64,000 nucleotides of DNA, from assembly GCF_032118995.1 (NCBI RefSeq), contig NC_092661.1, forward strand, positions 2,358,501 to 2,422,500. The letters run 5' to 3'. Shown piece after piece: positions 1-64,000 of this stretch. Positions within the stretch are counted from its first letter, which is position 1. Each line of letters begins with the position of its first letter. Both the position numbers and the translations under genes were made by a program. The notes under the pieces are model-generated. The model ran no database searches. It was not told where the DNA came from and saw only the letters and a list, made by a program, of their open reading frames with translations. The stretch is from Asterias amurensis. Its lineage: Eukaryota; Echinodermata; Asteroidea; Forcipulatida; Asteriidae.

Positions 1-496
1 ATTCATTTTGCTAGCATTTCCTTTTTGTTGAGTGAAATTAAAATAGGTCGTCAAAAAATGAAATTTTCTGCTCGTTTTTCTGCCGCATCGCAGGATTTTT
101 GACCAGCCTACTACATGTAGGTCGACGAACTGCCGAGCCGCGGCCGAGTCGGACTAAACCATTCTGTAAAAGGGGTGTTATGAACCCGTGCGGAAGTGCG
201 TGGACGCTTTATGCGTGAACGGCGGGTATTGTAAACAAACAGCGCCCACGCACTGCCGCACGGGTTCGTAACACCCCTTTCACAGAATGGTTCAGTTTGA
301 CTCGGCCACGGCTCAGCAGTTCGTCGATCTACACGTACATAGTAGGCTGGTTCCCGAATTATAAAGCATTGAGCATATTGAGAAGTCTTAAAATGTGCGA
401 TGCGGCAGAAACACAACAGTGAGTATCGAGCAGAAAATTTCATTTTTTGACGATGTATTTTAATTTCAACTCAACAAAAAGGAAATGCAAGCATTA
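1..496. repeat. Long fold-back element (about 230-bp arms)
   Basis: The left end (CTAGCATTTCCTTTTTGTTG onward) is repeated inverted at 440-496. Pairing continues inward past TGAAATTTTCTGCTCG, CAGCCTACTA, GTCGACGAACTG and ACCATTCTGT to a GC-rich centre at about 225-255 (CGTGGACGC / GCGCCCACG). It looks like a palindromic transposable element. It has no coding capacity; the open frame at 111-443 is a shadow. Confidence 0.85.
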
Positions 497-620
497 TGAA
501 TGTATATTGAGTGTGTGGGGAAAGTTTTGGTAGTGTAGCACAAAAGAAACTTCAGTTATTGCTGGCTAACGGTCGTATAAAACGTTCACCTATCAACGCT
601 GATTTGAAACATGTCTAGCG

Positions 621-1010
621 TTAAAGGAACACGTTGCCTTGGATCGGACGAGTTGGTCAAAACAAAAGCGTTTGTAACCGTTTTTTATATAATGCATATG
701 GTTGGAAAGACGTTTTAAAAGTAGAATACAATGATCCACACAAGTTTGCCTCGAAATTGCATGGTTTTCCTTCTACTGTGCGAACCAACACGGTCGGCCA
801 TTTATGGGAGTCAAAATTTTGACCCCAATAAATGGCCGACGTGTTAGTCGACGAGGTAAAAGGAAAACCACGCAATTTTGAGGTATGTTTGTGTGGATCA
901 TTGTATTCTACTTTTACAACATCTTTCTACCCATATGCATTTTATGAAAAACGGTTACAAACGCTTTTCAAAAACCAACTCGACCGATCCAAGGCAACGT
1001 GTTCCTTTAA
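621..1010. mobile_element. TTAA-bounded palindromic MITE, family I (AAAGGAACACGTTGCC)
   Basis: TTAAAGGAACACGTTGCCTT at the left end is inverted at the right end. The centre folds at GGCCATTTATGGGAGTCAAA. A second full copy is at 53455-53838 and a half copy at about 3575-3735. Short frames inside are read-throughs of the palindrome. Confidence 0.85.
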
Positions 1011-1650
1011 GGAGGCCCAAAATATTAGACCCCTATAAGGCTCACGAGTCATAGTGGTGCATGTGGAAAGGAAAGAAACAAGGAACAATCATCCAATTCC
1101 AATGCTCTCTTTAAAGTTTAATTTATGTTTTAATTAAATCCACTGAATCCTGATGCTTGGCCACAAAATAAAGTCTCTAGGGTCAGCTGCAGCAGACAGC
1201 AGTTAACCACCCCCCCCCCTAAAAAAAAATCAAAGTTTTGACCATTTAAGAGACGAAATTCAATTTGCCAAACTTTGCTTGCATAGGCTTTGAATTTGGT
1301 TGGTGTTTTAAAAATGCCCAGCCAACATTTCTTAAATTAAACATTTAAACTCACACACAGATTTTGATAGATATTGCCAATATTATTGGGTTCATAGATA
1401 GTTAATAAAATACTCTTTATGTAAAAACGAACATTTAGAAGGAATTATCTTACCGAAAACCGAGCGAAGGGATCTCTCTATACCGGTCATATTGTTTAAA
1501 AATTCACGAACATGCGCTGCAATCGAAACGGGTCAACTCGTCATACCCAAAAGTCAACTCGTACCAAGTCAACTCAACTGTGTTTTTAATTATCCCACCA
1601 ACACAAAAATGAGGGCGCTATGCTGGTTTAACGGTGGTATTTTGTTTGCA

Positions 1651-1829
1651 GGGGCCTTTCTCAAACCACGGCTTGGGCTCCGGCTCAGGCTTAGGCTCCG
1701 CGTGCTGTGTACGCAGCTTGCATTTTTTTAACCTGCATTTTGGAGCAGCGCGTATTGCACGGATATCAGCACATTCTCAGCACGCGGAGCCTGAGCCGGA
1801 GCCATAGCCGTGGTTTGAGAAAGGCCCCA
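1651..1829. repeat. Palindromic element, GGGGCCTTTCTCAAACC ends
   Basis: GGGCCTTTCTCAAACCACGG at 1651 is inverted at 1810-1829, and GGCTCCGGCTCAGGCTTAGG pairs with the region around 1785. GC-rich arms of about 60 bp surround an unpaired middle. Confidence 0.75.
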
Positions 1830-1850
1830 GGTGAAAAATTAACGGTTGTG

Positions 1851-2050
1851 TTAAATACCGCCCTCTTACGTGTGGACAACTGCTGCTTTATGATTGGTCT
1901 GTTACGCGTAAGCTAATAACCAAGCTTTATGATTGGTCTGTTGCGCGTAAGTTAAATACCGCCCTCTTACGTGTGGACAACTGCTGCTTTATGATTGGTC
2001 TGTTGCGCGTAAGTTAATAACCAAGGTTTATGATTGGCTTTATGATTGGC
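1851..2050. repeat. 101-bp tandem duplication rich in ATGATTGG
   Basis: TTAAATACCGCCCTCTTACG starts units at 1851 and 1952 (period 101). ATGATTGG (inverted CCAAT box) occurs at least five times between about 1890 and 2048, upstream of the CD164-like gene. A G/C homopolymer follows. Confidence 0.85.
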
Positions 2051-2652
2051 CGCCGCCCCCCCCCCCCCGGATGACTGGATGTTGCACTTTTTGAAACTAA
2101 AGAGTAAGGGGGACTCAAAAAATGGGGATGCGAAAAAGGGAGATGGAGAGATAAAATCACCACAACAACACTGCAAGTGATTTAAGAGAGCGGAAATTAT
2201 TGTAGTAGGGCTTCGTCATCCAACAAGGGAAGCATACAGGCTTGATGTTGATGATGGGGGGGGGGGGGGGGTGGGGTGCGTTCGATCTTGGTGATGTGTC
2301 AGATTTTAAAGGGCGCCACCAAACGTTTGCGCAATATGAATCACTTAAAAACCGCGCAATCTCTGCTTGCACTCGACAATTGAAAGGCTAGTCTTGATTT
2401 GCGTCGTTCATTTTGTAAACGTAGTCACTGATAGCAGCAGAAGCTAGACTTGACTTATTATGAGCCTGTTATATTGCGCCCTCTACTGACGATAGTACAA
2501 AAACTAACGTTGCTTATCAAGACTAACATACAGCAAAGTGACACGGCAACATCATCACAGCAAATCGTGTTTTGCAATCATTTTTATCATCACTCGTCAG
2601 TGGATGCTGCAAGCTAGCTGAGGTGTCTTTTTGTCGTTTCAAACAATTCAAG

Positions 2653-2716
2653 ATGATGATGTATTTGAGAATATTCCTTGTTGTTCTGCTGGCAGCATAC
2701 GCTTCGTCTGCCCCTG
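2653..2716 (+). CDS. CD164: CD164-like exon 1: signal peptide
   Basis: Encodes residues 1-21 plus one base. Three consecutive ATG codons open the frame; the first (2653) follows an in-context A at -3 and is chosen. The hydrophobic core is LRIFLVVLLAA, with likely cleavage after ASSA. The donor is G|GTAAAT at 2717. Confidence 0.85.
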
Positions 2717-5700
2717 GTAAATACTTGTTGTTTTTAAAATCATTTCTTTCTATCAGTTTGAAGTTTCATGCCCAACCAAGTCGTTCATTCATTTCTTGGA
2801 TATTTTGTGGGTTGAATGATTAAAATTTCGAAACAACTTTGATTTGTCATTACAATTTTTGCATTTGATTTATTCTTTATTGAGTTTGACAATGTAATAA
2901 AGCTCTGTGCATGGTAACAATTAAAACATGAATGAAGTAGAAGTTACATAACAACATTGCATTCATTAAATTTATAATTATTATTATTTTTTTTTTATTA
3001 ATTAGGCCTAATAAAAAAAAGTAATATTAATTAATTAATTAAATGGTTACACACGACGTCTGCCGTTGACACGTATCTTGCCTGTCATTCTGTTCATTGT
3101 TACATTGCATTGTTAAGAGCATTAACGATAACGAATGAATCAACTACCTCGGCTCGGTCCATTATGACTAATGACAAATGAATGAATGAGTCATCTATGA
3201 TCTGGGGGATACATGTATGGAAATACAATTGTTATTCTAATTTTAGCTCCTTACAAAAAATGCAATCAATTATCATGTTTGCTAGATTCCCTCAGCTATA
3301 TGAAAGAAGTACTGGCAGTGGCAGTAGGGATTCCAGCGAATCGCCACTGTTTTGGGAACAAAATCAGTCCCCGTTGGTGAACATCCAAACATGCATAAAA
3401 ACAAACCTGTGAAATTTTGAATCAATTGGTCATCAAATTCGCAAGAGAATAATGAAAGATAAAAACACCTCTTGTTGCATTAATTACTTTGTCTGATGCA
3501 TGCGCAATAAAAGGCTTTAGTTATACTTGAAGTCTTTTGTTATTTGAGCGAAAAATTACGGTGTTAGTTCGCAAAGTAAACATGGTAAAGGAAAACCACG
3601 TAATTTCGAGGAAAAATTGTGCAGATCATTGTATTCTACTTTTAAATTATCTTTCTAACCATGCAATTATAACAAACATACTAACGCTTTTCAAAGACCA
3701 TCTCAACCGTTCGAAGGCAACGTGTTCCTTTAACTCTTTGTGAAATCCACCCCTGGACACTTGGTTGTTACTCAAAATAATTGTTAGCATAAAAACATAC
3801 TTGGTAACGATCAATGGAGAGCTGTTGATAGTATAGCATGTATTCTGAGGAACAGCTCCCTCTGAAGTGACGTAGTTTTTTGAGAAAGAAGGGATTAATC
3901 ACTCAACAAAGACTTCAGGCTTGAAGCCTTTTATTAGGCATCTGAAATCACTCAAAGTAATAATACAAAAAGGGTGTTCTATCGATCTTTCTTCTTTCAT
4001 TTTCCTCTTGCGAATTTGATAACCAATTTAGCCCAAATTTTCACGTTTTTTTTTTTTTTTTACTGCATCATTATACATGTAGGCCTAATGTTGGGATACA
4101 CCAAGTGAGAATACTGGGCCCAATTTCATGGCTCTGCTTACTGCCGAATTCTGTGCTTACGATCAAGATTCCCCGCTTACGTGCAAGCGCCGAATTTCTG
4201 CGCTAGCCTTGTAAGCGTAGAATGCCTAGTTATGTGGAGTACGCACGCGCAGAAGCCAAAACTCGCTGCTAACCTGTGAAATACGTTAGCCGTAAGCACA
4301 GAATTCCCTGCTTCCGTAAGCGCCGATGCTGTGCTTACGGTATTAAAGGGACACACCGGCCGAATTGGGCTATTTGGGCTACAAAATATACTAAGATATG
4401 ACTTCAACGGTCTTTTAGGAATGAAGAAGAACAGTCCTTAAAATAAATCATCAAATTTAGCCGTTTTTGAGCATTTTAAGACAAAAACGCAGGTCGCGTG
4501 ATTGTTCTAACCAAAAAGTGGTACAAACAATCACGTGACCTTCCGGGTTAGTTTTACTTTCAGCCGTCTAAAAGTAACTTACTAAACCAAATTTAAATCT
4601 TTTTTTTACAAAATTATTTACGAATAATTGACGAAAAAGATCATGTATTCAAATTATCGCTACAAAATGTAAATAATGGTGAAAAATCTAACATAAGATT
4701 CACATTCAAAGAGTCCGTGTAACGGAAGCTTGTTATATGGCCGCTTTGGGTTTTTTAAATCATTTTTCGCTAAATACGTGACATTTTGATGATTTTTTTT
4801 ACAGCAACCATCTATAAAAACATTATTTATGATTCTACACCCCTAAATTGCGTAAACGGTGAGCCGGTGTGTCCCTTTAAAGCAGAGCCATGAAATTGGG
4901 CCCTGGTCATTGACAATTACATAAACCTGTCCAGTGCTTTTAAACACTTAAATGTCACCTCAATTAGCATAATTGCCTCAGCCTTAGGCTGAACATGACC
5001 CAAAGTACCCGCTACAAAAGCATCTGTCAATTGGTTCAAACCCTCTCGGTGGGAAAATCCGATTAACCTCGCAAGATGAGATGGTAGAGTAAACAGTGAT
5101 GGATCAGAAAGTAATTAGTGTCTTAATTCTAAGTGAAGTTGAGTTGAAGTTAATTTGCGATGATCTTGAACGGCAAGCCAGCATTTTCTTTTCTTCTTTC
5201 CAACTCCCAGATTTTCTAAAGAGGGGCTCTAAGATGAGAGTTTAAGATCAAATTAATTTTTGTGGGTGCACTATTTTTTCAATTGTGTAGGGTTTAAAAA
5301 AAAGAGTAGAGTGTTACAATTGGGATTGCCTAGTGTGATATCCAGAAGGACCAAGCTCGTCATTTCACTAGTCCCAGTCCATAATGTAAGGGGTCCGTTC
5401 ACAATTATCAACATTTTCACGAGCGTACAAACCGTACGCTGGGGGGGGGGAGGGGGTTCATGCCCGCCGTACGCTTTTTAATTTTTTTTAATGTCGATCT
5501 GTTTTCTCGCTCGTCGCCACATTTGTTAATGTTTTTTGCATTGTAAAAAGGCTTCAGTTATTTGATAATTTAGGAAAAAATACAAATAGCGTAATAAAAC
5601 ATTTATTATATATCTGTTTCCATTATATATAAAAAAAAAGGATTACAGTTTAAAATGGTAATAAGCTCTTTTAAAAATGTAGTGTTCCCAAACCGCGATT

Positions 5701-8700
5701 GCAAATTATTGCGCAAAGCCCCTTCCGTTCCCTAGATGAAGACTTGTTTGAAAACAAAATCAACATTTTTTTCGTACACTTTTAAGGGGGAGGGAGGGGG
5801 CCTTGAAAAAGTGTACGGTTTGTATGCTCGTGAAACAAATCACCTGGGGCATCTTTACAACATTTCAACTGTCTAATGTTTTGTTGCATTTAGCAGGTTC
5901 TCATTTCAACTGTGTTTAAGATTGTTGCACTCTGTATTTTTGCCAGGTGTCTAGACACAACCCAGTGGGGGTCAGGGATGTACTTGAACATGTATGATTG
6001 TTTTGTAGCCATGGTCGACCCACAGTGTGTAGTACAAAAACCTTCTACACTATGTCACTTATAAAGTGTCAAAGTCTAAAGTCCAGGCTAAATCAAAGCG
6101 GATACAAAACGTCAGAACAAATAAGCTTAGGCCCCCTACATTGTACATGTTTACAATGAAACTTTCTCATTATGTCGGTCATTATGTCTTTTTACATTAT
6201 TACATATTGTTGAAAGGAGAATTACGTACGCTTTTGAATACCAAATTTGCTTCTATAAACCTTTTTGGTTGTACATGTGGAATTTTTATTTTTTATTTTC
6301 ATCAGTCCGGCCTTTAGTGTGTGTCCTCTGTCTGTGTGTGACTTTATTAAATTTGTGAAGAGATTAAACGTGTTAAATCGATAAAACAAAGTATTTGAAT
6401 CAAATTTCACCAAAGTCCATAATTTTTTTTTTATTTCTTCCAATCTGACAGCTCTTTTTAATTTTGTTTTATACCAGCACCAATAATCTTCTGGTGAAAT
6501 ATTTCAGCGCCGAGAACTTTTAATGTAAAATTTTGCATCCCTCTCAGGTCCCAAGATCGCAGTAGAGAGGTCTTAAGGCCCGGTCACACAGGCCCCGATA
6601 ACGAGAACAAAAACAATAACGATAAAATTGCACGCCCTCGATTCGTTGAATGAGCGTGGGCGTATTCTGCGTGGAGCAATTCAACCAATCGTGAGAGGCA
6701 TTTTTATCGTTATCGTTTTCGTTCTCGTTATCGGGGCCTGTGTGACCTGGCCTTTAATCTTGGTCTTAACTGAGTGGTATTGACTACAGCACATTCCACC
6801 ATGTTATGAACCATTAATAACTTTGAGAGAGTTTTTTTGTCTAAACTATAATTTGTTAATTTTTTTTATTGCAGTAAATAATGGAACAGAACCAAATGAA
6901 GATCTGGGTGTTTCCCCAACAGTGACGAACCCAGCAGTAACAACTGGTTAGTAAAAAAACTAGTCTTCACAGTTGGTGTATCTCAACATGCATAAAAAAA
7001 ATTTGAGCTCAATCAGTTGTCGAAGTTGCGAGATAATAATGAAAAAAAAAAAAAAAAAACTTGTCATACTAAGTTGTGTCCTTTCTGATGCTTGATTTCG
7101 AGACCTCAAATTCTAAACTTGGTCTCGAAATCAAATTCGTGGAAAAATACTTCTTTCTCGAAAACTATGGGCCTTCAGAGGGAGCCGTTTCTCACAATGT
7201 TTTATACTATCAACCTCTCCCCATTACTCGTCACCAAGAAAGGTTTTATGCTAATAATTATTTTGAGTAATAACCAATAGTGTCCACTGCCTTTAAGCCC
7301 TACACATATCATGTAGCCTGGGCATGTGATGTCCGTGCAAACGGACAATTTCTAATGAGTGCAGTTTTAGTCATTTGTCTACGTGTGTATACAACAAGCC
7401 TACAATGTTTATTTTAAGCATTGCCATTTAGAGTTTGGCCATGTGAATATTAACCTCCAATTCCATTAATAGGTTGGACACACTGGATTGCGTGGGAGAC
7501 GACAGGAAATGTGCGACAACAATCGGTGTCCGACCCCAATCAATATTCTGTACTAGTGCATAAATTTAAACTATCCGTGTGCACCTGTTATCACTCAATA
7601 AGAAAACAGATGGTTGGGTGGTTTTTCATTTGCATTGTTTTATCAATTTTACGTTCCTCACGTGATAACTCTTAAGTTTGACAGATTCCAATTTCATTGA
7701 GAAAAATCAGTGGTTGCCAGAGCAGAAAACTCTAGGGTGAATGTACGATTGTAATAATAATAATAATAATAATATCAAAGTCTTAGGTACAACAAGGTAC
7801 TCAAGGTGCTGAGTAATATACAAACTTTCAGAAAGATAGGTTATTGAATTGATGAATTCTGAGACCCAATCAAGCAGGTCTGACACACTGGTGGTACATT
7901 TACCATTAAAACAGTTGAAGAAAAGACAGAGGCTCAGACCTATATGATGGGGAAGAGGTTGTAACGTTGATCCCAACACTTCACAAGACTTGTGGACAAG
8001 TCGTTAAAATGGTCTGTCGCATTGAAATAGTGGGGTCAAGTTGGTGGCGTAATGATTCAGGTTTACGCAATAGAATACTGCTTTTGCGAAATTGCTGCTG
8101 CTCTCGTGTGAAACTGCTGGCTACCAACGACTACTAAATTGGACTGTAGTCGTGAGTTCAGTATTCTCGCTGGGGTCAGCGGTCTCGTGAGAATTCTGCA
8201 AGTATTGCGGGAATCGCAGCGGAAATGCAGAGAGAGTCAGAATGTTATCACCGCGACAGACATTTAACGGCTTGTACACAAGTCTAACACTTCACCAATA
8301 TAATTCTAAACATCTTATTTTTTCTATTTCAGTGGGTGTTTCCCCAGAACCAAATAAAGGATCATCAGCTGCCCCAGTGGATGTGCCAACTGATACAACT
8401 GTAGCAGCGCCGACAGATGCCACCGCAGCAGTCACAACTGTAAAAGCTGGTAAGTTACTGTTTTCATGGTGGAGAGCACGTCACGTGGGGGTGTTAATAC
8501 CTTTGATCTTGACTAGTGTTTATAACCAGTTGTGAGCGGGACAGTTTCTTTATTCCTATTGGTCGAGAGCAACAGCTGGAACACATGTGCCACATCACGG
8601 GATACGCGTGACGCTCGACGCGCATAGCAATCTCCTTATAAGGAGTTGTTTACCCGAGGGTCTTACCATTTCATAGCTGGAGGGGTGTTATTATTATTAT

Positions 8701-10552
8701 TATTATTATTATTTATTTGGCCAAGATTTCAACAAACAGTACAAGATACAATATTACCGTACTAAAGAAATATAACAGAATAAGAAACAATGAATGTAAA
8801 CTTATGACACCTAGAACAATTGTAAACCAATGATTGAATGAGACAGAGCACTGGCAATCAAGCAAGACAATTATAAAAACAGACAGGACAAGCCCATTCT
8901 AAGATGGCCAGGATTAATCAAAGTGAGCCTAACCACTGTGACTCGGAAGCCTATCAATCCAATCTTAAAATGGGAATAGAATCTTTAACAAACATTTAAA
9001 AACAGTAAAGATAAACTTTGGAAAATATAATAAATATTAAGAACAAAATAAATATGTATATGTTAGGAAAAACCTATTTATTTGTAGCAAGATTATTTGG
9101 AAGTGCACATTTGAGTTTAAAAAAGGCTGACCTTAAAACAATGAACAAATGAGGAAATAAAAATATAGAAATTAAGAAAAGGGCTAATCTTTATCAACAG
9201 ATAAATTAAAAACAATTTGGAAAAACTCTACAGGTTCTGGAAGTGCTGACACAGGTATCTTTTAAAACAATTGTATGAATTGAGGGTGAGGGAGTTGCAG
9301 ATATTTGTTGGCAGACCGCTCTAAACACGAGGGAAAGAATGAATTGAAGTGTTTTTTAGGCTGAGGGTTCTAGCATACAAATGGTTGAATACAAGTGTAT
9401 CGATGTGTCGGGTATTGACAGAGGTATTCAAGTTGATGATGGGACAATAAATTAAACCAAATAAACAACTAGTGGTGAATTGCACAATGAGTCTTTGTCG
9501 TCTGGATTCAAGCGTTTGCCAGTTTAGAGTTTTGAGTCTTGAAACAATTGAGTGTTGAAACAATTGAACAATTATAATTTTTGCATTTATTTAACTTTTT
9601 GACCAAAAAGTGTTGATGTTAAACACCAAGTAGACAACATTCTATAAACCTTGTGTCAATAAGCCATTTGCATGTCAGATTTGAATATTGTCTGGTACAA
9701 TGACGTGCTTGATCTCAAGTTACCACTTCAATTGGAATTCCTCAGTCTATCGACAGTTGCTATGTCACATGATGAGGGGCAAGCTTTTGCTTAGTTACAT
9801 AAGAGACGGTGAACACCCGAACACAATTATTCTGAATGGATGTGTATAGCACAATAGTACCAGGGTTTGCTCATCTGGAGGTTGCTATACAAAGGCTTGC
9901 CCTAAACCATTTTGCATAGTCTGGAGAATTCAAATGTAAGCGTTACATTGTGACTAAGCAAGTCATTGTACCAGACATTATTAAAATCTTGCTTATTTAC
10001 GGCGCCTTGAACACCCAGCAGGGTGGATATGTGCGCATTACAAGTCTTATTATTATTTATTATTTATTATTATTTAGCGTCCTTGCCTTTGGCGAAATTT
10101 CAAAAATTTGGGTCCTGAATGACCAATAGTTTTGAGAAAATCTTAGGGAGAAGAACCCTGGTATTGAATAATTTACTTTTCCGGAAACAAAGTGAAATAA
10201 TTTAATTCTTCAACTGTTCCTTTCAGTTACTGATAAACCAGCAACCCTGCCACCAACTACAGCAAAATTAACAACAGGGCCAACAACGGCAGGAAAGCAA
10301 ACCACCCCGATCTCCGACAAAACAACGCCACCCCCAACAACTCCCGCTGCTGGACCAACCGGAAAGGACGTAACCACCGGAAAGGACGTCGTAACAACTG
10401 CATCCCCCGCGACGAAAGAACCTTCCACTCAAAAGTTTGACACGGCCAGTTTTATTGGCGGGATCGTCTTAGGCATTGTAATCGTCGCTATACTCGGGTT
10501 TGCATACAGCTTCTACAAAACTCGACGGGACAAGAACTACCACACTCTTTAA
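2653..10552 (+). CDS. CD164: CD164/endolyn-like sialomucin, whole gene (4 coding exons)
   Basis: Joining 2653-2716, 6875-6946, 8333-8449 and 10227-10552 gives 579 nt, 192 residues plus stop. Every junction is GT-AG and every intron is phase 1. Residues 1-20 are a signal peptide (MMMYLRIFLVVLLAAYASSA). Residues 22-154 are a Thr/Pro/Ser/Ala-rich stalk with one N-glycosylation sequon, N24-G-T. A membrane helix lies at about 159-180, then a short basic tail ending in NYHTL. The run FDTASFIGGIV before the helix and the final NYHTL match the CD164 family, where YHTL is a Yxx-phi lysosome/endosome sorting signal. Expected role: a heavily O-glycosylated type I membrane protein cycling between the surface and endolysosomes. 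Oddity: the stalk has no cysteine, whereas vertebrate CD164 has a Cys-rich block between mucin segments. The tail makes the family call strong; the stalk itself is uninformative. Confidence 0.88.
3420..4080. repeat. Degraded MITE remnants in CD164 intron 1
   Basis: 3420-3740 resembles halves of families A and I. 3755-4080 resembles the inverted orientation of family A (TACTCAAAATAATTGTTAGCAT, GGAACAGCTCCCTCTGAAGT). Ends are eroded, so boundaries are approximate. Confidence 0.55.
4116..4903. mobile_element. GGGCCCAATTTCATGG palindromic MITE (family D), split by another element
   Basis: It starts GGGCCCAATTTCATGGCTCT and ends with the inverse. Other copies are at 33924-34166 and 40823-41072. 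Without the insert at 4343-4880 this copy would be about 250 bp, like the copy at 40823. Confidence 0.85.
4343..4880. mobile_element. TTAA-ended palindromic element (family E) nested in family D
   Basis: 538 bp from TTAAAGGGACACACCGG to CCGGTGTGTCCCTTTAA. It lies inside CTTACGGTA/AGCAGAG of family D, so it is the younger insertion. No open frame of note. Confidence 0.82.
5390..5840. repeat. Inverted-repeat element with GCGTACAAACCGTACGC ends
   Basis: CACGAGCGTACAAACCGTACG at about 5418 is matched inverted by GTGTACGGTTTGTATGCTCGTG at 5813-5834. Both ends have G-runs. The interior is A/T-rich and unpaired by eye. Confidence 0.5.
6572..6757. repeat. Perfectly palindromic short element in CD164 intron 1
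   Basis: AAGGCCCGGTCACACAGGCC followed by CCGATAACGAGAACAAAAAC is inverted at 6705-6757. Arms are about 55 bp with the centre unpaired. It ends 117 bp before exon 2. Confidence 0.82.
6875..6946 (+). CDS. CD164: CD164-like exon 2: mucin cassette
   Basis: 72 nt, phase 1 to phase 1, so it can be skipped without a frame change. The acceptor follows a T-rich tract ending TTGCAG; the donor is G|GTTAGT. Encodes VNNGTEPNEDLGVSPTVTN then PAVTT. The sequon NGT is the only N-glycosylation site seen in the stalk. GVSP is shared with exon 3, suggesting cassette duplication. Confidence 0.85.
6958..7296 (+). mobile_element. Family A MITE lacking its left terminal repeat
   Basis: The sequence is collinear with full copies (for example 19452-19838) from ACTAGTCTTCACAGTTGGTG to the right end CCAATAGTGTCCACTGCCTTTAA. 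It begins 11 nt after the CD164 exon 2 donor, so the left end is deleted or was lost at the splice site. Confidence 0.85.
8333..8449 (+). CDS. CD164: CD164-like exon 3: mucin cassette
   Basis: 117 nt, phase 1 to phase 1. It begins V-GVSPEPNKGSS, echoing GVSPTVTN in exon 2, and continues as an Ala/Thr/Val/Asp-rich O-glycosylation stretch. The acceptor is TCTATTTCAG and the donor G|GTAAGT, both strong. Confidence 0.85.
8690..9570 (-). mobile_element. 5'-truncated LINE (non-LTR retrotransposon) 3' end
   Basis: On the minus strand, 9563-9321 encodes LKTLNWQTLESRRQRLIVQF and on to HSFPRV, the pattern of the C-terminal tail of non-LTR reverse transcriptases (LNW--L--RR--L, then F-PR). A 3' UTR follows, ending in an (AAT)n tract at 8690-8714. 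Only this tail remains. It lies antisense in CD164 intron 3. Confidence 0.68.
10227..10552 (+). CDS. CD164: CD164-like exon 4: Thr/Pro stalk, membrane helix, YHTL tail
   Basis: 326 nt ending in TAA at 10550-10552. The first part is a dense Thr/Pro mucin segment. FDTASFIGGIVLGIVIVAIL starts the membrane region; YKTRRDKNYHTL is the cytosolic tail. The last four residues are the tyrosine-type sorting signal. The 3' UTR probably continues past 11 kb: AATAAA occurs at 11013 and again near 11781. Confidence 0.88.
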
Positions 10553-10794
10553 AGCAAAAGGTATACATTAAAGGTGCAACACACTTTTTTATTTAGTCGG
10601 TAAAGTAGGGGAATGAAATTTGACCTTGAAAAGTATTTTTTGATGAGATGATTTTATTGTTTTTATTTATAATTGTTTTATTACACACCCAAGAGTGCAA
10701 ACATCAATAATGGGATGCGATTAGGAAACTAGAAGAAATATTCAGGTTTTTTTTTCAAAGAAAATATCTTTACAGCTCAAAGTCGCTGAATAAT

Positions 10795-10970
10795 AATTTA
10801 GTTTCAGGTGTGGGATGAAAAACCCTGGATGGGGAAAACCCCACACTATCACAGGTAGGGACTGAAAACGCAATTCACATGCAAGTGTGATGAGTTGGGA
10901 TTCGAACCTGGGGTAAACAGAAATAAAACTGGCCGGGAAAGAAATCACTGAGCCAACCTGATGCCCTGTT
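10795..10970 (-). mobile_element. tRNA-derived SINE in the CD164 3' region
   Basis: Minus-strand sense shows an A-box-like TTGGCTCAGTGATT and a B box GGTTCGAATCC, followed by a body with CAGGGTTTTTCATCCCACAC. The same head type occurs at 17850-18216. Confidence 0.6.
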
Positions 10971-12850
10971 TGTTATAGTATAATCAACTAAAACAACTCG
11001 GAACTAACTAAGAATAAATGGTTTCTGTCTACGCATCAGTCCTTTTTTTTTTTTGTTTTTTTTGAGAAAATTAGTTTGGAGAGGCAGTGTAATGGTAATG
11101 GTGAGAGATAAATTAAATGCAAAATAATCTTGTTTTAAAAAGTGGGCAATAGAAGAATTTTGGCTACTGAAAACATCTTTTTCTCTTAAATCATGGAATT
11201 CTTACGGGGTCAAACATGCCGATACAGAATTCTGTTTTTTTTTTTCTTCATTTGTGTTTGTTTTGTATTTCTGCTAGTGTACCCAGGCTGAGTGTACCAA
11301 TAGTGTGCTAAACACTCCAAACTCTGTTTTGGTTTGATGTTGTTTAGACGATGTGACCTATGTTTACATTCAAACCGCTCTCTGTTGAAAAAAAAACACT
11401 GTATACGTCATGTTTCGCCGGGCAAAAAGACACGTAAGATTGCAGACACTTTCTAGCTGGCTGCGAAAACACAAAGGTTTTGCCCGCCATGTTATGGTTT
11501 TCGTGTGACGTCAGAGGTCACGTCGTCTATATGATTACAATGTTTCTGTTCATTAAGTAGAAAAAAAAGAATACATTTTAAAAGAGTTTTATTTGCTAAA
11601 GATTGTGCACTTAGAGCATTTATCTTTATTTATTGCGAGATTTAGGTCACTATTTATAAAATTAACATTTTGTTGTTGTTGACTTCTGTTATTAATTTAA
11701 TGTTTACATCAAATGCATAGTATGCGATTTATAGAAGTGCAAAGTAAAAAATATTTATTATTGAAGACTTTATTATTCAAAATAAAATAACAAATTATAT
11801 TAGAGATGTTTGAGTACAATTAATTTTTAAAAATGTTTTGTTTTGTTCTGCTTCTAAGGGGGATCAGATATCAATACTACTTTATAGAAATTTGGCCGGG
11901 ACCACTACACTTATTTTCGGTTTAGATGATCGAGGGAACTAAAAACTTCTCTACTGCAGAGTGTGTCCTAATTGGTCTTGACGTTTTGACTAGCTTGCTC
12001 TAGTCATCGTTAGGAGACTGAAACCAAAACATCTCACTATTTGCTGAGATGTAGAACAAAGAGTCATTCCAACAGCTTTATTCCACGTACTGCATCTCTC
12101 TTGGAACTCCTTGCCTGGTGGGTGTTTCCCTCCATCCTACAATCTGTTTTAGAAGGAATATCAATTCCTGCCTCTGGCTCTCCCGATTTATTTTAATGTT
12201 TAATCATTTTCATCTTGTAGCCCCATACCAAGGGTGGCTTAAGCCTTGTTTGGGGCGGACTTGCAAAAAACATTTTTTTTTAAAAGATTCTTGTCCGAAA
12301 TCTCCCTGCTGTTTTCAAGATGCAAATGTTGGCAACTCTCAGAGTTAGGCAATTTCCGTTATCAGCGTACTATCTAACACAAATCCAAGCTGAAGATTTC
12401 CGAACATTCCATAATGAAAAATTTTATACTCACAACTCCGAGTGACATAGCTCCCTCGCTAAAAATCACCAGCAATCTCACCAAACACTTGTTCGTCATT
12501 AAATGCAGTTCTAGTTGAACTTAAACCTATGCCAATTTAAGGGTGTTTGAGAATTTCAGTTTGTTTTCATTAAATGAATATGTAAAAGTAAGTTAAACGA
12601 ACACCTTGCTTTGTGTCTTAATCAATTCTGTTGATGTTTAAAACCATTTAGAGACCATCTGTCTAATCATCACAAAACATGTACTTAACTTTATACATTG
12701 CTGTTACATGTAGATGTCTATTTATGTAGTTTTAACAGTGCATCATTTTATTTTATTTTGAATTCTGCTGTTTAGCGTAGATTCATGCCCGATATTCCTA
12801 TTGAAAGCGCCCCCCCCCCACCCCCGACATTAACCAACGTTGTCCGCATA
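10971..12850. other. AT-rich non-coding stretch downstream of the CD164-like gene
   Basis: No exon was recognised. The first part may be 3' UTR (AATAAA at 11013 and about 11781). At 11340-11545 GACGATGTGACCTATGTTTAC is matched imperfectly by an inverse at GTCAGAGGTCACGTCGTCT, an old palindromic element. The rest is unique or too diverged. Confidence 0.4.
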
Positions 12851-12852
12851 CT

Positions 12853-13425
12853 TTAAAGGCACTGAAAACCTTGGGTAGTTGTCAAAGAACAGCAGTCGCA
12901 CTTGGTGTATCCTAATACATGCATAAAATAGCAAACCAGTGAAAATTCGGAAACCGTATTGAGTATGACGTCACCGTTCAAATATTGGCCCTACAAGATG
13001 GCGTCTGCAAGCGTGTGTGTATGCTTGTGCCGTAGAAATCAAACCAGGAATGCTGCGTGCTTCTTGATGTACGCGTTTGGACGCGCATACGGTTTGACCT
13101 ACAAGATGGTGACTTTCATAGCAAAAAGGGGTTATTTAATACGGCCTATTGGTCATCGAAGTTGCAAGAGAATAATGAAATGAAAAACACAGTTGTTGCA
13201 CAAAATCATTTTGTGCTTCCAGTTCCTGATAAAAGGCTGTAGGCCTGAAGACTTTTAATATTTGAGTGAGAAATACATCTTTCTCAAAAACTCTGTTACT
13301 GCAGAGGGAGCCGTTTCTTAAAATGTTGTATACTATAAACAGCTCTCCATTACTTGTTACTAATTAAGTTTTTGTGCTAACAATTATTTTGAGTAACTAT
13401 CAATAGTGTTCAGTGCCTATATAAA
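12853..13425 (+). mobile_element. Diverged family A relative
   Basis: Begins TTTAAAGGCACTGAAAACCT and ends ATAGTGTTCAGTGCCTATA, with internal blocks shared with family A (GAGGGAGCCGTTTCT). It is longer than family A by about 180 bp. Confidence 0.65.
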
Positions 13426-13767
13426 TATAAACTTTTTTTTAAGGTGAGCACTGTTGTTAAGTTTAGTAGGCAACTGGTGTGGATTTTTTGTTGGCGTTTC
13501 TTAATATGGATTTCTGCAGCATGCGCATAATTAAAAAAATGATGCCTTAAAATTAATAGTCTTTAACTTCAGTACAATCTTTGTTCTTTAAAAAAGGTAT
13601 GATTCATCATTTGTTTTAGAAAATAGAGAAGTATACATTCTTAAGTGTTTATTTATTTTGTTTGACCCTTGCACTGATGTGTGCTAGTCGCTGTATTCCC
13701 GAGTTCTGCGAAAAATAACACTCTTTACTCAAGCTACATTCAACCACAGTTTAAAACAAATTAAACA

Positions 13768-14090
13768 TTTGAACACTCACATTTTGTTGTGAACTGGTTA
13801 GTTTTTATTGTTTCGGAACTACAAATATAACAAAGTCAGCAAGATTCAAATTATAACAAAGTCATTGATTCAAAAAATTTACGCTTCGAACAAAAAGTTT
13901 GAACACTCACATTTTGTTGTGAACTGGTTAGGTTTTATTGTTAAGGAACTACAAATATAACAAAGTCATTGATTCAAAAAGAATTACACTCCTAACAAAA
14001 AATTTGAACACTCGCATTTTGTTGTGAGCTACAAATATAACAAAGTCAATGATTTGAAAAATTTACACTCCCAACAAAACAGTAACTTGT
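13768..14090. repeat. Tandem repeat, about 130 then 105 bp period
   Basis: GAACACTCACATTTTGTTGTG recurs at 13771, 13901 and (one change) 14006. ACTACAAATATAACAAAGTCA recurs with it. Three units; the last is shortened by loss of the ACTGGTTAG segment. Confidence 0.88.
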
Positions 14091-14319
14091 AAAATACACA
14101 GGCAACAGAAAAAGAACTGTTGACTTTAAGGCTTGGGTTTTGAGATGACAGATCACAAAAATGCTGTTTGATTCTGTAAGTCTTGGGGCCATGATCTAGC
14201 TTGTGGCAGTTAGTCAGACAAAAATGTTGGTAGTGGTGATAAGTTTTTAAAAAAATTTTCTTTTTCAGTTTAGGAGGTTTTTGTTCCCCTGGATCTAAAA
14301 ACGAATCAAGAATCACACC

Positions 14320-14774
14320 TTAAAGGGGCTCTCTGGTCAACTTCAGTTTTGTGATCTGCTTGTTTTCTAAAAAATAGAGTCTTTATAAATATGGAAAAAG
14401 TCTCTAACCTTGCATTGAAAGGATGTAAAATGGCAGTGTTTGAAACCCTTCCACTGCGCATACTGCCACTGCCAATAACCAAAGACGTCTCTGTTCAAAT
14501 ACATGAATCTGTCAATTTTGTACTGGGTATATGTGTTTTTAAAAGTTCATTCCTGAATTTCGATGGTATTCAATCAAAATGGCATGGAATTTAAGCTCAT
14601 GACTGGAGTAGAAATTCCTCCTGTGGAATGTACAGACCCATTTGGAAGTGTCTTGGCCAAGCGGTTTAAAGCACCGACTTCAAACTCGGTGTTTCTAGCT
14701 TTTCCCAAACTAAAGCACTTCACCTAGTGAAAGTGCAACACAAAACTTAATTTAACCTGAGAGACGCTCTTTAA
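14320..14774. mobile_element. TTAA-bounded element with an internal tRNA-like SINE piece
   Basis: TTAAAGGGGCTCTCTGG on the left roughly mirrors GAGAGACGCTCTTTAA on the right. At 14650-14700 there is a tRNA-Leu/Ser-like 5' half (CTTGGCCAAGCGGTTTAAAG) with no T arm, so it is a SINE fragment, not a tRNA gene. Confidence 0.5.
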
Positions 14775-15048
14775 ATATGATTGCGGCTGAGAAAGTTATA
14801 TTTGTGGTAAATTGTAAAAGTAAAGTGTCTTACTTTATTCTGTACCCAAAACCATAACAGTTATATTTGTGGTAACTTGTGGAAGTAAGGTGTCTTAATT
14901 TATTCTGTACCCAAAAGCAATAAAGCAATTAACTTTGTAAAAGTAATGTATTTCTCAGAAAATGATAAATAAATGTTGGTTATTGAAATGAAAAACAAAC
15001 AAACTGTATTTTGGACTGTTTTTTGTTTGTTTGTTTAAATTAATGTCA

Positions 15049-15440
15049 TTAAAGCCATTGGTACAAACACTTTCGGTAAACAGTATTGTCCAAAGGCCTA
15101 CACTTTGTGTCTCACAACTTATATATAAAATAACACACCTGTGAAAATTTAGGCTCAATCGTACATCAGAGTCGGGAGAAAACAACGGGAAAACCCATAC
15201 CTTGTTTCCGCAAGTTTTGCCGAGTCATGACATGTGTTTAAAATAAATCCGTAATTCTCGATATCGAGAATTGATAATTGTTTTAATGTTTTCTCAAAAA
15301 GTAAAGCATTTCATGGAATAATATTTCAAGAGAAGTCTTTCACCATTACCTTCTGTAAGCCCTGTATAAGTGTAAGTTATTTGTAAATCTGTGAACTTCA
15401 ATTTTTTTTCTGTTCTTCCGAAAGTGTATAATGGCTTTAA
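15049..15440 (+). mobile_element. Family B MITE (AAAGCCATTGG ends)
   Basis: TTAAAGCCATTGGTACAAAC to GTATAATGGCTTTAA. Diagnostic inner blocks are GTCATGACATGTGTTTAAAA and TCTCGATATCGAGAATTGAT. Other copies: 39264-39640, 40051-40435, 47337-47899. Confidence 0.85.
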
Positions 15441-15815
15441 GGCTAAAAGATGATGCTCATGATTTTTACTTTTTGCCAGGATTTGTTTTTACATAATAAT
15501 TAATAAAATTGTTTACTAATTAGTGGCAACTTTGAGTGATTTGTGAGAAAAAAAAGCGACGATTTGTGGAAGAGTATAGGAAGAACGCGACGACTCGTTA
15601 AAGAGTGGAGGTTAACCCCGGTGTTTCTAGTTCACATAACAAGCACTTACGTTTATAAGTTACCTCAGGGGCTTGCTCCTTGTGAGCAACAGCGACTACA
15701 CTCACTCATGAGGTATCCCTGGTTCCATTACCAGAAATATAATAACAGTAACAACAAATAGTAGTCAAACAACAATAAGAACATAAGAGATGTAAAACAT
15801 GCATCCGGGATAAAG

Positions 15816-16048
15816 AATATTCATTTTGGTTTTTACCCATACACCGCTGTGTGTTAGCACTGTATACAAAAATACTGTATATGCAAAAATATCACAGGCA
15901 TGTTACTCGAGTGGTATTCAAACCCACAACTCGTGCAATTCTAGAGCAGTGTCTTACCAATTAGACTACCAAGGTTGCCGGGTAGCTAGATGCAGTTCGA
16001 ATCCTAAGTTTTGGCAGCAGGTTCCGCAACGATGTAATCGCATCTGAG
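15816..16048 (-). mobile_element. tRNA-derived SINE just past the TERF stop codon
   Basis: Diverged copy of the 259-bp SINE at 48.2 kb. Minus-strand sense gives GGTAGTCTAATTGGTAAGAC (A box) and a B-box position GGGTTTGAATACC. It lies about 65 bp beyond the TERF TGA in the same sense as that gene. Confidence 0.75.
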
Positions 16049-16111
16049 TCATTCTGTTTTGTATCCATATACACTGATGTGTGTTAACATTGTAGACTCA
16101 CTTAAACAAAC

Positions 16112-16356
16112 TCAGACTTCCCCATTTTTAACCATATTACGCCATTTATCCTTCAGATTGACGTTGGTCCGCCCGTTGAAATCGTACGCCATATTCATTT
16201 CAGACCACTTGCCGACACCAAACCTATCCACGGCTTTCTTTAACAGTTTGCATTCTTCATAAGACCAGAACTGCTTCTTCCTACTCAGCTGTCTGAAGGC
16301 ATGACTAGGGTCTAAACTATGCCGTACTTTCGGCGACTTTAGGGTTGGGAAGCTCG
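16112..16356 (-). CDS. TERF: TERF exon 10: Myb/telobox DNA-binding domain
   Basis: 245 nt to the TGA at 16114-16112. SRKKQFWSYEECKLLKKAVD opens the Myb repeat; RFGVGKWSEM is its middle and NGRTNVNLKDKWRNM the recognition helix with telobox. The protein stops seven residues after the telobox arginine, as in vertebrate TRF proteins that end close behind the Myb domain. A tRNA-derived SINE begins about 65 bp beyond the stop, so the 3' UTR probably contains it. Confidence 0.93.
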
Positions 16357-19300
16357 CTAAAAATAGAAAAAGAAGTCAAGTTGTTATACTGTGTATTATA
16401 CCCTGCTTGAGCCCAAAAATGGTGACTTAAGTTCACCCATTGCACAATGCTGCACAGATGTTCAGGCCAAATCAGCCTGTGATCTACCCAATGGTACACG
16501 TACATGTAGATGGATACAACTTACTGGTGGTTATTCCGGAGCTAGACCCAGAAGACATAAGATCATCTGATGAGTCTGCTGCTCTCTCTGGCGGTGATGT
16601 GTTATCCCGGACCCTGTTTCTGTTTGGTTGGTACTGCCGGTCCCTGATTGATCTTCCCCTATGGAAACAGAAAAACGCAGAAAATTGAACGTCAAGATTT
16701 TACACCGGGCCCAATTTAAAACAGCTACTTAACCACAGACACATTGGACGACATCCTTATCTGGAATGTTATTTTGGACAAATTCGGTTTGGATTTTTTT
16801 TCCTTCATCCAAAGCACTTGTCCTAAATAGTTTGCCGACATCCTGAGGGCTGATGTTTTTATTCACCTGGACTTACCATTGTGTAGCTTAGTGAGGCTGG
16901 CACCTATCGTGACACGCTTCATTTCACCTACAGTGTATACAAAGATACGTATGTGATATCAAGTCATAACCTACTCCCAGTTTCATACTGCACTTTGCGT
17001 ATTGTATGTGTCAATGCGTCACACTCCGCCAACGGTCAGTGCAAAAATGACTTTGGGCAAGCAGGCTCTTCATCACGAAATAACCCCCTGAAATGTCAAA
17101 CTCACTTTGACTTATATGAGGCTGGAAGATGAATTTGGTATCGCACGCGTGCTTGTGGAGTAAGAGGGAAAAATATAGCGTGTCTGCCTCCCAGCTCCTT
17201 CGTATTCCACTGGCGCTTGAGTGAAAACTTACATTATTATTACCTCTTTGGAGTAGACACTGTCGGACTCTGGAGTCCAAGATCGTTGGGGGATTGAGGG
17301 TCTACTGCAGCTATCGGCGAATGGCTTTGATCCAGAGAGGGTGCATCGATCGGCGTCTGGCTCTGATCCACAGAGAGTGCATCGATCGGCGTCTGGCTCT
17401 GATCCAGAGAGGGTGCATCGATCGGCATCTGGCTCTGATCCAGAGAGGGTGCAGCGATCGGCGACTGGCTCTGATCCAGAGAGGGTGCAGAACACGCGTT
17501 GTTTGCATCTCTCGAATTTGCTTTCTGTCTCTTCGGTGGAGAGTCATCTTGCTGTTAGAAAAAGAAAAAAAAAGAGAGACTTTGTTGAGAAAGGGTTGAT
17601 CAATAAATAATAAGACAGAGGCAAGTTGGATTTGAAAATTTTGCACTGAAGAATTTTGATTAGTAAGATAGATAGACTCAAGTTTGGACTTACAAACGGA
17701 TTAGACGTTCCTCTGATGTCCGCCCAGTCTTCGTCTGTCAGTGAAGGCACGGCAGCTTCCAACACTGCCAAGGTGTAGACGCTTATAGGTATTGCAAATA
17801 AAAGAATCTTAGAGAACTCAACAAAACAGAAGTCTATTGTTTTGTATTAATTGTTTATTTATTTTATTATTTTATTTTAATTCTTCGGACAATACAATAA
17901 TTATTATAACAAGCAGAGGCCGTCCAGGGAAAAGCAAAATTAAAAAAAAACTGTCATAAAAAAAAAGCAGGCATGCATTGCATGCAATGGCGCCTTTGAC
18001 AGCCAGCCACATCAACCTAATATGACCACAGAGCACAGCCAGAGATCGAAAGTGTTTGATATTTCCCAAAGGAAGGAAAACCCTATGGTCTGGAAACCCT
18101 TGTGGCAAAGCAGAGAACCAACACACAACTCAACTCACATAGCCCTGGCAGGGTACAAACAAGGGTCACCTTGGTGAGAGGCGAGCGCTTTACGCACAAG
18201 CCAACCATGCCACCCTATAATTAGCTTACATTGTACTAGACAATGTTCAAATCTACATGTAACACGCAATTGACTTATTAAAGGCAGTGTACACTTTTGG
18301 TAATTGTCAAAGACTAGCCTTCACAGTTGGTGTATCTCAACATATGCATACATAACAAACCTGTGAAAATTTGACCTCAATCGGTCATCGAAGTTGCGAG
18401 ATAGTAATGAAAGAAAAAACACCCTTGTCACACGAAGTTGTGTGTGTTTAGATGGTTGATTTCGAGACCTCAAGTTCTAAATCTGAAGTCTCGAAATCAA
18501 ATTCGTTAAAAATTACTTCTTTCTCGAAAACTATGGCACTTCAGAGGGAGCCGTTTCTCACAATGTTTTATACCATCAACCTCTCCCCATTACTTGTCAC
18601 CAAGAAAGGTTTTATGCTAATAATTATTTTGAGTAATTACCAATAGTGTCCACTGCCTTTAAATGAACTTTTGCTGAAGATGGGCGGGAAAACCTAAAAT
18701 ATAGTCTTCTTTACGTACCTCTTTTCACGGTCATTACTGTCTCCCTTTGTCCCTCTACACTTTCTCTTGCGTGGTGAAATAAACCTCAGTCCCTTCGGAT
18801 TGCCACAGTTGTCATCAGTCTCGGAAGTAATCGACCCATTCTCGTTCGATGCCTCATCCGACATCGGATGATCACCTCTGTCCAACCTGCTGCGTGACAT
18901 CTTCCGGAGACCTAAAAATAAAAAATAATATTCTGTTTTATAGTTTCATAAAAGCCTGCAAGCACAAAAACTTAATAACACAAAAAAGTATTACTATAGC
19001 AAGCGCTGGCCAAAATGACATTGAGTAACATGGTTGTGACTGTTGTCCTACTCAATTTTTTCTTCAATTTTTTCTTATCTGCTGCTTAAAGGCTTAAAGG
19101 CAGTGGACACTATTGGTGATTACTCAAAATGATTATGAGCATAAAAGCTTACTTGGTAACGAGTAATGGAGAGCTGTTGATAGTATGAAGTATAGTGAGA
19201 AACGGCTCCCTCTGAAGTGACATAGTTTTCGAGAATAATTTTCCGCGAATTTGATTTCGAGACCTCGGGTTTAGAATTTGAGGTCTCGAAATCAAGCATC

Positions 19301-22300
19301 TGAAAGCACACTGCTTTGTGTGACAAGGGTTTTTTTTTTCTTCCATTATAATCTCGCAACTTCAACAACCGATTGAGCCCAAATTTCTCAGGTTGAGATA
19401 TACCAACTGTGAAGACCATTCTTTGACAATTGCCGATAGTGTCCAGTGTCTTTAAAGGCAGTGGACACTATTGGTAATTGTCAAAGACTAGCCTTCACAG
19501 ATGGTGTATCTCAACATATGCATAAAATAACAAACCTGTGAAAATTTGAGCTCAATCGGTCATCGAACTTGAGAGATAATAATTAAAGAAAAAAACACCC
19601 TTGTCACACAAAGTTGTGTGCATTTAGATGGTTGATTTTGAGACCTCAAGTTCTAAACTTGAGGTCTCGAAATCAAATTTGTGGAAAATTACTTCTTTCT
19701 CGAAAACTATGGCACTTCAAAGGGAGCCGTTTCTCACAATGTTTTATACCATCAACCTCTCCCCATTACTCGTCACCAAGAAAGGTTTTATGCTAATAAT
19801 TATTTTGAGTAATTGCCGATAGTGTCCAGTGTCTTTAACAGCTTTTTGAAATTGGGCCCAGAGCTTGGGTAACCTAAACCGCTCGGCCAGAAGATGCCAT
19901 CTTATATTGATATTATGACCGACCTTTTAGCGGAGAGGATCGTCTTGAAGATGTGCCCTCACTGGACGAGGCAATAACCATCGATGACGACGAGGATTTG
20001 TCATCATCAGTGATTCCTTGTTTCTGTTCAGCTTTCTTTTGTACCTTGTAAATAAATCAAAACAATATTTAATGACCATTTCTTATTACAAAAATACTTC
20101 TGTATTACAAAAACACTTCTCGGCTTTTAGTCCCATTCGAAGGACGAAGCATCATGTGAAAGTGTCTTGCTTAAAGACACGGGTGTCAAGACTGGGACTC
20201 GAACCCACACTCTGCTGATCAGAAACACCAACGTTTGTATTCGGTGCTCTCATCCGCTCGGCTAGGACACTTCCACAATACTGACCAATACCTCTCTGTT
20301 GACTTATACATCATATTTAATACCCTGTTCTTGGAAATTATGTCTTTGTTCCGGGGTGCTAGTCAGAACCATATTTAATAATACATGTAATAATAATCAT
20401 ATAATATCAAAATCTTACAGCCAAGTAACTACCGACTAGGTACTCAAGGCGCTTAGTACATACAATTTAACAGAAAGATTCTGAGACCCAATTATGTAGT
20501 ACCTTCCAATAAGGGTTTATACAGGTGCTACAGCGCAGCCAGGATCAACGGGGCGAACCCCTTCTCTTTTCGATAAGTTCACTCGGTTCTTTACATGCGT
20601 TACACAACACATGGGATAAACCACTTTACTGTTACCTGCAGTGTAGCCAGGGATGATTTAAATTAATAATAATAATAATAACAAGTTCTTATATAGCGCA
20701 TTTCAAAATAAACCGTATCAATGCGCTTTACATTAGTCCCCTGGTCATGGGGCCAATAAACATCCCCTTTAATCTTTCTCAGCTCCCATTAGGGAGTATA
20801 CAGCCCCGACCTGCCGTGGCGCTCCGAAAGCTTTTCATTCACAATATCAACCTCTACCCTCGCAGGTACCCATTTATACCCCTGGGTGAGGAGAAGCAAT
20901 TATAGTAAAGTATCTTGCTCAAGGACACAAGTGTCACGACTGGGATTCGAACCCAAACTCCGGTGAATTAGCACCAGAACTTGAATTCGATGCTCTTAAC
21001 CACTCGGCCGCGACACTCTACAATTACGATTCAACCTGGGAAGCGGCAGCTTGGGGATGCAACTTTTTAGTTCAGATATCAACTTTTTATTGGACTTACC
21101 GCGAGTAACACAGGAGGACTGAATGCGCTGTGAACCTTCTCTAAGATTGTCTTTGCTTCTTGTAGGAAGATCTCATAGGAGTGGAGATCCAGGAATCTCT
21201 GACTGACTTTCTTTTCATTAATGAAGGCCTGGAGCTGCCGCTGAACCTTGACCTGTCGCACAGAACAAAAACGCAATAAAATGTGGGTAAGGCGCCTCCA
21301 GACCATTCAACCCATGGGGTGAGCATCCAAGAAGGAAATAACTACTAAATATTTGTCTTTGCGTTCTCCTTTTCCACACAGATATCCCCTTTCTGGCTTG
21401 CCTCATAGACAAAACAAGAGTGGCTTAAAACTGTGGATAAGGGGCCTCCAACTTGTGGTCAAATCAGCCCATAACCAGAGGAAAATGGGAAACTTTATAC
21501 TATCTGCCAATCACCATGAGTGACGGTCACTGACAGCGAATACCTTGTGTTTTGCGTGTTTTTGATTTTGTATTTTAGATTTAGCCAAACTGTATTTTAT
21601 TTTTCATAACACATTGCCAGCATTAACCAAACTGTTCTGGAACAGGACGTACTGGACACGAGTTCCCCAAGGATAACAAGCGGTGTGCATGAGTTTTTGG
21701 GAGTGTTTCTTCTAGGGTACCTAGCAAAAATTCCAAAATGCTGACCTACCAAAAATTGAGAAGAAATCTGAAGTTTAGTTGTATGACAATGTATCTGATT
21801 TAATTTTCAAGAGGCTGAGAGACTTCTAAATATTTTTTGAGTATTTTTGAATTTTTAGCATTTACCATTGTTTGCTATAGGAGTTGTGCACCCTTACCTG
21901 GTAGGTCTGCTGCCCTCTAGTGGCAGAGCTTTCAAAAAGTCTCCCATTGCTTTGTCCCTTCCGGACCAAAGTTCAAGCCCAGAAACAGCATCTGTCACTT
22001 ACCCTTGGGTTTGGTTTAGAAGGGTCCTCTTTTATAGTATCGCCAAATAAACTCAGGAACACAAGAAGGGCTTTGTTGAAATCTCCTGCTCTACAGCATA
22101 CAATCACAGCCTTGCAGTTAAAATATCAAAAATACAGCTAGGTAATTTGCTTAGTAAAAACAGGTTACCAAACAATTAGCCTTCAAACGTTTGGTTGTCT
22201 TGTGTCAATGTGTATTAGCAGAGTTCTTGTTTTTTTTGCGCCAGGCGTGTCATCATTGACAGACATGGCACACTAGAAATCTTCAAAATTATTATTAATT

Positions 22301-24491
22301 ATTATTTTTAAAATACAATACAATTAACTATTGCTGCTATTCTTGTAGCCAGAATATTATAGACAAGAAATTTACTGGGAAGAATTTTCTGCTTAAAGGC
22401 AGTGGACACTATTGGTAATACTCGAAACAATTATTAGCATAAAACCTTTCTTGGTGACGAGTAATGGGGAGAGGTTGATAGTTATAAAACATAGTGAGAA
22501 GCATCTCCCTCTGAAGTGCCATAGTTTTCCAGAAAGATTTAGAACTTGAGGTTTTGAAATCAACCATCTAACCGCACACAACTTCGTGTGACAAGAATGT
22601 TTTTTTCTTTCATTATTATCTCTCAAGTTCGATGACCGATTGAGCTCAAATTTTCACAGGTTTGTTGTTTTATGTTGAGATACACCAACTGAAAAGGCTA
22701 GTCTTTGACAATTACCAATAGTGTCCACTGCCTTTAACATGAAATTGGGCCCACACTTGTTTCTTCAGGATCCCTCGAAATTGTTTAACCTCGTTATTGG
22801 TGCAGTCACACTCTTAGTTACTTAATGACAGAGTTAAACCACCCAAGGGAATTTTTGCTCTGCCAAGAATTGTATGAGGAGAATTTTCTGCCTACATGAA
22901 ACTGGGCCCATACATGTTCTTGTTTCTTCATGATGTCTCATAGCTCAACTTCGTTCTTAGTGCCAACTTACTCATTCTAACATGATAGAGTCAAAACACC
23001 TTTGGAAATTTCTTGCTTAGACAAATTTCGGCTTTAAAAAGAGCTGTATGAAATCAGGTCCATACCTGTTCCTTCAGGATGTTTTGAAAATGTTCAACTT
23101 CTTTCTGCGTGCAGCCACACTCAAAGTCTGACATGACCAATTTGAAACATCCGAGAGCGTCTTCGAGGGGCGTGCATTGTTGGTTGTCCTTATAAATGGC
23201 CTCGACATCTTGACCGTCAACAAGGCGCACCAGAAGCAGCAAGAAGTTAACGAGTCGGCACCTATGGGTATTGATGTCCATCTTCTGGCACAGTATCCCT
23301 GATGATGGAAAGAAATTGATTTATATTTTTTAATAATTGCTTGCCAGGCCTGATACTTCACAGAAAGCGATTGCCTCCGTGTCCCCTGGTCATTGCCTTG
23401 GTGCCCTCAACATGATCCAGTACAAATTTCCTCATAGGGTGCACTTTACCAAGAAAAAAATGCCTTGGTGCCCTTGCCCTTTCAAAAAAGTAGCATACAG
23501 GCCTGTGCTTCGGGGTAACATTAACAAGTAATGTATGATTAATTTTGTATACTCAGTACTTTCCCGAGTCCTGTGAAAAAATATAACAGTCATACTCGGG
23601 TGGAATTCGAACCCACAACCCTTGCTATTCTAGAACAGTGTCTTAACAAGTAACATAGTTTACTGTCACTGTGGAGCCGAAAGCGGAATGATCCTCCTCG
23701 TAATCATTGACATTATCATATCACTGACTCCATTCGGTTGTACGAACAAAAAGTTGCGATAACGTAACCCTCCTCCCACCACCGGGAGGAGAATTACGTT
23801 ATCCAACTAGTAATTACACTAGCATGACTAGAACGAAAAGAGTCTGTTGAGTGTTAGTTGCCTTATTAAATAACTTCAAAGTCTTAAACTGAATTGAATT
23901 GAATGCACGACCTGCGCTGCCAACCCAACACAATGATAACTGAACTTTGAATGAATCTGAATGAATGAGAAAAACGAAATCATGACATGTGTTTATCTAG
24001 TTGCGATAATGTAACCCTCCTCCCGACAGCCGGGAGGAGGGTTACGTTATCGCAACTAGTGTTTATCATATATTATTTATTTATCATGTTTTATGGTATG
24101 TTTATCATTTATCGATTATATCATGTTTTATGCAGTACGAAATGTATCCGGATGTTTCAAAATTCAATTCAACAGGGAGATTTTCGAATTTTTTATCAGA
24201 ACATAGAAATATTTTTTTTCAGGGAACTGTTTAGCTAGAGCTATGCACTGAGAGTCTGCTGAGTCGCACCTCGCACACAGTCAGTGGTCAGGCAGACCAC
24301 GTGGACGTGTGATCAGCTGATGACTTCGCATCGACTGAAGTGAAAAGTGAAAAGAGAAGATGTGTTTAAAACTTACCTTGAAAAAGTTGCCTTTCAGATG
24401 CATCATCTATAGTGTCTTGTTCCTTGAATTCTTGCCAGAATATATCACCCAGATGCTCCAGAATACACCCCATAATGGCACGTGAATCCAT
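16112..24491 (-). CDS. TERF: Telomeric repeat-binding factor, TERF1/TERF2 type, whole gene (10 coding exons)
   Basis: Ten exons from ATG at 24491 to TGA at 16112 sum to 1698 nt, exactly 565 residues plus stop. Residues about 5-203 form an all-helical TRFH domain, the homodimerisation and shelterin-docking module. Recognisable pieces are CTPLEDALGCFKLVMSDFE, AVIVCCRAGDFNKALLVFL and SYEIFLQEAKTILEKVHSAF. A long polar linker follows (204-505), with basic SPPKRQK and a five-fold 12-residue repeat at 359-418. Residues about 511-560 are a Myb fold with its three tryptophans (W515, W535, W556) and the telobox motif VNLKDKWRNM, the signature for double-stranded TTAGGG-type repeats. There is no basic or acidic N-terminal extension as in human TRF2 or TRF1. 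I cannot assign TERF1 versus TERF2 orthology; this may be the single pre-duplication gene. Expected in the nucleus at chromosome ends. Confidence 0.93.
16525..16658 (-). CDS. TERF: TERF exon 9: basic linker
   Basis: 134 nt, phase 2 in and phase 1 out. Encodes RGRSIRDRQYQPNRNRVRDN then a Ser-rich stretch ending SSGITT. Acceptor TTTCCATAG, donor CCA|GTAAGT. Confidence 0.82.
17244..17551 (-). CDS. TERF: TERF exon 8: linker with five 12-residue repeats
   Basis: 308 nt, phase 0 in and phase 2 out. Begins QDDSPPKRQKANSRD (NLS-like), then five tandem units of pattern APSLDQSQxPI(A/D), then AVDPQSPNDLGLQSPTVSTP. The donor is AGAG|GTAATA. Confidence 0.85.
17309..17488 (-). repeat. In-frame 36-bp minisatellite, 5 copies, in TERF exon 8
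   Basis: Five 36-nt units encode APSLDQSQSPIA, APSLDQSQMPID, APSLDQSQTPID, ALSVDQSQTPID and APSLDQSHSPIA. Four of the five carry Ser-Gln; four carry Ser-Pro or Thr-Pro. The unit length is a multiple of three, so copy-number change would keep frame. Confidence 0.93.
17694..17781 (-). CDS. TERF: TERF exon 7: short hydrophobic/acidic exon
   Basis: 88 nt. The acceptor at CTATAAG|C is preferred to the nearby TTGGCAG because only it keeps frame (AG+C, Ser). Encodes SVYTLAVLEAAVPSLTDEDW then ADIRGTSNPF. The amphipathic TL--LEAA--L run is the only non-polar patch of the linker and may bind a partner. Confidence 0.72.
17850..18216 (-). mobile_element. tRNA-derived SINE in TERF intron 6
   Basis: Minus-strand sense starts AGGGTGGCATGGTTGGCTTG with an A box. 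The body contains CAAGGGTTTCCAGACCATAG and it ends in an AT-rich (TAAA/AATA) tail at 17850-17890. It has the same head and body plan as 10795-10970. Confidence 0.62.
18278..18662 (+). mobile_element. Family A MITE, full copy
   Basis: TTAAAGGCAGTGTACACTTT to CCAATAGTGTCCACTGCCTTTAA. The internal hairpin GATTTCGAGACCTCAAG / TGAAGTCTCGAAATC is intact. Lies in TERF intron 6. Confidence 0.9.
18719..18911 (-). CDS. TERF: TERF exon 6: linker, basic cluster
   Basis: 193 nt, phase 1 in and phase 2 out. Starts GLRKMSRSRLDRGDHPMSDE and contains SPRKRKCRGTKGD, a plausible nuclear localisation signal. Donor AGAG|GTACGT. A TTAA-bounded MITE ends 57 nt inside the downstream intron. Confidence 0.8.
19094..19455 (-). 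mobile_element. Family A MITE, inverted, abutting the next copy
   Basis: TTAAAGGCAGTGGACACTATT to GCCGATAGTGTCCAGTGTCTTTAA. It shares its right TTAA (19452-19455) with the next element. Confidence 0.9.
19452..19838 (+). mobile_element. Family A MITE, full copy, shares a TTAA with its neighbour
   Basis: TTAAAGGCAGTGGACACTATT to GCCGATAGTGTCCAGTGTCTTTAA. Contains the perfect stem GAGACCTCAAG TTCTAAA CTTGAGGTCTC at about 19641-19669. Confidence 0.9.
19924..20044 (-). CDS. TERF: TERF exon 5: linker
   Basis: 121 nt, phase 0 in and phase 1 out. Encodes VQKKAEQKQGITDDDKSSSS and a Ser-rich tail ending RRSSPLK. The donor G|GTCGGT is weak, but this exon is needed: exon 4 ends in phase 0 and exon 6 needs phase 1. 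The frame closes with an in-frame stop just past the donor. Confidence 0.68.
20085..20275 (-). mobile_element. tRNA-derived SINE (Leu/Ser-like head)
   Basis: Minus-strand sense: GTGTCCTAGCCGAGCGGATG, a long variable arm, then GGGTTCGAGTCCCAGTCTTG, then CTTTAAGCAAGACACTTTCA. The head lacks a usable acceptor stem and is followed by SINE body sequence, so it is not scored as a functional tRNA gene. Confidence 0.75.
20385..20640. mobile_element. Dispersed SINE/LINE body fragment
   Basis: Blocks such as GGTACTCAAGGCGCTTAGTA, GATTCTGAGACCCAAT and CGAACCCCTTCTCTTTTCGAT also occur at 7745-7990, 30670-30960, 44960-45190 and 48860-49150. An (AAT)n-type tail lies on its left. Confidence 0.6.
20660..21020 (-). 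mobile_element. tRNA-derived SINE with (AAT)n tail
   Basis: Minus-strand sense: head AGTGTCGCGGCCGAGTGGTT, B box GGGTTCGAATCCCAGTCGTG, then CACTTGTGTCCTTGAGCAAG and CCAGGGGTATAAATGGGTAC, ending in an (AAT)n tract at 20662-20678. Lies in TERF intron 4. Confidence 0.8.
21100..21252 (-). CDS. TERF: TERF exon 4: end of TRFH domain
   Basis: 153 nt, 51 codons, phase 0 on both sides. The motif LHSYEIFLQEAKTILEKV corresponds to the conserved SYE-F helix of TRF proteins. The acceptor follows TGCGACAG; the donor is GCG|GTAAGT. Confidence 0.9.
22003..22110 (-). CDS. TERF: TERF exon 3: TRFH helix pair
   Basis: 108 nt, 36 codons, phase 0 on both sides. AVIVCCRAGDFNKALLVFL matches the TRFH segment where a helix of small hydrophobics precedes a short acidic turn. 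Donor G|GTAAGT. Confidence 0.88.
22393..22737 (-). mobile_element. Family A MITE, inverted, internally shortened
   Basis: TTAAAGGCAGTGGACACTATT to CCAATAGTGTCCACTGCCTTTAA. One arm of the central hairpin is deleted (AGATTTAGAACTTGAGG remains). Confidence 0.88.
23066..23298 (-). CDS. TERF: TERF exon 2: TRFH core
   Basis: 233 nt, phase 1 in and phase 0 out. Contains RCRLVNFLLLLVRLVDGQD and CTPLEDALGCFKLVMSDFE, equivalent to the central TRFH helices (family pattern TPLE-A----L). Acceptor ATCATCAG, donor CAG|GTATGG. Confidence 0.9.
23345..23512 (+). mobile_element. Family C element (CAGGCCTG ends; TGCCTTGGTGCCCTTG core)
   Basis: CAGGCCTGATACTTCACAGA to AGCATACAGGCCTG. Relatives: 38262-38385, 41502-41617, 47629-47814, 51540-51880, 52740-52935 and 54365-54490. 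The copy at 47629 shows clear ends. Confidence 0.7.
23752..23809. repeat. About 58-bp hairpin, relative of the 61-bp element at 23998
   Basis: AGTTGCGATAACGTAACCCT to TACGTTATCCAACTA with loop ACCACC. Several arm mismatches and no flanking duplication, so it is an older copy. Confidence 0.78.
23989..24067. mobile_element. 61-bp hairpin element with 9-bp target duplication
   Basis: The element (23998-24058) has 28-nt arms, TAGTTGCGATAATGTAACCC onward, paired with one mismatch around the loop ACAGC. GTGTTTATC flanks it perfectly at 23989-23997 and 24059-24067. Confidence 0.9.
24377..24491 (-). CDS. TERF: TERF exon 1
   Basis: Encodes residues 1-38 plus one base. MDSRAIMGCILEHLGDIFWQ begins directly with the first TRFH helix, so almost nothing precedes the domain. 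The donor is CAAG|GTAAGT. The start is the first ATG of the exon. Confidence 0.82.
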
Positions 24492-24499
24492 TGTTTTGA

Positions 24500-24800
24500 C
24501 TGTGAAAATACCTCAGCGTTCTGTTGATGTTGTTTCGACTTGAAGAAACCGCCAACCGAATTACATGCTTGTTGTTGTTGGGCGCAGTCTTGAGAATGGA
24601 CACTTTTAAAATTTGTGCTGCGCCATTCTGTTTTACTTTCGTACTTTCTGTAATTATTTTCGAAATTGCGCAGTAGTATACGTCAGGCGCAAAAGGTCGA
24701 ACAGCGCGCAATCTTCCTCTTTTGACAGTTGAGGAACATTGCAACCTCGTCACCATGGTTAGCGCACCGCCGTATCGATATTTCGCATCACTAAACCGCA
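24500..24800 (-). promoter_or_regulatory. Probable TERF 5' region
   Basis: This stretch upstream of the TERF ATG is less AT-rich than its surroundings, is free of recognisable repeats and has no TATA box in the expected place. The start site cannot be fixed from sequence. Confidence 0.3.
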
Positions 24801-25144
24801 GGAAACAAACGAGCAGGGTGTGAAAGTGGTGCGGGGAGATCGTACGCTACCTGAGAACGAAGTTATTAGTAAACAGCACCCAGTCCCTCCAGATATAAAA
24901 ACGCGGCCTGTTCCGCCTTGTGATGGTGTGTGGTGAATGCATCTAGAGGTAGCTCTTAATGCTTACCTCTTCTTTATGGTTTCGTTGTTATTAAACAATA
25001 CTACATTAATTTCAGAACCAAAAGATCCAGTGTCCCGAGGACTTCTGTCCGCCGGGGATTCGTCCCCCCATACGATGGGAAATCAGCATAGGCTGAAGTC
25101 AAAAGAGGGCGCTATCAAAAGAAGTTTTATTTGGTCCAGTGCCT

Positions 25145-25430
25145 TTAAAGGCATGGACACTATTGGTAATTACTCAAATTAATTAGTTAGCATTAAACCT
25201 TACTTGGTAATGAATAATTGAGTACTAGTAGAATAGCATATTTATGAGAAAAAGCTAATTTCTGTTTTTAGAAAGAAGTAATTTCTTACAAAAGTATTTG
25301 AATTTAATTTCAAGACCTCGGAGTTTGATTTTGAAGTCTCGAAATCAAGCATCGAAAAGCAAACAACTTGTGCGAAAAAGTGTGTATTTTTTTGTTCCAT
25401 TATTCTCTCGCAACTTGACGTCCATTTAAC
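25145..25430 (-). mobile_element. Family A MITE, right end lost
   Basis: Begins TTAAAGGCATGGACACTATT and has the inverted GACCTCGGAGTTTGATTTTG hairpin region; the far terminal repeat is absent. Confidence 0.7.
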
Positions 25431-27537
25431 ATAAAAAATGCTGGATTAAACACTTTCAAAGTGTAGTCACTCACCGAACTCATGAAGTGTTGGATTTAAC
25501 TTTTTTGTAGAGTGTACTTGTTTAAAATTGGGGGATTTGTCTTTCTTAATAAAAAAAGGGGGGAAAGAATCAAGACATAAACAGGAAGAAACACACGGCA
25601 ACAACCACAAATCTTTGTTAATTATATTGTTTTTACTAGAAAAGAAAACACCGCATAAAAGCGCTGTGCCTTTCTCGATGTGTATCATACATGGTGATAT
25701 TAAACCCCCAAACCATATCAGCTAAAGTGTGAAGATTTGTATATTTATAATTTCTTATAGGCTTACTAAAGAAGTCCTAAAGTTCAATATATTGGTAATT
25801 TTGAGCCACAAAACAAAAGGAAACCACGAGAGCGCCTTCATTACAACGTTTTTTCCATCCTTTTCTTCAAAAAATGAAGCCATTTCAAAGTGGCCTCAGA
25901 TGGAACAAAGGGTCCTGCTGGCTATTTGTTCATAAAAAGTAAATGGAACACCCTGCATAAGGTAGACATCAAGTGCCAGTGTTTGATGACGTCAGTGCAA
26001 GGAATCAAAAGTTACAGTTTATGGGTAAATTGATTACCAAGCGATTGGTGCAGCATTGGGTAAATTAATGCTAAATATCGATTAAGATCATATTTCGAAT
26101 GATACAAAGGTCAAAATAATCTGAACTTTTGTTTTCGATGAGATTTGTCGAGCTCCGCTTCACCCATTTTGATGACAGACTCAAAAAGTAAAAAAAAAAG
26201 TTCTTGATTTTTACATTTTCTCTTTTAATAATTTTAGTGCAAATTCATCTACAATTGTTCCCCTATAAGTCAATAGGATAAAGCGTTTATCCGTTTGTTC
26301 AAAGAAATCAACAAATGCCCAATTTCACAGCTTCAGGAAGTTTGGCTCATGCTTCAAAAAACTGGTTCATCAAAAAAGTGTAAATTACTGTATCAAAAGA
26401 TATATTGATTGAAAGGCAAGTAATCAATAAACCGATTGTAAATACCCAATAATCAATGAACGAATTATCGAGACCCATTAATTGATCACCAATATATATA
26501 ATTATAAATACAATGCCAATCAATTAATGAACCTATTATCAGCATAAAATCGGTAAACGAACCGATAACCAATACTTAATAATTACAAATACATTTCCCT
26601 AGAATTCTGTATAATACACTATTAATAAAATATCTAGATATTTCTTACATTATAACAGTCTGCTTTCTGTTCTGCATGTATTTAACACAACTGTTTCCAA
26701 TATTAAAACAAAACAAAAGAAAATTCGCACAAAAATCCAAGACAAAAAAATTTGCCCAATTCAAAATTTATCTTTATCTTAAACTTCTGCTAAAATAAAA
26801 CAAAATTATTTATATTCTGTATAAGTAAATAGCCCAATGCACCAAATAACATATCAAATTATTACAGCAAAATGTATCTTACACTTGAAACAAAAGCACC
26901 CTTTCCGCCAATTCAGAATGGGATTGGTATTCTGGCAATGGTTCAGAAGACCATAAAGTAAAATTTACAAAAAAGAGGGCCACCTTTTGAAGTTAACAAT
27001 TGAGCTTCTTTGGTTTTGTATAAAGACAATCCCACTTCTGACACCATGTAAAAAGATACACCTTTTTTAGCCTTCGAGAAAGTTTCTGCTAGGGTCGAAA
27101 CGTCAGGCCATTAACTATTTTTTGCAAGATACAACTTCGTATGTTTGAGGCTATAGTCGAGCTTTATTCCAGATTATGCGAATCGACTGTTTCGACTGAG
27201 AATCGACGTGTCATCAAGTAAACAAATGAGCAAACCTAGTACAAAATGAGTTAATAAATGATATTAAAAAATGTAAAGGATTCCAAACAAAAGGCTATGG
27301 TTTACTCTATAAACAAACAAAACAAAAAGTAAAACCTACTATATACACACAGAGTGCAAAAAATTAAGGAAAAAAAAAGTGAAACCATACTTTCAAACCC
27401 AGTATGAATATGATGCAGTAATATACTACAAGACCAGTAATGATTGACAACAAAATTGTATTATGTCAATATCACTTCGACTGGGATTAGTTTTAAGGGA
27501 AGTTATTTCTAGATAATGGTTCTTTTATAGCATAATC
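25431..27537. other. AT-rich intergenic stretch
   Basis: No exon or known element. At about 26410-26600 there is a degenerate repeat with ATTGAT, ATTAAT and AACCGAT motifs. No codon-like bias was seen in the short frames. Confidence 0.4.
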
Positions 27538-27538
27538 T

Positions 27539-27925
27539 TTAAAGGCAGTGGACACTATTGGTAATTACTCAAAATAGTTATTAGCATAAAACCTTTCTTG
27601 GTGACAAGTAATGGGGAGAGGGTGGTGGTATAAAACATTGTGAGAAACGGCTCCCTCTGAAGTGCCATAGATTTGGAGAAAGAAGTAATTTTCCACGAAT
27701 TTGACTTCGAGACCTCAAGTTTAGAACTTGAGGTCTCAAAATCAACCATCTAAACGCACACAACTTCGTGTGACAAGGGTGTTTTCTTCTTTCATTATTA
27801 TCTCGCAACTTTGATGACCGATTGAGCTCAAATTTTCACAGGTTTGTTATTTTATGCATATGATGAGACACACCAACTGTGAAGGCTAGTCTTTGACAAT
27901 TACCAATAGTGTCCACTGCCTTTAA
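27539..27925 (-). mobile_element. Family A MITE, inverted, full copy
   Basis: TTAAAGGCAGTGGACACTATT to CCAATAGTGTCCACTGCCTTTAA, with intact central hairpin GACCTCAAG TTTAGAA CTTGAGGTC. Intergenic between WASF and TERF. Confidence 0.92.
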
Positions 27926-29520
27926 GTTACCAATTCAGCGCCGGCCCTGTTTGAGGTAATGATACTGTAAACAAGCCAATACAGTAAACATGCCAATAAA
28001 GTTGACCCTACAATGCTTCAACATGTGGCTACAGCTAGCAGCCGAAAGTCAAAGCCGCCTAACTCCAACGCAATCCAGACACAGACACTTCTCAAAACCA
28101 TTACTGGAGTCTCTCGGCCTCACCAAACAACAGACTATTGTCACCACTTGAACATTGAGGGCGTGTGAAAAAAATGAAAGACTTTCTAAATTTTCGCAAG
28201 CAGTTTGTTTTTCCCCCTTAATTTTGCCAACTCGTCAGCAATTTTGGTTGAAATTAAACGATGTAGTAATTACACATAAAATGGTACACAACAATACTCA
28301 TGCTAATTTTAGATATTTTTTTGTTTGTATAGAAAGATACTGTACAAATATGCCAAGTCAGTGCCATTAAGTTAGAAAAGCTAAATCTGTTCAAATTACT
28401 TACAAATTTGTTTACATTTTGTATAAATATTAAAATATGCCTTTAAACCTAAAGAATATAACAGTTTCTCCCTCTTTATTTAAGAGGAATTTTGAAAGAT
28501 GTTTTCATAGCAAATTGTTTTCTTCCTGGGAGGTATTAAAGTTGTTTTACTTTGCTTTTAAAAAAGGAGTTCAAACTCAACAAATCACATCTTGTCTTTT
28601 AAGTGAAGCCAAACTTCAGGTGCCAATGTTACATGTACTAGCTTTGAGAACCCTACCAACATGGACAACATGTTCCAGAAGAGGGCGACATAATGATGAC
28701 AAGGATCATGACCTCATGTCACACATTGTTCAGGCTGGCAAAACTGTTTCAAAAAACTTGTGCTAACCTTCATATTTGTTTTTCACTTTGGATTCAGCCA
28801 TATTGAATTATAAATCAACCAAAATATTGCATTGACTATTTTGTAAAATAGAAAATAAGTAGGATTTGAAACTTTGCATGGTGGAGAGGTTTGCAGTAAC
28901 ACCATGTGAATATCTCTTTTTGAGTAGTGTTGGTTCTTTTTTTTTCTCTTTTTTTTTTTTTGGTGGGGGGGGGGGGATTTTTTCTCTGGGGACGGGGTTT
29001 ATGTGTTTAGAGTGTTTACATCGGGCTAATTTATTAACCATCAGATTCGACTGAAATTACCTCAAGAACTAAAACAAAAAACAGAAAGAAGCACCTTTTC
29101 TTGTTTTAAATTTTCCGGGGTTTCTAACAAATTATTTAGCAGCCCATTTCACCAGGGATGTTCCTCGTTTTCGTACAGTCAAATACCATCAGTATCTTCT
29201 GTAAAATCAAATTGCTGGACTTTGATATAGATAAGTATTGGGCTATACAACAAGCAAGAGCCAGACTGTGAAAAAAGTAGCATAGAAGGTTTGCTGTATG
29301 AGGAGATCTTGTGGTGTAATGTTTTTTGTATGTGTAAGAGCCTTGTCACACGAGGCAACTTTCACAGTCAACTTGGAGGAAACCGATTGAAGTGATTGCT
29401 ATAGGACCACTTTGGTAGCACACAATTTTTCTAACGGCGTGTTAGGACCCACACAAAGAATAATCAGCGAACATTCAATGGCTTTTTCTTCTTGGAGATT
29501 GCCTGGAACTGGTTGCCCGT
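27926..29520. other. Intergenic stretch between WASF and TERF
   Basis: No recognisable gene. A 110-codon plus-strand frame at 28437-28766 has no domain-like pattern. A poly-T/poly-G block is at 28938-28977. Confidence 0.4.
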
Positions 29521-29599
29521 AATATGGCCTTTTCCGCTTGCTTTTCACGTTGCTGTTTTTTTTTCATGCAGTGTGATTTTTTTTTTACGCAGACTTATT

Positions 29600-29962
29600 T
29601 TGAAACACTAGAAAACAGTTCAGAGCACTTTCAAATGCAGGTCCTAGGATGTGGAATTCCATTCCACACTCCATTTAAAGTTCTGGCTCCGTTACTATGT
29701 TCAAAAGGTCACTGAAAACATACTCGTTTAATCAGTAACTCTCGCCTGGCTTGGCCTGCACGTTCTCGTTGTAGAAAAGATCGGTTTTTGCAGGACTTTG
29801 TTTTGCTCAATGCTGCGTGCTTAGCCTGGTAGTGAATTCCCTCATGGTTTCTGATTTCATTCCCATTATTGTTGGGTTTTCTCTTGTCATTCTCTGAGCG
29901 CTTTGTAACCTTAGAAAAAAAGGCGCTTTGAAAATGGTATTATTATTATTTTTTATTATTAA
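29600..29962 (+). mobile_element. LINE 3' end next to the WASF terminal exon
   Basis: The plus strand at 29640-29735 reads GPRMWNSIPHSI, stop, SSGSVTMFKRSLKTYSFNQ, the typical last segment of a non-LTR retrotransposon ORF (W-SLP--IR-----FK--LKT-LF). A GCGCTTTG-type 3' UTR and an (ATT)n tail at 29939-29960 follow. The in-frame stop marks it as dead. Confidence 0.72.
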
Positions 29963-30076
29963 CAACGGATTTCTAAAGAAGCGCGGATCCGTGGAAGAGT
30001 TGCATGCCTGCTGAAGGGAGTGCACCCCTCCCCCCACCCCCTATGAATGTAGTAACACCCCTACTCCCTGAATGGC

Positions 30077-30240
30077 TTAGTCCCAGTCCTCGTCATCATC
30101 ATCATCTTCGCTGCCGTCCGAGTCGGTGTCGCTCAGCTCCACGGCGATGCGGCGTGCCAAGATCGCCTCCACGGAATTCGTCGCCGGTGTCTGGTACTTG
30201 TCCTTCTCCTCCTGTATCTCAGTTTTACGGAGATTGATAC
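30077..30240 (-). CDS. WASF: WASF exon 5: WH2 end, central and acidic motifs
   Basis: 164 nt ending in TAA (30079-30077). [20 protein letters not shown] completes WH2, [20 protein letters not shown] is the central region and [12 protein letters not shown] the acidic motif. The penultimate Trp is the conserved Arp2/3 contact. The 3' UTR is probably short, with a LINE tail starting 115 bp downstream. Confidence 0.95.
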
Positions 30241-33200
30241 CTGCAAGGGGTCAAGTTGAAATACTGTTTAATAAAAAATAATAACAGTAGCTTCTAAAAT
30301 AGCGTATATCCGTCACTCAGTGACGCTCAGGGCACTTTAACGAACAGTATTTTTTCTGCAAGGTATGTGAGACTACGTTTGAGTTATGAGACTAACTCCT
30401 TTAACATAGCACCATGTAAATAATAGTAAACATTATAAAAACAATTAAATAGTGCCAAATCAATGCTCAATGGTGCTTACAGAGTTATATTAAAACAAAA
30501 ATCCCCTAAAAACACAAAGTCGTTATCAAAATTAACAACAAGGTATCAAAATAAGTTTAAAAATAACAAGCAATTACAGAAATGTACAATATACAATATC
30601 AATACAATATGCAATAAAAAATACACAATATACACTAGAGAGATATGCAATGTTTTAAAATGAAAAGGTTTAATGTAACATTTTACAAGGTGCTGTGGCG
30701 CAATATGCTGCCAATCAAACCAGGAAAACCAGGGCGAACCCCCTTCTCTTTTTGATAAGGCACTGGGTTCTTTAACGTGCGTTACACAACACACTGAACC
30801 AACAGCTTGCGACATCCCACGCTCGAAAAGCATCCACACTTGGGTTGAAAAGTGCCCTCACTTAGGTGAAGGGAGGCAAATGATTGGAGGATGATAATAA
30901 CAATAAAGAAAACTTATATCACACAATATCCACCTAATAAGGTACTCAAAGCGCATGAAAAGAAGAAAACAAAAAACAAGAGAAAGAAAGGGAAACAAAA
31001 GAAAGAAACAAACTACTGAAAATCTGTTTGAAACAAATGAAATTTCAATTAAAGGAATGGTCCAGCATGCGCAAAAGGCCTGCCCCCCTAGTTAGGATAG
31101 CTGTTCTTTATGGGTAAAAAGCACCCGTGAGCTCAGCGTCCCTATAGCGTTGAGCGTTATGCAAGGGGTTTACTAAGAAGAAAGAAGGGCTGGGACAACA
31201 TCTTACCTTGCTGTATGGCCGTCAGGAGGTTATTTCTTTCGTTATTAACTTGTGGAGCCTTTGGTCGCATTGATGCTCGATTCGGAGACGCCAAGCTGCC
31301 AGGACTAGATGACTCTGGTATATCCCCACCATGTGGAGGAGAAGGTGCGGGGGCAGGCATCGGGGGTGGAGGGGGTATGGATTTGCCGTCCGTTACCCCG
31401 ACGGGAGGGGGTGGTGGTGGGGGCGGGGGCGGGGGAATGTTTGCGTTTGTAGTGGGTGCAGCGGGAGGGGCGGGCGGGGGCGGCACATGATTGACGTCGT
31501 TGTTCATGATGGGCGTGTCCCCGAGATGACTGGGGGGCAAAATGGTCTGGTTGACGGGGATATGTTGGGGTCTGTTGTGGTCCTTCGCAGGCGGCGCCTG
31601 GTGGTTGAATGCCTGGGGGGGTACGGCTGGTGCAGGTCGCTTCGGAGTGCTGGCCGAACCGTTTGACATCGGCGGCTGCTCATGGTCAGGTGTTGGGAGG
31701 TTCGACGGGGGCGGGGGCGGTCGATTTGTGGGGCGGTGCGATGCTCGATGACCGCTGTCATATGAGCCCCCTTCGTCGAATCCTTCCGATGAGGATCTTG
31801 ACATACTCTCTTTCGTGGCAAGAGGTTGATGGTACGGCTGTTGAACCGGTGCCTGCTGCGGCTGCTGATACTCATTAATGTTTTGGTTTGAACCCTTCGT
31901 TTCCGAGGTGGGCGTCGGCGTGGGCGTGGCCTCCTCCATGAACTCTTGACCCTGTGCCATGGCCTGCCATTTCTGTTTTGACGTTTTGATGCGACTTGGC
32001 TTGTCCTGTTGTTTTGACTTTGCGTGTCGCTTCTAAAATAACAACATTGGCAAAAAAATTAGAATGTTAAGTTTGAGAAAAATACATATCATAAGGATTG
32101 GTAGGTAGCTTTCTTCATTTCTTTCATTTTATGTCTCCAGGCACATAAGTCCTGAAGGCCACATTAAGGTTTGGGCTACAATCAACAATTTGTCCAGGGG
32201 CCGTTGCTACCTACTCCTGGGGCTTGAACAGAGTTACCCCCTTTACAATCCATACGGATGTAGGCTTGAGCATCATCCATCAGAAGGCTGAATAATAAAA
32301 ATTCATAAATACCTTGGACGGTTTCAAGTCTCTGATTGGTCAAAACCCGGTCACATGTGGGAGTGTTTACAGTGGTATAAAGACCGGCTTAGGAAAATAG
32401 CGAATAAGTGGCCACTAAATCAGCATACATTGTGTAAACCTTGCGCGTTGCTGTATCGCATGCTTGTTTATATCCATGTTAGTTTCATTGCAACTTCGCG
32501 CACGCGCGCTGAAAATGTATCCATTTTGAGTGCGAGCGTGTAACAGGTGCACGCGTATAAACTGACGCTGAGCTCATGCGCACGTTTTAATGCACAAAGA
32601 ACAGCTATCGTCCAATCATTTGCCTCCTTTGACCCCAGTGAAGGCGCTGAACAGATCATTATTTAAAAGAGTCACTGGTCTCAAAGATCAGTAATGTGAT
32701 TAACGCACGAAAGAGATGGGAACCATCAAAAGCTCAAAGATGGCCCCTGAATATGTCTGGAAGTACCGTCAAGAGAAAAGTCACAAAATTTGGACAATTT
32801 TAGCCGTTTAATTCGCTAAAAAAGGTATTTATTAATGGGAATAACAGTGTTCGTACCCGGTCTTCACTGCGTGGTAATGACCTTGGTTGGTGGCTGGCGC
32901 TGTTAACAGACATCGCCTCCGGCTCGGTCCGTTAACAGCGCCAGCCACCAACCCGGTCATTACCACGCAGTGAAGACCGGGTACTCGCACTGTTATTTCC
33001 TAACTAAAACATTCATTTAGTGCACAGGCGCTTTACATCAAATTGACATTAACCAATAAAAGTTTTTAAGTGCATGAGTTAAAAATACAGAATCAGCAAA
33101 ACAAAAGATACTCAACATTTTAACATCATTCTTTTAAGACAGAAGATGTTCAATTGAAAACAAAAACAAGACCACCGGACTTAAAGTCCTGTCTTGAGTT

Positions 33201-36200
33201 TACTGGCCGGCACTAAAATCACTAGCCTCTGACCAGGGCCAAATTTCATAGAGCTGCTAAGCACAAAAATTTGCTTAGCATGAATTTTTTGCCTTGATAA
33301 AAACAGGACTACCAATCAGATTTCTTCGTGATTTTCAGGATAAGCAAACAACAGCTGAATCCAACTACCAAGCAATATCCAACCAATGGAAATTTGGTTG
33401 GTAATCCTGTTTTTATCAAGGAAGAGATTTCATGTAAAGCAAATTTTTGTGCTTGAAATCAAGCCTAGTAGTCCATTGTAAATTTTGATCCCTGATTGGC
33501 CCACTGTGGACCATTTTTAATAGCTGGAACAACTTCAAAGCACACACCCCCCCCCTGATTGGCCAACAGTGGACCAATTACTATAGCCGGAACAACTTCA
33601 GGCCCCCCCCCCTACCCTTAGGACTTGCCCAAGGCTCACACCTTTACCTTTTTCCTGTTCTTCTTTTCTCTGATATCCGTGATATTCTTCTGCATCTCTT
33701 CGCACCAAAGCTGGAAGAAGTACTTCGGGTCAGTGTAGAACTTTAAGGCTTCCTTACCGTCTTCCCTGAAAGGACAAAACATCAGAACGGTTTCAGACGT
33801 TTGAGATCGCCTTGGGATAAGTTATTATTTGAATCCAATCTACATGTAAAGGCATTGTCACACAATGCAACTTCGGGGCAACCAGTCGGACAATTTCTCC
33901 AAAAGGTGCAAGAGCACTCACCTCGGCCCAATCTCACGGCGCTGCTCACCGCCGTAATCTGCACTTATGATCACCATTCTCAACTTACATGTACATGCAA
34001 GCGCCGAATGTCTGCGCTACAATGCCTAGTTATGTGGAGTACGCAAGCGCAGAAGCCAAAATTCCCTGCTGACCCGTGAAATAAGCTTGACGTAAGCACG
34101 GAATTCACCTCATTTTGTAAGCCCCGATTCTTTGCTTACGATAAGCATAGCCATGAAATTGGGCCCTGGTCATATATAAACAATCTTCCCGTCAAGGCAA
34201 CTCGGCAAACTCCCACAGGGGGAAATAAAGACCAAGCTTGCAACAGCCAATCTCTAAACTTGTGTACTTCAGGTTTACATTTTTTTTGTACATCTCAAAA
34301 CGAAAAAGGAGAACATTTTCATATTCAGGGGGATTATCATCAGAGCCTAGAAGAGGGGGCACCCGATTTGATTCAAACCTGGGCTTTAAATCTCAATCAG
34401 ACTTCATTCTTAAATGGGAAATATTCTCATCTAGGCATTCTCATCTGGGCAATATCCCTGTTGGCCATGCAAGTCTCGTGGCCTCTTCAAAAAGCTTGGT
34501 TTTAAATCCAAAAACTTTGCTCATGGCTTTGGCTCCCCAACTAACAAAAAATCCAAATCTGTGCTTTTTTCCCCAATTTGAGTTTACATCCGCACTTGGG
34601 CACTATCCCAATCTGGGTGCTAAGTTCCCAGTTGGGCATTACTTTACCTATACTGGCTCAAGACATTGAGATCAGGTGGCGGGTCGCATCTGAGGTAGGT
34701 CTCCCTCATGCCAGCTTGCATGGTGTGAACGTCAAACGTAACCACGTCTGGAATGGTGCTAGCCCGAAACTGCTGTACGTCCAACAGCTGCGTCAACTCA
34801 ACTAAACAATTTGAGGATTTGTTTGGGTTTGGATTTAATTTTCATTAATTGGGTGGGAGTCTGGGATTGCCCTGGGAGGGTAAGGATTAGGAGTCGGAAA
34901 TCGAAACTCGGCCATCCATAGTGCTTCTCGATTACTACATTATTGTAGTTGAACTTAAAGGTTGGACGCACCTTTATTAGAAGTGTTGAAAAATGCTCGG
35001 CAAATGTTGTGTGCAGCTTTTATTCATATTTCCCTTAAATAAAAAAACAGCTCTAAACTTTTTCCTGAGATTCTAATTGATCGTAATTAAGAAGCGCTTT
35101 ATAAGAAGCAAATATTATGATTATACTATTATTCAAAAAAGTCCTCTTTTGATATTTAATGATCTTTTTATTTTTGCTTCTAAATTACAGGTAATTGTCG
35201 TTTGACTTGACGGAATTTTTTTTATAGTTAAACAGCCATTAAAGGATGATCTAAAATATATAGATACTACAGTTTTCTTATAGCTGGAGTCCATAGGAAA
35301 CATGACAAAAATATAGCGAGTCTCTTACCTCACGTTAAAACATGGTAAAAATGTTTTTTCTACAGAACGCTTCTAGCAAAATTTCTGAAAAACGCGGGGT
35401 CAAAAATACCTGCGCGACAAAGGAATCGTGACGTCAGTGGCGGCTATTTGGTGTGGAAAATAGCGCCCTCAGTTTGCCAAAGCTGGAGAACTGTGTTCAC
35501 ACCCAATTAGGGGAATATCGTCACTGGCGTCAAGAGGTCATTATAATAGACATGATAGATAAGCCGTTTTTGACTCTCGGCTGAAAAAGCTGCGCGGCCG
35601 CCGGCCGGGTGCATTTTTTACTCGAGTTATTCGTTACTAAATGCAAATTTTGAGAGTAAAATGGTTATTAACCGGTATCTACGATGTCTATTTAGCCATA
35701 AAAAGTTAATAGTTGAAATATTGAGATCATCCTCTATTGGCTCTTTAACAACAATTTTTGGAATACCATTTTATTTATCTTGATGGCAATTGTTTCTTTG
35801 TATGTGACCTGCCAAGTGGCTAAGCGAGGAATAACATTGCATTCAAGCTCTGTTTTTACTTTAGAAAGGGGCTGTTTCTCACAATGTTTTTATACTGTCA
35901 ACAGATCTCCATTGCTTGTTTACATGTTAGTTCTCATGCTGACAATTATTTTGAGTTATTTTCCAGTCCCTTTACAAACAAGCCTCCCCTCAGCGAAGTC
36001 AAGAGCTTCCAGAATCACTTGATCTTTAATGATCTATGCATCACACTCATTGACAAGTGTCAAAGAAAAAAACGAATATTGGTTTTCATGACAACGTTTA
36101 AAATGCAAATTATGGTTTTCCCAAAACAGCTGCAGTGCATAACCTCAATAATTATCTCAAGAAAATGAAGGGAGACCGGTCTTCAGGGAACCTGGGAAGG

Positions 36201-39200
36201 GGAGAGAGGTCTCCGCGACACCTCAACGATGGTGAGTCATCGTTACGGACAATCGAGTCAGCGGATCAAGCCAGCGCTGTCCAAGGTGATTTGCGTCCGG
36301 CTTAATATCAAAAGGAGATCCGTTTCTGGATGACGAAGCAATTTCAGGATGGCGTTTAGATTTATCGCTTGTTTTCACATCGATAAGTTTTTGATGCCTT
36401 TTGTCATCATACAATCATGAAAGTATATTTTTTTCTGTTGGAACACTACATTTTACGTAGTTAACTTGTTATGCTGTGAGGGGCACTGGACACATCATGC
36501 TAAAAGTGACCTGGGCCCAATTTCATAGCACTGCTAAGCACACAAATTTGCTTAGCATGAAATTTCTTCCTTGATAAAAACAGGATTACCAACCATATTT
36601 CCATTTGTTGCATATTGCTTGTTACTTGTATTCAACTGTTGTTTGTTTATCCTCAAGACCACGTGGAAATTTGGTTGGTAATTCTGTTTTTAACCAAGGC
36701 CAAAATGTCATGCTAAGCAAATTTTTGTGCTTAGCAGCGCTATGAAATTGGCCCGACCATTGCAGCTGGTTATTTGTGTGTTTCAATCGAACCCATGTGA
36801 GGATGCAGGGGTCGATATCACAGAACTCTTCCTAACTTGGGACTAGTCAGAGGCAATGCTAAGAGATAGGACAACTCTTAGATTAAGACCAGTTACTGGT
36901 CCTAACTTCAGAAAAGACTAGTCTTATCTCTTTGTGAAATCGAACCCAGAACAGCTGTGTTCGATTGTGGTATATGTGTGTTACTTAAATGAGAATAAAT
37001 TTATGAATATTTTCAATCTCAGGAAAAAGCAGAGTTGCACATTTCACAAAATTCTTATTTTTTTGTAATTAATCATTTTCACAGTGTTTATTTAAAATAA
37101 AATAAATTGAAGTAGTGAATTATCAAGCACTTTGTATGGGTAAGACTCATCTCCAAATCCTAAACCGATCCTCCTACCCAATTGAGAATGTTAAAGATCC
37201 TCTGTGCCCATTTGGGAATATAGACAGGGGGTGGTTTATTTTGTTACTGGGTTTTACCTGTAAGGGGTTAGGAGGTTGAGCTTGGGCGGTTTGTCACAGC
37301 GCATGTAGGTTTCCCGCATTGCAGAGGGCATTGTGTAATTGGCCACCACCTCTTGGTCCAATAGTGTGGAGCTTTTGAAGGCTTTACGCATCTGGATGTC
37401 TTGCAATGAGACTGCGGGATGGTTTGCAAGGGTGTGCAGAGAAGAGAGGAGAGCAGCAGGAAGTGATGCAAAAATGGAGAAGTGAGTAAGAAAGATGCAG
37501 AAGTAGTAAGAAAGTAGTTAGAAAGATAGAGTAGTAAGAAAGTATTAATAAAGATGAAGAAATAGTAAGAAAGAAGCAGAAGTAAGAAAGATGGAGAAGT
37601 AGTAACAATGATTTAGAAGTAATAAGAAAGCAGAAGAAGGATGCAAAAGTAAGAAAGATGCAGAAAGAGTAAGAACGATGGAGTAGTAAGAAAGTAGAAG
37701 AAGTAAGAAAGATGAGAAAGTTGGAGAAGTTAGAAAGATGAAGAAGTAGTAAGAAAGATGATGAATTAAGAAAGATGGAGAAGTAGGAAGAAAGATGGTG
37801 AAGTAGTAAGAAAGATGCATGGAGAAAGATGGAGATGGTACGAAGGGCAAGTAGGGATTATGAGGAGCGATGGTAAGATTTGAAAGCAAGGGCAAAATGG
37901 GAAAAGCATGACGGGAGAAAAAGATGCAATTGTTGTATTATAGAAAGCCGTTTTACCAAGCACCAATGCTACCAGAGATGATTAAAATACAATGTAAACA
38001 CAATAACGTATTAAATGTCAGTGTAACTAATAAACTACATGACCCCTACAAAATATAATGTTACGTTAGCATTCCCACTAGCTTAGTAAACTAAATGTCA
38101 GTGAACTTTTCCTTTGCTCGGTCAACAATTTTTATGGAAAGCCGTCTCTGTTCCAGGACAGAAAACTACAAATTTGTGCAAACATTGAACCCATCTTAAG
38201 TTAGGACAAGTAACTCATCTTAACTCAAGATAGGATTAATCCTAGCGTTTTGTGAGATCCACCCCTGGTCATTGCCTTGGTGCCCTTCCCCCAGTAGAAA
38301 GTTAAAATTTCCTCATACATGGAGGTTGGCCTTTTACCAAGGAGAAAACGCCTTTGTGTCCTTGCTTGACAAAGCACAGGCCTACAGAGGTAAATTTTGC
38401 ATTGGGAAAGTTCACCAAAGTCTAGTAGGATAGGAAAATTTGAAAGGTCATCAAAGGTCATGACCTGGGCAGGTAAAGAGGTCATGGCCTCCCCATGTGG
38501 CCTAGCCTCTGTGTCATTCCAGACCTGACTATGCATAAATATTTACAACTCAAATTATGGACTTTTGAAGCAATTGAAAATGGAATTCACAAATTTGCAC
38601 TGCACCTGCTAATGCATTTTAGAAATAGATTTTTAAAGCATTTGCTTTTAAAATATTCACAAGCTGAGAAGAAAAATAGGATACTGATTTAAGAACGGAC
38701 AGAGAGCCTGAAAATGGCGGATTTGCAAGTACTACTGATGGTTAGTCATAGGAATATTCTACATGTATATTGACAGTCCACAGAGAGTGGATTGTCGGGC
38801 ACGGTCGGACAGAATATATGCATATTAATATTCATAAAGCAGTGAATGCAGCGAGATGGATTGTTCCCATTCACTTGTGATCCTTTAATCACAGTCTACT
38901 ATGAGTAACAGAAATGCCAGATGCTTCTGAAAAGGACTGTGGTACTTTTTGTACGGCACAAAACACATTGTTCACAGATTTACATTAAACTCACACAGAA
39001 TGAAGATAATGATGGTAGAAAGCTTCCCCTAATATATTACTTGCTTGGGACAGACAAGTCACAAACATATTTTTTTTCAGAAATTATTTTAGCATGTATT
39101 TTCGGGAAATTGTTTTACTCAATTCTCAAAAACTACAGCACCTCAGCAACTAATATTTAAAGGTAAACTTTCTTCGTGTATTATTTTCTTCAAACGGTAT

Positions 39201-42200
39201 TTTATAAATTTAATTTATCTGTGGACATTGTGTTTTGTGTCCAGCAAAAGGTACCCAGACCCTTTAAAGCCATTGGACCCTTTCGGTAAACAGTATTTTC
39301 CAAGTCCCACACTTTGTGTATCACAACTTATATATAAAATAACAATCCTGTGGAAATTTAGGCTCAATCAGTCATCGGAGTCGGGAGAAAATAACGGGAA
39401 AACCCACCCTTGTTTCCGCACGTTTCGCCGTGTCATGACATGTGTTTAAAATATATCCGTAATTCTCGCTAACGAGAATTGATAATTGTTTTAATGTTTT
39501 CTCAAAAAGTAAAGCATTTCATGGAAGAATATTTCAACAGAAGTCTTTCACCATTACCTTCTGTAAACCCTGTAAGTTATTTGTAAATCTGTAAACTTTT
39601 ATTTTTTTTCTGTTCCGAAAATGTATAATGGCTTATAATTCCAAATAACAAAAAAATTGGTGCGGCCGCCAAAATCGCAGCAGGCGGGGACAGGCAGTTG
39701 ACATGTTATTTATTCGACTTGGCCTAAGTTCACACATTCCCATGTACACGTCCATGAACATTGTATATGGAGTAATCTGTCGCAGAACATCCCTGACTAA
39801 AATGTCAAAAACAGGAAGGAAGTACAGGACTTGGACAAGTTGGACTGGGAAGTACTAGTTTCATCATGTATAGGCTAACTTTTCACTTTTCTGCCGACAG
39901 TTACATGTACATGTACATGTACATGTATTGTACACATGCATAGACTTCTTAGGCAACATGTACCTGTACACACAGACTTTTGGTTTCAATTCAAACTTAA
40001 TGCTCAATGTTTCATGGTCTCAGAACACAAGGAAATATCCTTGCATGCCCTTAAAGCCATTGGACCCTTTTGGGTACAGAAAAAGAAAAAAAAAGTTCAC
40101 AGATTTACAAAAACTTACAGGGTTTAATTTACAGAAGGTAATGGTGTTAAGACATCTCTTGAAATATTACTCCATGAAATACTTTACTTTTTGAGAAAAC
40201 ATTTTAAAAACAATATCAATTCTCGATAACGAGAATTACAGATTTATTTCAAACACATGTCATGACATGGCGAAACGTGCGGAAAACAAGGGTGGGTTTT
40301 CCCATTATTTTCTCCTGACTCCGATGACCGATTGAGCCTAAATTTTCACCGGGTTGTTATTTTATATAGAAGTTATGATACACGAAGTGTGGGCCTTGGA
40401 CATTACTGTTTATCGAAAGTGTCCAATGGCTTCAAAAACAAGTCATAAATGAATTACTTTAGAAAATGTGTTTGAAAATAATCAGAGAAAGAGTAGGCGT
40501 CGAGGTCTTTACTGGCGCGGTGGTTTTACACAATTAAAACCGGTAGTCTGGTCATGGCCTTGCAATAACAGGACCCAGATCGCACGGCCGAGACCAAAGC
40601 AGTTGCTCAACCTTTTAAACAGCAGTCCAAGACAGAGTCAACTACTCTTTTATTCCCATTCATAATGCCTTATCTTAACTTACATGTAGCAAGTAAGGGT
40701 ACATCGTACGACGTATTCAAATTAGGCCTTACATCAAGGCAATGACGATTGGCAATGGAGGCAATTGCATCCGATTCCCCCTCTAGGTATCGGGCCTGTG
40801 TACGTACAGTTTGTGACATACAGGGCCCAATTTCATGGCTCTGCTTACCGTAAGCACAGAATCGGCGCTTACGGAAGCAGGGAATTCTGTGCTTACGGCA
40901 AGCCTATTTCACGGGTTAGCGGCGAACTTTGGCTTCTGCGCGTGCATACTCCACGTTACTAGGCATTCTACGCTTACAAGGCTAGCGCAGAAATTCGGCA
41001 CTTGCAAGTAAGTAGGGATTCGTGATCGTAAGCGCAGAATTTGGCGGTAAGCAGAGCCATGAAATTGGGCCCAGTACCCTGAGTACTGTACATTGTGTGT
41101 TGCGCAAACGGATGCAGTACATCATGTACACTACATGTACGTGTGCACTGTGCTGTACATCAATGTATTGCAAAATATAAAAAGTATTAGACTAAAACCA
41201 ACAGGTGAACCATTTTCATTCACAAGGCCACAATGTCAATGGCATACAATCAAAATTGATTTTACAAAAAATGTTCGCCTGTAACAATAACATCACAATG
41301 TTTTGTACGAAAAGAACCAATTGTATGCATAGCACAAATGCATGTTTGCATACAATTTAAGAAATTAATAATGATCTAGGTTGTCTCGTAAACTCGGGTG
41401 TGATTCCTGGCTAGACGACAGCTGACGGCTGCACACATATTGTTGTGCTTAGCTTCTTTCTGTCCTTTAAAGCAGCTCTACAGACACATGTAACTGGGCC
41501 CTGGTCGTTGCCTTGGTGCCCTTGAAATACTCCAGTAGAAATTGGAGGGTGCCCTTTACCAAAATGCCTTGGTGCCCTCAAAACAAAGCATACATGTACA
41601 GTACATGTACAGGCCTGGTACTGTTCGAGCCAGAAACAGCAGACAGTTGAAACCGTACACTTCTCAATTAATAGCATGTCATACAGTAATAGGATTTCCT
41701 CTTCAATGAACATATTGAATGCATCAATGTCATGTCTACAATAGTTCAAACAACAAGTTTAGCTCAATCCTGGAACATTCCACAAACAACCGGAAACTTC
41801 TCCAGAACTTTTTTTTTACTTTTAAAAGGCACAGGGGTCGATTTCACAAAGAGTAAGGACTTAGGACTAGTCCTACACATGTAGGAAGTAGGAGATATAT
41901 GTGTAGCCTACAAAACGTATGGTTAGTCCTAACTGGAGATAAGACTAGTCCTACATGTAACTCTACGAGGTCGTTCAGACACAGTACTAAAGTTGGTTAA
42001 AGGGATGCTGCAGTGAATTAAAATAAAACAGTAAATTTTGCTTTCATTTATTTCTGTTATATGTATTGAACATCAATAAAATGTGTTTTGTTTTTTCCCC
42101 CGACATATCTCACTTGCGTAATTAGCGAATAAGTCATGCCCCCCCTTTTGTGGATTGTTACCGCCCCCCTACCATCGACGTCACGTCGGGAATTCAAACA

Positions 42201-44819
42201 TATCGTCGGCAAAAAGAGTCTGGTTCCTAACTTCACGCGCCTAGGTACCAGGCCACACAATGCACACGTCTCTATATGCACACAGCCAGGGGACCCGACG
42301 CTCGGGTTCCCGACATGACGTCACATGAAGGCTCCCTTTTAGTGGCGGGGTGGGTTCCCCTAATCTCTTGAAAACCACTTTTAAAATACTTGCGCATTAA
42401 ATAAAAAATTTAAAAAAATATTTCAGGTTTGAAAAGTCATGTTTAATCGTTTAAAATTTTAAAAAACCCACTGCAGCCACCCTTTAAACTCATGGTTCAA
42501 CCCGATCGAGTTCAACTCTGTGTGTCTGAACGGTTCTAAAGTTAGTCCGAATCGAGTTCAACCCACAAAAGATAAACCGTCCAGGGAGGGGGTTTATCTT
42601 TAGACCGCTTCAGGTTTATCTTTTAACACTGTGTGTGGATAGAATAAAAAAGACCACATCCAGTTTAACTCACAACAGACGACCCATTGACCTCCGTTAT
42701 CATTATGTAAAGACACGGTGACCAATGAACAGGCCAATAACCAGGATGTTAGAGTAACGGGGTCGCGTTTGCTATGACCTATTAAAACCAAAGATAAACC
42801 GTATCGGGTTTAACTCAGTGCTGTCTGAACGCAAGGGTTTTTTATTTTTACGACCACCCCCTGCTGCTCGTAGAAGTTAAACCGGTTAGGGTCTAATTTA
42901 GTACGCTGTCTGAACATACCCTATGTGAAATCCACCCCTGGACACGTTTGGTAACTGTCAAGGACCAATAATCTTTCTAGGTGTATCACAATATCCCCTG
43001 TACATATAATGCGTGAGACTTGCACTGTCTACAATAAACAGGCCATGAACTTCGCTCTTGAAGGGGCACAGCAATTTCCCTCTGGCAATGGGCACTTCTA
43101 CCTTGTACAGGGCAAGACAGCCAAAAGCACAGGGCACAAGGGCAATTGCTGTGGGTGTCGTGGGCATTTTCAATGTCACAAGACAGATCATGATCTGTCT
43201 GTGGATGAAACCCCCCTCAGTGTTGAGTAAACGTGTACTTCTTGTGGTTGTACAAGGTGTCTAAGACTAATTGGGGTCAATCAACTTTTGTCACCATCTA
43301 AGATGTCTGCATAGGGAGGGAGTCCACAGTCAGTACATCTAGATTGATTGTGAGATAAGGTCAAGCTGTGATGGCTGCGGGAGTAGCATCTAAGATGTCT
43401 GCATAAGGAGGGAGTCCTCAGTACATCTAGATTGATTGTAAGATACGGTCAAGCTGTGAGCTTTTGTCACCATCTAAGATGTCTATGTAAACATGGCATT
43501 TTTAAGCAGGAAGTCTACACAGTCAGTACATCATGGAGTAAGTTCGAGTGTGCACAATGGTTTCCATTTGCACTCAAACCCTTTGGAACCAGCCTTGAGC
43601 CCATGGTTTCTTCACTGGTTCCAACAGCATGTTCCATTCTAACATGTGTAAAGCGCAGAGGGGAACCAGTGACACTACAGCGAAAAGGCAGAAGGTTGAC
43701 TAGACTTCCAAATGAGTCGTTCGAGTGAGTGCGTCACTGCGAATGTACACTGCTGGTCAGTAGTCAACCACGGGTCGACTATTTGTGCCCACTTGAACTT
43801 GCTATAGAATGATTGTGAGATTTGGTCAAGCTGTGACGATGACCTATCCTGGCCTGGATAAACAAAGTTCTACATTATATTCACAATGTAGCTTCAAGTT
43901 TAAAGGCAGTGGACACTATTGGTAATTATTCAAAATAATTTTCATCATAAAACCTTTCTTGATGCGAATAATGGGGTTAGGTTGATAGTATAAAACATTG
44001 TGAGAAACAGTTCCCTCTGAAGTGATGCAGTTTTCGAGAAAGAAGTAATTTTCCACGAATTTGATTTCGAGACCTCAAGTTTAGAATTTGAGGTCTCGAA
44101 ATCAAGCATCAGAAAGCACACAACTTCGTGTGACAAGGGTATTTTTTCTTTCATATCTCGCAACTTCAACCGACTGAGCTCAAATTTCACAGGTTTGTTA
44201 TTTTATGCATGTTGAGATACACCAACTGTGAAGACTAGTCTTTGACAGTTACCAGTAGTGTCCACTGTCTTTAAGGAACTTTAGTTCCAAATGAGCGTGT
44301 ACATTTACATTGCACACATGTAGTACAATGTAGCTTCAAGGAACTTGAGTTCCCAATGCTTTGGACAAACCATGTCCGTCGTCAAAATCCACCTCCTCCT
44401 CCCCCCCCCCCACTTCCAAAAAAAAAAAATAATCATAGAAAAACAAGCATTTATAACGAGAAAAACAAATGCATAAAAAAGACAGGACTAGAAAGACAGA
44501 AGCAGGCAGAAACCAGGGGCAGCTGCAGCGGCGTGAAATAATTCCTCTTACCATCGTCTCTCGTCGCGTCCAGTTGCTTGACCTTGACCGACAGTCTATC
44601 AATCCGATCCTGGAGTGAGTTTGACCTCCGACACAACGAGTTGGCCTCGTTGTAGAGGTCGCCGAAGATGTCCTCGGCATGCTTGCTCAGGTTACTCAGC
44701 TGCCGGATGATACCGGAGAGTGTGGTGTTGGTGACGCACTCTAGCTCGTTGGAGATGCCCTGTGAGATCACCCCTCGGCTCAAGTTGACCGGCTCAATTT
44801 CTCGTTTGACCAATGGCAT
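30077..44819 (-). CDS. WASF: WASF (WAVE/SCAR) actin-nucleation-promoting factor, whole gene
   Basis: Coding exons 44819-44552, then either 37411-37258 or 34801-34648, then 33765-33648, 32032-31207 and 30240-30077 sum to 1530 nt: 509 residues plus stop. The start [10 protein letters not shown] and [21 protein letters not shown] are the WAVE homology domain, which holds the protein in the five-subunit WAVE regulatory complex downstream of Rac. A basic region follows (about 170-200, ending KWQAMAQG), then a polyproline region (about 250-430) for profilin/SH3 binding. The tail is WH2 ([17 protein letters not shown]), central helix ([16 protein letters not shown]) and an acid stretch ending [10 protein letters not shown] with the Arp2/3-binding tryptophan. 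Tyr125 and Tyr151 fall at the same residue numbers as in human WAVE1. It activates Arp2/3 at lamellipodia. Family identity is certain; the gene likely predates vertebrate WASF1-3. Confidence 0.96.
30670..30960. mobile_element. SINE/LINE body fragment in WASF intron 4
   Basis: Shares ACAAGGTGCTGTGGCGCAAT, CGAACCCCCTTCTCTTTTTG and CGTGCGTTACACAACACACT with 20385-20640 and other copies. Confidence 0.6.
31207..32032 (-). CDS. WASF: WASF exon 4: basic region and polyproline
   Basis: 826 nt, phase 0 in and phase 1 out. [20 protein letters not shown] completes the basic region and [12 protein letters not shown] matches the conserved block after it. A Gln/Pro-rich and then polyproline region follows, with one uninterrupted run of 11 prolines. 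It ends [13 protein letters not shown], the first half of the WH2 actin-binding helix. Confidence 0.94.
32840..32997. repeat. 158-bp near-perfect palindrome in WASF intron 3
   Basis: Arms of about 68 bp (AATAACAGTGTTCGTACCCG onward) pair with only a few mismatches around a 23-nt GC-rich centre. Confidence 0.9.
33236..33470. mobile_element. Palindromic MITE, family F (TTTCATAG--GCTGCTAAGC)
   Basis: GGGCCAAATTTCATAGAGCT with inner CCTTGATAAAAACAGGACTA and its inverse TAATCCTGTTTTTATCAAGG. A second copy is at 36513-36754. The right end is partly lost. Confidence 0.78.
33489..33612. repeat. About 70-bp tandem pair with C-runs
   Basis: CCCTGATTGGCC and TGGAACAACTTCA recur about 70 bp apart, each followed by a C homopolymer. 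It lies just downstream of WASF exon 3 in transcript order. Confidence 0.75.
33648..33765 (-). CDS. WASF: WASF exon 3
   Basis: 118 nt, phase 2 in and phase 0 out. [20 protein letters not shown] is the conserved segment with Tyr151 (KFYT), then a Lys/Arg-rich end REKKNRKK that starts the basic region. Acceptor CCTTTCAG, donor AAG|GTAAAG. Confidence 0.95.
33924..34166. mobile_element. Family D MITE in the WASF exon 2b-3 intron
   Basis: Diverged GGCCCAATCTCACGGCGCTG to AGCCATGAAATTGGGCCC. Inner CAATGCCTAGTTATGTGGAG is shared with 4116-4903. Confidence 0.8.
34648..34801 (-). CDS. WASF: WASF exon 2b (alternative copy of the duplicated exon)
   Basis: 154 nt, same phases as exon 2a. Reads [20 protein letters not shown] and later [20 protein letters not shown]. 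It aligns with exon 2a over all 51 residues without a gap and keeps F, ST, D, TM, MRETY, RCD, PP and LN. Splice sites are intact (TTGTTTAG acceptor, ATAG|GTAAAG donor) and the frame has no stop, so it is not decayed. Expected to replace exon 2a in some transcripts. Confidence 0.87.
35239..35748. mobile_element. TTAA-bounded element in the WASF exon 2a-2b intron
   Basis: TTAAAGGATGATCTAAAAT on the left; GAGATCATCCTCTATTGGCTC then TTTAA on the right. The terminal repeats match around AGGATGATCT with a small offset. Confidence 0.6.
36223..36414 (-). pseudogene. Possible retroelement gag-like relic
   Basis: The minus-strand frame includes [26 protein letters not shown] pattern occurs near the start of gag-like proteins of some metazoan retroelements, but the expected W-RF-Y continuation is missing. 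The GC content is higher than its flanks. Low certainty. Confidence 0.25.
36513..36754. mobile_element. Family F palindromic MITE in the WASF exon 2a-2b intron
   Basis: GGGCCCAATTTCATAGCACT to AGCGCTATGAAATTGGCCC, with inverted inner block CCTTGATAAAAACAGGATTA. Confidence 0.88.
36805..36955. mobile_element. Palindromic MITE, family H (CTAGTC / GACTAG core)
   Basis: GGGTCGATATCACAGAACTC to TCTTTGTGAAATCGAACCC, with inner GGACTAGTC and GACTAGTC. A second copy is at 41829-41975 and a fragment at 38190-38265. Confidence 0.75.
37258..37411 (-). CDS. WASF: WASF exon 2a (canonical copy of a duplicated exon)
   Basis: 154 nt, phase 1 in and phase 2 out. Reads [20 protein letters not shown] and later [20 protein letters not shown]. 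This is the copy closer to vertebrate WASF (SLQD-T-MRKAF-SST, LNILTPYR). Tyr125 is in MRETYM. Acceptor ATCCCGCAG, donor ACAG|GTAAAA. Confidence 0.93.
37440..37830 (-). repeat. 390-nt purine/pyrimidine tract upstream of WASF exon 2a
   Basis: Imperfect tandem of about 18-20 bp, plus-strand consensus near AGTAAGAAAGATGGAGAAGT. In WASF transcript sense it is CUUUCUUACUACUUCUCCAU-like, rich in UCUU, ending about 30 nt before the exon 2a acceptor. Confidence 0.9.
38386..39263. other. WASF intron 1, no recognised element
   Basis: Mixed AT-rich sequence; the short frames have no domain pattern. Confidence 0.4.
39264..39640 (+). mobile_element. Family B MITE
   Basis: TTAAAGCCATTGGACCCTTT to GTATAATGGCTTATAATT (right TTAA mutated). 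Inner TCATGACATGTGTTTAAAAT is shared with 15049-15440. Confidence 0.85.
40051..40435 (-). mobile_element. Family B MITE, inverted
   Basis: TTAAAGCCATTGGACCCTTT to GAAAGTGTCCAATGGCTTCAA. Inner AAACACATGTCATGACATGG is the inverse of the other copies. Confidence 0.85.
40823..41072. mobile_element. Family D MITE, best preserved copy
   Basis: GGGCCCAATTTCATGGCTCT to AGAGCCATGAAATTGGGCCC with long pairing of CGTAAGCACAGAATCGG and its inverse. Confidence 0.9.
41829..41975. mobile_element. Family H palindromic MITE
   Basis: GGGGTCGATTTCACAAAGAG, then AGGACTAGTCCTA and AGACTAGTCCTACATGT. Same plan as 36805-36955. Confidence 0.7.
41998..42487. mobile_element. TTAA-bounded element (AGGGATGCTGCAGTG ends)
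   Basis: TTAAAGGGATGCTGCAGTGA on the left; CACTGCAGCCACCCTTTAA on the right. The middle is GC-richer and not obviously palindromic. Confidence 0.75.
43270..43540. repeat. About 95-bp tandem repeat (CATCTAAGATGTCTGCATA)
   Basis: CATCTAAGATGTCTGCATA-GGAGGGAGTCC and ACATCTAGATTGATTG recur two to three times; a remnant (GTCAAGCTGTGACG) is at 43825-43839. Confidence 0.8.
43900..44274 (-). mobile_element. Family A MITE, inverted
   Basis: TTAAAGGCAGTGGACACTATT to CCAGTAGTGTCCACTGTCTTTAA, with an intact central hairpin. It lies about 280 bp downstream of WASF coding exon 1 in transcript sense. Confidence 0.9.
44552..44819 (-). CDS. WASF: WASF coding exon 1: WAVE homology domain
   Basis: Encodes residues 1-89 plus one base. 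The ATG context is ACCATGC. An acceptor (CATCAATGCAG at 44839) lies 19 nt upstream of the ATG, so a further 5' exon must exist. Contains [17 protein letters not shown] and [17 protein letters not shown], the coiled helices that pack in the WAVE complex. Donor GATG|GTAAGA, phase 1. Confidence 0.95.
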
Positions 44820-45195
44820 GGTGACTGGTTTCAGACTTCTGCATTGATGAAAAAAAGGGAGAATTTAACAAATTTACTACAAATAACAGCACTGGGATTG
44901 TACAGTGCTTTAAAATGCACACCCCTAGGAGTGCATCAACTGCACTATGATTTCTTTCCTGCAAGGTATTTGGCAGTTCTAAATTTTTTGAGGTATGAGA
45001 TCTTTGACAAGGGGCTATGGAGCAATTTTCTTGCGATCAGACAAGGAACACCGGGCAAACCTCTTCTTTTAAGTGCACTGTTTTTTTTTTATGTGCATTT
45101 AATACACAACACACTGGACAAATGGCTTTGCATCCCATCCAAGAGAGGCAGCAATAATAGAAAAGTGTCTTGCTCAAGGTCACGTGTCAAGACCA

Positions 45196-45479
45196 GGGCC
45201 CAGTTTCATAGTGCTGCTTAACGGTACGCAAATTTGCGTGCTTACTGTAGCAGAAAGATTTGCTTAAGCCTTAGCGTCTTTCACAGGTTAGCAGAAAAAT
45301 TGGGCGGCCATATTGCATATTTACCATGGATTTGCATTGTGACATCATTTATTTTCGTGCGGTAAGCACCGGAAGGTTAGCATGCCTTTTCGTGTGCTTA
45401 CGGTTAGCAGCGCTATGAAATAGAAATTGCACAGTAAGCACAAAATCGGACGCTAAGCAGCACTATGAAATTTGGCCCT
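45196..45479. mobile_element. Family G MITE inserted in a SINE
   Basis: GGGCCCAGTTTCATAGTGCT to GCAGCACTATGAAATTTGGCCC. Left flank GTGTCTTGCTCAAGGTCACG--GTCAAGACC and right flank GAGTCAAACCTACACTCC are the two parts of a tRNA-derived SINE. A second copy is at 46727-46999. Confidence 0.8.
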
Positions 45480-46726
45480 TGAGTCAAACCTACACTCCAA
45501 TCCAATGAAATCATAGGGTCTGTAAGACCAGTGCCTATCCTAAAGACAGGGTACCAGTCTAGCCTCGCGCCTGCAGTCCAGTGTAAATTTTTAGCCCTAT
45601 ATAATCTGCATATTATGAAGTTGTATGTTACTGTACATGTACGTACTGTTGAAAGACTGTTAATGAATGCCCTATTGCATATTTGGAGCTCCAATATGTT
45701 TAGTGACTTTATCAGTCTAACATGTCTAATGCAACAACATGCTGTCCAAGGACGATCCAGCCCAATCTTGATGACGACTGGTAATTATCAAAATGAACAT
45801 TAGGAACACACACATGTCTAGCCTACACATGTCCATGGAAGAGTGCTCAGACAACACACCAAGACTTCATGGTCCGCTGGCAGACTGGCATTATGTTTAA
45901 ACTCATAATGAATGTAGTGTACATGTACGTGTACGTACAATGAGTAAGATTAATGCCTATTGTCTCTATGGCTAAAAATGCAACTTTAAAGATTTATACA
46001 CTGGAGAGCTGTTGATATTAATTATTTAAAAGAAGGCAGTAAGCATTCAAAAACATTGTTAGAGGTAGTGTAGTTTTAGAAAAAGTGGTTATTTTTCACC
46101 CCACAATTTGAATCTAGGAAAAACAGCTCCCTAATACTCGTTACCAAGTAAGTTTTTATGCTAACAATTATTTTGAGTAATTTACCAATAGTGCCCCGTG
46201 CCTTTAAGGATGAGCTTGGCTTTTATCCATCATCGGCTGTCAAGAGTCATTAATGTACATTGTGTGTAACTGACAGGCCTGTATGGTACAAGTGCATGCA
46301 CTTGACATAAATACATGTAAAAGACTATCAGGTGCATTCGTGATGGGGGTCAGTGACTTCATCACCATCCTCTACCAAACTCTATGGTTATGATGGTACA
46401 ATTTACCTTTCACCATTGAACTACTGTAGTACGTGTGTGTAGTTCTTCAAGAGGGAGATGTACAAGTGCTTTGAGACGCCCTTCGGGTGTATAAAGCACT
46501 AAATAAAAACCGACTATTGTTATTACATGTTTATAATTATGTACTTCTTAGTTAAACTGCTCAGTCTTCTCAACTGTAATTATATTCATCACTCCTCAAA
46601 AAAAAAAATTGTTAAGCCTTTTACAATAAAAATAAGTCGGCAAGTCACCGACAAAAACATTGCACAAACTGTCTGTCAGTTCCATTCCTCTGAGACCAAT
46701 CTGGTATTTATTTACAGGGCCCAATT

Positions 46727-46999
46727 TCATAGCGCTGATTAACGGTGAGCAAATTTGCGGGCTTACTGTAGCAGAAAAATTTGCTTAAGCCTCTGCGTAT
46801 TTCACAGGTTAGCAGAAAAATTTGGCGGCCCTATTGGGTGTTTACCGTGGATTTGCAATGTGACGTCATTTATTTTCGTGCGGTAAGCACCAGAAGGTTA
46901 GCATGCCTTTTCGTATGCTTAAGGTGAGCAGAACTATGAAATAGAAATTGCAAAGTAAGCACAAAATTGGCCGCTAAGCAGCGCTATGAAGTTGGGCCC
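46727..46999. mobile_element. Family G MITE
   Basis: GGGCCCAATTTCATAGCGCT to AGCGCTATGAAGTTGGGCCC. Inner TTTACCGTGGATTTGCAATG is shared with 45196-45479. Confidence 0.88.
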
Positions 47000-47336
47000 T
47001 AACAGATCACTGTGTATTGGAGGGACAGCTCTGTGTCTGTGACTATGCAAGGTATACTTGCATCTGAAACCATTTCAAAATGCAACATTTCTGAACATAG
47101 GTTTGTCAGATAATAGAGAAGTACATGTACATGTATGTACAATGTACATGAACGTAAGTCACTAACAAAACATTGCACAAAAGTGCAAGTCTGCAACTTT
47201 AACTTCACCTAAATAGAGAAAATTACAAAAGTGTTAATGATTTTGAATAATATTTTTTAATTTTGAATGGTAAAACTGCGAAAAAAAAAAGATGGATATC
47301 AGCTGATCCGAAGAAAAGCTGCTTGCCTTAAACATG

Positions 47337-47899
47337 TTAAAGCCATTATACACTTTCCGAACAGAAACAAATAATAATAAAAGTTCACAGATTTACAAAT
47401 AACTTACAGGGTTTAACAGAAGGTAATGGTGAAAGACTTCTCTTGAAATATTATTCCATGAAATGCTTTACTTTTTGAGAAAACATTAAAACAACTATCA
47501 ATTTTCGACATCGAGAATTACAGATTTATTTTAAACACATGTCATGACACGGCGAAGCGTGCGGAAATAAGGGTGGGTTTTCCCATTTTCTCCCGACTCC
47601 GATGACCGATTGAGCCTAAATTTTCACACAGGCCTTATACTTCACGGAGGCAACGAAGGCAATTGCCTCCGTTGCCCCTTGTCATTGCCTTAGTGCCCTT
47701 AAAATGCTCCAGTGGAAATTTACAATTTTCTCATAGGGTGCCCTTTTCCAGAGATAAATTGCCTTGGTGCCCTTGCCCTTTCAAAAACGAAGCATACAGC
47801 CCTGTTCACAGGTTTGTTATTTTATATAAATTGTGATGTGATAAACGAAGTGTGGGCCTTTGGAGAATACTGTTAACCGAAAGTGTCCAATGGCTTTAA
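47337..47899 (-). mobile_element. Family B MITE, inverted, split by a family C element
   Basis: TTAAAGCCATTATACACTTT to GAAAGTGTCCAATGGCTTTAA. The insert at 47629-47814 accounts for its extra length. Confidence 0.88.
47629..47814 (-). mobile_element. Family C element nested in family B, with 6-bp duplication
   Basis: CAGGCCTTATACTTCACGGA to ACGAAGCATACAGCCCTG. TTCACA flanks it at 47623-47628 and 47815-47820; other family B copies have a single TTTTCACAGG there. Confidence 0.85.
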
Positions 47900-48200
47900 A
47901 TTGTAAGTTCCATCTCTCAGCTGTTTCTTGCAGCCAATACTTATTACAATTAGTTGTTTTTGTTCTCTAACAGATCATTGTGTATTCCAGGGGCAGCTGT
48001 GAGTCTGTGACTATGCATGGCATTCAGTAACTGGCATTGAATGATGATGACAGAGGTGAAGTCAATGAATTATAAAGGAGTGATGTGTGGATGAGAGAAG
48101 CTTCCGTCTACAGTTGGCTTCAATTCTTGGCGCGATATAATGCGGAATGCAGGGGCTAACTGTCCACAGAAAAAATAATGCGCTGAAAACATGTTTGTGG

Positions 48201-48800
48201 TATAATAGATGTTAAATTTGCATCGGGAATAAAGAATATTAATTTTGGTTTTTACCCATACACCGATGTGTGTTAGCACTGTATACTCAGTACTTTCCCG
48301 AGTCCTGTGAAAACATATCACAGGCATGTTACTCGGGTGGGATTCGAACCCACGACCCTTGCAATTCTAGAGCAGTGTCTTACCAACTAGACTACCGAGG
48401 TTGCCCGGCAGCTAGAGGCAGTTCGAATCCTATGTTTTTGGCAGCGGGTACCGCAAAGATATAATAGATGTTAAATTTGCATCGGGGATAAAGAATATTA
48501 ATTTTGGTTTTTACCCATACACCGATGTGTGTTAGCACTGTATACTCAGTACTTTCCCCGAGTCCTGTGAAAACATATCACAGGCATGTTACTCGGGTGG
48601 GATTCGAACCCACGACCCTTGCAATTCTAGAGCAGTGTCTTACCAACTAGACTACCGAGGTTGCCCAGCAGCTAGAGGCAGTTCGAATCCTATGTTTTTG
48701 GCAGCGGGTACCGCAACGATATAATAGATGTTAAATTTGCATCGGGGATAAAGAATATTAATTTTGGTTTTTACCCATACACCGAAATGTGTTAGCACTT
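48201..48800 (-). repeat. Tandem array of a tRNA-derived SINE, 259-260 bp period
   Basis: ACCGATGTGTGTTAGCAC falls at 48262, 48521 and (one variant) 48781. Minus-strand sense of each unit gives A box GTAGTCTAGTTGGTAAGAC and B box GGGTTCGAATCCCACC, then GTTAACAT-type 3' sequence. The two full units are nearly identical. Confidence 0.93.
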
Positions 48801-49215
48801 GTATGTATGTTTGTGGTAAGCAGAAAGGGGAAATCAGAGGCAGGTCACAATTTAAAACAATATTTTATATAGTCTTATAGCTCATATAATTACCAATATG
48901 GTACTCAATGGTGTAACAGACAGAAAAATTCTAAGACAGTTTTTGAGTTGTTTGCATTTTAAAAATTAGACAAAATTTATGTACAATCTGCAGCCCATTG
49001 CCAGACACACCGGGGCAAGCCCCTTCCTTAGTAACTGGCTTCTACATATTTTGTGCATTAGTTACACAAAACACAGGACCTATTTGTACAGTACATGTGT
49101 CCTGCTTAGCGTCCCATCTGACATACGTCGGAAGGACACAGCAATAATGTCCAAGATTTTAAATTTATCTATTTTATTATTATGAAGACACATTGAATTC
49201 AAGTTTTTATGACCA

Positions 49216-49375
49216 TTAGGGGCCTAGGGCCGGTTTATAGTCGGTCGCGCGATGGTGGCGCGACGGAACTCTTGCGAGCAATCCCAAGACTGAGGCCTAA
49301 AAACAGTGTCTTTTTATGATCGCGCGTCTAGATTTCCGACGCCCGACTAATGCGCGACCGACTATAACTCTACCT
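49216..49375. repeat. Palindromic element with TATAGTCGGTCGCGCG ends
   Basis: GGTTTATAGTCGGTCGCGCG at 49231 is inverted as GCGCGACCGACTATAACTC at 49353-49371. GC-rich inner arms. Confidence 0.75.
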
Positions 49376-49569
49376 TTAGGATACAAAAATAGGTTTGACA
49401 GTTTTAAGTAGCCGTCAGAGGTTCAACTGGTTAAACGTCCCAACCCTAGCACATACATTGTAGATACACAATTCTCACTTATTGTACAAACTTGATTCCA
49501 ATACAAAATGCGCATACACACTATACATGTACATGTGTAGGCCTACCAACTGACCAAACAGTATCACGT

Positions 49570-49958
49570 TTAAAGACACTGGAAACTATTGGTAATTGTC
49601 AGAGACTAGCCTTCACAGTTGGTGTATCTCAACATTATGCATAAAATAACAAACCTGTGAAAATTTGAGCTCAATCGGTCGTCAAAGTTGCTAAATAATA
49701 ATGAAAAGAAAAAAACACCCTTGTCACACGAAGTTGTGTGCTTTCAGATGATTGATTTCGAGACCTCAAATTCTAAATCTGAGGTCTCGAAATCAAATTT
49801 GTGAAAAATTACTTCTCTCTCAAAAACTACATTACTTCAGAGGGAGCCGTTTCTCACAATGTTTTATACTATCAACCTCTCCCCATTACTCGTTACCAAG
49901 TAAGGTTTTATGCTAATAATTATTTTGAGTAATTACCAATGGTGTCCACTGCCTTTAA
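49570..49958 (+). mobile_element. Family A MITE
   Basis: TTTAAAGACACTGGAAACTATT (variant left end) to CCAATGGTGTCCACTGCCTTTAA. Same TCAAATTCTAAATCTGAGG hairpin variant as 50784-51176, so these two are close relatives. Confidence 0.9.
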
Positions 49959-50783
49959 GTGTATGCAATATGCATTCAGGGAAAAAGGACTCACAGTACT
50001 ATCGCACTATCGCCAGATCAGGCCTCACCTGAATTAACTATCCATTAGTCACACAAACTAATAGTTTAATGCATTCGCACAATTAATCTTTAATTGAAAG
50101 AGCCCTGGACAGATTCTAACGGACAATAATGAGAATGAAATCAACAATTAAACCACCAAGCTGAAGAAAACATTTTAATTAAATTGTGAGATTCTGTGTT
50201 GGAGTGAAATACAAGTAGGTTGGTGCACATTTTCGCAACAGAAGGTTATTTTGAGATAAAGTAAAATATTATTTTATTCTTATTTTTTTAGATTATGAAA
50301 ATTTCCACTGAGGGTAGAATCTGCTAACCAATCACAAAGAGTTGAGTATGACATGGTACATACACATTTGCGACCTTATTTTTAAAAGGCAAAGGCCCTT
50401 ATATAAACATTTAAAACAATTCTTTGATCATGTTTTTTTGGTAGGCCTTGTAAAATCATTTGAAAACTGGAGAGCTGTTTGTGTTGAATAAAACAATGCC
50501 AGAAGCGACACCGTTTGAAGTAAAGTAGTTGTACAGAAAGAGTTAATTTTTCACCCAATATTTTAAATCTGAGAAGTTCTCATGCATCTGGAAGCACATG
50601 ATTCTACATTTATGCAAGATTTTGTTTGTTTCCCTTTGTTTTTGAACTAGCAAATTGGTGATAAATTGTGTCAACATTTGCACTACTAGTTACTGTTCTT
50701 ATACTGTATTACACTGTATGTTGGGATACACCAAGTGAGGATACTAATCTTTGACATTTTTTCCCCGAAAATAGACCATACCT

Positions 50784-51176
50784 TTAAAGACACGGGACAC
50801 TATTGGTAATTGTCAAAGGCTAGCCTTCACAGTTTGTGTATCTCAACATATGCATAAAATAACAAACCTGTGAAAATTTCAGTTCAATTGGTCGTCAAAG
50901 TTGCTACATGTAGATAATAATGAAAGAAAAAAACACCCTTGTCACATGAAGTTGTGTGCTCTCAGATGCTTGATTTCGAGACCTCAAATTCTAAATCTGA
51001 GGTCTCGAAATCAAATTTGTGGAAAATTACTTCTCTCTCAAAAACTACATTACTTCAGAGGGAGCCGTTTCTCAAAATGTTTTATATTATCAACCTCTCC
51101 CCATTAATTGTTACAAAGAAAGGTTTTATGCTAATAATTATTTTGAGCAATTACCAATAGTGTCCACTGCCTTTAA
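50784..51176 (+). mobile_element. Family A MITE
   Basis: TTTAAAGACACGGGACACTATT to CCAATAGTGTCCACTGCCTTTAA. The left end shares AAAGACAC with 49570-49958. Confidence 0.9.
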
Positions 51177-51539
51177 AAATACAGTCATGGAAGTACACAA
51201 TCATCAGTGTACAACGTGAAACAAAACCAATGAATAAAATCCAAAGAAACAAAAAACTGACATAAAAATATGCGAGCCAGGCCTGAGAAGCCCTTCAGTG
51301 CAAACAAAGTTTTGTCAGCTTCAGAAATTCCATTTTACAAGATTATCTTACAATGTACAGTGTATCTTGCGACTACTCAATAATGTACGAGACTTCAAGT
51401 ACGATGTACAGAAACCTACTCACTTCGCTATAGGCACTTTTAGTTTCTTCATTCACAAAAGCAGGTCACGAATATGTGTACATTCTATTCACGTGTACGC
51501 CGCTGAATAACTTAGAGTGAAACTCTATTCTTGTGAACC

Positions 51540-51880
51540 AGCACAAAGCATTTCCTCTCCTTTAAAGGGAACTTCCCCTTGGAAGTAACTATAAGTCTGT
51601 CGAGTAACAGTACAAGTTCTATATGTATGTGTACGCTTCGCTTTTGAAAGGGCAAGGGCACAAAGGCATTTTCTACTTTGTAAAGGGCACCAAGGCAATT
51701 CCCCTAGGATGTAACTAATAGTCTGTCGAGTAACAGTACAAGTACTACATGTATGTGTACGCTTCGCTTTTGAAAGGGCAAGGGCACCAAGGCATTTTCT
51801 ACTTGGTAAAGGGCACCAAGGCAATGACCAGAGCTGGGGAATGAAGGCAATCACCTTCATTGCCTTCGTGAAGTATCAGG
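51540..51880 (-). repeat. Family C derivative with a 127-bp internal duplication
   Basis: AGTCTGTCGAGTAACAGTAC and CGCTTCGCTTTTGAAAGGGC occur twice, about 127 bp apart. Confidence 0.8.
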
Positions 51881-52373
51881 CATGTCATTTGCTACTCAAA
51901 ATTTGCGTTCATTGAGCACAAAACTATCCAATCGAAATATTTTGCTGTGAATGCAAAGTTGCTGAAAGCAATTGTTCGTGTAACGGTAATCTAGGAGAAT
52001 CCATCTTCTGGTTACACGTACATTATTTCTATAGGAAAAATGAATTCACCATTATATATAATGACTCAAGCATGAACGTTTTAACCGAGTCATTGTTTTT
52101 TAATACTAGTTTAATAAGAATGAACGCTTTCACTGTTATCAATATTTGATCTCAAGTGCACACCGTTAACTTTGATCACAGATGACAGACAGCCACGAAA
52201 ACCAGGAAGTGCAAGTTGTAGGACAAATTTTACCAGTGGGGAAATGTCCTTGCTCTACGTACTTTCACAAAGACAATGTACAAAATTATATACAATATGT
52301 GTACAGTCATCCTCGTTAAAAAGAGTACCGTTATTTTTGTAATTTTGTAAAAAGAATTACAATGGTTTTTACT

Positions 52374-52622
52374 ATTTCTTGAAGATGATTCGTTGAGAGA
52401 TCGGGAGCCAGTGTAGTTGTTTCAGAATGGGGGTGATGGAACAGGATTTATTAGATAGTGCCACAATGCGGGCAGCAGTATTTTGGAGGCGTTGAAAACA
52501 GGAAATCTGGTTGTTTATCTTTCTTTCCTCGTATTGTTCTTGTTTTATTTATTGTTTACAGCGCTTTGATCTGTGTTAAAGGCGTAGTATAAATACCTAT
52601 ATTATTATTATTATTATTACTA
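52374..52622. mobile_element. Retroelement 3' fragment with (ATT)n tail
   Basis: GAGCCAGTGTAGTTGTTTCA with CGGGCAGCAGTATTTTGGAG, then CAGCGCTTTGATCTGTG and an (ATT)n tract at 52602-52617, the layout of non-LTR tails. Confidence 0.5.
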
Positions 52623-53454
52623 CTGTCCCTACAGTTCTGAAATAGTCTTTATCAAGGTTCTACATTTAAAGAGTATTATCTGAAGTCCTAAATCTCATTT
52701 CTTCTTTGTTTTGCCGTTCTCTTACATGTTCCTGTAAGTCAGGCCTTATACATACATGTACTTTACAGACTGACAGACTGACAGAGGCAACGAAGGCGAT
52801 TGCCTCCATGCCCTATGGTCATTGCCTTGGTGCCCTTGAAATACAACAGTAGAAATATAATTTCCATAATGTGTAGGGTGCCCTTTACCAAGGGAAAATG
52901 CCTTGGTGCCCATGCCTTTTAAAAAACGAAGAATACAAGTCACTAAAGGGGTAATTTGGCCAATCCAAGCAACCTTGTTTTAAATATAATAACCCAAGTC
53001 GACTGTATACATGTGTGTGCATGTGCTGCACAGACACTTTACATACTGTGTAGGCCTACATGTACCTGTTGTTTATTTGTTGTGCAATGTGTACTATGGT
53101 CCTTCTATCCATTACTACGGAGGAAAAGGTCACTGGTAATACAGAACTTCCTTCTTCTTGTTTCTTTTCTTTATCACAGTAAGACATGGTTCATGTTTAA
53201 AGTAGATTACTAGCGTCACACAATCCTGAATACAGTACACCAAATACTATTGATAATTGCTCAAAATAATTGTTGGCATAAAAATTTACTTGTTAGCGAT
53301 TATTAAAAGGGGTTGAAGTATAGACGTACACATTGGGCAATACAGTAATTATGTATTGACACACATATTGTGTACGTCCTAAGCTTGTGTGTGCCTCAAC
53401 AGACCGTATTGAATAACCCCTTTTTGCTATGAAAAGTTGCCATCTTAAAGGAAC

Positions 53455-53838
53455 ACGTTGCCTTGGACCGGACGAGTTGGTATATAAAAAGCGTTTGTAA
53501 CCGTTTGTTATAAAATGCATTGATTAGAAAGATGTTTTAAAAGTAGAATACAATTGTCCACACAAATTTGCCTCGAAATTGCTTGATTTTCCTTTTACTT
53601 TGCGAACTAACATGGTCGGCCATTCATGGGAGTCAAAAATTTGACTCCCATGAATGGCCGACCAAGCTACATGTAGTCAACGAGGTAAAAGGAAAACCGT
53701 GCAATTTCGAGGCATGTTTGTGTGGATCAATATATTCTACTTTTAAACATCTTTCTAATCAGATGCATTTTATATGAAACGATTACAAACGCTTTTCAAA
53801 GACCAACTCGACCGATCCAAGGCAACGTGTTTCTTTAA
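53455..53838. mobile_element. Family I MITE, second copy
   Basis: TTAAAGGAACACGTTGCCTT to GGCAACGTGTTTCTTTAA. Central stem TTGACTCCCATGAATGGCCG is present. Confidence 0.88.
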
Positions 53839-54683
53839 CCGGATATTCAAATTATTCTCCCAGGCCTACACGGCACATGCACGTACACATACCCACAGAC
53901 GCCATTTTGTAGTTCAGATATTTGAGCCGCGTGACCTCATATTCAATAAGGTCTATATGCCATTTTGGAGAATAGTGCTAGTGCGGTATGGATTTTTTTT
54001 TTTTAAGCAACACACTCTGAGATTCTCTTAAAATGCTAAATTATCACGTAATTTTAACCATGGAGGTAGAATTCTACATGTACCTCCCATGTCTAAACAT
54101 TCCCAGTGACTGATAAATTGCATCCTTGCCTGCACAAATGAGAGTGAAAATTAGGCAATAAATTTATTCTGATGACGAGCCAGGATTTCTCCCCACAGAC
54201 AAGTCACCGCTGCAAGTCACGTTCGAAAGTACATGTAGCGTATCAGGCGGATAACTATGCAAACTTTTGGGGTCAACTGAAAAAGCCTGATCAAAATGTT
54301 TTCCACACGACACGCTCCCCGATATTTCTAAAACATCATTATTTTTTTCAAAGAATGGAATTTAATCTTTGAAAGGACGAGGCCATTTCCATTTTGCAAA
54401 AGGCACATTCCATCCATTGGAAAGTCTTTAGGAAACTTTTGAAGGGCACGAAGGCCAAGACCAGGGGCAATGGAAGCCATGGCTTTCGTCACCTGCATGC
54501 AATTTTAGGCAGGTGATTCGGGCATGCTGCCCTGGGTAACGAGGCTACCTCTTCCGAAGATGGATACCAGCAAGCAACCTGAAAAACTATGAAGAGCTTC
54601 TTGGGGGGTGGGGGGTGGGGGGGATAGAGACAAGAATAAGATAGGTACCAATGAAACCATGCTCCCTGTTGACCCCCCAAAAG

Positions 54684-54782
54684 TGGTACCGTATTTTCCT
54701 GCAGATAAGACGCGTCTTATCTGATTTTTAGACCCCCAAAACATCGGTGCGTCTTATCTTTCGGTGCGCCTCGTCTGCTGAC
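54684..54782. mobile_element. Fragment with GTATTTTCCTGCAGATAAGACGC end
   Basis: TACCGTATTTTCCTGCAGAT then repeated ATAAGACGCGTCTTAT and TGCGTCTTATCT. Its layout resembles ends of DNA transposons in vertebrate genomes that begin TACCGTATTTTCC. Confidence 0.4.
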
Positions 54783-55427
54783 CATTGATTTTTTTTAATG
54801 TTCACTGCGTGAAAAAATAAATACCTTCTTGTCCAGTTCAAATCAACGGTCTTTGTGTAGAGAATTCTTACTCAATAATGCGGTCAAACGTCAAACACGA
54901 CTGAACTTTTTATACACTGAGACCTTATTTTCATTTGAACAATGCCGCGATCCCCCAGGCCAGACCGTCCTTTCATTCCAACAATGCCGTAATGCGCCTA
55001 GGCCCCCTCCCCCCTTAATGATGGTGCTTTCGCTCCAACAGACCGAACTACAAAATAATCAAAGAAGTTTACGGTTGATCGCTCAATGCAATATGTGCGT
55101 AATTCCTACCGCAAAAAGTCCACTGCGTGGATAGCATCACAATTGTTAGAGAAGTAAGGGCCCCAAGTAGTAAATCCACTGAAGTGGGAGAAAACTTGCA
55201 ACTTGTAAATCAATAATTTTATAAAATACAGTAAAAAGTTCAATTTTTTTTTATTTTAAACAAACTGCGCCGACACATGCATTAGCTACCCAAAATCGTT
55301 CATGCATACAGTACATGCATGCAGTACATGATCAATCACTCACAAGACTGTACAAAAATATAGTAATTTTATAAATACATCACATCATAAATCAACAAAT
55401 AATAATAAATGGATAACTTTCCGTATG

Positions 55428-55540
55428 GCGCCACCACTTTTTCACTCATTTTTACAAAAAGGGATATATCAATCAGGTAAATTAGATACTATATTATTTT
55501 ATTTCGAATGAAAAAGTGGTGGCGCCATACGGAAACTTTT
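55428..55540. repeat. Inverted repeat around GGCGCCACCACTTTTTCA
   Basis: TTCCGTATGGCGCCACCACT at 55429 and its inverse at 55510-55538, with an AT-rich centre. Confidence 0.85.
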
Positions 55541-55941
55541 CCTAATAAATCAACAAGGACTCAAGAAGTCAAGAGTAGAACCTTGGGTTAATGGAAGTTA
55601 GAACATAACATCTAACTTAGGGTCTCAGATGTTATGTCGCCTGTCCTGTAGACTTTTACAACTTTTGGGTTGTCGCTAGAGCATGTTTTTGTAATGCTCA
55701 CCTTATAGTGGATGTTGAAACAAATCTGTGTGAATGAGATTGAACCTTGGTCATGTACAGACAAAGTCAACATGATCATTGATGATGAGCATGATGCTTC
55801 GATGCGAGACTTAGATTTAGAATTAAATTAAAAAACTTGAATTGTTCCCAAATTGAAAAAGTCACATTAACTAATACAGCCCAGATAGAATTCATGTTTA
55901 ATGGTGTCTACTTTTGATGTTTTCTGTTGAGTTGTCTGTGA

Positions 55942-55943
55942 TA

Positions 55944-55999
<56 letters not shown>

Positions 56000-56000
56000 G
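55942..56000. repeat. (AAT)n microsatellite
   Basis: About 18 uninterrupted AAT units. Confidence 0.95.
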
Positions 56001-56211
56001 GAAATAAGATGACCCCAAATTTGTGAACTTTATAACTCAGCTTGAACTAGTCAGCCACATTTCACTACACACTATACAGGGGAGCACACACCTCCCATTC
56101 AAACAGTGTGTGGGCGCTGCAAAGCTAAGCCAGAAATAATCTGGCCAATTCATAAAACACTTCAAAATAAATAACTAACTAACACAACTGAATCAGCACA
56201 AATCAACCTAC

Positions 56212-56320
56212 CATCTGCAGGAATCATTTCGTAAAGACAACCTGTAAACAACGTGCCGTCAAACTTGACAATTATCAGCGGCGTTTAAGACGGTTCACTC
56301 GTCGATTTTTAGCGGAAGTG
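56212..56320 (-). promoter_or_regulatory. WASF: Candidate proximal first exon/promoter of WASF
   Basis: A strong ETS-like site (GCGGAAGTG at 56312-56320) lies upstream, in minus-strand sense, of a short unique stretch ending in donor GATG|GTAGGT (exon end 56212). Its ATG would read a few codons and stop after joining 44838, so it would act as a 5' UTR exon. The surrounding 110 bp does not belong to a repeat family I recognise. Confidence 0.35.
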
Positions 56321-56593
56321 TTACGAGTTCAGAAAATGGGAAAAATGGCGTTTGATGAACTACACTGGCGAAAGTTTATTGCGAGAGGGCGCTGTTATCT
56401 TTTATCCACGCCCAAACTTTGCAGAGGGGGCGGGGGGGGGGTGGGTGCAAAGTGCATAAACCCAGTCAGTGGAACTTGGTGTTGGGCTAAAGTCATATCT
56501 GACGATTTTGTTTCATTCTTATAAATTAATTGGATACCTCCATGGATGTAGAATTTCACTCGGACTTTCCCCAGCAAACATTGCTTGGTATCG

Positions 56594-56639
56594 CCATGGA
56601 GGAATAAATTAGATTTAATTAATTTATTCCTCCATGGTA
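56594..56639. repeat. Short perfect palindrome with CCATGGAGGAATAAATTA arms
   Basis: CCATGGAGGAATAAATTAGA folds on its inverse ending CCTCCATGG. CCTCCATGG or its complement also occurs at about 56540, 57022 and 57124. Confidence 0.85.
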
Positions 56640-57369
56640 TCGCTGTACCCGTGGCCTAAAAAATAATATTGGTTCTTCTTGAGAAGTTTTAAAAGAAGAC
56701 TTTGTTTTGCCATTTTTTAGCAAGTGGTAGACCTAGCCTGGCCTATGTACGTGTCCGTGTGGACATATTATTGCCTGGACTAAGCAATTTAGGCTGATCG
56801 TGTTCTAAACAATGTTTTAATCATTATTTTGGTTTCATCTACCATTAGCAAATGAATAATGCCGATTTTTATATACGCCGGTGTGGCAGAAGATTCTGTC
56901 AGTCCCATATTTTTTGTATGGCAAAACTGTGTACAAGTTATTTTGACAGCGCCCTCTTTTGAATCCTCCTCCTCTACTAGTGCATGTTCATTTCCTATGG
57001 GGGACCGAATCTCCGGCAGACCATAATTCCTCCATGGGCAGACAGAATTGTGTAGAGGTTTGTCCTAGCATGGAGAAATGAACACGGTCCCCTTCTACTC
57101 AAATTGCTACCCGTGTTTATTTGACCATGGAGGAAGGAAGAGGAGCTCAAACGACCCGCAAAACCTCAGAGTAACAAAAGAATACTCTGACAATGCCCCT
57201 GTCTGACCAGTGGAAAAAGGCTCATGGAACGGACGATATGGACATAGAAACGACGTGTACACAAGTCTATTTCTGATACGGCCAATAATTTATTTTTCTT
57301 TAGCAATGGCATTATCTCTAAATGAATTGGCGTCAATTGAGGAAATGACGAAGGCTTAACCTGACACCT

Positions 57370-57741
57370 GCTGAAAGACACAGGACACCTTTGATAATTA
57401 TTGTCAAAGACAAGCATTCTCAGTTGGTGGTATAACCCAACAATGCATGAAAGAAGCAAAACATGTGAAAACTTTGACTCAATTGGTCATCGAATTTGCA
57501 AGAGAATCGTTTGAAAAAAAAAACACCGTTGTTGCCAGTCAATATATATAGCTCTATGGTTGATGCATTACTTTGTGTGCTTTCACATGCATAATAAGGC
57601 TTCATCTGGAGTGTTTTATTATTTTGAGTGAGAAGTTACCTCTTTCTCCAAAACTAACGTTACTTCAGATCAGAGAGAATGGTTTCTCACCATGCTTTAC
57701 TCACTTTCCACAGCTCTCCATGGCTCGTTACCAAGTAAGTT
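57370..57741 (+). mobile_element. Old family A relative, interrupted at its right end
   Basis: AAAGACACAGGACACCTTTG at the left, with collinear inner blocks. The right terminal repeat is replaced by the next element. Confidence 0.6.
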
Positions 57742-57742
57742 G

Positions 57743-58128
57743 TTAAAGGCAGTGGACACTATTGGTAATTGTCAAAGACCAGTCTTCTCACTTGGTGTAT
57801 CTCAACATATGCATAAAATAACAAACCTGTGAAAATTTGAGATCGATTGGTCGTCGAAGTTGCGAGATAGTAGTGAAAGAAAAATAACCCTTGTTACACG
57901 AAGTTGTGTGCGTTTAGATGTTTGATTTCGAGACCTCAAGTTTTAAATCTGAGGTCTCGAAATCAAATTCGTGAAAAATTACTTCTTTCTCGAAAACTAT
58001 GGCACTTCAGAGGGAGCCGTTTCTCACAATGTTTCATACCATCAACCTCTCCCCATTACTCGTCACCAAGAAAGGTTTTATGACAATAATTATTTTGCGT
58101 AATTACCAATGGTGTCCACTGCCTTTAA
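57743..58128 (+). mobile_element. Family A MITE, younger, abutting an older relative
   Basis: TTAAAGGCAGTGGACACTATT to CCAATGGTGTCCACTGCCTTTAA. The left flank (CCAAGTAAGTTG) is the end of the older relative. Confidence 0.9.
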
Positions 58129-58394
58129 AGGTTGAAATTAGTACTAAAAATTAATATGTGCATTCTTTAAAAGCTGTACCCATCAAAATGTTAATGTTGG
58201 TTCGCTTTGACTTACTCAAAATGCAGTGAAACTATTAATTATTAATGGAGTTAGTTTGTCTGAAACATAACAACCATGCGACCTATAGCTTCCTAAATCG
58301 AAACCACAATTATCACCCTTCAAAAAAAAATACTATGCAATATAATTTTGACTCATAGGTCATCGAATTCAAAAGGGTATAATGAAAGAAGAAT

Positions 58395-58570
58395 AATGCA
58401 AGGGTCGTGGGTTCATGGGTTCGAATCCCACCCGTGTAACATGCCTGTGATATTTTTTTTTCACAGGACTCGGGAAAGTACTGAGTATACAGTGCTAGCA
58501 CACAACGATGTATGGGTAAAAATCAAAATTAATATTCTTTATCCCCGATGCAAATTTAACACCTCTTATC
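58395..58570 (+). mobile_element. tRNA-derived SINE, plus orientation, 5' truncated
   Basis: GCAAGGGTCGTGGGTTCATG, B box GGTTCGAATCCCACCC, then the same 3' body as the 48.2 kb array ending in AAATTTAACA. A (TTTA)n tract follows at about 58585. Confidence 0.8.
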
Positions 58571-59033
58571 AAAGAAGAATAGTTTATTTTATTTATTTAT
58601 TTATTTATTTCCAGGCAAACCATACATACAAAGAATAGGCAATAAAAAATAAGACTACACAGAGAACAAGCCTGCGGATAACCAAAAAGCGAAAATAATC
58701 ACTATCTAAAGGCAATCCAGACAATAAAAATAACAAAGGCACAAAATGGCACAAGGACGAAAACGACATAAAAATTGCACATCAAATACCAAATCAAATA
58801 TAAATAAATATATAAAAACTGTAGAAAATACATTAAATTTTGTATACAAAATATATAGTTTCACAATATTTTTTATGTGCTTTCTTGTAAAAGGCTTTAG
58901 CTAAAGTCTGTAATTACCTACTGTACTTCAGAGGGAGCCGTTTCACACAATGTTTTATACCATCAACAACTCTCCTTTTCAGTTTTTATGCTAACAATAT
59001 TACTTTGAGTACTAATAGTGTCCAGTGCCTTTA

Positions 59034-59416
59034 TTAAAGGCAGTGGACACTATATTGGTAATTGTCAAAGACTAGCCTTCACAGTTGGTGTATCTCAATA
59101 AACCAAAAAAATAATGAACCTCTGAAAATTTGAGCTCAATCGGTCATCGAACTTGCGAGATAATAATGGAAGAAAACACCCTTGTTTTACGAAGTTGTAT
59201 GCGTTTAGATGGTTGATTTCGAGACCTCATTTCTAAACTTGAGGTCTCGCAATCAATTCGTCGAAAATTACTTCTTTCTCAAAAACTATGTCACTTCGTA
59301 GGGAGCCGTTTCTAACAATGTTTTATACCATCAACCTCTCCCCATTACTCGTCACCAAAAAGGTTTTATGCTAATAATTATTTTGAGTAATTACCAATAG
59401 TGTTCAGTACCTTTAA
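59034..59416 (+). mobile_element. Family A MITE
   Basis: TTAAAGGCAGTGGACACTATA to CCAATAGTGTTCAGTACCTTTAA, with GACCTCATTTCTAAACTTGAGG hairpin. A fragment of another copy (58918-59030) abuts its left side. Confidence 0.88.
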
Positions 59417-60254
59417 TACAGTGCTTCCTCTCTGTAAATACCGTAATAAGCGTATTGTATAATATAACGCGCTTTATAAATGCTTTTAAAAATTTCAATA
59501 TCAAAATGCTGTTTCCATAAACGATGGTCGCTGGAGGCATTGACTGTGAATGGTATGCAGTTCAGGGTATAATCGTAGACTTCACTCAAGTCCCAATCCC
59601 GTGTCATCGCCAGAAAGCTATTGTTTTGAGTGCGGCGCGATATCTCTTACACGAGAACAGGACTTGAAACAAGTCTAGGATCGGGTCATGGTTCTCCAGA
59701 TGTGGAAGCTATCCTTTGCCCTCAAAATATTTCAATCGTTGGAACTTAAATGACCCAAACATGTGTACGTCTCGAGCGAAAACCAAAAGCCCATGTTTGG
59801 AAATCAGCAAGACCTTTCATGAACGTGTGTAGATAAAGCGTGTTCACAACAAAGATTTGGGAAAACAATTAACATTATTTTGCACATTGGATATCCATTT
59901 ACACCGATGTGTGTTAGCACCACTCTGTATTTTGCTGAGTCATTTAAAGGAACAAAAATCTATTTAATGGTACAAAAGATGATAATATTGTTGAAATTGT
60001 TTTGCCCTATAGGACGATTTTTTAAGGAAATTGGTAGAACATAACTATTAGTTCTGACTCTCACAAAATCCAAAATTTGACCAACAGTTAAAACAACAGT
60101 TAAAATGCTACACTGTTTCTACTGTCATAATTCCAGTGAGACCGATTTAAGTTACACTTTCACCAGGTGTAATGATTTCATGTTTATACTAGGTCCTCAC
60201 ATAGAAAAAGACGGATGCTGGTCTATAACACCACCAATGCTACACACGTGTGCT

Positions 60255-60633
60255 TTAAAGGGAAGGTACACGTTTGGTAATTGTCAAAAACTAGTGTCCT
60301 CACTTGGTGTATCCCATCATAAGCATAAAATAACAAGCCTGTGAAAATTTGGGCCCAATTGGTCATCGAAGTTACGAGAAATGATGGAAGAAAAAAACAC
60401 CCTTGTTTGGACGAAGTTGTGTGCTTTCAGATAGGAATAAAAAACTTCTAGCTAGAAGTCTTTTATTATTTAAGTGAGAAATTATCTCTTTCTCAAAGTC
60501 TATGCTACTTAAAGGGGAGCCGTTTCTCACAATGTTTAATACTATCAAACAGCTCTCCAATGCTCGTTACCAAGTCAGTTGTTAAGTTAATAATTTGCTT
60601 TGAGTTATTACCAAGCGTGTACCTTCCCTTTAA
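60255..60633 (+). mobile_element. TTAA-bounded MITE, subfamily AAAGGGAAGGTACACG
   Basis: TTAAAGGGAAGGTACACGTTT to AAGCGTGTACCTTCCCTTTAA. The inside is collinear with family A (CCTGTGAAAATTTGGGC, GGGAGCCGTTTCTCACAATG). Confidence 0.88.
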
Positions 60634-61280
60634 AACAATCAAAATTAATGTTGAAATTCCCGTCTTCAAGTTTGGTTAATTATGTTCTTCTTGTGATGAT
60701 GTGTTTTTATAAAGAAGCAAGATAAAAAAGAAAAGAGAATAATACGTTTAATATTATCTTTGGCATCTTCTTTGATATTAGTCTTTACTTATTCGCACCT
60801 TTGGATTAAACACAAATATTTATAAAATTTGACATAATTTAGGTCTTTAAGATTGATCATAATGAGGTTTTATGAATAACAGAGACCATTTAATAAAATA
60901 GACATAACTGAAGGCTAATACATTCATGTTCGGTGGAAACCATTTCACTTTTCGAATCAAACGGAATAGTATTATGGGCCGTTGTTTATTTTTATTTAAA
61001 CAAAAACCATTACTAAATTAACGTTGACTCCGCCATTGGGTCCTTCTCAAGAGTATATAGCTGTAGATGATTTTTAACCCAATTTTATGGCAGTGTCCAA
61101 AGTGACACGTATAGTGACACTGTAGTTGAATTTAATCATTTAAAACACAAAATAATGTCAGAGTAGATGCTGTAACATGATTTAGTGTCCGCATTAAAAA
61201 ACCTTCTCATCGCCCTGCGCCGAATTGATCCCTAAAATCTAATTTCAATAAAAACGGATTAATACAAACGTCTGGTCTTA
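60634..61280. other. AT-rich stretch, nothing recognised
   Basis: No exon, tRNA or repeat family could be supported. Confidence 0.4.
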
Positions 61281-61286
61281 ACTTAC

Positions 61287-61520
61287 CGAGTGTGCTCCCG
61301 TGGTGTTTTCCTCAGACAGGCGAACTGATCCGCACTGCTTTGTCTCATGATGGTTGCCATGGTTATCTGTTTGTTCACTCCCCAAAACCGTGTTTCTCCT
61401 CCAATGTTGAACCAGATATATATAGTATTTCCTTGTTCAATCGCTCCGAACTCCTCAAGACGACTACAAACGGTCTTCCTCACAGCACCAGCGCTCGCAT
61501 GAGAAGATTTGCGCCGTCAC
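61287..61520 (-). promoter_or_regulatory. WASF: Candidate distal first exon and promoter of WASF
   Basis: On the minus strand a region with two GGAAG (ETS-type) sites at about 61548 and 61600 is followed by a short upstream ORF (ATG at 61500, six codons and TGA). An ATG in the strong context AACCATGGC at 61360 follows, then a consensus donor CTCG|GTAAGT (exon end 61287). Spliced to the acceptor at 44838, the 61360 ATG reads MATIMRQSSADQFACLRKTP and on to REHTRSLKPVT, directly into the WASF start codon in frame. No other coding exon for this strand was found between 44.8 and 61.3 kb. It could be a first exon of WASF or of an unrecognised gene. Confidence 0.45.
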
Positions 61521-61609
61521 AAAGACGCGATACCACCCTTAAATCCCGGAAGTAAAATTCCCTGTTCTACTCCTCGCAGATTTTGTGATTGTTTTAAGCC
61601 GGAAGAACA

Positions 61610-62812
61610 TCGAGGAAGGACGGTGTTTTTGTTATCAAATAGTTCTTCAGTTCACATGCGGATAATCATTATTATCATTAGGCTAGGAGGCGATATATTG
61701 GAGGAGGATAATAAAGCACGGCTGTAGGTTTATATACTATGGGATGTGTGTGGAGCCGTTTGGGTTATATACAGAATACATGACAGTGCAGTGCTGGTTT
61801 GAACAACACACGTGTGTTTTGGTGGTCTTTTGTACAATAGCTTCATCATCACGTGTGTCGTGTGATGGTACAATACCAAGACCAGGAAATGAGATAGCTA
61901 TTATTTTGGTACATCCAGGGTACAGAGAACTTTAGTGCGATATCAGCAGATTAAATTTAGCTGTCTGAATAAAAAAAAGATGTTCCTTAGATCCACTTTC
62001 AAAAAGAGATAATGGTGTATTGTCCTTCAGTTTTAAACAAAATGAATGGGGTTTGAGGCATTGCATGGTGAGGTATCAGTTTTGGCTTGCGGTATTGCGT
62101 GTGACCTATACTTGCTTATAAATTGGTAGATTGTGTTTTAAAATAAATGTACAAATTAAGTGACTTCATCACCGGCTATGGCTATTGGCTGTGGCTGCAA
62201 CGACTGCCGAAACTATCAATTCAGACATCGCCTATACGTTTTGACGAACATCCTCAAGTACGTGCCTGATGTCAAAATTTAGGGTAAACATCCTCGTAAG
62301 CTTTCGGTTCTATTTTCAATTTAAACAAAAATGAGTTCTCGACCGATACTGTATCCTTGTTATGAGAAGAAATGTCATGGGTCATGATTATTGTTCTACC
62401 TACGTGGTATAGTGAGTTGGACTTGCGGCTCTCAAGTCCTTTAGAATCGCACCCATAATTGCTTCTCCTCGCCCAGTTGTATAAATGCGAAGCAGATAAT
62501 AATAGGCCTTCACAATCGCGAAGCATCAAGCCATCAATATTTTGTCTTGGGGCAAAACTAATTACGTTTACGATCACAACATGGTATCAAAGGTGTAGAC
62601 CTATAGAAGGGGAATAATTAAACAAGTGCGAACCCGTGAACGAATTTCGAGGGCGGAAATGTAGGATGGAAGAACTACAGTAGCAACATAATTAACAGCA
62701 AAAATGAAGACATCATGAGCGAGAAAGTGTGAGATACAGGCGTGTCCTGGGGGAGTTCCATCATGGGACCACAACACCTTTAGATTAAGTAGCCTAGATT
62801 TGGTCAAGGATG
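61610..62812. other. Region upstream of the candidate distal WASF exon
   Basis: Short frames on both strands have no domain pattern. Some may be promoter-proximal sequence. Confidence 0.35.
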
Positions 62813-63060
62813 GAGAATTATTATTATTGTTATTGGTTTATTAAAACACATTCAAACATCGCAGCTACAAGCTGAATTGAATGTAAAATACAGAGATTCA
62901 AAAAATAGAAATGTTAAAATTTACGAAAAAACATTAAGAGATACAATTTGTTTTTGGAAAAAATTAAAAATGCCAACTGGCTAGTGCCAGTGACAAACTA
63001 GGTAAAACAAAAAATTGCACGGCAAGTCACATGGATGCAAAGGACAAGGTGAAGGGATGG
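62813..63060 (-). mobile_element. Possible LINE 3' UTR fragment
   Basis: TTATTATTATTGTTATTGGT followed by an A-rich body resembling the 3' end at 8690-8950 in layout; no coding part remains. Confidence 0.3.
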
Positions 63061-64000
63061 GGACAAACGGCATACCAACTGAGCGAACACAAATCAAGAG
63101 CTATTGTTGAGTGCTTGGACAAGGGATGGAATGCAACTATTTTTGTAACGACCAGTTCTACATTTTTGGGGGGCACATTTTGTTAGCATTCCGCAAGTTG
63201 TTGTTTTTGTTTGGTGGGAGCCAGTGCCTGTAGTTTTCAGATTCAAACAATGTCTTACCAAAATTGACCAATAAATTAATGTCTCAGTCTATCAGTGATT
63301 GTAGGCAAACTGAACAATTGGCATATTATTTCCACTATGAAGTTGGTGTATTTGACCAGCCAGAATGATACGAAAAGCCCTTTTTGTAACCTTACAAGGG
63401 TTAGCGGGAAAAGGTGGCACGAATTTTACACGATTCGGGGTCCCTATTTAACGAATAATAAAATGGTAGCAGCTGATGCTACGAGTGACACCCTCCAGTT
63501 ACGCCATGCAATGATTACAAAAAACATGGCCAGAACGGAAAAAGCTATTACAAACAAAAATCACGAATAGGCGTCTGTTCCAAACAGAACCCCTTTTCTA
63601 TTTATTCCACTCTATAATTCTTTTTAAACATCACGGTATTAATTGAATGGTTCAGTAAAGTGTGCAATAATAATGAGTCAATTAGTCAAGTCTGCATGAT
63701 AATTCTGAATTATGTATGCGTAAAAAAGTTTTTTAGAGATGGCGGAACATTATTTTTTTGGCACAGATGGTTCTTTCCCTTTCCACCTGTATCGCCCCAG
63801 GATTAGTCTTGAAGTCAAGACAGTAATTGTTAAGCGCGGTGTAGTTACAGCGCGGTGTAGCTACGGGGACGGTACACTCACCCTCGATCTCAGTATGTGT
63901 GTGTGAGTCAGTCGCAAGCTGCCACGCGCTACCTACGACCGTTGCATGTGTATAATTGCACTGTGACTGTTGCATGAACGGCAGACAAATAGGCAGCGCC
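63061..64000. other. Right-hand end, nothing recognised
   Basis: No supported gene. A 91-codon plus frame at 63295-63570 has no family pattern. Confidence 0.35.

Follow-up and report, generated by a model that had tools for sequence, protein, structure and literature searches.

Two alternative versions of one WASF exon in the starfish Asterias amurensis probably yield WAVE proteins that differ in part of the autoinhibitory segment

The 64,000-nt stretch of Asterias amurensis DNA analyzed here (the window, whose numbering is used for all exon positions) contains a WASF gene, read on the minus strand, for WAVE, an activator of actin assembly. The N-terminus of the RefSeq protein P0001 maps to the coding part of a 5' exon (61287..61360; 24 codons and two bases) with the donor GTAAGTTA; the spliced model matches P0001, and this exon supplies the 31-residue N-terminal extension of RefSeq isoform X2. 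The constant exon E2 (44552..44838), delimited by its sequence and splice sites, encodes residues 1-89 of the WAVE homology domain, aligns with human WAVE1, and contains the usual WASF start codon at 44819. It is followed by exon A (37258..37411) and exon B (34648..34801), then by the constant exon E4 (33648..33765), which encodes L148, Tyr151, and the "stem", with residue roles taken from the available text of PMC9481577. The basic and proline-rich region and the start of WH2 were assigned from sequence to E5 (31207..32032), and the remaining WH2, the central and acidic regions, and the stop codon were assigned likewise to E6 (30077..30240).

Proteins spliced with A or with B both aligned to residues 1-179 of human WAVE1 (sequences of PDB 3p8c, 7usc, and 4n78) with E values of 1.2e-66 and 4.3e-58, respectively, identifying both as WASF proteins with an N-terminal WAVE homology domain and meander. 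The C-terminal columns could be aligned with those of other WASFs, invariant residues included. A Pfam scan returned WH2 as the sole match, below its cut-off (E 0.00084; 19.4 vs 23.1 bits), and no WAVE-homology model; the database entry of P0001 lists PF27560.

A sequence-only reading of the window had described A and B as a duplicated exon of 154 + 154 nt, and the coordinates, the phases (1 in, 2 out), the AG/GT sites, and the open frames were all confirmed. Its rule that one copy must be used at a time also held: E2, E4, E5, and E6 joined through either A or B gave an uninterrupted 509-residue WASF, whereas including both or neither led to an early stop. In the spliced translations, this stop lay directly after A when A and B were joined and 7 codons further on when both were skipped. 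A and B are thus tandem homologous exons of equal phase and length that align without a gap and whose joint inclusion or joint skipping breaks the frame, as in homologous mutually exclusive exon pairs. In a tblastn search of the window, the two matched each other at E 1.3e-11 and the next match had an E value of 0.39, revealing no further copy; the same method found no duplicates of E2, E4, the start of E5, or E6 in the window. The human homologous mutually exclusive exons described in the available parts of PMC5740500 and PMC9741552 are similar in being homologous, in the same frame, and of similar length, with joint inclusion often causing a frameshift; the term "WASF" did not occur in the main texts of these two papers.

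A and B share 23 of 52 residues when the two split codons are included; the absence of gaps agreed with the earlier reading, which had counted approximately 22 over 51. The ungapped BLOSUM62 score was 114, compared with a mean of -41.7 (sd 14.5, maximum 30) over 100,000 shuffles of B. Identity was graded along the segment, from 3/14 at residues 90-103 through 5/15 at residues 104-118 to 15/23 at residues 119-141, and the conserved positions clustered in MRETY.RCD.PP.LN.L..YR. Exon A is the conserved copy, identical at 52/52 residues to Acanthaster planci isoform X1, and human WAVE1 is closer to A (30/52) than to B (21/52).

We further examined whether B has the properties of a coding exon, the second copy having been described as intact and apparently selected. 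B contains no stop and no indel, its AG and GT are intact, and its third-position GC content (34/51, 67%) exceeds the GC content of the adjoining introns (0.392; binomial p 6.6e-5), so that B looks to be under selection. In a neutral-decay simulation of 4000 runs, B alone was mutated until second-position identity equaled the observed 32/52; the stop-free frame was kept in 18.8% of the runs, and the simulation fitted first and third positions poorly (simulated identity approximately 32; observed 24 and 18). The probability of an indel-free exon was 0.016, 2.6e-4, and 4e-6 at assumed indel:substitution ratios of 0.05, 0.10, and 0.15.

These features, together with the clustered conservation, bear on the alternative that B is a relic, once an alternative exon but now without importance, whose presence in RefSeq stems from computation or noise splicing. 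Such a reading would accommodate the very long branch of B, which measured 3.6 changes per column when the 52-residue segment was placed in a 23-row tree, the 21 of 52 B residues that were absent from the same column in the 119 other proteins among the matches listed (120 of 1519 relatives found, mostly vertebrate, 20 of which were used for the tree), and the lack of B in another named species in the clustered-protein searches. We nevertheless regard it as improbable in view of the coding signature of B. The open reading frame P0121, which comes from ENA genomic sequence and thus from another source, is also against it: all 52 B residues are kept, whereas the intron reading shows 2 residue differences and one indel, a contrast too small for a test. 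Purifying selection was not inferred from P0121, a protein sequence only, in which approximately 2 changes were expected and 0 were seen.

The tree did not date the duplication, and this attempt was dropped; AU tests rejected neither the grouping of B with starfish A (p 0.216) nor that of B with echinoderms (p 0.218). At 9 of the 29 positions where A and B differ, the B residue was shared by one or more of 20 other rows, from which Acanthaster was excluded, and this we judged too little to indicate a deep ancestry of B.

The B isoform is already in the database, since the RefSeq entry "WASF3-like isoform X2 [Asterias amurensis]" (P0001) equals the B-spliced exons across all 540 residues and contains B but not A. 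This predicted isoform, on which the use of B rests, strongly suggests that transcripts with B and without A exist. The use of A in Asterias transcripts is presumed from homology and from Acanthaster isoform X1; no Asterias protein carrying A was present among the protein matches, in which clustering at 90% would place the two isoforms together. The B region, searched at two query lengths against 5.77 billion clustered proteins, gave one match among four candidates (P0001) and one of one (P0121); B was not found outside Asterias-type sequence in these searches, in which isoforms more than 90% identical can share a cluster that may hide it. A 2012 survey reported no WAVE splice forms, and a literature search of openly licensed papers found no published account of the starfish exon pair. 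With two alternative versions of one exon in the gene, the starfish can probably produce a pair of WAVE proteins distinguished solely by part of the segment that keeps the protein switched off. The earlier proposal of two WAVE proteins from one gene is therefore supported by the intact, frame-exclusive, coding-like copies and by the predicted RefSeq isoform with B.

The sequence surrounding the two exons was inspected for features that may control their choice. A degenerate CU-rich array (approximately 20 nt x 17, 66% matches in TRF; 37470..37817, minus strand, as read on the sense strand) lies just upstream of A, and no such tract precedes B. TCTT occurred 34 times in the 489 nt before A, a span picked after the tract had been seen, whereas 2084 sampled windows averaged 2.8, and all 5 sampled windows with at least 25 TCTT overlapped the tract, a candidate splice-regulatory element. 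The acceptor of B appeared by eye to be pyrimidine-poor. Within positions 33600-38000, one pair of potential RNA-pairing arms (29 nt, 86%) flanked B (34144-34172 with 36507-36535); one arm abuts a foldback repeat. RNA-pairing (docking/selector) control of exclusion was set aside and kept merely as a lead, the arms appearing repeat-derived.

The A-B intron is 2456 nt long, well above the limit of about 50-60 nt for steric exclusion, and the splice sites inspected are GT-AG; a steric or mixed (U2/U12) spliceosome-type block therefore does not appear to enforce exclusion. This lack of a built-in block is compatible with a reading in which B is spliced in without regulated exclusion, A and B being chosen independently and exclusion arising at the protein level only, once nonsense-mediated decay has cleared the double and null transcripts. 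As this reading would have it, 154 nt cannot be divided by three and translation of both aberrant products ends early, and exons of such lengths are contained in 377 (60%) of the mutually exclusive clusters of a human survey (available text of PMC5740500). However, the distinctive CU-rich tract before A only may indicate active regulation, and we hold independent choice to be a serious contender at somewhat below even chances. Our favored interpretation, which we consider likely, is that A and B arose by tandem duplication of a single WASF exon, have since diverged, and are included singly, and that B alters autoinhibition. A splice regulator, possibly acting through the CU-rich tract, would tip the choice between A and B, and, 154 not being divisible by three, nonsense-mediated decay would eliminate transcripts that contain both exons or neither.

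Residues 90-141 of WAVE, which make up the first half of the autoinhibitory "meander", are encoded by each exon of the pair. The segment is not a loop, as had been proposed, but the start of the meander, comprising alpha2-alpha3 and the beginning of the polyproline stretch. B rewrites residues 90-103 (3/14 identical), at the very beginning of the meander, the region in which helix alpha2 contacts the sequestered helix. A regulatory tyrosine, Tyr125, is present in both copies as claimed, whereas the lock tyrosine, Tyr151, lies in the constant exon E4. According to the available text of PMC9481577, the WAVE side of the Tyr151 lock consists of P131/P132/P133/L134 together with L148; B retains Tyr125 and P131/P132/L134.

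On this evidence, the B isoform may have retuned autoinhibition. Both isoforms would be incorporated into the WAVE complex with Tyr125 and the P131/P132/L134-Tyr151 lock preserved, but in B the alpha2 face that grips the actin-binding (V/W) helix would be a different one. With this face replaced, autoinhibition would be expected to change, probably becoming weaker, and the Rac threshold to differ. Alternatively, the WAVE made with B might be less active, or dominant-negative, and not easier to activate. The net charge changes from +3 in A to -3 in B, and a new alpha2 could grip the sequestered helix more tightly or disturb assembly. B has lost Q93, D94, I95, and K99 near the V-helix contact, four residues that did not vary in any of the 119 other proteins among the matches listed; this loss would more simply mean a weaker contact, and we find a less active B doubtful.

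The absence of such a pair from vertebrate WASF genes, as previously claimed, held for this exon, which was of the A type in 119/119 other proteins among the matches listed (120 of 1519). It did not hold for the neighboring segment, which is swapped between isoforms X1 and X2 of vertebrate WASF3 (P0020/P0021 and P0048/P0049). As in the starfish, two diverged but alignable versions of one segment substitute for each other in the same gene family; the WASF3 segments comprise 56 and 59 residues, with 20 and 21 identical positions in two alignments, 5 of which are the common SHASD that follows. They differ from the starfish pair in lying in the next segment downstream, from residue 181, and in being known from proteins rather than exon structure. 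Exclusion in WASF3 is not strict in annotation, since one bird protein (P0069) has both motifs. A WASF3 exon-skipping event has been described in glioma stem cells, the skipped exon being unspecified in the available text of PMC6965107. Exons 11A/11B of Aplysia californica WASP (available text of PMC3298513) are likewise a mutually exclusive pair within an autoinhibition-mediating element of a WASP-family gene; however, this is a mollusc WASP rather than a WAVE, and part of the second WH2 and the C domain is swapped instead of the meander. The authors suggested modulated autoinhibition, which they termed speculation.

Tentatively, one starfish gene may provide two WAVE regulatory complexes through an alpha2-to-polyproline swap, with the same Rac site and tyrosine lock and a different actin-helix clamp. 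Such a switch in splicing could have evolved to set the threshold at which branched-actin assembly is activated; it may predate the starfish family split and may be linked to a particular cell type, for example coelomocytes, larval mesenchyme, or regenerating tissue. Knowledge of WAVE autoinhibition comes from structures of the human proteins and from point mutants. An exon swap found in nature that spares the Tyr151 lock while altering alpha2 would offer a ready-made test of the contribution of this helix.

The WASF (WAVE) gene was located on the minus strand, from approximately 61.4 to 30.1 kb, where a 5′ exon ending at 61287 and exon E2 (44838-44552, with the usual start codon at 44819) precede two 154-nt exons, A (37411-37258) and B (34801-34648), followed by E4 (33765-33648), E5 (32032-31207), and E6 (30240-30077). 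The introns around the A/B pair measured 7140, 2456, and 882 nt, and the splice sites inspected were GT-AG. The exons spliced with B reproduced P0001, a predicted 540-aa sequence in RefSeq named "actin-binding protein WASF3-like isoform X2 [Asterias amurensis]", at 540/540 residues, which assigns the window to this starfish or to a very close relative. In P0001, an upstream ATG (61287-61360 joined to 44820-44838) adds 31 residues ahead of the usual MPLVK start; a similar extension was judged by eye in Acanthaster isoform X1 (P0002), and it may be a common starfish feature. Two tRNA-Ser(AGA) genes (48328-48401 and 48588-48661, minus strand), with equal Rfam scores and starts 260 bases apart, lie in the long intron that separates the 5′ exon from E2. 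Elsewhere in the window, residues 30-118 of an open frame at 10196-10552 (plus strand) matched the sialomucin family MGC-24 of Pfam (E 1.2e-13); the frame is likely the last exon of a CD164-like membrane mucin gene. Another frame, at 16112-16375 (minus strand), matched a Myb-like DNA-binding domain of Pfam at residues 37-81 (E 1.7e-07) and, by eye, resembles the end of a telomere-repeat-binding factor.

The duplicated exon proposed in the sequence-only reading is real. A and B are equal in length and in phase (1 to 2) and aligned without gaps at 23/52 identical residues, with a score of 114 compared with 30 for the best of 100,000 shuffles; tblastn revealed no further copies within the window. 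The predicted frame logic also held: read from the usual start codon, A or B alone gives a WASF of 509 aa, inclusion of both places a stop directly after A, and omission of both places one 7 codons past E2. The reading of the pair as alternative WASF exons is probably right.

Exon B looks like coding sequence. Its third-position GC was 34/51, compared with 0.58-0.75 in the other exons and 0.392 in the two adjoining introns (p 6.6e-5), and identity between A and B was 24/51, 32/52, and 18/51 at first, second, and third codon positions, respectively; the low third-position identity argues against a very recent copy. When B was allowed to drift freely from A until second-position identity fell to the observed level, the open frame survived in 18.8% of 4000 runs, and the probability of no indel was 0.016, 2.6e-4, and 4e-6 when the indel:substitution ratio was assumed to be 0.05, 0.10, and 0.15, respectively. 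These values are a rough guide, since the simulation mutates B only and yields approximately 32 identities at each of the first and third codon positions, above those observed. P0001 contains B and not A (scores 271 and 116). B also matched 52/52 residues of P0121, a 108-aa reading from a 1513-base ENA contig in which the intron sequence before B shows two residue differences and one indel relative to the window; as genomic sequence, it is uninformative on splicing. No Asterias protein with A occurred among the matches listed, and A was identical to the Acanthaster planci isoform X1 segment at 52/52 residues. Protein searches did not find B outside Asterias-type sequence, in clusters at 90% identity within which an isoform differing at approximately 30 residues could be concealed. 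B is too diverged to be placed in the segment tree (branch length 3.6; AU test p 0.216 with starfish A and 0.218 with echinoderms).

Both starfish isoforms aligned with human WAVE1 1-179 (PDB 3p8c, 7usc, and 4n78), and the exon thus corresponds to residues 90-141. The WAVE side of the Tyr151 lock comprises L148 together with P131/P132/P133/L134, and the autoinhibitory meander beyond Q130 is described as being freed by Rac at the A site (PMC9481577); a review attributes destabilization of the meander to Tyr125 phosphorylation (PMC8464821). B retains Tyr125, as had been claimed, together with P131, P132, and L134; at position 133, human WAVE1 has proline, whereas A has lysine and B has aspartate, and L148 and Tyr151 are encoded by constant exon 4. 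Identity between A and B was lowest at residues 90-103 (3/14) and highest at 119-141 (15/23), and net charge shifts from +3 in A to -3 in B. Among the 119 other proteins in the matches listed, 23 columns show a single residue in at least 97% of sequences, and B keeps 12 of them; most of these proteins are vertebrate, which biases the columns toward that group. It also keeps 7/12 columns invariant among 22 A-type tree rows, having lost Q93, D94, I95 (to leucine), K99, and P118. Proteins A and B would build complexes with common Rac sites and a common tyrosine lock, differing in the alpha2 clamp.

Most likely, each transcript would take either A or B, and wrong combinations would be degraded as nonsense transcripts. 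A CU-rich array at 37470-37817 may control the choice; in other genes, sequences of this kind are targets of polypyrimidine-tract-binding proteins. The 489 nt upstream of A, a span picked after the tract had been noticed, hold 34 TCTT compared with a mean of 2.8 in 2084 sampled windows, and the five windows with at least 25 all overlapped the tract. Genomes rich in repeats often contain simple-sequence arrays, and this one may be without meaning. A complementary 29-nt pair flanking B looks repeat-derived and is no more than a lead for splice control. The A-B intron contains a foldback element (36514-36754; 67-nt arms, 87% complementary), apparently a mobile repeat, with a related arm at 34144-34172 in the intron after B.

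A survey of more than 400 eukaryotes with manually reconstructed gene models reported no alternatively spliced exons in the WASP family except the mutually exclusive exons 11A/11B of Aplysia WASP, which lie in part of the second WH2 and the C domain (PMC3298513). The starfish pair resembles 11A/11B in the kind of element affected but is not homologous to it. WASF3 exon skipping is reported in glioma stem cells (PMC6965107), and neither of two surveys of mutually exclusive exons in humans has "WASF" in its main text. The expectation that vertebrate WASF genes lack such a pair failed for the next segment: from residue 181 on, vertebrate WASF3 database isoforms X1/X2 (P0020/P0021 and P0048/P0049) exchange two diverged, alignable segments adjoining the meander, of EQKRIDG and REKHK type; these isoforms do not concern the exon described here. 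Among 121 proteins in the matches listed, 35 carried one motif and 34 the other, and both occurred in one bird protein (P0069). On these sequences, the WASF family appears to have a second exon pair here. The starfish pair is a new case of an already known type of exon pair, and its position makes an influence on autoinhibition plausible.
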